This document shows, one piece after another, positions 1 to 42,173 of a stretch of DNA of 42,173 bases (position 1 is the stretch's first letter; each line of letters opens with the position of its first letter). A program made the position numbers and the translations under genes. The DNA is from Caryophanales bacterium (lineage in GTDB: Bacteria > Bacillota_I > Bacilli_A > RF39 > UBA660), in assembly GCA_016288305.1 (NCBI GenBank), contig JAEEYW010000033.1, positions 1-42,173 of the forward strand, read 5' to 3'. Below the pieces are notes generated by a model. The model saw only the letters and a list, made by a program, of their open reading frames with translations. It ran no database searches and was not told the DNA's origin.

Positions 1-486
1 AACACCATCAATAATTTTTTTGATTTGCTCGAAATTACGACCTAATTCACTACCCTTACCAGCCATTGTCTCTAGTAATATCGTAACCTTAGAAGAACCA
101 ACTTTATTCAAATTATTAATAATATTATTAAGTCCTTCCTCTTCGCTTAATTTAACGCTACTACCTGGATGTAGTACTAACTTTGTCATATGTAATTGTT
201 CTACCCTTTTTAATTCTTGTTTTAAAAAAGATACCGCAAAATCATTATCACTAGCCATATTTATAATGTATGGAGCATGTACAATAACATTATTAATATC
301 AATATTATTATCATTCATTATTTTTATAGCTTCTAAAGTTAAATTATCATCAATAGGATTTCTAACCGTATTTTGTGGAGCACCTGTATAAAACATAAAA
401 GTACTACTACCATAACTTAAAGCTTCTATAACACTACCTTTTAATTGTGTATCTTTTTTAAAAGATACGTGACTTCCTATAATCAT
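1..486 (-). CDS. nfo: Endonuclease IV (AP endonuclease), 3' part missing
   Basis: The leftmost gene is read leftward and runs off the window; 162 N-terminal codons are present. Endonuclease IV cuts the backbone 5' of abasic sites in base excision repair, using three metal ions in a TIM barrel. The start MIIGSHVSF, the segment FYTGAPQNT (residues 32-40), VHAPYIIN near residue 68, LVLHPGS near residue 100 and LLETMAGKGSELG near residue 140 are family hallmarks, carrying the metal-binding His and Glu residues. The start ATG has a GGGAG ribosome site and an extended -10 box just upstream. It lies downstream of the terminator of the secreted-protein gene, so it is probably its own transcription unit. 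The C-terminal metal ligands are outside the window. Confidence 0.93.
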   Translation of the reverse strand, partial: MIIGSHVSFKKDTQLKGSVIEALSYGSSTFMFYTGAPQNTVRNPIDDNLTLEAIKIMNDNNIDINNVIVHAPYIINMASDNDFAVSFLKQELKRVEQLHMTKLVLHPGSSVKLSEEEGLNNIINNLNKVGSSKVTILLETMAGKGSELGRNFEQIKKIIDGV

Positions 487-503
487 TTTTATCTCCCATG
501 AAT

Positions 504-509
504 ATTATA
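504..509 (-). promoter_or_regulatory. Extended -10 promoter for nfo
   Basis: On the minus strand the sequence reads TTGATATAAT, giving a TG-extended TATAAT box 18 bases before the nfo start. The -35 position falls inside the preceding terminator hairpin and has no clear consensus. Confidence 0.55.
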
Positions 510-511
510 TC

Positions 512-535
512 AAAAAAGTAGATTTAAAATCTACT
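512..535 (-). terminator. Intrinsic terminator of the secreted-protein gene
   Basis: Stem AGTAGAT/ATCTACT with a 5-base loop, followed on the minus strand by six U. The TAG stop of the upstream gene (531-533) lies inside the stem. Confidence 0.85.
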
Positions 536-1604
536 CTTCAAATTCAAGATATGCTTTATTTACTTCGATAACTGTTATAACCTTATTATTTGCATCACGA
601 TTATCACGAGTTGATATTTGGTTGTCAATAACCATTAATGGCGTAGAACTTGTAGTCATTGTCCATGCACGTTCATAATCATTAGGATTAGATGAGAAAA
701 GTCTTCCAAATATACCAGATACCCATCCAGGCCAGCAGAAATCATTTTTACCACAAAATCCAAATAATTCTTGAGCCCTAATTGGTCTTGATTTAGCTAT
801 AATAGGTTCTTCAGGGTATGTTGTTATTTTACTACAGCTTCTATTACTATCACAGTAATTAGCTTCAGAAGATGATGTACCATTCATACTAAATTCCATA
901 GTTAATAATTCATTCCAATCATTTGAAGCATTTCTTACATTATCAATCATAACTTTAGGAGTTCCATTATTACCCCATATAGAATATATTAAAGCTGTAT
1001 CTTTAATTAAAACTAATTTTTTACCGTCATCACGTAAAACATGATATCCATAAGTAAGAGGTTCCTCACCATCTCTTACCCTAACATCCAAAGAAACACC
1101 ATTTGAAATATCAGAAGAAGAACATGTGTTGCCACTTTTAACGCAATCATTACTTGCATTAAATACCTTAACTAATTGAACATCAGTAGTATGAATTATT
1201 TCCTTCTTAACTCTTACATTACCATCTTTATCAATACCTGATATAGAAACTTCATAATCTGTTCCAGGTAAAAGATCAGTTAATATACATTTACCGTCTG
1301 AAGCATTCTTAACCATACCACTAATAGAACAATAATAACCATAGAATTCATCTTCACTTGTAATATCAATAGTAATACTATTAACTGTTACCTCTTTGGT
1401 ATAAGCAAAGTCACGTGTTGTAGGTATAGCTTTACCATACAATTCATTTAATGCATCTTCAACATTTTTAGCCTTAAATTCCGGATTATTTGAGGAAAAT
1501 AATACATTTTTAGCCTCAAGTATATTGTCAGCTAAAACAGTTCCGGATATACAAATAATTGCTGTTAATAAACATAAAAACAGTCTTGATTTAAATATTT
1601 TCAT
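531..1604 (-). CDS. Secreted protein with FN3-like region, function unknown
   Basis: A 357-residue protein with a clear signal peptide: MKIFKSR, a hydrophobic core, then a probable signal peptidase I site after VLA (residue 25). Residues 38-60 carry the pattern NNPEFKAKNVEDALNELY, which resembles the VQDAIDELY motif common in surface and tail-fibre-like proteins of gut Firmicutes. Residues about 65-145 look like one fibronectin type III-like beta sandwich (LLPGTDYEVSISGID is the typical strand). The C-terminal half holds several cysteine pairs (CVKSGNTC, CDSNRSC, CGKNDFC), suggesting disulfides. It ends the operon that begins with the pyruvate-kinase-like gene. Its ribosome site AAAGGAG is supplied by the end of the GH31 relic. 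I cannot assign a function; a surface-exposed adhesin or binding protein is plausible. Confidence 0.75.
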   Translation of the reverse strand: MKIFKSRLFLCLLTAIICISGTVLADNILEAKNVLFSSNNPEFKAKNVEDALNELYGKAIPTTRDFAYTKEVTVNSITIDITSEDEFYGYYCSISGMVKNASDGKCILTDLLPGTDYEVSISGIDKDGNVRVKKEIIHTTDVQLVKVFNASNDCVKSGNTCSSSDISNGVSLDVRVRDGEEPLTYGYHVLRDDGKKLVLIKDTALIYSIWGNNGTPKVMIDNVRNASNDWNELLTMEFSMNGTSSSEANYCDSNRSCSKITTYPEEPIIAKSRPIRAQELFGFCGKNDFCWPGWVSGIFGRLFSSNPNDYERAWTMTTSSTPLMVIDNQISTRDNRDANNKVITVIEVNKAYLEFEE

Positions 1605-1615
1605 TTTTTTCTCCT

Positions 1616-1678
1616 TTATATCTTACTTACATACTCTAACAAATTTAAAAATAATTTAACAAATTTTTTCTCTAAACC
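1616..1678 (-). pseudogene. Relic of a second GH31 gene (last 20 codons)
   Basis: A segment with a 67-base period duplicates the extreme 3' end of the GH31 gene. Read on the minus strand it encodes GLEKKFVKLFLNLLEYVSKI then TAA, against GLENKFVKLFLNLLEYVSKI at the end of the intact gene. All the base differences but one are at synonymous third positions or Leu codon wobble; the exception is Lys/Asn. There is no start codon and the frame is shifted by one relative to the upstream gene. It looks like the remaining tail of a tandem GH31 paralogue that was deleted after diverging under selection. Confidence 0.75.
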
Positions 1679-1682
1679 TCCT

Positions 1683-4064
1683 TTATATCTTACTAACATA
1701 TTCCAATAAATTTAAGAATAATTTAACAAATTTATTTTCCAAACCTTTGTTACCTAACTTACGCATCGCAATACGTTTTTTCTTAATAGGCATATCACTA
1801 AATAAAACAGCATCGACTTTTTCTTTCATCAGTGTTTCAATTTGCAAGTCAGATAAAATATTTTCAATCTCATCATTGATGATACGTGTTGCATCAACCA
1901 ATAGATCATTACCCTTACATGTAATAATTAATTGTGATATAGTTCTAATATCATTAATTTCAATAATAAAATCAGAACCAGATACATAAGCTTTATAATT
2001 TATTTTCTCATTACCTTCATAAACAGCCACTTCTGCTTTTTTAGTGTTTCTAAAAACAATTTTATAATTTCTATATTCTGGTATAATACCACTTTTACCT
2101 TCTAAAGCTTTAATCGTAACCTTGTACTCATCAGGGTTATAGTCATAAACAATCTTAGACAATAAATAATAACCTTTCTTATACATATCTGATACGCCAT
2201 CATCTTCATATAATAAATATTCATTACTTACGCCTGGAAAGAAATGTATTTCCATATTTTTAGGTGATGAAGTATCATTAATATCATCATTACTACCCAT
2301 AGGTATAATACTACCCGCTTTAGCAAAAACAGGATATTGTTGATCTTTATAGAAAGATATATATTTGCTATCACCTAAAAACTTTTTACCTGTAAAGAAA
2401 TCATACCAAATACCAGCAGGAAGATAAAATCTATGAGCAACCCTATCCATGACATAATCCTTACTCTTCGTTATAGGAGAAACAAATAACTGACTACCAA
2501 AATAATATTCACTATTATATAAAACATCATCATACATTTCAGGAACCTTATAATATAAAGGTTTAATTAAAGGCACACCATGTTGTGAATAACGATATGC
2601 TTCACTATATAAATATGGTATTAAGCGATGTCTTAATTGTAAATAATCTTTAACAATATTTAACGTTTTTAAATTCCAACGCCATGGCTCTCTTTTATAA
2701 TATTTACCACAATCTGCACCAAATTTTAAAATAGGAGAAAATGTACCTAATTGAACATATCTTGTATATAATTCATTATCCTCCATACCCTTATAATAAC
2801 CACCGATATCGTGCCCCCACCAACTAATACCTAAATTAGCAGCATCAGCATTAAAACGTGGTATTTGTTTTAAAGAATCCCAACTAACTAAAGATTTACC
2901 AGGATATAAAACAGGATAACGATGTTGCGCTAAACCATTGTAATAACCAAATATCATTGGTCTACGTTTATTATCCCTAGTAATATCATTATATTGATAA
3001 TATTTAAGATAATAATCATCAAAAGCATGTGGTCTATCAATCCAATAGAAATCAACACCTAAATTATCCAAAGGATGAATATAAACCTTTAAATAAACAT
3101 CTATCCACTTAGGATCCAATACATTATATGGAATAACGCCATTACTATCTGTTTGCAAGTACTTTACAGCTTGTTGATATCCATCATCAATGTTATAAAA
3201 ACCCTCTTCTGGATTTAAATTTAAACCAACACTAATATTTTTAGAATGTAAATAAGAAATCATCTCACGAGGAGCTTTAAATAACTCTTTATTAAAAGTA
3301 AACCCTGTCTTTAAATGATTCGTTTTATCATATGTACGAACATGCCAATCCTTATCCAATAATAAAACAGATAAAGGTATATTATTATTTTCAAAATTAT
3401 CCATTAACAATTTTAAAGAACCATCATTATAATCATCATTTTTACTCCACCAATTACCTAAAGCATAACGTGGAATTAAACCAGGATGACCCGTTAAAGC
3501 AAAATAATCCTTTAAACATTCAGCAAAATCATTTAAATATACAAATAAATATATATCAATATCAGCATAATTATCACTTAGAGTTCCATCCTTATTAATA
3601 ATTTTATTTTTAGCGTCATCTAAAGTAACAAAACCATCTAAAGAATATAAACTTTTAGTACTTATTATTTTGCCCTTTTTCTTACCATTTTCAATTCTTA
3701 TAGGAACACTAAAGTTTTTAGCTTCAACATTTTTATAATACCAACTTCTATCAGTATTTAAAACATCAACTTTAAAATTCTTACTATTTAATTTTTTCTC
3801 TTTCGTATAATATAATTTAAAATATGATGTTGATATTTCAAGATAATTTGCGTCCTCATTAACTGTAAACTCAGGCTTAGGAAAATTTCTATTAATAACC
3901 AAAGTTGTAGGTTCAGAAACAAAGTTTTGATTTTCACTATATTCAATTCTGATAAGTCGTTCTGTTAAAATAGTAAAACGATAGTTTTTACCAGCTTTAA
4001 CACATTCGGGATTAGACGTAGCCTTATCATAATCTACTTTAAACTGATTCCCCAAATTATACAT
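1683..4064 (-). CDS. Glycoside hydrolase family 31 (alpha-glucosidase/xylosidase-like)
   Basis: A 793-residue cytoplasmic protein (no signal peptide) of the GH31 retaining alpha-glycosidases. The N-terminal beta domain covers about residues 1-190, the TIM barrel 195-500 (ALGNWWSKNDDYND at 201-214), and C-terminal beta domains follow. VDFYWIDRP (337-345) holds the expected nucleophile Asp343, SLVSWDS (391-397) the expected acid/base Asp396, and WWGHDIGG (415-422) the family signature. The nucleophile context WIDRP differs from the usual WxDMNE, so substrate cannot be inferred; glucosidase, xylosidase and N-acetylgalactosaminidase activities all occur in GH31. It follows the pyruvate-kinase-like gene by 14 bases with ribosome site AAAGGTGGTG. 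A tail of about 60 basic residues (VDAVLFSDMPIKKKRIAMRKLG and after) is extra relative to the usual domain ending. Confidence 0.9.
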   Translation of the reverse strand: MYNLGNQFKVDYDKATSNPECVKAGKNYRFTILTERLIRIEYSENQNFVSEPTTLVINRNFPKPEFTVNEDANYLEISTSYFKLYYTKEKKLNSKNFKVDVLNTDRSWYYKNVEAKNFSVPIRIENGKKKGKIISTKSLYSLDGFVTLDDAKNKIINKDGTLSDNYADIDIYLFVYLNDFAECLKDYFALTGHPGLIPRYALGNWWSKNDDYNDGSLKLLMDNFENNNIPLSVLLLDKDWHVRTYDKTNHLKTGFTFNKELFKAPREMISYLHSKNISVGLNLNPEEGFYNIDDGYQQAVKYLQTDSNGVIPYNVLDPKWIDVYLKVYIHPLDNLGVDFYWIDRPHAFDDYYLKYYQYNDITRDNKRRPMIFGYYNGLAQHRYPVLYPGKSLVSWDSLKQIPRFNADAANLGISWWGHDIGGYYKGMEDNELYTRYVQLGTFSPILKFGADCGKYYKREPWRWNLKTLNIVKDYLQLRHRLIPYLYSEAYRYSQHGVPLIKPLYYKVPEMYDDVLYNSEYYFGSQLFVSPITKSKDYVMDRVAHRFYLPAGIWYDFFTGKKFLGDSKYISFYKDQQYPVFAKAGSIIPMGSNDDINDTSSPKNMEIHFFPGVSNEYLLYEDDGVSDMYKKGYYLLSKIVYDYNPDEYKVTIKALEGKSGIIPEYRNYKIVFRNTKKAEVAVYEGNEKINYKAYVSGSDFIIEINDIRTISQLIITCKGNDLLVDATRIINDEIENILSDLQIETLMKEKVDAVLFSDMPIKKKRIAMRKLGNKGLENKFVKLFLNLLEYVSKI

Positions 4065-4078
4065 CTATATCACCACCT

Positions 4079-5488
4079 TTATATTTCTTCTATTTTCATA
4101 AAATTAGTATGCTTTACCTTTTTAAATGGATATCCTCCTGTTATTATAATTTTATCCTTAGGCTGTAACATTAAAAAATCAACAGCTATCTTTTTACTCT
4201 TTTCTATAATAGCATCAGAAGTTTTCATTTCATTAATTAATAATGGTACAACACCAAAATTAAGCGCTAGAGACTTAACTGTATCAATATTAGGACTAAC
4301 AGCTATAACAGGACAAAAAGGTCTAAATTTAGAAATCTTTTTAGCTGTATAACCACTCATAGTTGGCGCGAAAATAGCTTTACATTTTAAACGTTCCGCA
4401 CAAGTTGCTACACTATAAGCTAAAGAACTGGTTATATCAACATCCTCTTCCTTCATAGCTTCGTCAATCATATTATCATAATTGATATCCTTTTCTGCGA
4501 TACTAATAACACGTTCTAAAGTTTTAAGCGTCTCAACAGGATATTTACCCATCGTTGTCTCACCACATAAAACAATAGCATCAGTACCATCCAAAACCGC
4601 ATTAGCAATATCTGAAACCTCAGCTCTTGTAGGTTTCTCACTATTTATAAGCGTTGATAATAACTCGGTTGCAACAATACCTATAACACCTTTTTCATGG
4701 CATTTTTTAATAATACGTTTTTGAATACCAGGTATTCTTTCAATACTTACCTCACTACCCAAATCACCACGTGCTATCATAATACCATCAGATACTTTAA
4801 GTATTCTATCAATGTCATCAATAGCAGCTTTATTTTCAATAATAGATATTATCTGCATATGCTCATTCTTTAAATTTATCAATAAATCATTAACCTCTAA
4901 AACATCTTCATAATCAGAAACATAAGATAATGCTAAAAAATCAACATTCATCTGATGAGCAAACTTAATAGTTTCTTTATCAAAACTATTTAAGAAAGGT
5001 CTATTTAATTTAACGTCAGGTATATTAATACTATTATTATCTTTAATATAACCTTCTTTTAAAACCTTACACAATAAATAATCATAACCCTTATCAATTA
5101 TTTGTAATTCAACAGTACCATCATTAATAGTTATAAAATTACCAATTTCAACTTCATTAACTAAATTATAATCAACGCTAAATTTAGTACTATCACCAAT
5201 AACATTATCCATAAAGATTCTTATTTTATCATTTTGTTTTAAAAAAGTCCCACCATTACTTATATGGTTAATTCTAACCAAAGGACCTCTTGTATCCAAC
5301 ATAACACTTGCATAAGTGTGTAATTCCGCATTTATTTCATTTATTTTATTTATAATATCACGACAAAAATCAAATGTTGCATAACTCATATTAATACGAA
5401 CAACATCTGCTCCGTTAATGATTAAAGATTTCAATATTTCTTTACTAGTAGTAGGACCTACTGTAGCAATAACCTTTGTTTTATTCAT
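4079..5488 (-). CDS. Pyruvate-kinase-like protein lacking the catalytic lysine
   Basis: A 469-residue, full-length homologue of pyruvate kinase, which makes ATP and pyruvate from phosphoenolpyruvate. Retained: KTKVIATVGPTTS (3-15), VVRINMS (29-35, Arg31 and Asn33), DTRGP (65-69), the metal ligands Glu218 and Asp242 (IIEN, ARGDLG), VATELL with Thr274, and PTRAEVSDIANAVLDGTD. Lost: the K of the invariant KIEN motif is Ile216 (IIEN), the potassium-site Glu after DTKGP is Leu70, and FSH is MSY. The lysine is needed for phosphoryl transfer in known enzymes, so normal kinase activity is doubtful. It is first gene of the operon with the GH31 glycosidase, behind a strong promoter. Either it has another activity (enolisation, sensing) or a true pyk exists elsewhere; I therefore give no gene symbol. 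Confidence 0.85.
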   Translation of the reverse strand: MNKTKVIATVGPTTSKEILKSLIINGADVVRINMSYATFDFCRDIINKINEINAELHTYASVMLDTRGPLVRINHISNGGTFLKQNDKIRIFMDNVIGDSTKFSVDYNLVNEVEIGNFITINDGTVELQIIDKGYDYLLCKVLKEGYIKDNNSINIPDVKLNRPFLNSFDKETIKFAHQMNVDFLALSYVSDYEDVLEVNDLLINLKNEHMQIISIIENKAAIDDIDRILKVSDGIMIARGDLGSEVSIERIPGIQKRIIKKCHEKGVIGIVATELLSTLINSEKPTRAEVSDIANAVLDGTDAIVLCGETTMGKYPVETLKTLERVISIAEKDINYDNMIDEAMKEEDVDITSSLAYSVATCAERLKCKAIFAPTMSGYTAKKISKFRPFCPVIAVSPNIDTVKSLALNFGVVPLLINEMKTSDAIIEKSKKIAVDFLMLQPKDKIIITGGYPFKKVKHTNFMKIEEI

Positions 5489-5515
5489 AAAATATCCTCT
5501 TTATTCTCCATAATA

Positions 5516-5544
5516 ATTATAATTTATATAGCTATTTAAGTCAA
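5516..5544 (-). promoter_or_regulatory. Sigma-A-type promoter of the PK-like/GH31 operon
   Basis: TTGACT (5544-5539), a 17-base spacer, then TATAAT (5521-5516), reading leftward, 28 bases before the start codon. Confidence 0.85.
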
Positions 5545-5570
5545 CATTTTAGCCATCTATATTTCTCAAT

Positions 5571-5598
5571 TTGTATTTTTTTTAAAAAGTGATATAAT
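5571..5598 (+). promoter_or_regulatory. Promoter of the 227-residue unknown gene
   Basis: TTGTAT (5571-5576), 16-base spacer, TATAAT (5593-5598) with a TG extension at 5590. It stands back to back with the leftward operon promoter. Confidence 0.75.
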
Positions 5599-5621
5599 AC
5601 ATCCTCGAAAGAAGGGGTTTT

Positions 5622-6305
5622 ATGGAAATAGAAATTAAGGAAATCATTATGGCAGCTTTGTATTACTACCACACAGAGTACCATAAAGATATTACAAGTA
5701 TGGTGGGTATAAATAATTATATTGATATGTTATCAACTAAATTTAATATGCCTATAAAAGTTATTTCTAATAACAAATATTATGATGATAAATACTCATG
5801 TAAGGTAACATCTACTAATATTGTCTTTAGATATATTGATATTAAAAAAGAAGATTTAGATCCAAAATTAATTATTACAAATAAACAATTAAGATTAATT
5901 GATCAATTAAAAACAAATAGTCATTATAGCAGTATTAGACAAGCTAATATTAAAAAAGTTAATGTAAATCACCTTTTAAGATTATTTGCTATTCAATTTA
6001 ATTTAAAATATAAAAGAAACATAACAACTGACCTAGCCTTTAGAGCTACTTGTGACATCATGAAGATAGTTAACTATCAAGGCGTTAAAACATATATAGA
6101 TCAAGATATAAAACCTACATACGAACAAGATAATTACCGTTCAATAGAAGAATTAGGTAATATATATACTAAAGAAGAATTAGATTACTTAGAAAGTGTT
6201 ATTATAAGTTATATGTATAGTAATCACTTTAAAAATCATTTAAAAGATGATTACGCTAAAATAAAAACTACAAGAATTAACTCTTGTAGTTTTATTTTAT
6301 CTTAA
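5622..6305 (+). CDS. Unknown protein, 227 residues
   Basis: I do not recognise this protein. It starts at ATG with ribosome site AAGAAGGGG 5 bases upstream and a promoter 24 bases upstream, so expression is likely. The product is cytoplasmic (no signal or membrane segment), rich in Lys, Ile, Asn and Tyr, probably mostly alpha-helical, with a helical block near residues 108-160 (VNHLLRLFAIQFNLKYK, then DLAFRATCDIMKIV) and a C-terminal helix with EELDYLESVIISYMYSN. It stands alone between two leftward operons. Its last 13 codons are encoded by the shared bidirectional terminator and its stop overlaps the 3' end of the convergent gene by 9 bases, so the C-terminal KTTRINSCSFILS is probably shaped by the hairpin and not by protein function. 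Confidence 0.7.
   Translation: MEIEIKEIIMAALYYYHTEYHKDITSMVGINNYIDMLSTKFNMPIKVISNNKYYDDKYSCKVTSTNIVFRYIDIKKEDLDPKLIITNKQLRLIDQLKTNSHYSSIRQANIKKVNVNHLLRLFAIQFNLKYKRNITTDLAFRATCDIMKIVNYQGVKTYIDQDIKPTYEQDNYRSIEELGNIYTKEELDYLESVIISYMYSNHFKNHLKDDYAKIKTTRINSCSFILS
6264..6293. terminator. Bidirectional terminator inside a coding end
   Basis: A 12-base-pair stem (AAAACTACAAGA / TCTTGTAGTTTT) with a 6-base loop and U-rich runs on both sides. It serves the rightward unknown gene, whose reading frame passes right through it, and the leftward gene, whose stop sits 3 bases before the stem. Confidence 0.88.
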
Positions 6306-8054
6306 TACTGAACGGAAAGAAAATGAATCATTAGCACCATCATTATCATCAAATGCGAAAATGCCAGCTGATGATCCATGACTATAACCACCACCACGTG
6401 TAAGCCATGGATTACCTGAAGATACAAAAATCGCATAATCCTTATGGAATCCACTGTGTTGACGTTTAACATCATCCGCATCTAGCCAATTAGCAAAATT
6501 ATTTAATTCAACTGTAGCATCTCCTAAATGTCCTCTTGAATAATCCTTATTGCTAGTACCATAAGCATACAAATCATAATATTTACTTTCTGGGAAATCA
6601 AGACCAGTTACACTTTTAATAGAAGTATTTTCAACTTCATAACATGTTGGACATGTTACCTTTCCTGTGAAACCAGAGTTCCATACGTTACTTCTTCCTG
6701 AAGCTGGAACACCACTACCTTTAGAATCTTCCATAACAGCCATTACATATTCCCATGTACCACCATTCATATCATATATACCATAGATATTTCCTGTTGT
6801 ACTTGCTCTACCACCTTGAACAGTATACCATTCATTTTCACATTTATATTTTGGAACATATGACTCATACCCTTTAGTTGGCGCAACAGATGCTGCACAT
6901 CCTGGATCGTAACTATTATTTATCATAATCTCAGTAGTACCTTGACCATAGATAGAAGTAGCTAAATATGCAATAGCTCCCCACTCTGAATTCTTAAGCA
7001 TTGCTGGATCTTTAGAAGTTATACCATAGTTTATTTCTCTTGAAGCCACAAATTGTGCTGCCACTGTTTTCTCATGTGATGGCGTTAAGTTAGTTGTTTC
7101 AGCATATCTTGTATCTGTTGGTAATACAGTTGGAGCATAAGAATTTCCTGATGTTTCAAACTTACCTACCCAAATACCATTTAATTCTTCATCACCAAAT
7201 GTAAAAGCAGGATGGGTTAACCATTGACCTTTTTTACTTCCAGTTGATTTAGCGGTATCTTTGTTTTCAAATTCAATAGATATTAATGATACATAATCAA
7301 TATAATCAATTTGACTTGATAAAGTACCATTATCTGTTATTTTAGATAAATCTGTAAATATCTTATATTTATATCTTGGTACCCATACATAGAAAGCCAT
7401 AATATCTTTCATTTGAATAATAGTTCCTGATGCAGCTTCTTTGTATGCTTTTCTAGATGCATCGCTAACTAAAACAGCATTAGCCCATTTTTTATCTGTA
7501 TAGTTATACCATTCTTCTCTTAAACTAGCTTTTTTAACAATACCATCTTCATATACAACTGGTATCATACCTTCATCTAATTCTGGAACAGCACCATTTA
7601 CAGTTTTATCTATGTATATAGTCTTGCAATGATTAATATCATCTAATTCATATAAATCGCTTGAATCTGCATCTTTTACATAACATGTTTTATCGTACAA
7701 TAAAGCCAAAGATATTTTACCTTTTTTAGTTATGTGTATTTCACCATATTTTGGTTTTTTTACTGTTGAACCTTCTGTTATTTTATAAAGTAAATTATAA
7801 GTTTCATCATGTATTGCATTGTGAACAGCATAATCAGAAGCTAGATTAAGTATTTCTTGCGCTGAAGCAGCATATGCCTTTTTTCTTGCACTATCAATTA
7901 CTTTAATTGTTATCAATGCAGCTATTATAACAGCTATACAAATAATTACCACGATAAACTTTTTCTTATTTTTAACAGTTTTTTCCTTAATATTTTTAAC
8001 AGCTTTTTCTTTAACATTTTTAGTAGTTTTCTCTTTGATATTTTTTTCCTTCAT
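6297..8054 (-). CDS. Membrane-anchored surface protein with FGE/C-type-lectin-like C-terminal domain
   Basis: A 585-residue protein. The start is ATG at 8054, with GAGGTG 5 bases upstream, and not the GTG at 8081 that precedes this site. Residues 6-29 are three copies of an 8-residue basic repeat (IKEKTTKN, VKEKAVKN, IKEKTVKN); residues 33-50 form one membrane helix, so the bulk is outside. The outer part contains FYVWVPRYKYKIF near residue 220, GIYDMNGGTWEYVM near 415 and a final RGGGYSHG...SFRSVLR, which match the GIYDMxGNVWEW and RGGSW...GFR signatures of the formylglycine-generating-enzyme/lectin fold. The catalytic cysteines of true FGE are absent in the C-terminal segment, so a binding role is more likely than an enzymatic one. 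It is monocistronic with its own terminator. Confidence 0.82.
   Translation of the reverse strand: MKEKNIKEKTTKNVKEKAVKNIKEKTVKNKKKFIVVIICIAVIIAALITIKVIDSARKKAYAASAQEILNLASDYAVHNAIHDETYNLLYKITEGSTVKKPKYGEIHITKKGKISLALLYDKTCYVKDADSSDLYELDDINHCKTIYIDKTVNGAVPELDEGMIPVVYEDGIVKKASLREEWYNYTDKKWANAVLVSDASRKAYKEAASGTIIQMKDIMAFYVWVPRYKYKIFTDLSKITDNGTLSSQIDYIDYVSLISIEFENKDTAKSTGSKKGQWLTHPAFTFGDEELNGIWVGKFETSGNSYAPTVLPTDTRYAETTNLTPSHEKTVAAQFVASREINYGITSKDPAMLKNSEWGAIAYLATSIYGQGTTEIMINNSYDPGCAASVAPTKGYESYVPKYKCENEWYTVQGGRASTTGNIYGIYDMNGGTWEYVMAVMEDSKGSGVPASGRSNVWNSGFTGKVTCPTCYEVENTSIKSVTGLDFPESKYYDLYAYGTSNKDYSRGHLGDATVELNNFANWLDADDVKRQHSGFHKDYAIFVSSGNPWLTRGGGYSHGSSAGIFAFDDNDGANDSFSFRSVLR
7968..8039 (-). 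repeat. Three tandem 24-base coding repeats
   Basis: Three in-frame 8-codon units near the start of the surface-protein gene encode [IV]KEK[TA][TV]KN. They place about a dozen lysines on the cytoplasmic side just before the membrane helix. Confidence 0.85.
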
Positions 8055-8092
8055 ACCAACACCTCTATTATATTTTAGCACGCATATAGTTA

Positions 8093-8119
8093 TAATGTAA
8101 ATATAAATTTATTACATTA
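8093..8119. promoter_or_regulatory. Inverted repeat upstream of the surface-protein gene
   Basis: TAATGTAA (8093-8100) and TTACATTA (8112-8119) form an 8-base inverted repeat separated by 11 bases, 40-65 bases upstream of the start. It could be an operator. The region is so AT-rich that chance is possible. A TATAAT lies at 8070-8075 but is too close to the ribosome site to be a convincing promoter. Confidence 0.3.
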
Positions 8120-8158
8120 ATATAATTATATCTAACATGATTTCACATAGATATTAAT

Positions 8159-8186
8159 AAAAAATTCGAGAATTAAATCTCGAATT
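8159..8186 (-). terminator. Terminator of the rlmN-to-permease operon
   Basis: Stem AATTCGAGA/TCTCGAATT (8163-8171 with 8178-8186), 6-base loop, then six U on the minus strand. The TAA stop of the permease gene (8185-8187) overlaps the stem. Confidence 0.88.
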
Positions 8187-9336
8187 AATTAAAACTTAAA
8201 AAGTCATATTTTTCATCAAAGTAATTAACTAATTCCTTTAATGCACCAATGATTGGTGTTGATAAAACCATACCAGCTATACTAAAGAAATGACCAAATA
8301 CAACTAAACCTAAGATAATTGTTATAGGACTTAATTTAGTTGCTTTACTCATAATTAATGGTTGTAAGAAATTACCCTCTAAAGCTTGTACGATAGCTAT
8401 AAAAATCAAAACAGCAATTCCAACAGGAGTTGATTGCGTTAAACCAACTAAAACAGCTGGGAAACCACCAATGTATGGTCCTGCAAATGGAATAACATTT
8501 GTAATAGCGCAGAATAAAGCAAATAATAAAGATGCTTTCAAACCAATAATTGAGAAACCAATAGCAGTTATAACAAAGATAACTGAGCAATCAATTAAAG
8601 CTCCAACGACAAATTTCTTAAGTGGTCTATTAACAGCAGTTAAACATTTTTTAACCTCATTACGATATGCTGCAGGAATTAATGAATATAATGTTGTAGC
8701 ATTTTTATCATAATCTAATAATAAATAGAAACCAATGATTAAACTAACTAAGAACGTACCTAATGATGAGAAAAGTGATTTACCAGCAGTAACCAATGTT
8801 TCTGGTAAAGAACTAGTAAGACCTTTAGCAACATCCTCTAATTTAGCGTATAAATCATTTTGAACGGCAGAAGCATCAAAACCTTCAGTTCCTTTAACGC
8901 CACCAAAGAGATCACCAATCCAAGTTTTTAAAGTATCATATAAAGACGGAATAGTATTGCTAACAAATTCATTAATTTGATCTGATAATAAGGGAATAAT
9001 TGAACCAACTATAACAAATAATATACCTAAAAATACGATATAACATATAGCTGCTCCAAAACCTCTTCTTACGCCTTTTTTATTTAAATATGTAACAATT
9101 GGATCAAATAACCAAGCTATAACAAATCCAATGAAAAGAGGCGCTATCAAACCTAAAACAGTAAATATGAATGATAAGATTTTAACTTCTTTCAATATAA
9201 CTATAGCTCCATAAACACCAGCTATAATTAAGAAAACCATAAGTATTCTTAAGATAATATTAGAAAGCCTGATAAGTTCATTTAATCTACCTACGTTTAA
9301 CTCTTTATCATCTTTTTTCTTAAACATAATACTCAC
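8185..9336 (-). CDS. AI-2E family permease (YhhT/PerM-like)
   Basis: A 383-residue polytopic membrane protein. The pattern is two helices near residues 28-75 (ILRILMVFLIIAGVYGAIVIL; FTVLGLIAPLFIGFVIAW), one at 95-117, a large extracellular loop around 120-190, and a C-terminal block of four or five helices with FCAITNVIPFAGPYIGGFPA and ALEGNFLQPLIMSK, both hallmarks of the AI-2E/PerM family. Members have been linked to autoinducer-2 export or sodium/proton exchange, so the substrate cannot be read from sequence. It is the last gene of the rlmN operon and starts only 3 bases after frr ends. The placement next to frr and rsgA is probably economy of transcription and not shared function. Confidence 0.85.
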   Translation of the reverse strand: MSIMFKKKDDKELNVGRLNELIRLSNIILRILMVFLIIAGVYGAIVILKEVKILSFIFTVLGLIAPLFIGFVIAWLFDPIVTYLNKKGVRRGFGAAICYIVFLGILFVIVGSIIPLLSDQINEFVSNTIPSLYDTLKTWIGDLFGGVKGTEGFDASAVQNDLYAKLEDVAKGLTSSLPETLVTAGKSLFSSLGTFLVSLIIGFYLLLDYDKNATTLYSLIPAAYRNEVKKCLTAVNRPLKKFVVGALIDCSVIFVITAIGFSIIGLKASLLFALFCAITNVIPFAGPYIGGFPAVLVGLTQSTPVGIAVLIFIAIVQALEGNFLQPLIMSKATKLSPITIILGLVVFGHFFSIAGMVLSTPIIGALKELVNYFDEKYDFLSFN

Positions 9337-9339
9337 CCC

Positions 9340-9882
9340 TTATACGCTTAATAATTCTTTTTCTTTTTCACTTAATTTTTCATCAACTATTTTATTATAT
9401 TTATTAATTAACTCTTGAACTTCATCTTGACAATACTTAACATCATCTTCAGGAAGTTCTAATTTTTTAATATCATTATTAGCATCTTGTCTTACATTTC
9501 TTAAATTAATTTTAGCATCTTCAGCAACAGCTTTAGCTTGTTTAACATATTCTTTTCTTGTTTCCTCAGTTAAGGCTGGAATATTCAAAATAATAACTTC
9601 CCCGTTATTATTAGGCGTTAAACCGATATTAGCTTCATAAATACCTTTTTCAATAGCTCCTAAAGCTGATTTATCAAATGGTTTAATTGATAGTTGTCTT
9701 GCTTCAGGAATAGATATATTAGCTAATTGTTTTAAAGGTGTTGGAACACCATAATAACTAACTAAGACACCATCTAATATAGCTGGATTAGCTCTACCAG
9801 CACGAATGTTAGTAAATCTTTTTTCCATGCTTTCAATAGCTGTTTGCATTAAAGTTTCTGTTTCTAATAAAATATTATCCAT
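9340..9882 (-). CDS. frr: Ribosome recycling factor
   Basis: A 180-residue RRF, close to the usual 185, which with EF-G splits post-termination ribosomes. MQTAIESMEKRFTNIRAGRANPAILDGV (residues 12-39) is the domain I helix with the conserved Arg/Gly/Asn core; YYGVPTPLKQLANISIPEARQLSIKPFDKSAL follows as domain II, and the C-terminal helices (LTEETRKEYVKQAKAVAEDAKI, NLRNVRQDANN) complete domain I. The gene overlaps rpe by 8 bases and precedes the permease gene by 3, so it is co-transcribed and probably translationally coupled. In most Bacillota frr follows pyrH; here it is placed after rpe instead, with no pyrH in the window. Confidence 0.97.
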   Translation of the reverse strand: MDNILLETETLMQTAIESMEKRFTNIRAGRANPAILDGVLVSYYGVPTPLKQLANISIPEARQLSIKPFDKSALGAIEKGIYEANIGLTPNNNGEVIILNIPALTEETRKEYVKQAKAVAEDAKINLRNVRQDANNDIKKLELPEDDVKYCQDEVQELINKYNKIVDEKLSEKEKELLSV

Positions 9883-10504
9883 AAATCTTCTCCTTTATAT
9901 TTTCTATTCTTTCTTGATAATCACCATTAGTTATATAACTACCAATAACAGCTATATCCACTAATTTAACAGATGAAATGGTAGAATCGTTTATACCACC
10001 ATCAACTTCAATCAAATATGAGTATTCATATTGTTCCTTAATATTTTGTAATTTATCAAGTTTATCTAATGTTGTAGGAATAAATGCTTGACCTCCCTTA
10101 CCTGGATAAACACTCATAACAAGTACCATATCCACAAAAGGTAAATAAGGTAAAATACATTCAATAGATGTATCCGGATTTATAGCTAAACCAACATTAA
10201 CGTTATGTTCCTTCAAATACATAACCATAGACATTATATCACAATTAGCTTCATAATGAAACGTTATAAATTCAGGTTTTAAATCAAGATATAAATCAAT
10301 ATAGTTTTTAACATCACAAACCATTAAATGAACATCTAATGGTTTATGACTATCTTTAATAATATCACGAACATCTGGTGTTTTAGAAGGAACGAACTCA
10401 CCATCCATAACATCAACATGTAAATAATCGATATCACATTTTGTTAATCTATCAATATTACCTTTTAAATCATCAATTGATAAATAAGAAGCTGCTATTT
10501 TCAT
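9875..10504 (-). CDS. rpe: Ribulose-phosphate 3-epimerase
   Basis: A 209-residue TIM-barrel epimerase that interconverts ribulose 5-phosphate and xylulose 5-phosphate in the pentose phosphate pathway. Seen: MKIAASYLSID at the start, LHVDVMDGEFVPS (30-42) with the metal Asp, DVHLMV (57-62), FHYEA, VLVMSVYPGKGGQAF (about 131-145) and IEVDGGIN (about 166-173) with the second catalytic Asp. The phosphate/closing loop normally reads MSVNPGFGGQ; here Asn is Tyr and Phe is Lys, an unusual pair of changes in an otherwise complete enzyme. The start ATG overlaps the rsgA stop as ATGA. The rsgA-rpe order matches B. subtilis. Confidence 0.95.
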   Translation of the reverse strand: MKIAASYLSIDDLKGNIDRLTKCDIDYLHVDVMDGEFVPSKTPDVRDIIKDSHKPLDVHLMVCDVKNYIDLYLDLKPEFITFHYEANCDIMSMVMYLKEHNVNVGLAINPDTSIECILPYLPFVDMVLVMSVYPGKGGQAFIPTTLDKLDKLQNIKEQYEYSYLIEVDGGINDSTISSVKLVDIAVIGSYITNGDYQERIENIKEKIYG

Positions 10505-11325
10505 ATACGATCCTTCCTTATAAATTTAATATAATTTTCATATCTAGAAGGTAAAATAGATATACCAATTTGCTTTTTTATTTCACATTCATCTTCTTTA
10601 TCATGCATACAATCACGATATGCACATAAGTTAGCTAAATCATGAAACTCAACCATATTATCTTTAATATGAGATATATCCATCTCCTCTAAAGATAAAG
10701 AACTAAATCCTGGTGTATCAGCACACCATCCTGATAATAAATTAAGTAATTCGACATGTCTTGTTGTATGTTTACCTCTACCTAATGCCATAGATATCTC
10801 ACCAGTTTTAAGATCTAATGAATTATCTAAACGGTTAAGTAAACTAGACTTACCTGCTCCACTTTGACCAGCAAAAACAGTTATTTTATCTTTGAATATT
10901 TCTTTTAATTCTTCATCCGTATTTTCATAAACATCATAACCTATTTTTTTATAATAGTCTTTGATTTTATAATACTGTTCTTTATCTTCTAATAAATCTA
11001 ACTTTGTAAAACATATGATAGGTTTAATATTGTTGTACTCTACTAAACATAGTAATTTATCCAATAAATATAAATCTAAATCAGGATGTTTAACACTGGC
11101 AACAATAAGTACCTGATCAACATTAGCTACCAAAGGTCTTAAAAGAGCATTCTTTCTTTTTAAAATATCAACAATAAGTAATTTATCCTTATCAAATATA
11201 ACATTATCACCTACAACAGGCGTAATTTTAAGGTTCCTAAACTTACCTCTTGCTCTACATTCATATACCTTATCAGCTAACACTGTAAATTTATTACTAA
11301 CTATTTTAATTATTTTACCTTCCAT
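10501..11325 (-). CDS. rsgA: Ribosome small-subunit GTPase RsgA
   Basis: A 274-residue circularly permuted GTPase that checks late 30S assembly. An N-terminal OB fold (about 1-65) precedes the permuted G domain: CFTKLDLL (G4, about residues 101-108) comes before GQSGAGKSSLLNRL (G1, about 157-170), the switch I GRGKHTTRHVEL and DTPGFSS (G3). The C-terminal zinc module shows CAYRDCMH followed by C in DECEI, the C-x5-H-x5-C arrangement typical of the family. It lies between prkC and rpe in the same order as B. subtilis yloQ, and its stop TGA overlaps the next start. In B. subtilis, PrkC phosphorylates this GTPase, which fits the operon. Confidence 0.97.
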   Translation of the reverse strand: MEGKIIKIVSNKFTVLADKVYECRARGKFRNLKITPVVGDNVIFDKDKLLIVDILKRKNALLRPLVANVDQVLIVASVKHPDLDLYLLDKLLCLVEYNNIKPIICFTKLDLLEDKEQYYKIKDYYKKIGYDVYENTDEELKEIFKDKITVFAGQSGAGKSSLLNRLDNSLDLKTGEISMALGRGKHTTRHVELLNLLSGWCADTPGFSSLSLEEMDISHIKDNMVEFHDLANLCAYRDCMHDKEDECEIKKQIGISILPSRYENYIKFIRKDRI

Positions 11326-11327
11326 AA

Positions 11328-13004
11328 CTACTCACTTTTTTTAGTTACTGTGATAGTTTGTTTTTGACCACTATACACTTCACCAGTTCTTGTTTGTCTA
11401 ACAATTGTTCCTTCCTCTACATCATTATTTACCTCATAAATGATATTAAGCTCGACATTATATTTCTTACAGAAAGCTGTAACTTCAGAAACGGAATAAC
11501 CAGACGTAAAATCAGGATACTCATCTAAAAAGACAGCATAGTATAAAACAATAATATCACCTTGCTCTAATCTTTCTAATGGCTCAGCACTTTGTTCAAC
11601 AACTGTACCTTCTTTATATTTCTTTTGATCAGCTAAAGGTATATTGCGAGCTTCAACAACAACATTTAAACCCGCATTTTTAAGATTAACTTCAACAGTT
11701 TTATAACTTTGACCAGTATAATCTCTAATAGTTACTTTACCACTTTCTTTAGAAACAATTAAAGTTATCTCTGTACCTTTTTTAACTGTTCTACCAATAC
11801 TAGGATCAGTATTTACAACCTTACCAACTTCAACACTGTCACTTTCTCTTTCTTTGATATCTGTGGCAACAGTAAAACCACTATCTCTTAATAAATTTTC
11901 AGCTTCAATAATGGTTAATTTAGATACATCTGGTATTTTAATATCTTCAACAGATGTAAGTGTTGGATAAATAATAACAGCTAAACATATAATTGCTACT
12001 AAAAACGCACATATAGAAGCTACTATTAATAATACAGTATCTTTCTTTTGATGCTTTTTAGATTTATTAGATTCTTCTTTAATAATTCTCTTTTCTAATT
12101 CATCTAAATTAGGTAAAGCTTTTGTTTCCTCTAAATCTGTTTCAGAATATTGATATATAACACGTGGTTGGTTTCTAACATCTTCATTTAAAGCATTCTT
12201 AACATCACGATACATATCGTTAACACTGTCATATCTATTTTTAGGATTTTTAGCACAAGCTTTCAATATAATATTTTCAATAGATTGTGGTATAGCAGGA
12301 TTTTGTGCGCAAATAGATGGAATTGGATCCTTCATCTGTTTGATCGCAACCTCAACAGCATTTTCACCTTTAAAAGGTAATTTACCAGTTAATAATTCAT
12401 ACATTAATATACCTAATGAATAAATATCTGATTTAATAGTTGAACCAGATCCATTAGCTTGTTCTGGAGGTAAATAATGAACTGAACCCATAACAGAATT
12501 AGTTTGCGTTAATTCATTACTATTAATAGCTGTAGCAATACCAAAATCCGTAACTTTAATTTTACCATCATCCAAAATCATAACATTTTGTGGTTTAATA
12601 TCACGATGAATAATATAACTATCGTGTGCACACATAATACCACTTAATAATTGCGTCATGATATCGATAACTTCAGGTAAAGTTAAAGCTCCTCTTTTTT
12701 TAATTAAATTTTTTAAAGTAATACCATTGATATATTCCATAACAATATAATAATTACCATTATATTCCCCAACATCATATACCTCAACAATGTTAGGATG
12801 AATCAATTTACTAGCTGATAAAGCTTCTCTTTGAAATCTTCTTATAAATTTTTCATCTTGCGCTAAATCGCCTCTTAAAACTTTAACAGCTACTTTTCTA
12901 TCTAAAATAGTATCTTGGGCCAAATATACATTAGCCATTCCACCTTCACCAATAGTCTTAATTACTTGATATCTATCGTTTATCATAAATCCGTTAGTTA
13001 TCAT
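11328..13004 (-). CDS. prkC: PASTA-domain serine/threonine kinase (PrkC/IreK type)
   Basis: A 558-residue membrane kinase that senses cell-wall fragments or lipid II and phosphorylates targets in the cytoplasm. Kinase domain about residues 9-270: GEGGMANVYLA loop, AVKVL Lys, HRDIKPQN catalytic loop, DFGIA, activation loop with TQTNSVMGSVHYLPPEQ. A juxtamembrane Lys/Glu stretch leads to one membrane helix (about 327-350). Three extracellular PASTA domains follow (IPDVSKLTIIEAENLLRDSG, then VTIRDYTGQSYKTVEVNLK, then the YPDFTSGYSVSEVTAFC unit), a usual number for Bacillota. The chosen start has AAGGTGGTGG upstream; an internal ATG at residue 7 is possible. The gene overlaps the phosphatase gene by 11 bases, so kinase and phosphatase are made together. 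IreB, a known target in enterococci, is also in this window. Confidence 0.97.
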   Translation of the reverse strand: MITNGFMINDRYQVIKTIGEGGMANVYLAQDTILDRKVAVKVLRGDLAQDEKFIRRFQREALSASKLIHPNIVEVYDVGEYNGNYYIVMEYINGITLKNLIKKRGALTLPEVIDIMTQLLSGIMCAHDSYIIHRDIKPQNVMILDDGKIKVTDFGIATAINSNELTQTNSVMGSVHYLPPEQANGSGSTIKSDIYSLGILMYELLTGKLPFKGENAVEVAIKQMKDPIPSICAQNPAIPQSIENIILKACAKNPKNRYDSVNDMYRDVKNALNEDVRNQPRVIYQYSETDLEETKALPNLDELEKRIIKEESNKSKKHQKKDTVLLIVASICAFLVAIICLAVIIYPTLTSVEDIKIPDVSKLTIIEAENLLRDSGFTVATDIKERESDSVEVGKVVNTDPSIGRTVKKGTEITLIVSKESGKVTIRDYTGQSYKTVEVNLKNAGLNVVVEARNIPLADQKKYKEGTVVEQSAEPLERLEQGDIIVLYYAVFLDEYPDFTSGYSVSEVTAFCKKYNVELNIIYEVNNDVEEGTIVRQTRTGEVYSGQKQTITVTKKSE

Positions 13005-13737
13005 GTTCCACCACCTTCAAATATGCTATTGATATATTATCCGTGCCCCCGCGATTATTAGATTTAGTAACAAGTTTTTTCAACTTATCATCTAAAGAAA
13101 GATTATCATCTTGAATTACTTTTATTATTTGATCATCGTCTAACATATTAGTTAAACCATCACTACATAAAAGTACACCATCGATATCTCTTTCAACATC
13201 AAAAACATCCATTTCAATTGTACTTGTAGCTCCTAAAGCTTTCATTAAAACATTTTTCTTAGGATGTTGTTTGGCTTCTTCTAAAGTCAATTCACCAGAT
13301 TGTACAAGTAAACTTACTAATGTATGATCAATAGTTATTTTATTTAATTTACCATTTTTAATGACATAACCTGATGAATCACCAATATTACCAAACAATA
13401 GGAAATCTTTTGTAACAATAGCTAAAACTATTGTTGTTCCCATACCCATACTTTCTTCATGTAAAGATGTATATTTATATAATAGTACATTAGCTTCACT
13501 TACAATTTCCTTAATAAAACTAATAGCATCTTCCTTTGTACCAACAGAAGATGTTTCTTGGAATCTTTTACCTATATGAGATATAGCAATAGAAGACGCT
13601 ATTTCGCCTCCTCTATGACCACCCATGCCATCAGCTACCGCTAATAACACTTCGCCCATTTTATTTTCAACAATAATAACACTATCCTCATTATGGCTTC
13701 TTACCTTACCAGGATCAGTTAAATATGAATATTCCAT
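12994..13737 (-). CDS. prpC: PP2C-type phosphatase, partner of PrkC
   Basis: A 247-residue PPM-family phosphatase that removes phosphate from PrkC and its substrates, using two metal ions. The metal and catalytic motifs are in place: VRSHNEDS (residues 12-19, with Arg and Asp), ADGMGGHRGGEIAS (34-47), GNIGDSSGYV, LLCSDGLTNML and GGTDNISIAYL near the end. Length is normal. The stop/start with rlmN is TAATG (one-base overlap) and it overlaps prkC by 11 bases, a coupling found throughout Bacillota. The GDSR motif reads GDSS, a small deviation outside the metal centre. Confidence 0.97.
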   Translation of the reverse strand: MEYSYLTDPGKVRSHNEDSVIIVENKMGEVLLAVADGMGGHRGGEIASSIAISHIGKRFQETSSVGTKEDAISFIKEIVSEANVLLYKYTSLHEESMGMGTTIVLAIVTKDFLLFGNIGDSSGYVIKNGKLNKITIDHTLVSLLVQSGELTLEEAKQHPKKNVLMKALGATSTIEMDVFDVERDIDGVLLCSDGLTNMLDDDQIIKVIQDDNLSLDDKLKKLVTKSNNRGGTDNISIAYLKVVEHDN

Positions 13738-14762
13738 TATTGTTCCTCCTTATGCTTAGCTCGAAGTTGTCCGCATGCTGCGCTAACACTACTACCAAAC
13801 TCTCTTCTAATTGTTACACCAATATTATTTTTCTTTAATACATCATAAAATGCCATGATTGTATCTTGGTCACTTTTCTTATATTCAATATGACTTGTTT
13901 CATTATAAGGAATTAAATTAACATAACAATTCATTTTATCTAACAACTTAGCTAATTCTAAAGCATGCTTTTTAGAATCATTAACGCCTTTCAATAATAC
14001 ATATTCAAATGTAACACGTCTATTAGTCTTTGTAATATATTCTTTAATTGTTGGTATTAAAATATCCAAACTATAAGCTCTATTAACAGGCATTAACTGA
14101 CTCCTTAATTCATTATTAGGAGCATGCAAACTAATTGCTAAATTAACTTGTTTACCATCTTTTATAAACTCTTTGATTTTAGGTACAATGCCAGAAGTAG
14201 ACACCGTAATATGTCTAGAACCTAATGCTAAGCCTTTAGGATCATTAATAATATCGATGAACTTGATAACATTATCATAATTATCAAAAGGTTCACCAAT
14301 ACCCATTAATACTAAATGTGAGATTCTAATATTTAAATCAGCCTCAACTAGTAACAATTGTAAAACCATTTCATAAGCTTCAAGATTTCTTACTTTTTTT
14401 AGTCTACCACTTTCACAGAATTTACATCCCATATTACAGCCAACTTGACTAGATACACATAAACTATTACCATAATCATGTTTCATCAAAACAGCTTCAA
14501 TTTCATTCTTATCATCTAATTCAAATAAATACTTACAAACATCCTTACCTATTTGTTTAGTTATTATTTTTAAACTAGATATTGCAAAATCTTTTTTAAG
14601 TTCTTCTATAATATCTTTTTTAATATTAGACATATCATCAAAACTATTTATTTTCTTTTGATAAAGCCACTCATAAACTTGTGTAGCTTTAAATTTTTTT
14701 TCATTTTTAGAAATAAAATAATTTTCTAATTCTTCTTTTGTACAATCATATATATTTTTCAT
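13737..14762 (-). CDS. rlmN: 23S rRNA (A2503-C2)/tRNA methyltransferase
   Basis: A 341-residue radical-SAM enzyme that methylates C2 of A2503 in 23S rRNA and A37 in some tRNAs, supporting fidelity. Motif CNMGCKFCESGRLKKVRNL carries the CxxxCxxC iron-sulfur site (about residues 108-115), preceded by SLCVSSQVG; the methyl-acceptor cysteine is in SSVSAACGQLRAKH at the C-terminus. GEPFDNYDNV and HITVSTSGIVPKI are typical SAM-binding pieces. First gene of the operon; the ribosome site is GGGTG. An Arg in place of the usual Gly-Leu-Gly after the CxSG segment is minor. Not Cfr: sequence is typical RlmN in length and neighbours. Confidence 0.97.
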   Translation of the reverse strand: MKNIYDCTKEELENYFISKNEKKFKATQVYEWLYQKKINSFDDMSNIKKDIIEELKKDFAISSLKIITKQIGKDVCKYLFELDDKNEIEAVLMKHDYGNSLCVSSQVGCNMGCKFCESGRLKKVRNLEAYEMVLQLLLVEADLNIRISHLVLMGIGEPFDNYDNVIKFIDIINDPKGLALGSRHITVSTSGIVPKIKEFIKDGKQVNLAISLHAPNNELRSQLMPVNRAYSLDILIPTIKEYITKTNRRVTFEYVLLKGVNDSKKHALELAKLLDKMNCYVNLIPYNETSHIEYKKSDQDTIMAFYDVLKKNNIGVTIRREFGSSVSAACGQLRAKHKEEQ

Positions 14763-14779
14763 ACATACACCCTATTAAC

Positions 14780-14810
14780 ATTATAACATAATCAAAGGAA
14801 AATAAAACAA
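14780..14810 (-). promoter_or_regulatory. Promoter of the rlmN operon
   Basis: TATAAT (14785-14780) preceded by TG one base upstream (TGTTATAAT), an extended -10. TTGTTT (14810-14805) lies 19 bases away, a long spacing that the TG extension would compensate. Confidence 0.7.
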
Positions 14811-14812
14811 TT

Positions 14813-16330
14813 TTATAATAATGGTGAGATTAATCTTAAAATATCTCTTTTCAATTTTCTAAATATATTTACCTTCGTATCTGATGGATGAATTCTCTCA
14901 CATACATTAAGCGTATCTAAAAAGTCCGTTTTAATATTTTCAACACATGAAGCTTTATACATAAAGCATCCACATTCAAAATGAAGATATAAGCTACGAT
15001 AATCTAAATTAACTGTACCAACTGTAGCATATACATCATCAACGACAAACGTTTTAGCATGTACAAAACCTTTTTTATATTCATATATTTTAACACCTGA
15101 CGCAAGTAAGTTATTATAATATGCTTTAGTTACTTCATTTACTAATTTTTGATCAGGTATACCAGGAACTAATATACGCACATCAACACCACTTTTAGCC
15201 GCTACTTTTAAAGCTGTTTCTAATTCGTTATCAATAATTAAATAAGGTGTTGTAATATAAATATATTTTTTAGCTTTATTAATAAGATTTAAATATACTG
15301 TTTCACCGACATTTTCACTATCTAATGGTGTATCACAATATGGTTGAATATAACCTGTAGCCTCCATTTTTTCGTAAGTAGGTTTATATAATTCATAATT
15401 ATCTTTCTCATTATTAACGTAATTCCAAATAATTAGAAACATAACTGTATAACTCCATACCGCATCACCTTTAAGCATGATACCATTATCTTTCCAATGA
15501 CCAAATTTAACTTTTTTATTCATATATTCATCAGCTAAATTAATACCACCTGTAAATCCTACCTTACCATCAATAACCGTTATTTTTCTATGATCACGAC
15601 AATTTAGTTTAGAATTAAATACAGGAATAAATTTATTAAAAGAACAACATTTAATACCATATGATAGAAGTTGTTGATAATACTTATCAGGTAACGTTAG
15701 AATACATCCCATATCATCATATAAAATTCTTACGTCAACACCTTCAATGACCTTTTCTTTAAGGACATCTAAGATATTATCCCACATATAACCTTCTTCA
15801 ATAATAAAATATTCCATAAAAATATATTTTTTAGCTTTTTTTAATTCTTCTATTAAATGTTCATAATATACTTCACCAAGTTTCAAATATGTAACATTTG
15901 TATTTTGAAATACAGGAAATTTACCTGTTTTATATAAATACCATATTTGATTATAAGCATCAGATGAATCAAGGCTTTCTAAAACACTAACATCTTGTTT
16001 CAAATAAGCATTTAATCTTGTATCGATACTATTAGATCTATCCTTAGACTTTTTAGTATATCTATTAGAAAGAACAAGATAAATTAAACTACCAAAAACA
16101 GGGATAATTAAAATTGGAATAATCCAAGCTATTTTATAACCTGGATTCATTTCACTGCTTATTATTCTCAATAGTAAAATAATAGATAAAATCAAAGTTA
16201 CAACATAAAAAGCCCAAAAAGATTGTCTAAAATGTAATATTATAAAAACAAAAAAGACAACCTGAATCAAAAGAATAAAAATCGTTATAAATAAACGATG
16301 TGTTACTAAATTAGTAATTTTCCTTAACAT
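14813..16330 (-). CDS. cls: Cardiolipin synthase
   Basis: A 505-residue phospholipase-D-family enzyme that condenses phosphatidylglycerol into cardiolipin at the membrane. The start is ATG at 16330 (MLRKITNLV) with GGTGAT upstream; a GTG/ATG extension of 23 residues further up lacks a ribosome site and would enter the secG terminator. Two membrane helices cover about residues 12-33 and 38-57, with a third segment near 68-88 (WIIPILIIPVFGSLIYLVL). The two HKD motifs are present: CRDHRKITVIDGKVGFTGG in the middle and FVHAKTFVVDDVYATVGTVN near the C-terminus, each with the following Gly/Asn. Length matches Bacillota Cls. It may be read through from secG or have its own weak promoter (TATAAT at 16341-16346). 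Confidence 0.95.
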   Translation of the reverse strand: MLRKITNLVTHRLFITIFILLIQVVFFVFIILHFRQSFWAFYVVTLILSIILLLRIISSEMNPGYKIAWIIPILIIPVFGSLIYLVLSNRYTKKSKDRSNSIDTRLNAYLKQDVSVLESLDSSDAYNQIWYLYKTGKFPVFQNTNVTYLKLGEVYYEHLIEELKKAKKYIFMEYFIIEEGYMWDNILDVLKEKVIEGVDVRILYDDMGCILTLPDKYYQQLLSYGIKCCSFNKFIPVFNSKLNCRDHRKITVIDGKVGFTGGINLADEYMNKKVKFGHWKDNGIMLKGDAVWSYTVMFLIIWNYVNNEKDNYELYKPTYEKMEATGYIQPYCDTPLDSENVGETVYLNLINKAKKYIYITTPYLIIDNELETALKVAAKSGVDVRILVPGIPDQKLVNEVTKAYYNNLLASGVKIYEYKKGFVHAKTFVVDDVYATVGTVNLDYRSLYLHFECGCFMYKASCVENIKTDFLDTLNVCERIHPSDTKVNIFRKLKRDILRLISPLL

Positions 16331-16369
16331 ATTATCACCATTATATATAATACCAAATTTAAATAAAAA

Positions 16370-16390
16370 ATAAAAGGGATAAACCCTTTT
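16370..16390 (-). terminator. Terminator of secG
   Basis: Stem AAAAGGG/CCCTTTT with a 5-base loop and a long U-rich run on the minus strand. It overlaps the secG stop codon (16389-16391). Confidence 0.8.
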
Positions 16391-16604
16391 AAAATCCAAT
16401 TATTAAACAAATTATAAAAAATAATAACCCTAAAACCATAGTTAAACGTGTTATAAATAATTCTCCACCACGTTCTTTACGATTTGCAAATAAAGCATCA
16501 CTACCACCAGTAATAACATTAGATGTACTTTCAGCTTTACCAGCTTGTAATAAAACAATTGCAATTAATAGAATTGATACTGTTATTAATAATACTTGTA
16601 GCAT
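16389..16604 (-). CDS. secG: Preprotein translocase subunit SecG
   Basis: A 71-residue protein with two membrane helices (about 2-21 and 52-71) joined by a cytoplasmic loop, the usual SecG form. LLQAGKAESTSNVITGGSDALFANRKERGGE matches the family loop (QxGK...GGG...LFG). It stimulates SecYEG-dependent export by assisting SecA cycling. The gene is monocistronic with a good promoter and terminator, upstream of cls and divergent from tRNA-Lys. Confidence 0.93.
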   Translation of the reverse strand: MLQVLLITVSILLIAIVLLQAGKAESTSNVITGGSDALFANRKERGGELFITRLTMVLGLLFFIICLIIGF

Positions 16605-16633
16605 TTAAATACTATCCTCCTCGAACGAGTAAT

Positions 16634-16662
16634 ATTTTACCATAGAATTAAAAATAATGCAA
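16634..16662 (-). promoter_or_regulatory. Promoter of secG
   Basis: TTGCAT (16662-16657), 17-base spacer, TAAAAT (16639-16634), 30 bases before the start codon, which has a GGAGG ribosome site. Confidence 0.8.
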
Positions 16663-16679
16663 ATTTATATATTTTGTAC

Positions 16680-16708
16680 TTGTCAACATAGCTAGTTAGT
16701 GTTATAAT
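16680..16708 (+). promoter_or_regulatory. Promoter of tRNA-Lys
   Basis: TTGTCA (16680-16685), 17-base spacer, TATAAT (16703-16708) with a TG extension. The predicted start of transcription is about 5 bases before the mature tRNA. Confidence 0.85.
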
Positions 16709-16720
16709 TTATAGTGTCAT

Positions 16721-16796
16721 GTCTTGTTAGCTCAGTTGGTAGAGCAACTGACTCTTAATCAGTGGGTCTAGGGTTCGAATCCCTAACAGGACACCA
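16721..16796 (+). tRNA. tRNA-Lys(CTT)
   Basis: A 76-base cloverleaf: acceptor GTCTTGT/ACAGGAC, D arm GCTC/GAGC, anticodon stem ACTGA/TCAGT with loop CTCTTAA (anticodon CTT, reads AAG), T arm TAGGG/CCCTA with loop TTCGAAT, discriminator A and an encoded CCA. All stems pair except one G-U. Confidence 0.97.
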
Positions 16797-16807
16797 TTTT
16801 AATAATT

Positions 16808-16832
16808 AACCACTATCCGTAGTGGTTTTTTT
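16808..16832 (+). terminator. Terminator of tRNA-Lys
   Basis: Stem AACCACTA/TAGTGGTT with loop TCCG and seven T. It also lies 3 bases beyond the stop of the convergent sigma-factor gene and may end both transcripts. Confidence 0.9.
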
Positions 16833-17523
16833 ATTCTTTATTTCTAATTCTAAACTCTCTTAATATTTTAGTTAAAGCTCTTTTTTCAATGCGTGACACA
16901 TAACTTCTCGAAATACCCAACTTAGAAGCAATATCCTTTTGTGTTACCTCTTCTAAACCATCAAGCCCATATCGTTTAGTGATAATTTCTTTTTCACGTT
17001 TAGTTAAAACATTAAAATATTCTTTTAAAGATTTAATATTATCCTTAGTCTGTATCTCACTAGCATAGTCAGGTTTTGGTGTTTTTAAAATATCTAATAA
17101 AGTTATTTCATTACCATCTTTATCAAAACCAATGGATTCATTAATACTTACATTTTTACTATGCTTTTTATCTGAACGATAATACATAAGTATTTCATTT
17201 TCGATACATTTAGCGGCATAAGTTGTTAATCTTGTTCCCTTTTTATAAGAATAACTATCCACACCTTTAATTAAACCTATCGTACCAATACTTATTAAAT
17301 CATCAACATCATTTTTGTGGTGATCATATTTTTTAACAATATGAGCTACTAAACGCAAATTATGTTCAATAAGCTTACTTCGTGCTTCTTCATCACCTTC
17401 CTTAGCTTTACCAACATACAACTCTTCCTCTTCCTTAGATAAAGGTTCTGGAAAAACATTATTTGAATAGGCCGCTGTAAAAAAATATAAATTTTTAAAC
17501 AATCTCTTTATAAATTCAAACAT
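16831..17523 (-). CDS. sigK: Sporulation-type sigma factor, SigK-like
   Basis: A 230-residue sigma-70 family protein that closely follows B. subtilis mature/pro-SigK: NNVFPEPLSKEEEELYVGKAKEGDEEAR (about 21-48), LIEHNLRLVAHIVKKYDHHKNDVDDLISIGTIGLIKGVDSY (region 2), TRLTTYAAKCIENEILMYYRS, then region 4 with LTKREKEIITKRYGLDGLEEVTQKDIASKLGISRSYVSRIEKRAL. The hydrophobic N-terminus FIKRLFKNLYFFTAAY resembles the SigK pro-sequence. The gene is intact, not interrupted by a skin-like element. No other sporulation gene is in the window. It is divergent from the M16 peptidase genes across a 109-base region with an inverted repeat. It could be a relic of sporulation or reused for another regulon. Confidence 0.88.
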   Translation of the reverse strand: MFEFIKRLFKNLYFFTAAYSNNVFPEPLSKEEEELYVGKAKEGDEEARSKLIEHNLRLVAHIVKKYDHHKNDVDDLISIGTIGLIKGVDSYSYKKGTRLTTYAAKCIENEILMYYRSDKKHSKNVSINESIGFDKDGNEITLLDILKTPKPDYASEIQTKDNIKSLKEYFNVLTKREKEIITKRYGLDGLEEVTQKDIASKLGISRSYVSRIEKRALTKILREFRIRNKE

Positions 17524-17544
17524 AAAACACCTCTATTTAAACAT

Positions 17545-17569
17545 ATGATATATTCATTTCATATATCAT
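17545..17569. promoter_or_regulatory. Inverted repeat between sigK and the M16 genes
   Basis: ATGATATAT (17545-17553) and ATATATCAT (17561-17569) form a perfect 9-base inverted repeat with a 7-base spacer. It covers the -35 position of the rightward promoter, so it could be an operator for one or both divergent genes. Confidence 0.45.
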
Positions 17570-17576
17570 AAAAATT

Positions 17577-17585
17577 TGATATAAT
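17577..17585 (+). promoter_or_regulatory. Extended -10 promoter of the M16 genes
   Basis: TGATATAAT: a TG-extended TATAAT (17580-17585), 47 bases before the first start codon. The -35 region (about 17557-17562) has no consensus and lies within the inverted repeat. Confidence 0.65.
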
Positions 17586-17632
17586 AAAAGTATTATTAAG
17601 CAAAATAAGGACATACTAGAAAGGGTGATATC

Positions 17633-18886
17633 ATGAATTATAAAAAATATAGTAACAATGCTTTTAATATACATATTATAACAACAGATAAATTTAAATC
17701 TGTAACAATGAAAATAAATTTTAAAAAACAAATAAATAGAAAAGATATTACATACCGTAATTTACTTACTAAAGTTTTATTGCAATCAAATAAAAATTAT
17801 CCCAATAAACAACTTTTAGAAATAGCTACCGAAGAATTATATAACCAAGGTGTAAGCGCTAATAATTATGTTTCAGGTAATTACGTTATAACATCATTTA
17901 ATACTGTTTTCTTAAATGAAAAATATACAGAAAAGAAAATGAATGAAAAAGCTATTAGTTTCTTTTTAGACTTAATCTTAAACCCTAATATCAATAAAGG
18001 CGAATTCGCGTATTTCGATATTGCTAAAAGATTAGTTCAAGATGAAATTGAAAGTATCAAAGAAGATACCCGTTCTTATAGTATTCAAAGATTATCTGAA
18101 GAAGTTAATAAAATGATATATAATCCTATCGGTTATATGGAAGATTTAAACACCATAACCAATAAAGACCTATATAACTACTATTTAAATATGCTTAATA
18201 GTGATTTAGTTGATATATTCATAATTGGTAATATCGATGCTGAAAGCACTAAAAAACTATTATTGAAAAACGTTAAAATAAATACAGCTAAGAAGCCAAG
18301 CCTAAGTCACTTTTTGGAAAATAAAATATCTAGAAAAACTAAAACGATTAAAGAAAATATTGATATTGCGCAAGCTAAGCTATGCTTAGGCTTTAAACTT
18401 GATCAACTATCCGACTTTGAAAGAAAATATGTTATGAATGCATATTGTTATATTTTAGGCGGTGGTCCTGACTCTAAACTATTTAAAAACGTAAGAGAAA
18501 AACATAGTTTGTGTTATAACATCAGTTGTTTTTATCGAGCTGTTAGTAATATCATGATTATCCAAGCAGGCATAAATAAAGAAGATGCCAACAAATGTAT
18601 ATCATTAATTAAAAAAGAAATGAATAAAATAACTAAAGGTAATTTTGATGATAATGATGTTAAAGCATCTAAAATAGTTAGTTTAAGCGCCTTAAAAGAA
18701 ATTGAAGACTATCAATCAAGTATCATTAAAGTCTTTGAATCACATGAATATTTAGGCTTTGATTTATTAGATGAACGTAGTTCTTCTATAAACAATATAA
18801 CTAAAGAGGATATTATAAATATAAGTAAAAAAATACATTTAGACACGATATATTTGCTAGAAGGTGAAAATAATGAAGAAAACTAA
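17633..18886 (+). CDS. M16 peptidase family, non-catalytic partner (YmfF-like)
   Basis: A 417-residue protein with the M16 two-domain layout but no HxxEH zinc motif: where the partner has HFLEH, this one reads LLTKVLL (about residue 45). The later M16 pieces are kept: EELYNQGVSANNYVSGNYV (about 80-98) and, near 285, LGGGPDSKLFKNVREKHSLCYNISCFYRA with the Arg/Tyr substrate-binding pair. Such an inactive subunit paired with an active one is standard in M16B systems (mitochondrial processing peptidase; YmfF/YmfH). The ribosome site is AAGGGTGAT. The gene overlaps the next by 14 bases, supporting a heterodimer. Role in this organism unknown; peptide maturation or turnover is likely. Confidence 0.88.
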   Translation: MNYKKYSNNAFNIHIITTDKFKSVTMKINFKKQINRKDITYRNLLTKVLLQSNKNYPNKQLLEIATEELYNQGVSANNYVSGNYVITSFNTVFLNEKYTEKKMNEKAISFFLDLILNPNINKGEFAYFDIAKRLVQDEIESIKEDTRSYSIQRLSEEVNKMIYNPIGYMEDLNTITNKDLYNYYLNMLNSDLVDIFIIGNIDAESTKKLLLKNVKINTAKKPSLSHFLENKISRKTKTIKENIDIAQAKLCLGFKLDQLSDFERKYVMNAYCYILGGGPDSKLFKNVREKHSLCYNISCFYRAVSNIMIIQAGINKEDANKCISLIKKEMNKITKGNFDDNDVKASKIVSLSALKEIEDYQSSIIKVFESHEYLGFDLLDERSSSINNITKEDIINISKKIHLDTIYLLEGENNEEN

Positions 18887-20150
18887 AATAGAAAAATTTG
18901 ATTTAGATTTATACTATGAAAAACTTGATAACGGTTTAGAAGTATATATGATTCCTAAAAATAATTGTAACAACGTATATGTTACCTTCTCTACCAAATA
19001 TGGTTCTAACGATATTGAATTTGTTCCTATCAATAGTAAGAAAATGATTAAAGTAAATGATGGTATAGCGCACTTTTTAGAGCATAAATTATTTGAACAA
19101 AAATCAGGTGTTGATCCCTTCACTTTCTTTAGTGAAAACGGAGCTGACGCTAATGCAAATACTAATCAAGTAAAAACAACATACTTATTTTCGGGAACAA
19201 ATAATACTATTGAAAATATCAACTACTTATTAGATTATGTTCAAGATCCTTACTTTACTGATAAAAATGTTGAAAAAGAAAAAGGCATTATAACTCAAGA
19301 AATTAAAATGTATCTAGATGATCCTGATACAATTTTATATGAAACACTTTTAAAAAACACTTTCAATATTCATCCTATTAAATACCCTATCATTGGGACT
19401 ATTGAAAGCATCAATAAGATAACTAAAGAAGAATTATATACTTGTTATAATACCTTCTATAATCCTAGTAACATGTTTATAGTCATCACAGGAAACATTG
19501 ATAAAGACGAAGTTATTAAAACTATTAAAGAAAATCAAAAAAAGAAAAAATTTAAAACTATTAACGAAATTAAAACTAAAAAATATGATGAAAAAGATGA
19601 AGTTTGCTTAGAACACCAAACAATTGACGCTAGTAATATAACTATACCTAAAACAGCCATTGCCTATAAAATTAAATATGATAAAAACCTGTATATAAAT
19701 CTATTATATTTATTAATACTATTTGATATTAAATTAGGCGCAACAAGTGATTTTACTAAAACAATGATGGATCAAAAAATAATTAATTCTGATTTATACA
19801 TTGATTATATCAACACTGATAAACATATTGTTATCACTATCTTTGGTGAAAGTAAAACACCTGATAAGTTACTAGAAAAAATAAAAGAAGAAATGCATAA
19901 TTTAGATACAAAAGAAGAAGAATTTGCAAGAAAAAAGAAAACTTTAATAAGTTCCCTTATTTATATTTCAGACAACATCTTCAGTTTAAATCATAATGTT
20001 ATGAATGATATTATTAAATATGGTCAATTTAATGAAGACAAGTATAATGTCATTAAAGATCTTAATTATATCGATTATGAAAGATTTATAAATAATTTAA
20101 ATCTAAATAATACATCTAGTATTATCGTAGAACCAAAAAAAGTATCATAA
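18873..20150 (+). CDS. M16 zinc peptidase, catalytic partner (YmfH-like)
   Basis: A 425-residue M16B peptidase. The start is ATG at 18873, with AAGGTGA 6 bases before it, in preference to the GTG at 18864 that is part of that ribosome site. The zinc motif HFLEHKLFE sits near residue 68, and the downstream ligand Glu lies in EKGIITQEIKMYLDDPD (about 135-151), where the family has a Glu some 75 residues after HxxEH. FFSENGADANANTNQVKTTY is the usual follow-on. With the preceding gene it should form one heterodimeric clam-shell protease. Transcription ends at a bidirectional terminator shared with ileS. Confidence 0.92.
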   Translation: MKKTKIEKFDLDLYYEKLDNGLEVYMIPKNNCNNVYVTFSTKYGSNDIEFVPINSKKMIKVNDGIAHFLEHKLFEQKSGVDPFTFFSENGADANANTNQVKTTYLFSGTNNTIENINYLLDYVQDPYFTDKNVEKEKGIITQEIKMYLDDPDTILYETLLKNTFNIHPIKYPIIGTIESINKITKEELYTCYNTFYNPSNMFIVITGNIDKDEVIKTIKENQKKKKFKTINEIKTKKYDEKDEVCLEHQTIDASNITIPKTAIAYKIKYDKNLYINLLYLLILFDIKLGATSDFTKTMMDQKIINSDLYIDYINTDKHIVITIFGESKTPDKLLEKIKEEMHNLDTKEEEFARKKKTLISSLIYISDNIFSLNHNVMNDIIKYGQFNEDKYNVIKDLNYIDYERFINNLNLNNTSSIIVEPKKVS

Positions 20151-20162
20151 GATACTTTTTTT
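20137..20162. terminator. Bidirectional terminator between the M16 genes and ileS
   Basis: Stem AAAAAGTATC/GATACTTTTT with loop ATAA, U runs on both strands. The loop contains part of the M16 stop codon (20148-20150), and the ileS stop (20161-20163) is directly adjacent. Confidence 0.9.
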
Positions 20163-23100
20163 ATATTCTTTCAACTTTTAATTCAGCTGTCTCATCATTT
20201 AATTCATATTCTTCTGAAACATTTGCTTGTTTAATAATTTCTTCAGCTAAAGTTTCATTTTTAATATATGCTTCAAATGATTCCATAACATTATCAATTG
20301 TTTCATTACCATCATAATAAATTCTAATATGATCAGTAATAACTAAATCTAATTCTTTTCTAATACTTTGAACTTTACGAACTATTTCTCTTGCGATACC
20401 TTCATTAATTAAATCTGTAGTAAGTTCTGTATTTAAAACGATACATGTATTTTTATTAGCGGAGGATGCATAGCCTTCTTTAGATACAATACTGATTAAT
20501 ACCATATCACTAGTTACTTCCATATCCTCACCATCAACTTTAATAACCTTACTTCCCTCTTTAATTTCCTCAATATCAGAGCTACTTAAAGTAGTTAAAG
20601 CATCTTGGAAAGATTTAATCTTACTTCCTAAAGTTTTACCAACTTCTCTAAAGTTTGGTTTAATAACATAATCCATATAAGAAGATAAATCTTTAATATA
20701 TGTAATATTTTTAACATTTAATTCTTCTTTAATTACTGACTCTAAATCACCAATTATTTCCTTATCATTTGCTGGTAAAATAACTTCGCTAATTGGTTGT
20801 CTAACTTTAATCTTAACGTCTTCTCTAGCATCTCTACCTAAACTACAAATATCTCTTACTAAATCCATACGTTTTTCAACTTCTTCATCAATTAATGAAG
20901 CATCACATTTAGGGAAATCACATAAATGTACAGATTCTAAACCTGTTAAACATTTATATATTTCTTCTGATATATATGGAGTTATAGGAGCAACTAATTT
21001 AGTTATAGCTACCAATACTTCATATGTTGTTAAATAAACAGCTTTCTTATCTTCCGTTAATTCAGATTCCCAGAATCTTCTTCTATTACCTCTTATGTAC
21101 CAGTTAGATAAATCATCATTCAAAAAATCAGTTATCTTTCTTGTTACAGGGTTCAAATCATACACATCATATGCTTCAGTAACTTCTTTAATTAATTTAT
21201 TTAACTTAGATATTAACCATTTATCCATAATATTTCTTTCAGAAGCAGGAATACTATATTCACGAGGATCAATATGATCTGCGTTAGCATACATTTGGAA
21301 GAATGAATAAGTATTTTTCAAAGTTGAAATATACTTAGATAATACTTCTTTCAAACCATCCTCATCAAATTTTAATGGTGTCCATGTAGGAGAAACATAA
21401 GCTAAATACCATCTTACAGTATCAGCACCATATCCTTCAATAACAGTAAATGGTTCAATAGCATTACCTTTACTCTTATGCATTTTATGACCAAATTTAT
21501 CCAATAATAATTCATTAACTAAAACATTTTTATAAGGTGATTTACCTGTTACAAAAACACCAATACAAATTAATGAATAAAACCATCCTCTTGTTTGATC
21601 GATACCCTCAGCTATAAAGTCAGCCGGATATTGTGATTCCCATAATTCTTTATTCTCAAATGGATAATGATATTGCGCAAAAGGCATTGCTCCTGAGTCA
21701 AACCAACAATCAATAACAGCTTTGTCTCTTGTCATTTCTTTTCCACATACTGGACATTTTAGATGTATATCATCAACAAATGGTCTATGCAAATCAATTG
21801 TTTCAACATCAACTTTTTCAATAGCTTTACTAGCTAATTCTTCTCTTGAACCAATCATTTCTGTATGACCACATGAGCATTTCCATAATGGTAATGGTGT
21901 GCCCCAATATCTATTACGGCTAATAGCCCAGTCATTCATATTTTCAAGCCAATTTCCAAAACGTTTCTCACCAACAAATGATGGATACCAATTAACTTTT
22001 TTATTTTCTTCAATAATTTTATCTTTAAGTTTTGTAACCTCTAAATAATAACTTGGTCTTGAATAATATACAAGTGGTGAATCACATCTCCAACAATGTG
22101 GATAATCATGTTTAATTTTTTGTTTCTTAAACAACTTATCGTTTTCTTTTAACCATTTAATTACTTCTAAATCAGCTTCAAATATATTCATACCCTTCCA
22201 TAAACCAGCAGTATAACATGCATCTTCACCAACTGGATTAACATAAGGTAATTTATATTTTTTACCTACTTTAGCATCATCTTCACCAAAAGCTGGAGCG
22301 ATATGAACGATACCAGTACCATCTGACATTGTTACATAATTATCACATGTAACAAAAAATCCCTTACCAGATACTTCAATATCACTTGGAATTAATTGTT
22401 CATATTCTATATATTCTAAGTCTTTACCTTTATAAGTTTCTAATACTTTATAATCTTCACCTAAAACAGTTGTAGCTAAAGCTTTAGCCAAAATAAACTT
22501 ATAACCCATAGACTCTACTTTAACATATTCTTCATCTGGGTTGACACATAAAGCAACATTAGATATTAAAGTCCATGGTGTTGTAGTCCAAACTAAAAAG
22601 TAAGCATCTTCATCTTTTTTCTTAAATGGTACAATAACTGTATTAGCATCAATTTCTTTATATCCTTGCGCAACTTCATGAGAAGCTAAACCTGTTCCAC
22701 ATCTTGGACACCAAGGCATTATCTTAACACCTTCATAGAATAAACCCTCATCATAAAATTTCTTTAAAATCCACCATTCAGTCTCAATATAATTATTATC
22801 ATAAGTAATATATCTATTATCCAAATCAATGAATTGACCCATTTTATCAGTTAGTCTTCTAAAAGCAGCTTCATTATCCCATACGGTTTCTTTACATAAA
22901 GCATTAAACTCTTTAATACCATATTTTTCAATATCACTTTTTCCTGTAAAACCTAGCTTTTTTTCAACATTAACTTCAACAGGTAAACCATGTGTATCCC
23001 ATCCAACTTTTCTTAATACCCTATTACCTTGCATAGTTTTGTATTTACAGAATGAATCCTTTAAAAATTTAGCTACCATATGATGTAATCCTGGCATACC

Positions 23101-23250
23101 ATTTGCTGTAGCAGGTCCATCATAAAATACCCAATTATCATTAGTTGCTCTATTTTCAATAGTTCTATTTAATATATCTTGTTTTTTCCATTCTTCTAAA
23201 ATACTATTTTCAACTTCATTCACTTTTCTTTTATCTAATTCTTTAAACAT
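20161..23250 (-). CDS. ileS: Isoleucyl-tRNA synthetase, type 2, with swapped HIGH motif
   Basis: A 1029-residue class I synthetase charging tRNA-Ile, with an editing domain that hydrolyses Val-tRNA-Ile. The start is ATG at 23250 with AAGGAGG; the longer frame to 23313 lies in the T-box leader. Features place it in the eukaryote-like type 2: RVLRKVGWDTHGLPVE, PADFIAEGIDQTRGWFYSL, and no C-terminal zinc cysteines. Two signatures are altered. HIGH reads GLHH (codons 23091-23080, in ANGMPGLHHMV), first and third residues exchanged; KMSKS reads KMHKS (HKMHKSKGN). The editing domain is present (VWTTTPWTL; GTGIVHIAPAFGEDD). The swapped form is known in IleRS2 proteins with very high mupirocin resistance. 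It sits behind divIVA as in many Bacillota and is controlled by an Ile T-box. Confidence 0.97.
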   Translation of the reverse strand: MFKELDKRKVNEVENSILEEWKKQDILNRTIENRATNDNWVFYDGPATANGMPGLHHMVAKFLKDSFCKYKTMQGNRVLRKVGWDTHGLPVEVNVEKKLGFTGKSDIEKYGIKEFNALCKETVWDNEAAFRRLTDKMGQFIDLDNRYITYDNNYIETEWWILKKFYDEGLFYEGVKIMPWCPRCGTGLASHEVAQGYKEIDANTVIVPFKKKDEDAYFLVWTTTPWTLISNVALCVNPDEEYVKVESMGYKFILAKALATTVLGEDYKVLETYKGKDLEYIEYEQLIPSDIEVSGKGFFVTCDNYVTMSDGTGIVHIAPAFGEDDAKVGKKYKLPYVNPVGEDACYTAGLWKGMNIFEADLEVIKWLKENDKLFKKQKIKHDYPHCWRCDSPLVYYSRPSYYLEVTKLKDKIIEENKKVNWYPSFVGEKRFGNWLENMNDWAISRNRYWGTPLPLWKCSCGHTEMIGSREELASKAIEKVDVETIDLHRPFVDDIHLKCPVCGKEMTRDKAVIDCWFDSGAMPFAQYHYPFENKELWESQYPADFIAEGIDQTRGWFYSLICIGVFVTGKSPYKNVLVNELLLDKFGHKMHKSKGNAIEPFTVIEGYGADTVRWYLAYVSPTWTPLKFDEDGLKEVLSKYISTLKNTYSFFQMYANADHIDPREYSIPASERNIMDKWLISKLNKLIKEVTEAYDVYDLNPVTRKITDFLNDDLSNWYIRGNRRRFWESELTEDKKAVYLTTYEVLVAITKLVAPITPYISEEIYKCLTGLESVHLCDFPKCDASLIDEEVEKRMDLVRDICSLGRDAREDVKIKVRQPISEVILPANDKEIIGDLESVIKEELNVKNITYIKDLSSYMDYVIKPNFREVGKTLGSKIKSFQDALTTLSSSDIEEIKEGSKVIKVDGEDMEVTSDMVLISIVSKEGYASSANKNTCIVLNTELTTDLINEGIAREIVRKVQSIRKELDLVITDHIRIYYDGNETIDNVMESFEAYIKNETLAEEIIKQANVSEEYELNDETAELKVERI

Positions 23251-23256
23251 ATTTAT

Positions 23257-23436
23257 CCTCCTTAATATAACAAAAAAAGTGGTAACCAAAGGGCGAAATA
23301 ATCGCGGTACCACCTTTATTTATAACTTAAATAACTATAACGCGTCACCGTTTATATCTTATCCATATAAAGTATCCAAAGTGATTTGTATAATACTTCC
23401 TTATTAGTTTCCACCAGCCACTAACTCTCTTTTAAT
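23257..23436 (-). promoter_or_regulatory. T-box leader of ileS (specifier ATC, Ile)
   Basis: Reading leftward: GAGAGTTAGT with GGCTGGTGG as the distal part of stem I, then ACAAATCACTTTGG, where ATC (23385-23383) followed by A fits an Ile specifier. The T-box GGTGGTACCGCG lies at 23314-23303. The terminator pairs AAAGGTGGTACC with GGTTACCACTT and ends in seven T (23280-23274). Uncharged tRNA-Ile should favour the antiterminator and allow ileS transcription. Confidence 0.93.
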
Positions 23437-23441
23437 TTCAT

Positions 23442-23447
23442 ATTATA
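23442..23447 (-). promoter_or_regulatory. -10 box for the ileS leader
   Basis: TATAAT (23447-23442) just downstream of the divIVA stop. The -35 (TTAGAG, overlapping the end of divIVA) is poor, so some transcription may come through from sepF-divIVA. Confidence 0.55.
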
Positions 23448-23460
23448 CCGTCTTTTTCAT

Positions 23461-23922
23461 CTACTCTAATTCTATTTTTTCAATATCATCAACAACTTCT
23501 AATTGTGTTTCAATAATATCTCTTAATCGTTTTTTAAATACGATAACATTTCTTCTTAAACTATCTGCTTCTCTTTGAATGCTTTCAGATCTCATTAAAG
23601 CTTCATTAATAATTCTATTAGCATTCTTTTTAGCATCGTTTACAATAACATCTCTTTCTTGGTAAGCATTTAATTTAACTTGCTCTGTTGTTCTTTCAGC
23701 CATCATAATAGTTCTTTTTAAAGTCTCTTCCATTCTCACATACTGCTCTTTACTTTGTTTTAAAGCACTATATTCAGCTTCCATATTTTTGTATGCCTTA
23801 AGTTGTTCATCTTTGGCTTTAATCTCTTCCACCATACCTTCAACTTGAGCAATTACTTTATCTAAAAACTTATTAACTTCTTCAGGATCGTATCCTCTAA
23901 TTACACGGCTGAACCTTTCCAT
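23461..23922 (-). CDS. divIVA: Cell-division/polarity protein DivIVA
   Basis: A 153-residue coiled-coil protein that binds negatively curved membrane at septa and poles. The start is ATG at 23922 (MERFSRVIRGYDPEEV), with AAGAGGTG upstream; a GTG nine bases earlier belongs to that ribosome site. RGYDPEEVNKFLDKV (about 9-23) is the family N-terminal motif; long coiled coils follow from about 25 to 150, with ERDVIVNDAKKNANRIINEA typical of DivIVA. The membrane-inserting N-terminal loop is short, and residues before RGYD lack the usual PxDI. It stands between sepF and ileS, the conserved end of the ylm cluster; ylmG and ylmH are missing from between. Confidence 0.95.
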   Translation of the reverse strand: MERFSRVIRGYDPEEVNKFLDKVIAQVEGMVEEIKAKDEQLKAYKNMEAEYSALKQSKEQYVRMEETLKRTIMMAERTTEQVKLNAYQERDVIVNDAKKNANRIINEALMRSESIQREADSLRRNVIVFKKRLRDIIETQLEVVDDIEKIELE

Positions 23923-23940
23923 AAGCGTCACCTCTTAAAC

Positions 23941-24351
23941 TTACCATTCAATATCTATATCTGTATTATCGTGAATATCTTTACCATCAGTTTCTTCTGT
24001 TATTTTACCATTTACTTTAACATTGTTTGGTGTACATAAGAATATACCTCCACCAACTTTTTGTAAATCACCACCAATAGCATAAATTGTTCCACTTAAG
24101 AAATCAATTATTCTCTTAGCTTGATCTGAAGTTACTCTTTTTAAATTAACAACTACAGTATTACGTTTTTTAAGCTCATCAGCTATTTGTTGTGTTTCAG
24201 AATAAGCACGAGGTTCTAGTAAAACTAATTTAGTACTACCATCTTCCTCCATAGCCTCAGTTGCTGTAACATCATAAAATTGATTATTTACATCATCACC
24301 CATAATATCAGTTTCAGATGTTGAAAACCATTTTTTTAAATTAATTCCCAT
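23941..24351 (-). CDS. sepF: Cell-division protein SepF
   Basis: A 136-residue SepF, which bundles FtsZ and anchors it to the membrane through an amphipathic N-terminal helix ([11 protein letters not shown]). The start is ATG at 24351 with AAGGAGG; upstream in-frame codons lie in the leader. After an acidic linker, the DUF552 core reads [70 protein letters not shown], a near-perfect match to the family. Divergent from tRNA-Thr, followed by divIVA. Confidence 0.96.
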
Positions 24352-24394
24352 ATTTATCCTCCTTGTGCGAATACTCATCCACACTACTAACACA

Positions 24395-24423
24395 ATTTTA
24401 TCACAAAATAAAAAAATTGTGAA
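24395..24423 (-). promoter_or_regulatory. Promoter of sepF-divIVA
   Basis: TTCACA (24423-24418), 17-base spacer, TAAAAT (24400-24395) with a TG extension. The boxes lie within an imperfect inverted repeat (CACAATTTT / AAAATTGTG, 24391-24421), which could bind a regulator. Confidence 0.65.
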
Positions 24424-24452
24424 TAAAATTTATATAAAATATTAAATTTTAG

Positions 24453-24461
24453 TGATATAAT
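24453..24461 (+). promoter_or_regulatory. Extended -10 promoter of tRNA-Thr
   Basis: TGATATAAT, with TATAAT at 24456-24461 and no clear -35. The predicted transcription start is within about 2 bases of the mature tRNA 5' end. Confidence 0.7.
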
Positions 24462-24469
24462 GTTGATAT

Positions 24470-24543
24470 GCCAATTTAGTTTAATGGTAGAACAAATCCC
24501 TCGTAATGATTAGACGCAAGTTCGATTCTTGCATTTGGCACCA
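24470..24543 (+). tRNA. tRNA-Thr(CGT) with two stem mismatches
   Basis: A 74-base cloverleaf: acceptor GCCAATT/ATTTGGC, D arm GTTT/GAAC with GG in the loop, anticodon stem AATCC/TGATT with loop CTCGTAA (anticodon CGT, reads ACG), T arm GCAAG/CTTGC with loop TTCGATT, discriminator A and encoded CCA. Pairs 6-67 (T-T) and 31-39 (C-T) do not pair. G1-C72, C2-G71, G35 and U36 are threonine identity elements. The D arm looks glycine-like. Confidence 0.8.
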
Positions 24544-24556
24544 TCTTAAAAACATT

Positions 24557-24577
24557 AAGGCTTATTAAGCTTTTTTT
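24557..24577 (+). terminator. Terminator of tRNA-Thr
   Basis: Stem AAGGCTT/AAGCTTT with loop ATT, one G-U pair, followed by a T run. Confidence 0.75.
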
Positions 24578-24578
24578 A

Positions 24579-24607
24579 TTGCATTATCATAGTTATTATG
24601 TTAAAAT
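24579..24607 (+). promoter_or_regulatory. Promoter of the two unknown rightward genes
   Basis: TTGCAT (24579-24584), 17-base spacer, TAAAAT (24602-24607) with a TG extension. Confidence 0.7.
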
Positions 24608-24635
24608 AAACAGCAGTTTAAAAGTGAGGTGTAAA

Positions 24636-25289
24636 ATGCAATACCAAACAAAGTGGATAGAAAAATTTAAAAAATCTAATTTCGCACGTTTGACAAAAAA
24701 ATACTTTCAATCACGATACAATAAAGTTGGACATTTAGATTTTTTAAATGTAACATACATTGATTATGAAGAACCACAAAACGAATGGTTACTATTTTTT
24801 GTAGAGCCTCATAAAATAGATACTACAAATATTTCAATTAGAATCCCACACGACAAAGAAAAAATAGCTGAATATCTACCAGATGGTATAACATTTGTAA
24901 CAGATACCATCATAAAAAAATTACTTAATAAATACTATAACGGTGAAGCTATTATATTAAACTATCTTGAAACTTCAATCGATTTTGAAGACGATATTAA
25001 ATATGATTGTGAAACAGATGAAGAAAGCTTCCCATCAGGTATACCAGAAAAAGAAATGTGTGACAAATTAAATAAACTATTTAACGACAATGAATTAACA
25101 TTTAAAAAAATTAATTATTGTATCAATACATCAAATAATGATAAACATTATACAAAATACTTTGATGAATGTACATATGATGATAGAAGATTTATTAGAT
25201 ACAAAACAATAAATGATCGTACAAAAGAAGCTGAATTTTATTGGCTTGAAATAAAATCGACCAAAGCAAAGCAAATTTCAATGAAATAA
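24636..25289 (+). CDS. Unknown cytoplasmic protein, 217 residues
   Basis: I do not recognise it. The start is ATG at 24636 (MQYQTKWIEKF) with GAGGTG upstream and a promoter 29 bases before; an in-frame ATG or equivalent at 24579 lies in the promoter and is rejected. The protein has no signal or membrane segment. A basic N-terminal part (KKSNFARLTKKYFQSRYNK) precedes an acidic, mixed alpha/beta body with NEWLLFFVEPHK, ISIRIPHDKEKIAEYLPDG and EAEFYWLEIKSTKAKQ near the end. It is followed after 11 bases by a small membrane-protein gene. The pair stands between tRNA-Thr and convergent glyS, the only rightward protein genes for several kilobases. Confidence 0.7.
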   Translation: MQYQTKWIEKFKKSNFARLTKKYFQSRYNKVGHLDFLNVTYIDYEEPQNEWLLFFVEPHKIDTTNISIRIPHDKEKIAEYLPDGITFVTDTIIKKLLNKYYNGEAIILNYLETSIDFEDDIKYDCETDEESFPSGIPEKEMCDKLNKLFNDNELTFKKINYCINTSNNDKHYTKYFDECTYDDRRFIRYKTINDRTKEAEFYWLEIKSTKAKQISMK

Positions 25290-25300
25290 GGAGAAAATTT

Positions 25301-25867
25301 ATGATATATGGATATGATACAGATATAACAAAAGTTATAAAAAGATATGAAATAAGTAATGGTTATATTATTGTAACTTACTTAGACGGAATAGAACAAA
25401 AATATGAATACACTAGAGCAAAAGAAATAGAAATACAAAATACGATGATGAAACAAGCCAAAGAAAGAGATGAAAGTGGCCTTTTAGAACAAACAACTAT
25501 CGACGATAAAAAAATTAAAAACGCTTCCCTAACATTCGCAGCTGTAGCTGCTATGGGTTTTATAAGTGGTTATATGCTTAACAATGAAGGCTTAACTATA
25601 GCAGGCGGCGTTAGCTTAATGAGTTCTGCTATTATAGGCAGTAAAATACTAGACTTACATAAAAAAATACAAGAATTAAAAAAATACAGTTTGTACTTAA
25701 AAAATGTTGATAAAATTCAAGAATTATCGCCATCCGTATATGAAGGCGTTGAACATACTGTAGGTTTAAATATAAATACCATAGATGGTTTTTCATTAGA
25801 TGATTTAAATAAAATCGATGAAAATATTAAAAACCATCATGAAGATAACGTAAAAAAATTCAGTTAA
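25301..25867 (+). CDS. Unknown membrane protein, 188 residues
   Basis: Unrecognised. Ribosome site AAGGAGAAAATTT precedes the ATG. An N-terminal part of about 80 residues begins with MIYGYDTDITKVIKRYEISNGYIIVTYLDG, a beta-hairpin-like stretch that resembles short ligand- or lipid-binding modules. Two hydrophobic segments follow (about 80-97, LTFAAVAAMGFISGYML, and 102-119, LTIAGGVSLMSSAIIGSKI), forming a helical hairpin, and then a charged C-terminal tail of about 65 residues (HKKIQELKKYSLYLKN...). Both ends should face the cytoplasm. It is co-transcribed with the preceding unknown gene, and its stop codon overlaps that of glyS in a shared terminator. Confidence 0.7.
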   Translation: MIYGYDTDITKVIKRYEISNGYIIVTYLDGIEQKYEYTRAKEIEIQNTMMKQAKERDESGLLEQTTIDDKKIKNASLTFAAVAAMGFISGYMLNNEGLTIAGGVSLMSSAIIGSKILDLHKKIQELKKYSLYLKNVDKIQELSPSVYEGVEHTVGLNINTIDGFSLDDLNKIDENIKNHHEDNVKKFS

Positions 25868-25880
25868 AACTGAATTTTTT
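25853..25880. terminator. Bidirectional terminator holding both stop codons
   Basis: Stem AATTCAGT/ACTGAATT extended by A-T pairs, loop TAAA, T runs on both strands. The palindrome TTAA at 25864-25867 supplies the TAA stop of both convergent genes. Confidence 0.92.
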
Positions 25881-27264
25881 CTTTTATATAATCGGCAACT
25901 TCATCTAATTTTAATGTGATTTGTTCCATAGTATCTCTATCTCTTAATGTAACAGTTCCACTATTTAATGTTTCATCATCAACAGTTATACAAAATGGTG
26001 TTCCAACAACATCTTGTCTACGATATCTTTTACCAATATTTCCTGTTTCATCATATGAAACACTAAATTGTTTAGATAAATCTTGATATATTTCAATAGC
26101 TTTATCGCTATGCATTTTTTTAATTAAAGGTAAAACAGCAACTTTATAAGGAGCTAAGAAAGGTTTTAATTTTAATACTTCTCTTTCACTACCATCATCT
26201 AAAGTTTCTTTATGATAACATTCAGTTAAAATAGCTAAGAATAATCTATCAACACCTACAGATGGTTCAACAACATATGGAACATATTTTTCATTTGTTT
26301 CAGGATCTAAATATCTTAAATCCTCTTTAGAATGATCCATATGGACAGATAAATCATAATCTGTACGGTCAGCTATGCCCCATAATTCACCCCAACCCAT
26401 TGGGAATAAATATTCAATATCAGTTGTAGCTTTACTATAAAAAGATAATTCTTCTTTAGCATGATCTCTATATCTTAAATTAGAACCAGTCAAACCTAAT
26501 TCCTTTAAGAAATCTAAACAATATTGTTTCCAGAAACCAAACCACTCTAAATCAGTATCAGGTTTACAGAAAAATTCTAATTCCATTTGTTCAAACTCTC
26601 TAACTCTAAAAATAAAGTTTCCAGGTGTAATTTCATTTCTAAAACTCTTACCTATTTGTCCAATACCAAAAGGTAATTTAGCACGCATACTTCTTTGAAC
26701 ATTAACAAAGTTAACAAAGATACCTTGCGCTGTTTCACCTCTTAAATAAGCTTTACTCTTAGAATCTTCAGTAACACCAATATGTGTTTCAAATAACAAA
26801 TTAAACTTACGTATCGGCGTGAAATCAGAAGCACCACATTTTGGACATGGTACATGATTCTCTTGAATGAAACTTTCTAATTTTTCATTAGACCAACCAT
26901 CACCAGTCTCTTTACCTTCTGTGAAATCTTCAATTAATTTATCAGCTCTTTCTCTTGATTTACATTTTTTACAATCAATAAGTGGATCAGCAAAAGAAGC
27001 CACATGTCCTGATGCTACCCAAACTTCAGGATTCATAATAATAGCTGAATCTAAACCAAAGTTTTTATAATCTCTATGAGCATTTTCTTGAATGAATTTT
27101 TTCCACCAAGCATTTTTAATATTATTTTTTAACTCTCTACCTAGAGTACCATAATCCCATGAATTAGCTAAACCACCATAAATTTCAGATCCTTGAAAAA
27201 CAAAACCATATTGTTTACAAAAATTAACTAATTCCTCCATTGTTATATTTGTATTCTTTTCCAT
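25864..27264 (-). CDS. glyS: Glycyl-tRNA synthetase, homodimeric class II
   Basis: A 466-residue alpha2-type GlyRS, charging tRNA-Gly. FQGSEIYGGLANSWDYGTLGRELKNN (about 22-47) is the family opening; motif 2 is GQIGKSFRNEITPGNFIFRVREFEQMELEFF, and motif 3 lies in VVEPSVGVDRLFLAI. CKKCKSRERADKL and CPKCGASDF form a zinc-binding pair of CxxC motifs (about 98-101 and 138-141). A C-terminal anticodon domain ends with DRDTMEQITLKLDEVADYIKEKI. Length is typical. Expression is under a T-box leader with its own promoter immediately after the iPGM-like gene. Confidence 0.97.
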   Translation of the reverse strand: MEKNTNITMEELVNFCKQYGFVFQGSEIYGGLANSWDYGTLGRELKNNIKNAWWKKFIQENAHRDYKNFGLDSAIIMNPEVWVASGHVASFADPLIDCKKCKSRERADKLIEDFTEGKETGDGWSNEKLESFIQENHVPCPKCGASDFTPIRKFNLLFETHIGVTEDSKSKAYLRGETAQGIFVNFVNVQRSMRAKLPFGIGQIGKSFRNEITPGNFIFRVREFEQMELEFFCKPDTDLEWFGFWKQYCLDFLKELGLTGSNLRYRDHAKEELSFYSKATTDIEYLFPMGWGELWGIADRTDYDLSVHMDHSKEDLRYLDPETNEKYVPYVVEPSVGVDRLFLAILTECYHKETLDDGSEREVLKLKPFLAPYKVAVLPLIKKMHSDKAIEIYQDLSKQFSVSYDETGNIGKRYRRQDVVGTPFCITVDDETLNSGTVTLRDRDTMEQITLKLDEVADYIKEKIQF

Positions 27265-27269
27265 ATATT

Positions 27270-27400
27270 TCCTCCTTAAAATATAAAAACTTCTAGATAT
27301 ATAAGGACTCTATTTATAGAGCGGTTCCACCTTATTTATTCTAGAAGAATCTCTTTATTTTATATTGCTGTTAGGTTTCCAAGCCCGTCATCGCATGTAT
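27270..27400 (-). promoter_or_regulatory. T-box leader of glyS, unusually short
   Basis: GGTGGAACCGC at 27331-27321 is the T-box. The terminator pairs CTTCTAGA plus AATAAATAAGG with CCTTATATATCTAGAAG and ends in five T. A GGC (27385-27383) in GACGGGCTTGG could be the Gly specifier. Only about 70 bases lie between the predicted transcription start and the T-box, and I could not draw a full stem I. Confidence 0.82.
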
Positions 27401-27406
27401 ATACAT

Positions 27407-27435
27407 ATTTTATTACTAAAACAACTTCAAGTCAA
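27407..27435 (-). promoter_or_regulatory. Promoter of the glyS leader
   Basis: TTGACT (27435-27430), 17-base spacer, TAAAAT (27412-27407). It begins directly after the stop codon of the iPGM-like gene. Confidence 0.8.
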
Positions 27436-28815
27436 TTATTTTTTAATTGCTTTAGATAAATAACCTTTTTTCCTTATTAGGACTTCACTACTATCGTATT
27501 TATTATTAATATTTGTATAAATAGTAGAAGCTAAAGTATAAGCATTACCAAAAACCATTGTGAAATTATCTTTTTTAAAAATAGGATCAATAACAAGTAC
27601 TGGCAATTTACCAGATAAGTTAACATAAGCTTTCATAAAATTATCAACACTTATTTCTTTCTTCATACCATATAAAGAAGATATAAATAAACTTACTTTA
27701 TTGCCAACACATATATCATGTACGGCACCTATTAATTTATCCAAATTAGTTAAATTATCAGTTAATTCCTTAACTGTTTTAGCATTTTCAATATGATAAT
27801 CAATAACTATTAAATCATATTCAGAATTAACAATTATGTCATTAATTTTCTTTAAGCTAAAATCAACATCAACACGAGCATATGAAATATTAGGATCAAT
27901 ATCATTAACTAACCCATTATTCAAATAATTAATTTGTGGCATATAAGCAGGTGTCGTTAAAACTAGTGCCTTAGCATTAATAGATTTTAATGAATTACTC
28001 ATAGAATCCTTAGAGATAGGATAATTATACATAGGGTATTTAATGCCCTTTAAAGGAAACATTGAATAAAACTTAACATCAGGTGTTATAGAAGAAATAT
28101 TCATAATTAAATTACTTGCATCTACGTAATCATAATTAAATATAAAATATGAATCATTACTATCTATTTTAAATCCTTCGTTAACATAAAACTCTTTAGC
28201 GTTACAAGGCATAGTTTTAGAAGACAATAGTGAGCTAAATTTACGAGCTGCATCTTTCCATGTTTCACCAATACTATTTTTAAGCATATTCATATAATTA
28301 TTTAAATCATTACCAAAAATAACATTCTTACCTACTATTGTTGCAATTGTACAATCATAATCATAAGCAATTTTAGATACAAGATGCTCTAAATCTTTAT
28401 AATTATCAATATCTTGTGAAGATAAAATAATATGTAAAAAGATAGGGTTTTGTTTTTTATTTCTTATAAATCTTATAAAGTTTTTTAAATACTCTAAATT
28501 TTTTTCATTTTCTAAATACATAAACAATTGAATTCTTGAATCACCAATATTACTCAAATAAAATTTCATATTATTATCACGTTCAAATTGTTCCATATGT
28601 CTATCTAATAAAGCATAAGTCAATGGATACTTATTACCTGTACTAAATAATCTATAACCATCAATAAAATTATATTCTGAACTTTCTATTGTTGAAAACA
28701 AATATCTTTTAATATATCCATCCAAATTAGGCATCAATTTAGCGTTATATATACTATATGAATCGGCTTGTTCAACACCAAAACCATTCATTAGAAATAA
28801 AACTGTTTTTTTCAA
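27436..28815 (-). CDS. iPGM-derived pseudoenzyme (phosphoglycerate mutase fold, active site lost)
   Basis: A 459-residue protein that follows cofactor-independent phosphoglycerate mutase from end to end but lacks its metal centre. The DGFG opening is NGFG (Asn10); the GNSEVGH segment with the phospho-serine is GNKYPLT (Lys62); HAFLDGRD is HIILSSQD (128-135); IATVSGR-YYAMDRD becomes IATIVGKNVIFGND; the NYANxDMVGH region becomes DYHIENAKTV; TADHGNAE becomes SSLYGMKK (379-386). Every residue that binds manganese or carries phosphate is changed, so mutase activity is very unlikely. Yet the frame is intact, with TTG start, strong GGAGGGG ribosome site and consensus promoter, so it is kept and expressed. 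A sensor, scaffold or regulatory role is possible; a normal PGM should exist elsewhere. Confidence 0.82.
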   Translation of the reverse strand: MKKTVLFLMNGFGVEQADSYSIYNAKLMPNLDGYIKRYLFSTIESSEYNFIDGYRLFSTGNKYPLTYALLDRHMEQFERDNNMKFYLSNIGDSRIQLFMYLENEKNLEYLKNFIRFIRNKKQNPIFLHIILSSQDIDNYKDLEHLVSKIAYDYDCTIATIVGKNVIFGNDLNNYMNMLKNSIGETWKDAARKFSSLLSSKTMPCNAKEFYVNEGFKIDSNDSYFIFNYDYVDASNLIMNISSITPDVKFYSMFPLKGIKYPMYNYPISKDSMSNSLKSINAKALVLTTPAYMPQINYLNNGLVNDIDPNISYARVDVDFSLKKINDIIVNSEYDLIVIDYHIENAKTVKELTDNLTNLDKLIGAVHDICVGNKVSLFISSLYGMKKEISVDNFMKAYVNLSGKLPVLVIDPIFKKDNFTMVFGNAYTLASTIYTNINNKYDSSEVLIRKKGYLSKAIKK

Positions 28816-28843
28816 TTTTACCCCTCCTTATTATTCTTATAAC

Positions 28844-28872
28844 ATTATATATTATTTAGATGAATTTATCAA
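28844..28872 (-). promoter_or_regulatory. Promoter of the iPGM-like gene
   Basis: TTGATA (28872-28867), 17-base spacer, TATAAT (28849-28844). Confidence 0.85.
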
Positions 28873-28875
28873 GTA

Positions 28876-28905
28876 TTAAAAAAGTTGAAGCATTAACTTC
28901 AACTT
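28876..28905 (-). terminator. Terminator of the T-box-hisS-aspS operon
   Basis: Stem AAGTTGAAG/CTTCAACTT with a 6-base loop and six U on the minus strand. The aspS stop (28904-28906) is in the stem. Confidence 0.9.
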
Positions 28906-30214
28906 ATGGATTTAATCTATTTGGTCCTCTAAATAAGAATTGTGTTTCTTTTAAATTAGGTAAACCTAATAATAACATTGTAATTCTATCTAAACCAATG
29001 CCAAAACCACCATGTGGAGGACAACCATATTTAAAGAATTGTAAATAGAATTCTACATCTTTAGTTAATCCTTTTTCTTGAGCGTTTTTAGCAAGTTCTT
29101 CATATCTATGTTCTCTTTGAGCTCCAGATGTTATTTCAACACCTCTCCAGATTAAATCGTATCCTTGTAAAGCACCATCTTTTCTCATATGATAAAAAGG
29201 TCTTTTAGTTGCTGCATATCCAGTTACAAACATAAACTCAGAATTATATTTCTCCATAGCATATTTGTATATCAATTTTTCTGTTTCAGCATTAGTATCA
29301 CCAATATCATGTTCAGGGATAGTATAACCATATAATTTATTTAATTCACGATATAAATCTTGTAAATCCATTCTTGGAAATGGCTTAGTTGGAACAACAA
29401 CATCAATACCAAAAACTTCTTTTATTCTATCGCCATAAACTTCTTTAACTTTAGTTAAACCAGCTATTAACAAATCTTCTTCGACACTCATAACATCTTC
29501 ATATGAAGAAATATGCGCAAATTCTAAATCGAAGCCTGTAAACTCAGTAGCATGTCTATTAGTGTTTGAATTTTCAGCTCTAAATACAGGACCAACTTCA
29601 AATACTCTATCCAAACCAGCGGCTAAAGCCATTTGCTTATAAAATTGTGGTGATTGAGCTAAATAAGCAGATCTATCAAAATATTTAACTTCAAATACTT
29701 CGGAACCTGATTCAGATGCTGTACCAATCAATTTAGGTGAATGTATTTCTACAAATCCTTCCTTGTATAAATACTCTCTCATACCCTGTTGCATTGTTGA
29801 TTCAACTAATCTAACTAAAGTATTTCGATCATTTCTAATATCTAACCATCTATAATCTAGTCTAGTATCAATATTAACACCTTCTAGATTATTATAATCA
29901 AATGGTAATTCAGAAGCTTTAGAAGTAACTTCGATATTAGTAGGTATTAATTCAATACCACCTAATTTAACAGCTTCATTAGCTACTACTTTACAAGTAA
30001 CTAAAACTGTACTATCTTTAGTAACATTAGACATAATACCTAATAATTTAGCATTATTTTCATCACTTTTTTCAATCGTCATTTGTACACGACCTGTATG
30101 ATCTTTTAAGATGACAAACATAACCCATTTTTTATCTCTTATAGCATCAACAAAGCCTGAAAATGTAACTTCTTTATCTATATATTTATTTAATTCATCT
30201 ACAAATACTTTCAT
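28904..30214 (-). CDS. aspS: Aspartyl-tRNA synthetase, archaeal/eukaryotic type (AspRS2)
   Basis: A 436-residue class II synthetase of the short archaeal genre: no GAD insertion, which bacterial AspRS (about 590 residues) carries. OB-fold anticodon domain about 1-110; catalytic domain with LDYRWLDIRN, SPQFYKQMALAAGLDRVFEVGPVFRAENSNTNRHATEFTGFDLEF (motif 2) and FKYGCPPHGGFGIGLDRITMLLLGL (motif 3) and the ending GPNRLNP. Enzymes of this genre in Bacteria are often non-discriminating and make Asp-tRNA-Asn for the GatCAB amidotransferase; I cannot tell from sequence which this is. It starts 2 bases after hisS and ends the T-box operon. Confidence 0.95.
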   Translation of the reverse strand: MKVFVDELNKYIDKEVTFSGFVDAIRDKKWVMFVILKDHTGRVQMTIEKSDENNAKLLGIMSNVTKDSTVLVTCKVVANEAVKLGGIELIPTNIEVTSKASELPFDYNNLEGVNIDTRLDYRWLDIRNDRNTLVRLVESTMQQGMREYLYKEGFVEIHSPKLIGTASESGSEVFEVKYFDRSAYLAQSPQFYKQMALAAGLDRVFEVGPVFRAENSNTNRHATEFTGFDLEFAHISSYEDVMSVEEDLLIAGLTKVKEVYGDRIKEVFGIDVVVPTKPFPRMDLQDLYRELNKLYGYTIPEHDIGDTNAETEKLIYKYAMEKYNSEFMFVTGYAATKRPFYHMRKDGALQGYDLIWRGVEITSGAQREHRYEELAKNAQEKGLTKDVEFYLQFFKYGCPPHGGFGIGLDRITMLLLGLPNLKETQFLFRGPNRLNP

Positions 30215-30216
30215 AA

Positions 30217-31521
30217 TTATCCTTCCTCATGACAATGACATTCATCACAATCACATTCATCATTTAATTTTTCATCTAAATAATAAATCAAATAATCTAA
30301 TTCAATTTGTTCACTTTCTTGTGTATGGTTATTTTTAATTGTTACATAATTGTTTTTAACTTCATCTTCACCAATAATTATAATAAATTTACTATTTAAT
30401 TTATCAGCTTGTTTAAAATTAGACTTCATATTACGTGAACAATAATCAATATCAGTTTTAAAACCATTGAGTCTTAAATTAGTAGCTAAGCGTAAAGCAT
30501 ATTCTTTTTCTGCCTCATCCATATATGTGATATAAGTATCAACGCCATTATCTAAATTTAAATCAATATTCTCAGCATCTAAAGCATTTAAAATTCTTTC
30601 GACACCTAAAGCAAAACCAACAGCTGGTGTTTCAGGTCCATCTAAAGTAGCTACTAAATTATCGTATCTACCACCACCACATAAAACATTTTGACTACCA
30701 AAATCTTTTATTTCAGCAGAAACTTCAAAAACAGTATGTGTATAGTAATCTAATCCTCTTACAATATTTGGATTAACAACATATTCAATATCCATACTTG
30801 TTAAATATTTTTTAACATCTTCAAAATGTTTTTTACTCTCTTCATTTAAATAATCAATTGTTTTAGGTGCATTTTGCATTAACGTATTATTAGCATCTAC
30901 TTTACAATCTAATATTCTTAAAGGATTCTTTTCAAATCTATTATTACAATCCTCACATAATTCATTTAAATGTGGTTTGAAATATTCCATTAAAGCTTCT
31001 TTATATTTTAATCTTGATTCTGTATCACCTAAAGTATTAATATTTACCTTAACATTTTTAAGACCTAGCAATTTAAATAAATTAACTGGTATACTAATAA
31101 CTTCAGCATCAGCTAAAGCATCACTAGTACCTAATACTTCAACACCAAATTGATAGAATTCTCTAAATCTACCTGATTGTGGTCTTTCATATCTAAACAT
31201 AGGACCAAAATACCAAGCTTTAACTGGTACAGCATGATTACCATATAACTTATTCTCAATAAAGCTTCTAACAATACCTGCTGTTCCTTCTGGTCTTAAA
31301 GTCATATTTCTATCTGATCTATCTTTAAAATCATAAGTCTCTTTAGTTACAATATCACTTGTTTCACCTACACCTCTATGAAATAATTCACTAGCTTCAA
31401 ATATAGGTGTTCTAAAATATTCATAATTATATGCTTCCATCATATTTTTAAGCAATTCATGAAGATATAAAACTCTCTTATCATTAATTACATCGTATGT
31501 TCCTTTTGGTTTTTGTATCAT
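30217..31521 (-). CDS. hisS: Histidyl-tRNA synthetase with a Cys/His-rich tail
   Basis: A 434-residue class II HisRS. Seen: MIQKPKGTYDV at the start, motif 2 in LRPEGTAGIVRSFIE and FGPMFRYERPQSGRFREFYQFGVE, the histidine-A box RGLDYYTHTVFEV (usually YYTGTVFE, so Gly is His) and LGVERIL (motif 3). A short insertion near residue 190 shows LCEDCNNR with ILDCK. The C-terminal anticodon domain is followed by an added tail, NDECDCDECHCHEEG, with five... alternating Cys/His ligands that could bind a metal. The start overlaps the stop of the upstream ATPase-like gene as ATGA, with AGGAGG ribosome site; aspS follows after 2 bases. Confidence 0.96.
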   Translation of the reverse strand: MIQKPKGTYDVINDKRVLYLHELLKNMMEAYNYEYFRTPIFEASELFHRGVGETSDIVTKETYDFKDRSDRNMTLRPEGTAGIVRSFIENKLYGNHAVPVKAWYFGPMFRYERPQSGRFREFYQFGVEVLGTSDALADAEVISIPVNLFKLLGLKNVKVNINTLGDTESRLKYKEALMEYFKPHLNELCEDCNNRFEKNPLRILDCKVDANNTLMQNAPKTIDYLNEESKKHFEDVKKYLTSMDIEYVVNPNIVRGLDYYTHTVFEVSAEIKDFGSQNVLCGGGRYDNLVATLDGPETPAVGFALGVERILNALDAENIDLNLDNGVDTYITYMDEAEKEYALRLATNLRLNGFKTDIDYCSRNMKSNFKQADKLNSKFIIIIGEDEVKNNYVTIKNNHTQESEQIELDYLIYYLDEKLNDECDCDECHCHEEG

Positions 31522-32960
31522 AATCTTCCTCCTATTTTTCTTACTTTACTTTCCATTATGTCTTTTAAAGTATATTCTTTACCATCTTTTGTAATCAATA
31601 TGCATTCGCGATAATCATCAAATGCTTTCTTACCATAACAAATACCCGCATAATCTTTTTTATTATGCAAAACTTCCCATTCACTTTTATGCATAGCATT
31701 TTCAACAAGGAAAGATAATGACTTGGCTCCTTGTTTTAATTCTATTGCCTTGTCAATTATAGCATCAAGAAAGCCTTTTGTCCATCTTAAATCAATATTA
31801 ACATCTTTCAAAGCTGCTTTCTTATCATTCAAAATATTGGTTAAAAGCTTCCTAAAATCTTCTTTTGTTAATTCATTAAAATATGTAAAGATAGAAAACT
31901 TAACTAATAAATCAGTATAGTTCTGCTTTGTTATATTATTAGCGCTAGTACTTTGATATGGCTTATAATTAACAGAATTATCAATATATCCAATTGTACT
32001 TTTTTTAGCTACATCATCAAATGTTGCTATACCTAAAATAATTAAACTAGAAGTATCAAATGGAATAATATATTGCCCGAAATTGACATTATATGTTGTT
32101 TTTTCAAACAATTCATCTACTCTTTTTTTTACGCTATCATTAATAGATATATCTCGAGAGATACCATCAATTAGAATAATACCTCTTTGTGCTCTAGCAA
32201 TATCATTTGTTGATTGCATAATTAAACCAATTAATAAATTTTCCATTTCATATTTATGATTTATAAAATCTTTAATATCACATAAAACAATAGGAACATC
32301 TAAATACTCCGTTAAAGCAAATGCCATTGTATGTTTACCTACACCAGTAGGACCTACAAATAGACATGAGGGTTGACCAACTTTGTTAACGTTATTATTA
32401 AAGAAACCAACAATAATATCTTTTTTAACTTGTTCTTGTCCTATAACAGTTTTGTTCAAAAATTTAGCCATATTATGCACATTAATTTTCTTTTTTGTAT
32501 ATGATATTTGTTCAAGCTGATGATATGGTATAGATTGTTCACTAGGTAATTGTGGTTTAACTTCTTCCACCGCTTCACCTTGCAAAGGTACAATACCGCC
32601 CGATTCTGATTCATAACCTTCATATTGCCTGATAGCATCATTTTTGATAGCTGCGTTGTAAGCTTCATTAAGAAGATGAACTTTATCATTATAAAACCTA
32701 GTCAAAGCATTATTTTTACCATACTTTGCAAGTATATCTTTCTTAGCTGTTGGATAAAATACAGTTTGTGTTTCACCATCTTGCATTGCTTGTTTATCAT
32801 CATCTAAATAATAATAATGATTATCTTTAGTCACAAATAATTTCTTTTTACCATTTGTAACTGTATACCCTTCAACAGCCTTAATAGGTTTGAAAACATA
32901 TACCTGTGGCGTAATCTGACTTCTTTCCATAAGAATACCATATAATATTTCTTTTCCCAC
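31518..32960 (-). CDS. Degenerate ClpX-like AAA+ protein
   Basis: A 480-residue protein. The start is GTG at 32960, with AGGAGGG 6 bases upstream; the ATG at 32990 lies in the T-box terminator run and is rejected. Residues 1-140 have no family I know. From about 168 the sequence follows ClpX/Clp AAA+ proteins: FLNKTVIGQEQVKKDIIVGFFNN, Walker A GPTGVGKHT (Lys209, with His where Ser/Thr is invariant), LDVPIVLCDIKDF, then AQRGIILIDGISRD, where the Walker B Glu of IDEID is Gly266. Sensor 2 is GAKSL in place of GAR. The zinc-finger domain and the pore GYVG are missing. ATP may bind but hydrolysis is unlikely. It leads the hisS-aspS operon under the T-box, so its supply follows tRNA charging; role unknown. 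Confidence 0.82.
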   Translation of the reverse strand: MGKEILYGILMERSQITPQVYVFKPIKAVEGYTVTNGKKKLFVTKDNHYYYLDDDKQAMQDGETQTVFYPTAKKDILAKYGKNNALTRFYNDKVHLLNEAYNAAIKNDAIRQYEGYESESGGIVPLQGEAVEEVKPQLPSEQSIPYHQLEQISYTKKKINVHNMAKFLNKTVIGQEQVKKDIIVGFFNNNVNKVGQPSCLFVGPTGVGKHTMAFALTEYLDVPIVLCDIKDFINHKYEMENLLIGLIMQSTNDIARAQRGIILIDGISRDISINDSVKKRVDELFEKTTYNVNFGQYIIPFDTSSLIILGIATFDDVAKKSTIGYIDNSVNYKPYQSTSANNITKQNYTDLLVKFSIFTYFNELTKEDFRKLLTNILNDKKAALKDVNIDLRWTKGFLDAIIDKAIELKQGAKSLSFLVENAMHKSEWEVLHNKKDYAGICYGKKAFDDYRECILITKDGKEYTLKDIMESKVRKIGGRL

Positions 32961-32971
32961 AACAAACCCTC

Positions 32972-33181
32972 CTAAACAAAAAAAATCCATAAACTCTAAG
33001 GACTCATTGAAAGCGGTGCCACCTTAGTTTATAGATTTTAACTATACTCTTTATTCTCTATAACGTGAGATAACGATTACCATCGGTATTTAGTGTCTTC
33101 TTTAAAAAGTATTTAATGCTTTCACCACAACGCATCTTCTCTAAAAAATACTATTTCAAATACTCCTCTAAACAAGTAATT
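32972..33181 (-). promoter_or_regulatory. T-box leader of the ClpX-like-hisS-aspS operon, specifier GACAC
   Basis: Stem I can be drawn: outer GTATTT/AAATAC, inner AGTATTT/AAATACT, distal ATGC-GTTGTGGTGAAA-GCAT. The specifier side of the internal loop reads AAAGAAGACACT, so the codon position holds GAC (Asp, 33097-33095) overlapping CAC (His, 33095-33093). The T-box GGTGGCACCGC is at 33023-33013. The terminator pairs CTATAAACTAAGG with CCTTAGAGTTTATGG and ends in eight T. Confidence 0.93.
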
Positions 33182-33187
33182 GCTAAT

Positions 33188-33216
33188 ATTATATAATTAT
33201 TATTTATAAATGTCAA
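33188..33216 (-). promoter_or_regulatory. Consensus promoter of the T-box operon
   Basis: TTGACA (33216-33211), 17-base spacer, TATAAT (33193-33188): both boxes perfect. The -35 overlaps the stop codon of the upstream slt gene. Confidence 0.93.
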
Positions 33217-34436
33217 CGCGTAAACCCTTGTAATTGCATAGTACTTAAATCAACAGATACATCGTCACCATTGGCATTTTTATTAGTACTTTCATTACCA
33301 TTATGGAATGATAATACTTTAGCTATATAATTAGGATCACCATATGTTGTATCATCCCAAGTAATACCGTAATTTCTAGGATGATAATGTAAATCTTCAA
33401 CATATTTTAGCCATCCTATATCTTGATAATTGTTTATAACATCATCTAAGGATACTGATTTTTCTTTAGCATATGCTTCTAAAACACCTCTTATTCCTGT
33501 ATCACCATAATTATAAGCTTGAACAGCTATATAAATATTGTTGTTATACTTATACAATTTATTTTGTAACAACATAGCTCCTATTTTAATATTCTTTTCC
33601 AAATCACATGCTGTAGCCATACAAACATGTTCTTTTTCATAAGCTCCAGTGCTATAATTAAATGCTTGAACATCATATTCATTTTCAGGATGTTCTATTT
33701 GGTAAATACCAACAGCAGATCCATTATAACGTTTAGCTCCAGGAAGAGTTAATCTATGATGTAAAGTTGATTCCTTTTGACCCATAGCTAAGAATAAATA
33801 TTTATCTAGACCAAATTCTTCACTATATTTTTGAATATAATCCCATGCATCAAGTTCATAAAAATCACTTGTAATCTCTTCAAAATTATCACCCACTGGA
33901 AACAACGTTGGTGCAGGTGTTGGCGTTGGAGCTATAGTTGGTGTAGGTGTTACAGTTGGAGTTACAGTTGGAGTTATAGTTGGAGTAATTAACCCAATAT
34001 CCCTATCATCAGTTAAAATTTCATTAGAAATTTCTACATTAGGTTTATGACTGTGATATTTAACTGCATATCCTATTCCTAATAAACTTGTTAATGCTAT
34101 GCTACCAATAGTAGCCATCGTTGCTAGTTTTTTACGATTAATATGCTTAAGTGAAGAAACATATTTCGTATTATTATCAACAAGTTTAGCAAGATCAGCA
34201 TATAACGGATCATGCTTATGAAGCAAATAATTTTTAAGTGTGATTTTATGATTATCAAAATACATTTTGCGATATCCTAATTCAGTACGAACAAGTCTAG
34301 CGTCACCAAAATCAATTGATAATTTATCAAGTATTTTATCTTCATCATTGGTAAATTGATGTGATTTAATTCCTTGAAACTTTTCATCAATCTCTAAACA
34401 ATATTTACCATACTTAATACTTAACGTTAATTCCAT
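33213..34436 (-). CDS. Membrane-anchored lytic transglycosylase (SLT domain)
   Basis: A 407-residue protein that should cleave peptidoglycan glycan strands. Residues 1-105 form a charged, probably cytoplasmic region (MELTLSIKYGKYCLEIDEKF...); one membrane helix follows (about 108-125, ATMATIGSIALTSLLGIGYAV). A Thr/Pro linker (about 151-177, repeating TPT and TPTV) spans the wall, and the SLT domain covers about 195-380: MGQKESTLHH with the catalytic Glu, SAVGIYQIEHP, and AVQAYNYGDTGIRGVLEAY. The N-terminal cytoplasmic region is unusual, as most such enzymes have only a signal anchor. It begins one base into the yrrM stop and is the last gene of the ireB-to-slt operon. Stop is TGA. Confidence 0.9.
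   Translation of the reverse strand: MELTLSIKYGKYCLEIDEKFQGIKSHQFTNDEDKILDKLSIDFGDARLVRTELGYRKMYFDNHKITLKNYLLHKHDPLYADLAKLVDNNTKYVSSLKHINRKKLATMATIGSIALTSLLGIGYAVKYHSHKPNVEISNEILTDDRDIGLITPTITPTVTPTVTPTPTIAPTPTPAPTLFPVGDNFEEITSDFYELDAWDYIQKYSEEFGLDKYLFLAMGQKESTLHHRLTLPGAKRYNGSAVGIYQIEHPENEYDVQAFNYSTGAYEKEHVCMATACDLEKNIKIGAMLLQNKLYKYNNNIYIAVQAYNYGDTGIRGVLEAYAKEKSVSLDDVINNYQDIGWLKYVEDLHYHPRNYGITWDDTTYGDPNYIAKVLSFHNGNESTNKNANGDDVSVDLSTMQLQGFTR
33901..33985 (-). repeat. Thr/Pro linker repeats in slt
   Basis: Imperfect repeats of 6-12 bases (GTTGGAGTTACA and variants on the plus strand) encode the TPT/TPTV linker. Copy number may vary by slippage. Confidence 0.8.
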
Positions 34437-35008
34437 TAATCCACCTTCTCACTAACACTTATACCATCACCAATGTCATAAAAAGTTGTTTTATAATCAT
34501 TGTTGTTCTTTAGAAAATCAATGTATTCACTAATTTTTCTAACCAATTGTCTTAAATTTCTACTCATTTCTTGATCAGAATTAACCAATCCATGAAAAGA
34601 TAAGTTATCCGTAATAACATACCCTTTACTTCTAAGTAATGGAGTATATTTATTAAAAAACTTAATACTTTGAGCCTTAGCAGCATCAATAAAAATCAAA
34701 TCATATTCACCTGTTATATTAATATCTAAAGCATCACCAAAAATTAAATTAATTTGGTTATCTAAAGCAAATTTAGATACATTTTTTAAAGCTTCATTGT
34801 ATCTAGTTTCATCTCTTTCAATAGTTGTAACTTTAACATCTTTAGAAACCAAAGCCATTTTTATAGCTGAATAACCTATAGCTGTACCTATCTCTAAAAC
34901 ATTTTTAATATTATGTTCTTCAATAAAAGCTGTTAAAAAGTCAATTCCATCTTTTTGCATGATAGGAATTTTATATTCTTTAGCGTATTGTTCTAATTCT
35001 TCTAACAT
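34436..35008 (-). CDS. SAM-dependent O-methyltransferase (YrrM-like)
   Basis: A 190-residue class I methyltransferase of the caffeoyl-CoA/catechol O-methyltransferase family. VLEIGTAIGYSAIKMA (about 37-52) is motif I, VTTIERDETRYNEA motif II, and YDLIFIDAAKAQSIKFF (about 105-121) holds the metal-binding Asp; DNLSFHG is the second metal site. B. subtilis YrrM has the same length and the same position after mltG (yrrL), and related enzymes methylate tRNA uridine-5-oxyacetate-type wobble bases, which would fit but is not proven here. Start overlaps mltG by 7 bases. Confidence 0.9.
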   Translation of the reverse strand: MLEELEQYAKEYKIPIMQKDGIDFLTAFIEEHNIKNVLEIGTAIGYSAIKMALVSKDVKVTTIERDETRYNEALKNVSKFALDNQINLIFGDALDINITGEYDLIFIDAAKAQSIKFFNKYTPLLRSKGYVITDNLSFHGLVNSDQEMSRNLRQLVRKISEYIDFLKNNNDYKTTFYDIGDGISVSEKVD

Positions 35009-36057
35009 GATCTATCCAAGTACCTTAAACATTTTTGTTGATGTTCATAGTAAGTTTCAGAATAATATGTTTTATGATTTGTTTCATCATACACGTCAGC
35101 TAAAAAATATAAATAATCATTATCATCTGGATATAAAACAGCTTTTATACTTGCTTCACCTGCCATACCTCCTGGTCCAACAGGTAAGCCATAGTAATAA
35201 TATGTATTATAAGGTGAATCCGTTTCTAAATCTTCTTGTAAATAAGATAATTTCCATTCATCGATAGCATATCCTACCGTTGCACAGCTTTGTAATTTAT
35301 AGCCTTCATCTAAACGATTTAAAAATACTCTAGCAATCATAGGACGATCTTCATCTAAAATAGCCTCATATTCAACGATAGAAGCTAAAGTAAGTATTTC
35401 ATGAACACTATATTCACTTGCTTCAATTTTGTCTTTATATTTAGATAAAACTTCATCCATTTTATCTAACATTTTATATGTTATATCTTCCATATCTGCA
35501 TTTTTAAATATTTCATATTTAGCAGGAAAGAAATAACCTTCTAAATTGTATCTTAGATTACTATTTTCTATTTCATCAGTTAAAAACCAATATTTTTCAA
35601 TTAAATTTTCAATAGTATCAGCATTATTCCAATATGTCAACCATTCATTTTTACTATACTTCGTAACTTTAGATAAACTTTCAGCTATATCAGTAATATG
35701 ATGACCTTCTAAGACGATAAACTCTGTTGTATCTAATACAGCATCATTACTATTTAACTTAGCTACAATACCTTCAACACCCATATTTTTATCTAATATG
35801 TATGTACCTTTTTGTAATCCGAGAGGATTAGCTAATTTAACGTATACTTTATATATTAATTCTGACTTTATTAAACCTTTTTCTTTTAACAAAGGAGCTA
35901 TAGACATGTATGTATCACCTGCAGCAATATCAAATTCAACAGGTACACTTTCTTTACTTACAGGACTTATACCAATACGATATGGTAAACAAGTACCTAC
36001 AATAAGTAAAACTATTAAGAATATGGCTACCTTGTAAATTGTAACTAACTTCTTCAT
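35002..36057 (-). CDS. mltG: Endolytic murein transglycosylase MltG
   Basis: A 351-residue single-pass membrane protein that cuts nascent glycan strands and sets their length. Membrane helix about residues 8-25 (VAIFLIVLLIVGTCL), then a LysM-like subdomain (FDIAAGDTYMSIAPLLKEKGLI), then the YceG catalytic domain: LTLASIVEYEA with the catalytic Glu (usually IIEKE), LQSCATVGYAI, and SPYNTYYYYGLPVGPGGMAGEASIKAVLYPD. The start ATG has no recognisable ribosome site, and a small hairpin holding the preceding stop codon stands directly upstream, so translation may depend on reinitiation after yrzB. B. subtilis has the same order yrzB-mltG-yrrM. Confidence 0.95.
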   Translation of the reverse strand: MKKLVTIYKVAIFLIVLLIVGTCLPYRIGISPVSKESVPVEFDIAAGDTYMSIAPLLKEKGLIKSELIYKVYVKLANPLGLQKGTYILDKNMGVEGIVAKLNSNDAVLDTTEFIVLEGHHITDIAESLSKVTKYSKNEWLTYWNNADTIENLIEKYWFLTDEIENSNLRYNLEGYFFPAKYEIFKNADMEDITYKMLDKMDEVLSKYKDKIEASEYSVHEILTLASIVEYEAILDEDRPMIARVFLNRLDEGYKLQSCATVGYAIDEWKLSYLQEDLETDSPYNTYYYYGLPVGPGGMAGEASIKAVLYPDDNDYLYFLADVYDETNHKTYYSETYYEHQQKCLRYLDRSC

Positions 36058-36065
36058 AAGGCAAA

Positions 36066-36086
36066 AGCGAGTTATTACTCCTCGCT
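36066..36086 (-). promoter_or_regulatory. Intra-operon hairpin between yrzB and mltG
   Basis: Stem AGCGAG/CTCGCT with a 9-base loop that contains the yrzB stop, followed by four U. Too weak for a full terminator; it may attenuate mltG or protect the upstream RNA. Confidence 0.4.
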
Positions 36087-36368
36087 ATCCTCCTCTTCAC
36101 CTTGAACTGCATCTTGTAATTCACCAAGAATTGTTTCAATTACTTTCCATTCTTTTTCATCAGTAATAGGTGTTAATTTTAACTCCTCATTATCTGGTTC
36201 ATAAATGGATGCATATACCTTAGTATTACCTTGTTCATCCAATGTATTATCTGTATATACAATATAATTTTTATTTGTTTCGTTTGATTCGAATGTAAAT
36301 AATACTTCACATTCCATTTCTGCGCCACTTTCAGTTGTAACTGTAAATGTCATTTTTTCTTCTTTCAT
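36075..36368 (-). CDS. DUF1292 protein (YrzB-like)
   Basis: A 97-residue acidic protein of the DUF1292 family. MTFTVTTESGAEMECEVLFTFESNETNKNYIVYTDNT is the family pattern (beta-strands ending in Y-I-V-Y-T-D), followed by GNTKVYASIYEPDN and EWKVIETILGEL, and a very acidic end (EEEDSEE). Function is unknown in all species, though it is nearly always placed with ireB and ruvX. Its ATG overlaps the ruvX stop by one base. Confidence 0.9.
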   Translation of the reverse strand: MKEEKMTFTVTTESGAEMECEVLFTFESNETNKNYIVYTDNTLDEQGNTKVYASIYEPDNEELKLTPITDEKEWKVIETILGELQDAVQGEEEDSEE

Positions 36369-36772
36369 TATTTATCTCTCCTATCTAAATATGTTTGCAA
36401 TATAATTGTAGCGGCAAGCGCATCGACTTTTTCTTTTCTTTTCTTCCTAGACATATCAGCTTCAATCATATAATTATGAGCTGAAACAGTAGATAATCTT
36501 TCATCTTGTAATTCGACTTTATAATTTAATTGCTCTAGTTTTTCTTTAAAAGCTAAAGTTTCTAAAGCTCTAGGCCCAATAGTATTATTCATATTTTTAG
36601 GAAAACCTAATACCAAACAATCTATCTTATATTCGTCAATTACTTTTATTAATTCATTAATTAGTTTATCTTCATCTTCATATCTAATAGTTTTCAAACT
36701 TGTGGCAATCAAACCATTAGAAACAGAAAGGCCCAAAGTTCTAGTGCCTAAATCTAAACCTAAATACTTCAT
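36368..36772 (-). CDS. ruvX: RuvX/YqgF RNase H-fold nuclease
   Basis: A 134-residue protein of the YqgF family: LGLDLGTRTLGLSVSNG (4-20) with the first Asp, CLVLGFPKNMNNTIG (about 54-68), LQDERLSTVSA with the catalytic Glu, and VDALAATIILQTYLD with the last Asp. Proposed roles are 16S rRNA 5'-end processing and Holliday-junction resolution. The start forms ATGA with the ireB stop; the order ireB-ruvX-yrzB is the standard Bacillota cluster. Confidence 0.95.
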   Translation of the reverse strand: MKYLGLDLGTRTLGLSVSNGLIATSLKTIRYEDEDKLINELIKVIDEYKIDCLVLGFPKNMNNTIGPRALETLAFKEKLEQLNYKVELQDERLSTVSAHNYMIEADMSRKKRKEKVDALAATIILQTYLDRRDK

Positions 36773-37008
36773 TTAATAAATTCTTCTACTATAACTTCTA
36801 ATATTTTTGTTCTATCATATGAACTTATTTTTTTCCTAGCTTCTTTATGACTAGAAATATATCCAGGGTCGCCACTCATTAGATATCCTACAATTTGATT
36901 TTTAGCATTATAACCTCTTTCAGTTAAAATCTCAGCTACTTCTTTAATTGTACGTGATATCAAAGCTTTTTCAAAATCTGATGTTGTATAAATCTTTGTT
37001 TCATCCAT
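36769..37008 (-). CDS. ireB: IreB family regulator, PrkC/IreK target
   Basis: A 79-residue UPF0297 protein. The start is ATG at 37008 (MDETKIYTT); the upstream GTG frame lacks sense. ILTERGYNAKNQIVGYLMSGDPGYISSHKEARKKI is the family core (ExGYNPxNQIVGYLxSGDPxYIxxHxxAR). In Enterococcus faecalis this small dimeric protein is phosphorylated on N-terminal threonine by the PASTA kinase IreK and restrains cephalosporin resistance; here Thr4 and Thr8/Thr9 are candidate sites, and the kinase (prkC) and phosphatase (prpC) lie 23 kb away. First gene of its operon. Confidence 0.95.
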   Translation of the reverse strand: MDETKIYTTSDFEKALISRTIKEVAEILTERGYNAKNQIVGYLMSGDPGYISSHKEARKKISSYDRTKILEVIVEEFIK

Positions 37009-37029
37009 ATATAAACACCGCCTTACCAA

Positions 37030-37067
37030 TACAATATTATTGTATCAAAATTTGAATATTATTTCAA
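37030..37067 (-). promoter_or_regulatory. Promoter of the ireB operon with a palindrome
   Basis: TTGAAA (37067-37062), 17-base spacer, TACAAT (37044-37039) with TG extension. TACAATA-T-TATTGTA (37030-37044) is a perfect 7-base inverted repeat over the -10 and transcription start, a possible operator. Confidence 0.7.
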
Positions 37068-37070
37068 TAT

Positions 37071-37094
37071 AAAAAACTAGATTGCTCTAGTTTT
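37071..37094 (-). terminator. Terminator of the HD gene
   Basis: Stem AAAACTAGA/TCTAGTTTT, loop TTGC, U run on the minus strand. The TAG stop (37077-37079) is inside the stem. Confidence 0.88.
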
Positions 37095-37985
37095 AATTAA
37101 TGCACTACCTTCATTCATAGCTATATTATCATCTAGTTTTTCTAAGGCAATTTGATATATAGGCTCTAAAACAGCATTACCTGTTTTTTCATACAATTTT
37201 TCAATTAAATGTTCATCACGTATTTTTTTCAATACTGATAACAAATTAGTTTGATTAATAAAATCCATACGAACTAGATGTCCGACATTTGCTGTCCATT
37301 TACCCTGATGAACAATTTCACGTATAGATGGTAACGCACCTTGTTTAAATAATTCAACTAATTCTAAATCAATAGGATCTAAAGTAGTCATAGTCTTGAT
37401 GGAACCATTAGCTAATCTTCTTAAAATATCTAATCTATCAGCATCTTGTACGATAGCTAAATTAGTCACTTTTAAAATATTTCTTTCTTTAGAAGTACGA
37501 TATGATTGAAATAAATCCTTTAAATCATAACATTTAAAAGCAGATAAATATCCTTCATCAATTTGTGAAACTAAATCTTTATTTATTTTAGAATGATTTC
37601 TAATTGTTTCAAGTATATCATAATCATATCTTCGTGTATCAGGAATTAATTCTCCCAATAAATCTCTCATTACGAAAGCACCTAAATCGCCATGATCACT
37701 CATACCATTAAAGTATTGACCTATTTTTTCATCTTCTAAAGTGCCTGTCACTCTTAATTGTTCAAATCTTCCAATATCATGAAATAAGCTTTCCAATTCC
37801 AACAATCTTTTAAATGATGCACCATATTTTGTAAACTCATTATCTATTCTTAGAGCCTCATCTAAAACAGCTAATGAATGTTTTTGTTTTAAAATATATC
37901 CTTTTTCATTTTTTGAATCATCGATATATTTATTGGTATAATCTTTAAATACCATAACTTGTTCTTTTTTACTTTTAATATCCAT
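37077..37985 (-). CDS. HD-domain phosphohydrolase, substrate unknown
   Basis: A 302-residue HD-superfamily metal hydrolase. Metal ligands can be placed: His36 (KHSLAVLDEA), His69-Asp70 (LFHDIGRFEQ), His98 (DHGDLGAF) and Asp181 (VQDADRLDILRR). The insert around 120-165 and the helical C-terminus are typical of HD proteins that act on nucleotides or nucleotide signals. There is no RelA, GGDEF or other fused domain to reveal the substrate. It stands between the dnaB-dnaI operon and ireB with its own terminator; no clear promoter is seen in the 30 bases before it, so it may be read through from dnaI. Confidence 0.88.
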   Translation of the reverse strand: MDIKSKKEQVMVFKDYTNKYIDDSKNEKGYILKQKHSLAVLDEALRIDNEFTKYGASFKRLLELESLFHDIGRFEQLRVTGTLEDEKIGQYFNGMSDHGDLGAFVMRDLLGELIPDTRRYDYDILETIRNHSKINKDLVSQIDEGYLSAFKCYDLKDLFQSYRTSKERNILKVTNLAIVQDADRLDILRRLANGSIKTMTTLDPIDLELVELFKQGALPSIREIVHQGKWTANVGHLVRMDFINQTNLLSVLKKIRDEHLIEKLYEKTGNAVLEPIYQIALEKLDDNIAMNEGSALIKTRAI

Positions 37986-38013
37986 AAAATATCCCCCTAA
38001 ATGTGCTTTATAT

Positions 38014-38036
38014 AAAAACTAGATAATATCTAGTTT
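38014..38036 (-). terminator. Terminator after dnaI
   Basis: Stem AAACTAGAT/ATCTAGTTT, loop AAT, a short U run. The dnaI TAG stop (38030-38032) is inside the stem. The stem resembles that of the next terminator at 37071. Confidence 0.75.
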
Positions 38037-38914
38037 CTCATATTTTTACTTATCATAACTAACTCGTTAGTTAAGTATTTGATTCTTTCAGTAATACGTT
38101 TAGCCTTAACTTTCTCTACCCCATCTTTAGTTATTGATAAATGTGTTTCCAATTCATCAATCGTTAAATTAGAAGTTATAAAAGTAGCTAAATTATTATC
38201 CATACGATATTGTAATATCGGACATAATATCTCATCTCTTGACCATGCTGTTGTGGCTTCGGAACCCAAATCATCAATTAATAATAAAGGTACTTTTTTT
38301 ACATATTCAAATTTTTCTTCATAATCAGTATCAAAAGATGTTTTTAAATCTCTTAAATATTCTGGCCAAAACACAATAGCACTTTTAATATTCTTCTTAG
38401 CTAGTTCATTAAAAGCAGCTACTATAATATATGTTTTACCACACCCAAAATTACCACTTAAATATAATCCTTTAGATGGATTATTAATAAAATCTATCAT
38501 GTAAACAATAGCTTCCTTACGTGACGCTAAACGTTTATCAACTTTGTCCCATGTTATATCATTATATGATGGTGTATTGAAACATTTAACATTTTTAACA
38601 TAAGCATATTCTTTATCATGTTTATTTTTATACTTACATGGCTTATAACAAAATTCAATTTTAGTATTAATAGTCTTAGGTAAATAAGCATAACCTAACA
38701 TTTTATTCTTACAATCATTTAATCCTGGACAAGATAAACAATGATTATATTCATCAAAACTTTCTAGCAAAGAAGTTGTATACTTCATAGCTAAATCATC
38801 AGATACTTTGATTTTATCTAAAAAGTTTTCAAAATCTTTATCTTTCTTAGCTTCATTAAATGAATCTTTTAAAGCTTTATTATCATATTTTAATTCTTTG
38901 CCTATATTTATCAT
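38030..38914 (-). CDS. dnaI: Primosomal protein DnaI (helicase loader)
   Basis: A 294-residue AAA+ loader that puts the replicative helicase DnaC on DNA. The N-terminal zinc region is seen as HCLSCPGLNDC (Cys59, Cys62, Cys68) and FCYKPCKYKNKH; the ATPase shows Walker A SGNFGCGKTYI (about 153-163), Walker B LLLIDDLGSEATTAW, sensor ITSNLT and arginine-finger/sensor 2 KAKRITERIKYL. Length close to the B. subtilis 311. It overlaps the dnaB stop by 4 bases, the usual dnaB-dnaI pair of Bacillota. Confidence 0.96.
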   Translation of the reverse strand: MINIGKELKYDNKALKDSFNEAKKDKDFENFLDKIKVSDDLAMKYTTSLLESFDEYNHCLSCPGLNDCKNKMLGYAYLPKTINTKIEFCYKPCKYKNKHDKEYAYVKNVKCFNTPSYNDITWDKVDKRLASRKEAIVYMIDFINNPSKGLYLSGNFGCGKTYIIVAAFNELAKKNIKSAIVFWPEYLRDLKTSFDTDYEEKFEYVKKVPLLLIDDLGSEATTAWSRDEILCPILQYRMDNNLATFITSNLTIDELETHLSITKDGVEKVKAKRITERIKYLTNELVMISKNMRN

Positions 38915-40170
38915 TTAATACCACCCTCTAGTTTTTCTATTTCTTCTAAAGATAACAATTCCTCATCTATATTCTTAGAAAACCATTCTGGATCACTTTC
39001 AATAACTTTAGGTTTACTTGTTTTATCATACGTTTTGTTATTTTCAGATATAGCCATATCCATAGCATCACTAACTGTTACTATTTTACTTCTTTTCCAT
39101 TGCGCTGAAGTTTGTTCAATAAACTTTTTAACTAATTTATTATTACATTTCTTTAATGCATAATCAATTAATACATTTACAACACCAGGCGTATGACCTT
39201 GTTCAACTAATAAATATTCAATCAATCTTAGATCGGTATTAGTAGGTTTAGAACCTTGTTTTAAATATAAAAATTCATATGGTTGTGTTGTTTCAAATTG
39301 ATTAATTAATTTACTTCTCTTACTATTGGATACCTCTTTTTGACGTAAGCATAAAGGTTGAGCCTGGTATACAATCTTAGGTACTTCACCTTTATGTTCA
39401 AACTTATAATAATTACGACAATTATCTTTTAACAATTCTTGATTAATTCTTTTATCTTCGATACTGTTAATTATTATTTCACTCATTTGCTCGTTATTTA
39501 AATTATAAACAAACGCTAAACTGTATATTAATTCTCTATCCTTAGTAGTAATATTTTTAACATTTAAAATATCTTCGCTTATTAAGCTTAATACCTCATT
39601 AAAATTAATAGTAGGCTCAAACGATAAACCTAAATGGTTAGCTTTTTTAATATTTTTATTTTCTTCTTTTTCACTTGATATAAAAGAAAATACATCTTTA
39701 AATGAGCAAGAAATATTCTTATACTCTTTTAGATCAATTTTGGGTAAAGTAAATAATTCAATGATTCTTTTATATTCTTTTTTACTTACATTATCATAAA
39801 GAGCTGTGGATAAAACTGTGTTATTAATAAATTCATAACTACTTAGTGGGTTATATATTTCATATACATAACTATTAACCTCACCTTTTTTAACATATGT
39901 CTTAATTAAACCAATAGCTTCAAGTTTTTCCCTTGCTTCTTTGATATCCTCTAAACGCATCTGCATATTATTAACTAAGTCACTATGTGTATTACCTTGT
40001 GAACTGATTCTATTTTTATCCAAATATCCCAATAAAGTTATATATAGATTAACAGCATAAGACCCTATAATAGGTTGATATAAAATAGTTAATACCATTT
40101 GATCTTGTGATGTGAAAACACTCTTATTTATAACAACAAAATTATCTAATGGCAACAATGCATTAACCAT
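38911..40170 (-). CDS. dnaB: Replication initiation protein DnaB (DnaD-domain)
   Basis: A 419-residue homologue of B. subtilis DnaB, which with DnaD and DnaI recruits the helicase to the origin. The start is ATG at 40170 (MVNALLPLDNFVV) with GTGGAGG upstream; earlier in-frame starts fall in the promoter. The N-terminal winged-helix part (DQMVLTILYQPIIGSYAVNLYITLLG, about 22-47) matches the family, and near residue 305 the DnaD-like block is present (TDLRLIEYLLVEQGHTPGVVNVLIDYALKKCNN, with the YxxxG-like patch). Not the DnaB helicase of other bacteria: no RecA fold or Walker motifs. Confidence 0.92.
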   Translation of the reverse strand: MVNALLPLDNFVVINKSVFTSQDQMVLTILYQPIIGSYAVNLYITLLGYLDKNRISSQGNTHSDLVNNMQMRLEDIKEAREKLEAIGLIKTYVKKGEVNSYVYEIYNPLSSYEFINNTVLSTALYDNVSKKEYKRIIELFTLPKIDLKEYKNISCSFKDVFSFISSEKEENKNIKKANHLGLSFEPTINFNEVLSLISEDILNVKNITTKDRELIYSLAFVYNLNNEQMSEIIINSIEDKRINQELLKDNCRNYYKFEHKGEVPKIVYQAQPLCLRQKEVSNSKRSKLINQFETTQPYEFLYLKQGSKPTNTDLRLIEYLLVEQGHTPGVVNVLIDYALKKCNNKLVKKFIEQTSAQWKRSKIVTVSDAMDMAISENNKTYDKTSKPKVIESDPEWFSKNIDEELLSLEEIEKLEGGIK

Positions 40171-40196
40171 AATATCAACCTCCACTTCCATTAAAT

Positions 40197-40224
40197 ATAA
40201 TAACATATTTTTTAAATAAAACAA
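40197..40224 (-). promoter_or_regulatory. Promoter of dnaB-dnaI
   Basis: TTGTTT (40224-40219), 16-base spacer, TATTAT (40202-40197) with a TG extension. Confidence 0.65.
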
Positions 40225-40240
40225 AGACTTTTATACCTAA

Positions 40241-40274
40241 AATAAAAATGTAAAGTTTACTATACTTTACATTT
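40241..40274 (-). terminator. Terminator of the ftsY-ylxM operon
   Basis: Stem AAATGTAAAGT/ACTTTACATTT with a 7-base loop and U-rich run on the minus strand. The ylxM stop (40273-40275) overlaps the stem. Confidence 0.88.
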
Positions 40275-40563
40275 ATACTAACATCAATATCTCTTCTTTT
40301 ATCTTGTCGTCTAGATCAACAATTATTTTTTCAATTTTATTTCTCTTTTCCATTAACTTAAGTTTTTCCTCATAGAATACTAACTTATCCAATGCTTCTC
40401 TTAAAGCTTTATGTACCGCGTTACGACTTATACCATTATTTTCACTTATTTCACTTAACGTTAAATTGTCAAAATAATAATCTTGAAAGTATTCTATTTG
40501 TTTGTCTGTTAATAAATCACCATAATAATCAAACAAAGTTATTAAATATAATCTATCTTCCAT
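40273..40563 (-). CDS. ylxM: SRP-associated HTH protein YlxM
   Basis: A 96-residue UPF0122 protein. LFDYYGDLLTDKQIEYFQDYYFDNLTLSEISENNGISRNAVHKALREALDKL is the family core, a sigma-70 region 4-like helix-turn-helix. In streptococci it modulates the signal recognition particle together with Ffh and FtsY. It normally precedes ffh; here it follows ftsY and a small membrane protein, and ffh is not in the window. Its ATG overlaps the previous stop by one base. Confidence 0.94.
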   Translation of the reverse strand: MEDRLYLITLFDYYGDLLTDKQIEYFQDYYFDNLTLSEISENNGISRNAVHKALREALDKLVFYEEKLKLMEKRNKIEKIIVDLDDKIKEEILMLV

Positions 40564-40820
40564 TAAGCAAATAAGGAAGTAGCTATAATGACAATACCTA
40601 AACCTAAATAGATATATGTCATATATTTTCTTTTATAAACAGTTTGATTATTATAAGCTATAACAAACATTAACACACCAATAATAATTTGGCATACCAT
40701 ATATAATTCTTTACTAAATAAACTAGCTACACCAAAAGATAACAAGAAAATAGATAACGCTATTTGTAAAAGCATTGTTATTTGATGTATAACATCCATT
40801 TCAATTTTTCTATTCTTCAT
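40563..40820 (-). CDS. Small membrane protein, 85 residues, between ftsY and ylxM
   Basis: Unrecognised. The start is ATG at 40820 (MKNRKIEMDV), with GGAGG 7 bases upstream; the longer frame is out of reach of a ribosome site. Three predicted helices (about 10-31 MLLQIALSIFLLSFGVASLF; 38-53 VCQIIIGVLMFVIAYN; 64-83 YIYLGLGIVIIATSLF). It overlaps the ftsY 3' end by 11 bases and precedes ylxM by a one-base overlap. Its place in the SRP operon suggests, but does not show, a role in membrane-protein insertion. Confidence 0.72.
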   Translation of the reverse strand: MKNRKIEMDVIHQITMLLQIALSIFLLSFGVASLFSKELYMVCQIIIGVLMFVIAYNNQTVYKRKYMTYIYLGLGIVIIATSLFA

Positions 40821-41781
40821 TTTCTCCTCCAAATAATCCATAAATATATTTTTCAATATCGAAGACTCTTAAATCTTCTTCTTTTTCACCTAAACCAACA
40901 AATTTAACTGGTATATCAGTATTTTCCTTAATAGCCAGAACAATACCACCTTTAGCTGTTCCATCTAATTTAGTTAACACAATACCTGTTATATTGGTGA
41001 TTTCTTTAAATTGTTTAGCTTGAACAATTCCATTCTGCCCTGTTGTAGCATCGATAACCAATAAAGTTTCATGAGGCGCTGAAGGAATGATTTTACCAAT
41101 AACTTTGTTAATTTTATCTAATTCATTCATTAAATTAACTTTATTTTGTAACCTGCCAGCTGTATCAATAAGTACGACATCATAGTTCTCATCTTTAGCT
41201 TTATTTAAACCGTCATATATAACTGAAGCAGCATCCTTAGAATCACTGTACACAACATCACAAGATGTTTTTTTACCCCACTCTTGAAGTTGTGGTATAG
41301 CACCAGCTCTAAAAGTATCACCTGCTACAAGTAGTACTTTTTTACCTTCCTTATTTAACTTGTAAGCTATCTTACCAATACTTGTTGTTTTACCAACACC
41401 ATTGACACCTACAAATAAGATAACCGTAGGTCCTTCTTTACTATAATTGATTTTATTAACAATAATTTGATTATTAACATATATAATAAACATTTCATCA
41501 ATAATAATATCCATTAAATCTTTAGAATCAGCAATATTTTCATGTTTAACTCTATATTTTAATTTATCAATAAAACTCATAACAGTATTAACACCTATAT
41601 CAGCCATGATAAATATTTCTTCTAATTCTTCAAAATATTCATCACTTACTTTTTTATATTTACCATTAAGTAAACTTATTTTATTAACAAATTCCTTACT
41701 TGTTTTTTCTAAACCAACTTGATATGCATCTAATTCTTTATCTTTCTTAAATACATTTTTAAACTTATCAAAAAATGACAT
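40810..41781 (-). CDS. ftsY: Signal recognition particle receptor FtsY
   Basis: A 323-residue SRP GTPase (NG domain) without the long acidic A domain. G1 GVNGVGKTTSIGKIA (about 121-135), DTFRAGAIPQLQEW, DTAGRLQNKVNLM, TKLDGTAKGG and GLGEKEEDLRVFDIEKYIYGLFG are all present. It brings ribosome-SRP complexes to the SecYEG channel. The N-terminus (MSFFDKFKNVFKKDKELD) is an amphipathic basic helix that can bind membrane. It begins 2 bases after the preceding small gene ends. Confidence 0.97.
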   Translation of the reverse strand: MSFFDKFKNVFKKDKELDAYQVGLEKTSKEFVNKISLLNGKYKKVSDEYFEELEEIFIMADIGVNTVMSFIDKLKYRVKHENIADSKDLMDIIIDEMFIIYVNNQIIVNKINYSKEGPTVILFVGVNGVGKTTSIGKIAYKLNKEGKKVLLVAGDTFRAGAIPQLQEWGKKTSCDVVYSDSKDAASVIYDGLNKAKDENYDVVLIDTAGRLQNKVNLMNELDKINKVIGKIIPSAPHETLLVIDATTGQNGIVQAKQFKEITNITGIVLTKLDGTAKGGIVLAIKENTDIPVKFVGLGEKEEDLRVFDIEKYIYGLFGGENEE

Positions 41782-41783
41782 TT

Positions 41784-42122
41784 TTACCTCCCAAGATGTA
41801 CATTATATACTTCACATGGTATATTTTTACCCTTAACATAATTAGCAGCTTTCATTCTTAAGTCTTTATTTATATCGATACTATTTAATGTACCAAATAA
41901 TCCATTAAATTGAACACTTGTCTCAAATATAGCATATAAACTATTTAAAACAGCCTCTTTGAAATCAGGTACAACCGCACCTATGTAATGACAAGTTACA
42001 GTACAACCATTATCTCTAAAATCAGCTGTCATAACAACAATGTTTTTGCACATATAATATATTGTAATATTACTATCATCTAAAGATTTACCCATTATAC
42101 TAGCTTTAATTTCAGTATTCAT
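41784..42122 (-). CDS. Unknown protein, 112 residues, upstream of ftsY
   Basis: Unrecognised. The start is ATG at 42122 with AGGTGG upstream; an ATG at 42140 lies upstream of the predicted transcription start. The protein is mixed alpha/beta with no membrane segment: MNTEIKASIMGKSLDDSNITIYYMCKNIVVMTADF, then a pattern of strands (TVTCHYIGAVVPD) and a helix (EAVLNSLYAIFETSV), and LRMKAANYVKGKNIPCEVYNVHLG at the end. It leads the ftsY operon with a 2-base gap, so it is made with the SRP receptor. Nothing in it points to a specific activity. Confidence 0.65.
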   Translation of the reverse strand: MNTEIKASIMGKSLDDSNITIYYMCKNIVVMTADFRDNGCTVTCHYIGAVVPDFKEAVLNSLYAIFETSVQFNGLFGTLNSIDINKDLRMKAANYVKGKNIPCEVYNVHLGR

Positions 42123-42138
42123 ATAACCACCTATATAC

Positions 42139-42147
42139 ATTATATCA
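42139..42147 (-). promoter_or_regulatory. Extended -10 promoter of the ftsY operon
   Basis: TGATATAAT: TG-extended TATAAT (42144-42139). No clear -35 in the remaining 25 bases of the window. Confidence 0.65.
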
Positions 42148-42173
42148 GACTTTAATTTTTTTTACTACACTAA

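Follow-up and report, generated by a model that had tools for sequence, protein, structure and literature searches.

The window, by which we mean the whole analysed stretch of 42,173 nucleotides, comes from an uncultured bacterium with a genome of about 1 Mb. On its minus strand a T-box leader is followed by a gene for a ClpX-like AAA+ protein, then by hisS, then by aspS. The reading frame, its coordinates and strand, and its place at the head of a T-box/hisS/aspS operon are as an earlier sequence-only reading had them. The features of this operon, in the order of transcription, are:

32995..33179, minus strand: T-box leader of the transcription-attenuation type, before the AAA+ gene (RF00230, 84.4 bits, E 5.4e-19)
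33093..33097, minus strand: specifier region GACAC, in which Asp GAC and His CAC overlap (from the sequence)
33013..33025, minus strand: T-box sequence AAGGTGGCACCGC, with a UGGC bulge, fitting a G73 discriminator
32982..33039, minus strand: terminator hairpin, then a T run (minimum-free-energy fold, in which AAAAUCUAUAAACUAAGG pairs with CCUUAGAGUUUAUGGAUUUU)
32967..32973, minus strand: Shine-Dalgarno sequence AGGAGGG before the GTG (from the sequence; relatives have a similar site and spacing)
31518..32960, minus strand: clpX-like gene of a putative pseudo-ATPase, 480 aa, GTG start
30217..31521, minus strand: hisS (TIGR00442, 492 bits)
28904..30214, minus strand: aspS, nondiscriminating (Asp/Asn) type (NF003483, 448 bits, above cut-off)

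The GTG at 32960 is backed as start codon by the AGGAGGG ribosome site and by alignment to the starts of relatives; the in-frame ATG further upstream (32990) falls within the terminator. At the other end, the stop codon of the AAA+ gene overlaps the start codon of hisS (ATGA), and hisS has a Shine-Dalgarno sequence of its own, GGAGGA, sited in the 3' end of the AAA+ gene.

The leader scores slightly below the Rfam gathering score for RF00230 (84.4 against 93 bits); the leaders of relatives score 77-117 bits against the same model, five of them above 93. Its specifier region agrees with the downstream synthetases, GAC with aspS and CAC with hisS: GAC (Asp) is assigned as the specifier because, by rule, a purine follows it, and the leader is labelled Asp/His because CAC (His) overlaps GAC. 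The discriminator of tRNA-Asp is G73; the bulge of the T-box sequence is matched to it by the pairing rule between T-box bulge and tRNA discriminator (PMC7778990). The fold of the terminator region is overall not better than that of shuffled sequences (z -0.2) and is only consistent with a terminator. The RF00230 match (E 5e-19) and the GACAC specifier thus bear out the initial assignment of the gene as the first under an Asp/His T-box. Since the T-box precedes the gene, uncharged tRNA-Asp, and probably tRNA-His too, would relieve attenuation and allow the protein to be made. The leader shares its architecture, specifier, UGGN bulge and attenuation design with known T-box synthetase operons (RF00230), as well as the control of hisS and aspS; it differs from them in that the first controlled gene encodes an AAA+ protein.

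The synthetase genes have a history of their own. Between the window hisS and that of genus mates the identity is about 32%, yet it reaches 63% with one extra copy in another genome of the genus (G008), which suggests that hisS has been replaced within the genus. Contamination of the bin is ruled out by the RlmN of this contig, which shares 73-80% identity with that of genus mates despite the divergent hisS. The type of aspS varies among such operons: at 28904-30214 (minus strand) it is nondiscriminating, and in many relatives it is of the bacterial type. Downstream of aspS, at 27436-28815 (minus strand), lies a gene for a 459-aa protein with a weak match to TIGR01307 (phosphoglycerate mutase, E 3e-4) and without a Pfam domain.

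A divergent ClpX-like family

Few bacterial unfoldases are as conserved as ClpX. In Pfam and NCBIfam searches the C-terminal two thirds of the window protein fall in the ClpX branch of the AAA+ proteins, and ClpX is at the top of the PDB sequence matches; the cut-offs for ClpX are far from reached, with 71 bits against 370.75 for TIGR00382 and 81 bits against 359 for NF003745. The protein has two recognizable parts:

32646..32960, minus strand: N-terminal domain common to the family, residues 1 to about 105 (leave-one-out profile, E 4.4e-17; alignment)
31521..32483, minus strand: ClpX-type AAA+ large and small domains, residues ~160-480 (PF07724 and PF00004 above cut-off; NF003745, E 9e-23)

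Within the bacterial family to which the window belongs, 221 of 386 genomes have matches with E < 0.001, the weak ones including other AAA+ proteins; from these loci about 105 ClpX-like relatives with intact motors were collected, most of them ~450-760 aa long. Leave-one-out profiles place the window protein in this family, through the N-domain and, with E 2.3e-87, through the full profile. The N-terminal region, at first thought to match nothing known, is thus the N-domain of a wider ClpX-like family; an orphan N-terminus is ruled out, as the profile of this domain matches 61 of the 117 collected sequences. The domain finds nothing in Pfam and nothing significant in a PDB profile search.

The canonical ClpX cut-off is reached in none of the 193 genomes sampled in the order; across the class it is reached in 31 of 100 sampled genomes, none of which belong to the family of the window bacterium. 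ClpP was found in all 22 genomes checked. Apart from the divergent form, no ClpX-like protein was detected in the group. Beyond the group, a scan of GTDB contigs for close relatives returned only one canonical ClpX, and the matches examined on viral contigs are canonical ClpX, with the N-terminal zinc-binding domain; a search of these contigs with an intact family member found none.

AlphaFold, given an alignment of ClpX proteins, yields a confident ClpX-like AAA+ core for the window protein, with 214 residues at pLDDT >= 90, and the matches listed in a fold search with this model are all ClpX chains. An alignment of this composition favours a ClpX result, and the model is therefore compatible with a ClpX AAA+ fold of the core rather than proof of it. 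For the N-domain, prediction from the single sequence gives a pLDDT of 37 and is not interpreted. By these comparisons the window protein resembles canonical ClpX (TIGR00382/NF003745) in its predicted AAA+ fold, in domain order, in the position of an IGF-like loop and in its best PDB matches by sequence and fold; it differs in its N-domain and in the lack of the zinc-binding C4 domain (it has no N-terminal cysteine cluster). From the divergent relatives, with which it shares the N-domain, AAA+ core and C-terminal region, it differs in length as well: the nearest ones have ~640-760 aa and carry a long insert, nearly absent from the window copy, that separates the N-domain from the AAA+ core.

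Motor and core of the window copy

The window copy departs from both canonical ClpX and its own family most conspicuously in the motor, where Walker A, Walker B, pore loop, Arg finger and sensor 2 are all affected. Counted from the GTG at 32960, the relevant positions are:

32331..32354, minus strand: Walker A GPTGVGKH, residues 203-210, with His210 for Thr/Ser
32241..32255, minus strand: pore-1 loop, HKYEMEN for the family's GYVGxxxED
32157..32183, minus strand: Walker B GIILIDGIS, with Gly266 for the catalytic Glu; the following Asp-Lys-Lys is gone too
31986..31994, minus strand: IGF-type loop, here IGY, a candidate ClpP contact (aligns with the I/L/V-G-F of most relatives)
31899..31901, minus strand: Arg-finger position, Lys354 (Arg is invariant in the 30 relatives compared)
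31722..31724, minus strand: sensor-2 Arg replaced by Lys413, GAKSL for GARSL

The alignment confirms that the His of GPTGVGKH (H210) and the Gly of IDGIS (residues 264-268) are non-canonical, as first noticed; that count of losses was too low, as the GYVG pore loop, the Arg finger and sensor 2 are altered as well. The pore loop retains its Tyr, its flanking glycines are gone and three residues are deleted. The P-loop Lys and the Walker B Asp are kept. We infer from these residues that the protein cannot plausibly hydrolyse ATP. Of the original suggestion that it binds ATP without hydrolysing it, the second half thus stands; the first is optimistic, in that the Walker A His would also threaten Mg-ATP binding.

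None of this is a property of the family. Homologues with intact Walker residues, which the sequence-only reading had named as evidence against its proposal, number about 105, and a dead ATPase is for this reason a trait of the window copy and a few others. Of the 105 reference relatives only L169, with Asp, lacks the Walker B Glu, and the Ser/Thr of Walker A and the Arg at the Arg-finger position are kept; the exceptions to the rule of an intact motor are the window copy, L054 and the L119 pair.

Outside the motor the picture is different. The window copy keeps 97.2% of 72 conserved hydrophobic core positions, against a median of 97.3% in the 105 intact relatives and 43% for the query composition, in alignments that contain the query and may thus slightly inflate the core matches. 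Of the conserved polar and Gly positions it keeps 11 of 26, against 21-26 in the relatives, and of 61 conserved columns it has lost 29, where each of its 30 nearest relatives has lost 0-13; no branch of the tree is longer than its end branch, at 1.81 changes per site against a median of 0.37. The frame is open across all 480 codons, while simulated unconstrained mutation at 5% substitutions per base introduces a mean of 5.4 stops and leaves the frame intact in 0.5% of trials. GC1/GC2/GC3 are.415/.281/.158, like those of the neighbouring genes in the window. Frame, codon bias and core conservation speak against neutral decay. We read this pattern as that of a protein selected for its fold and not for ATP-driven threading; a kept core with a lost motor is more suggestive of a pseudo-ATPase than of a gene in decay. 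This exact gene is known from a single sequence, and most genus mates are without the gene altogether.

Association with synthetase genes and T-boxes

Among the 111 collected family members, 30 are directly flanked on the same strand by hisS or aspS (hisS immediately downstream in 12, aspS or hisS immediately upstream in 18), and the other 81 are located elsewhere in the genome. The association is strong and not universal: the gene is not always beside hisS-aspS, as had been asked at the outset, and its location is also far from random.

Several relatives share the operon order of T-box, clpX-like gene, hisS and aspS. A T-box stands ahead of the ClpX-like gene in 9 of the 12 cases with hisS downstream, namely in the window and in eight relatives (L027, L028, L043, L055, L089, L091, L103 and L180); in L089 it precedes a two-gene AAA+ block. 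Seven of the nine leaders have GACAC or GACAT as their specifier region: GACAC in the window and four others, GACAT (Asp GAC/His CAT) in two. The specifier of L055 is GAT. L027 (genome G128) has separate T-boxes, at 3720-3900 and 1215-1400, for its clpX-like gene and for hisS; the specifier region before the clpX-like gene is not GACAC (GAAAGUAGCU), and the hisS T-box has GACAC. In two hisS operons (L089 4450-5940 and L108 1684-3195) the ClpX-like gene is preceded by one for an AAA+ protein with the same N-domain, which we take, from reading its sequence rather than from a family search, to be CbxX/SpoVK-like.

In a whole group where ClpX was detected only in a divergent form, the repeated occurrence of that form by hisS or aspS, several times with a T-box ahead of it, suggests that tRNA charging and ATP-dependent proteolysis are connected; we found no description of such a link. 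The literature search returned no paper on ClpX as a pseudo-ATPase and nothing recognizably on a clpX-like gene under a T-box; the matches that came closest to the latter subject looked, by title and abstract, unrelated.

Interpretation and other dismantled copies

The window gene is best explained, with reasonable though not high confidence, as a pseudo-ATPase: a fast-evolving descendant of the divergent ClpX that, in this explanation, takes the place of the canonical one in the group. The protein is probably not a working unfoldase but a 'dead' motor put to a new use. The same copy is altered at Walker A Thr and Walker B Glu, in the pore loop, and at both the Arg finger and the sensor-2 Arg, and it retains the hydrophobic core, the N-domain, an IGF-like loop, a frame that is open and of normal codon bias, the ribosome site and the T-box; ATP hydrolysis and substrate threading would thus have been lost. 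Judging from the T-box, uncharged tRNA-Asp, and probably tRNA-His, would lead to the pseudo-ATPase being co-produced with HisRS and AspRS. Speculatively, it would then work through binding: most likely ClpP, or an Hsp100 partner such as ClpC, would be its target, on which it would serve as a cap, adaptor or competitor that does not hydrolyse ATP; alternatively it would be a scaffold via its N-domain. A role on the ClpP side is the first candidate because of the IGF-type loop and because the genome also encodes ClpP, ClpC and a third Hsp100-type gene; the IGY loop makes a contact to ClpP possible.

The main competing view is that the gene is a decaying relic. The genus would then be able to dispense with ClpX activity, and the frame would stay open only because the gene heads an essential synthetase operon, in which a premature stop or a frameshift would cut the expression of hisS and aspS (ATGA overlap, shared transcript). 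The absence of the gene from most genus mates fits dispensability, and the longest branch of the tree and a frameshifted copy in another genome (G335) point the same way. Such polarity, however, guards the frame and not the hydrophobic core, of which 97% is kept; hisS has its own Shine-Dalgarno sequence; and a useless 1.4-kb gene could be deleted, other members of the genus living without it. Core conservation thus argues against a relic, which we consider fairly unlikely, although a single sequence cannot decide. A pseudo-ATPase could also act without ClpP, its N-domain binding something linked to translation, such as a synthetase or tRNA, and its dead AAA+ part serving only as an oligomeric scaffold. 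The recurrent linkage of the family to hisS/aspS (30/111), the CbxX/SpoVK-like AAA+ proteins of two such operons, to which the same N-domain is fused, and the imperfect IGF loop speak for this reading; against it, 81 of 111 family members are elsewhere in the genome. We regard it as distinctly unlikely, with the proviso that it overlaps the preferred explanation, so that the confidences do not sum to one. It is very improbable, finally, that the protein is altered yet active, a still ClpP-dependent ATPase in which compensating changes allow slow ATP binding and hydrolysis: P-loop Lys, Walker B Asp and pore Tyr are kept, and Arg finger and sensor 2 have undergone a conservative R to K change, but these two have changed simultaneously with Walker A Thr, Walker B Glu and the pore-loop glycines, and we know of no active AAA+ unfoldase with this combination.

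On the preferred reading of a pseudo-ATPase, a copy with dismantled motor and preserved core would offer a natural experiment on the capabilities of an unfoldase that hydrolyses no ATP. Similar dismantling at two further synthetase-linked loci, in G335 and G008, speaks for this reading. The aspS-linked copy of G335 (L054) has lost Walker B Glu and GYVG loop, as well as Arg finger and sensor 2 (both by R to K), and keeps 98.6% of core positions; its counterparts in G156 and G259, two other genomes of the same genus, are intact. G008, from the window's own genus, has a tandem pair after aspS with 'HD' in Walker B and no Arg finger, whose cores are kept at 83% and 90%. The losses in the window, G335 and G008 look like separate events, the deep placement of such long branches being uncertain. 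It is unlikely that a ClpX variant in the Asp/His T-box synthetase operons of this bacterial group, converted more than once to a non-hydrolysing pseudo-unfoldase, constitutes a regulator of Clp proteolysis controlled by tRNA charging.

The tandem degenerate ClpX-like ORFs of G008 (L119) lie at 3218-4186 and 4155-5141, after aspS and near a 6S RNA. In G335 (L116, upstream of 6030, minus strand) the N-domain of the motor-dead copy is frameshifted at a run of eight A, either by a real break or by an assembly error.
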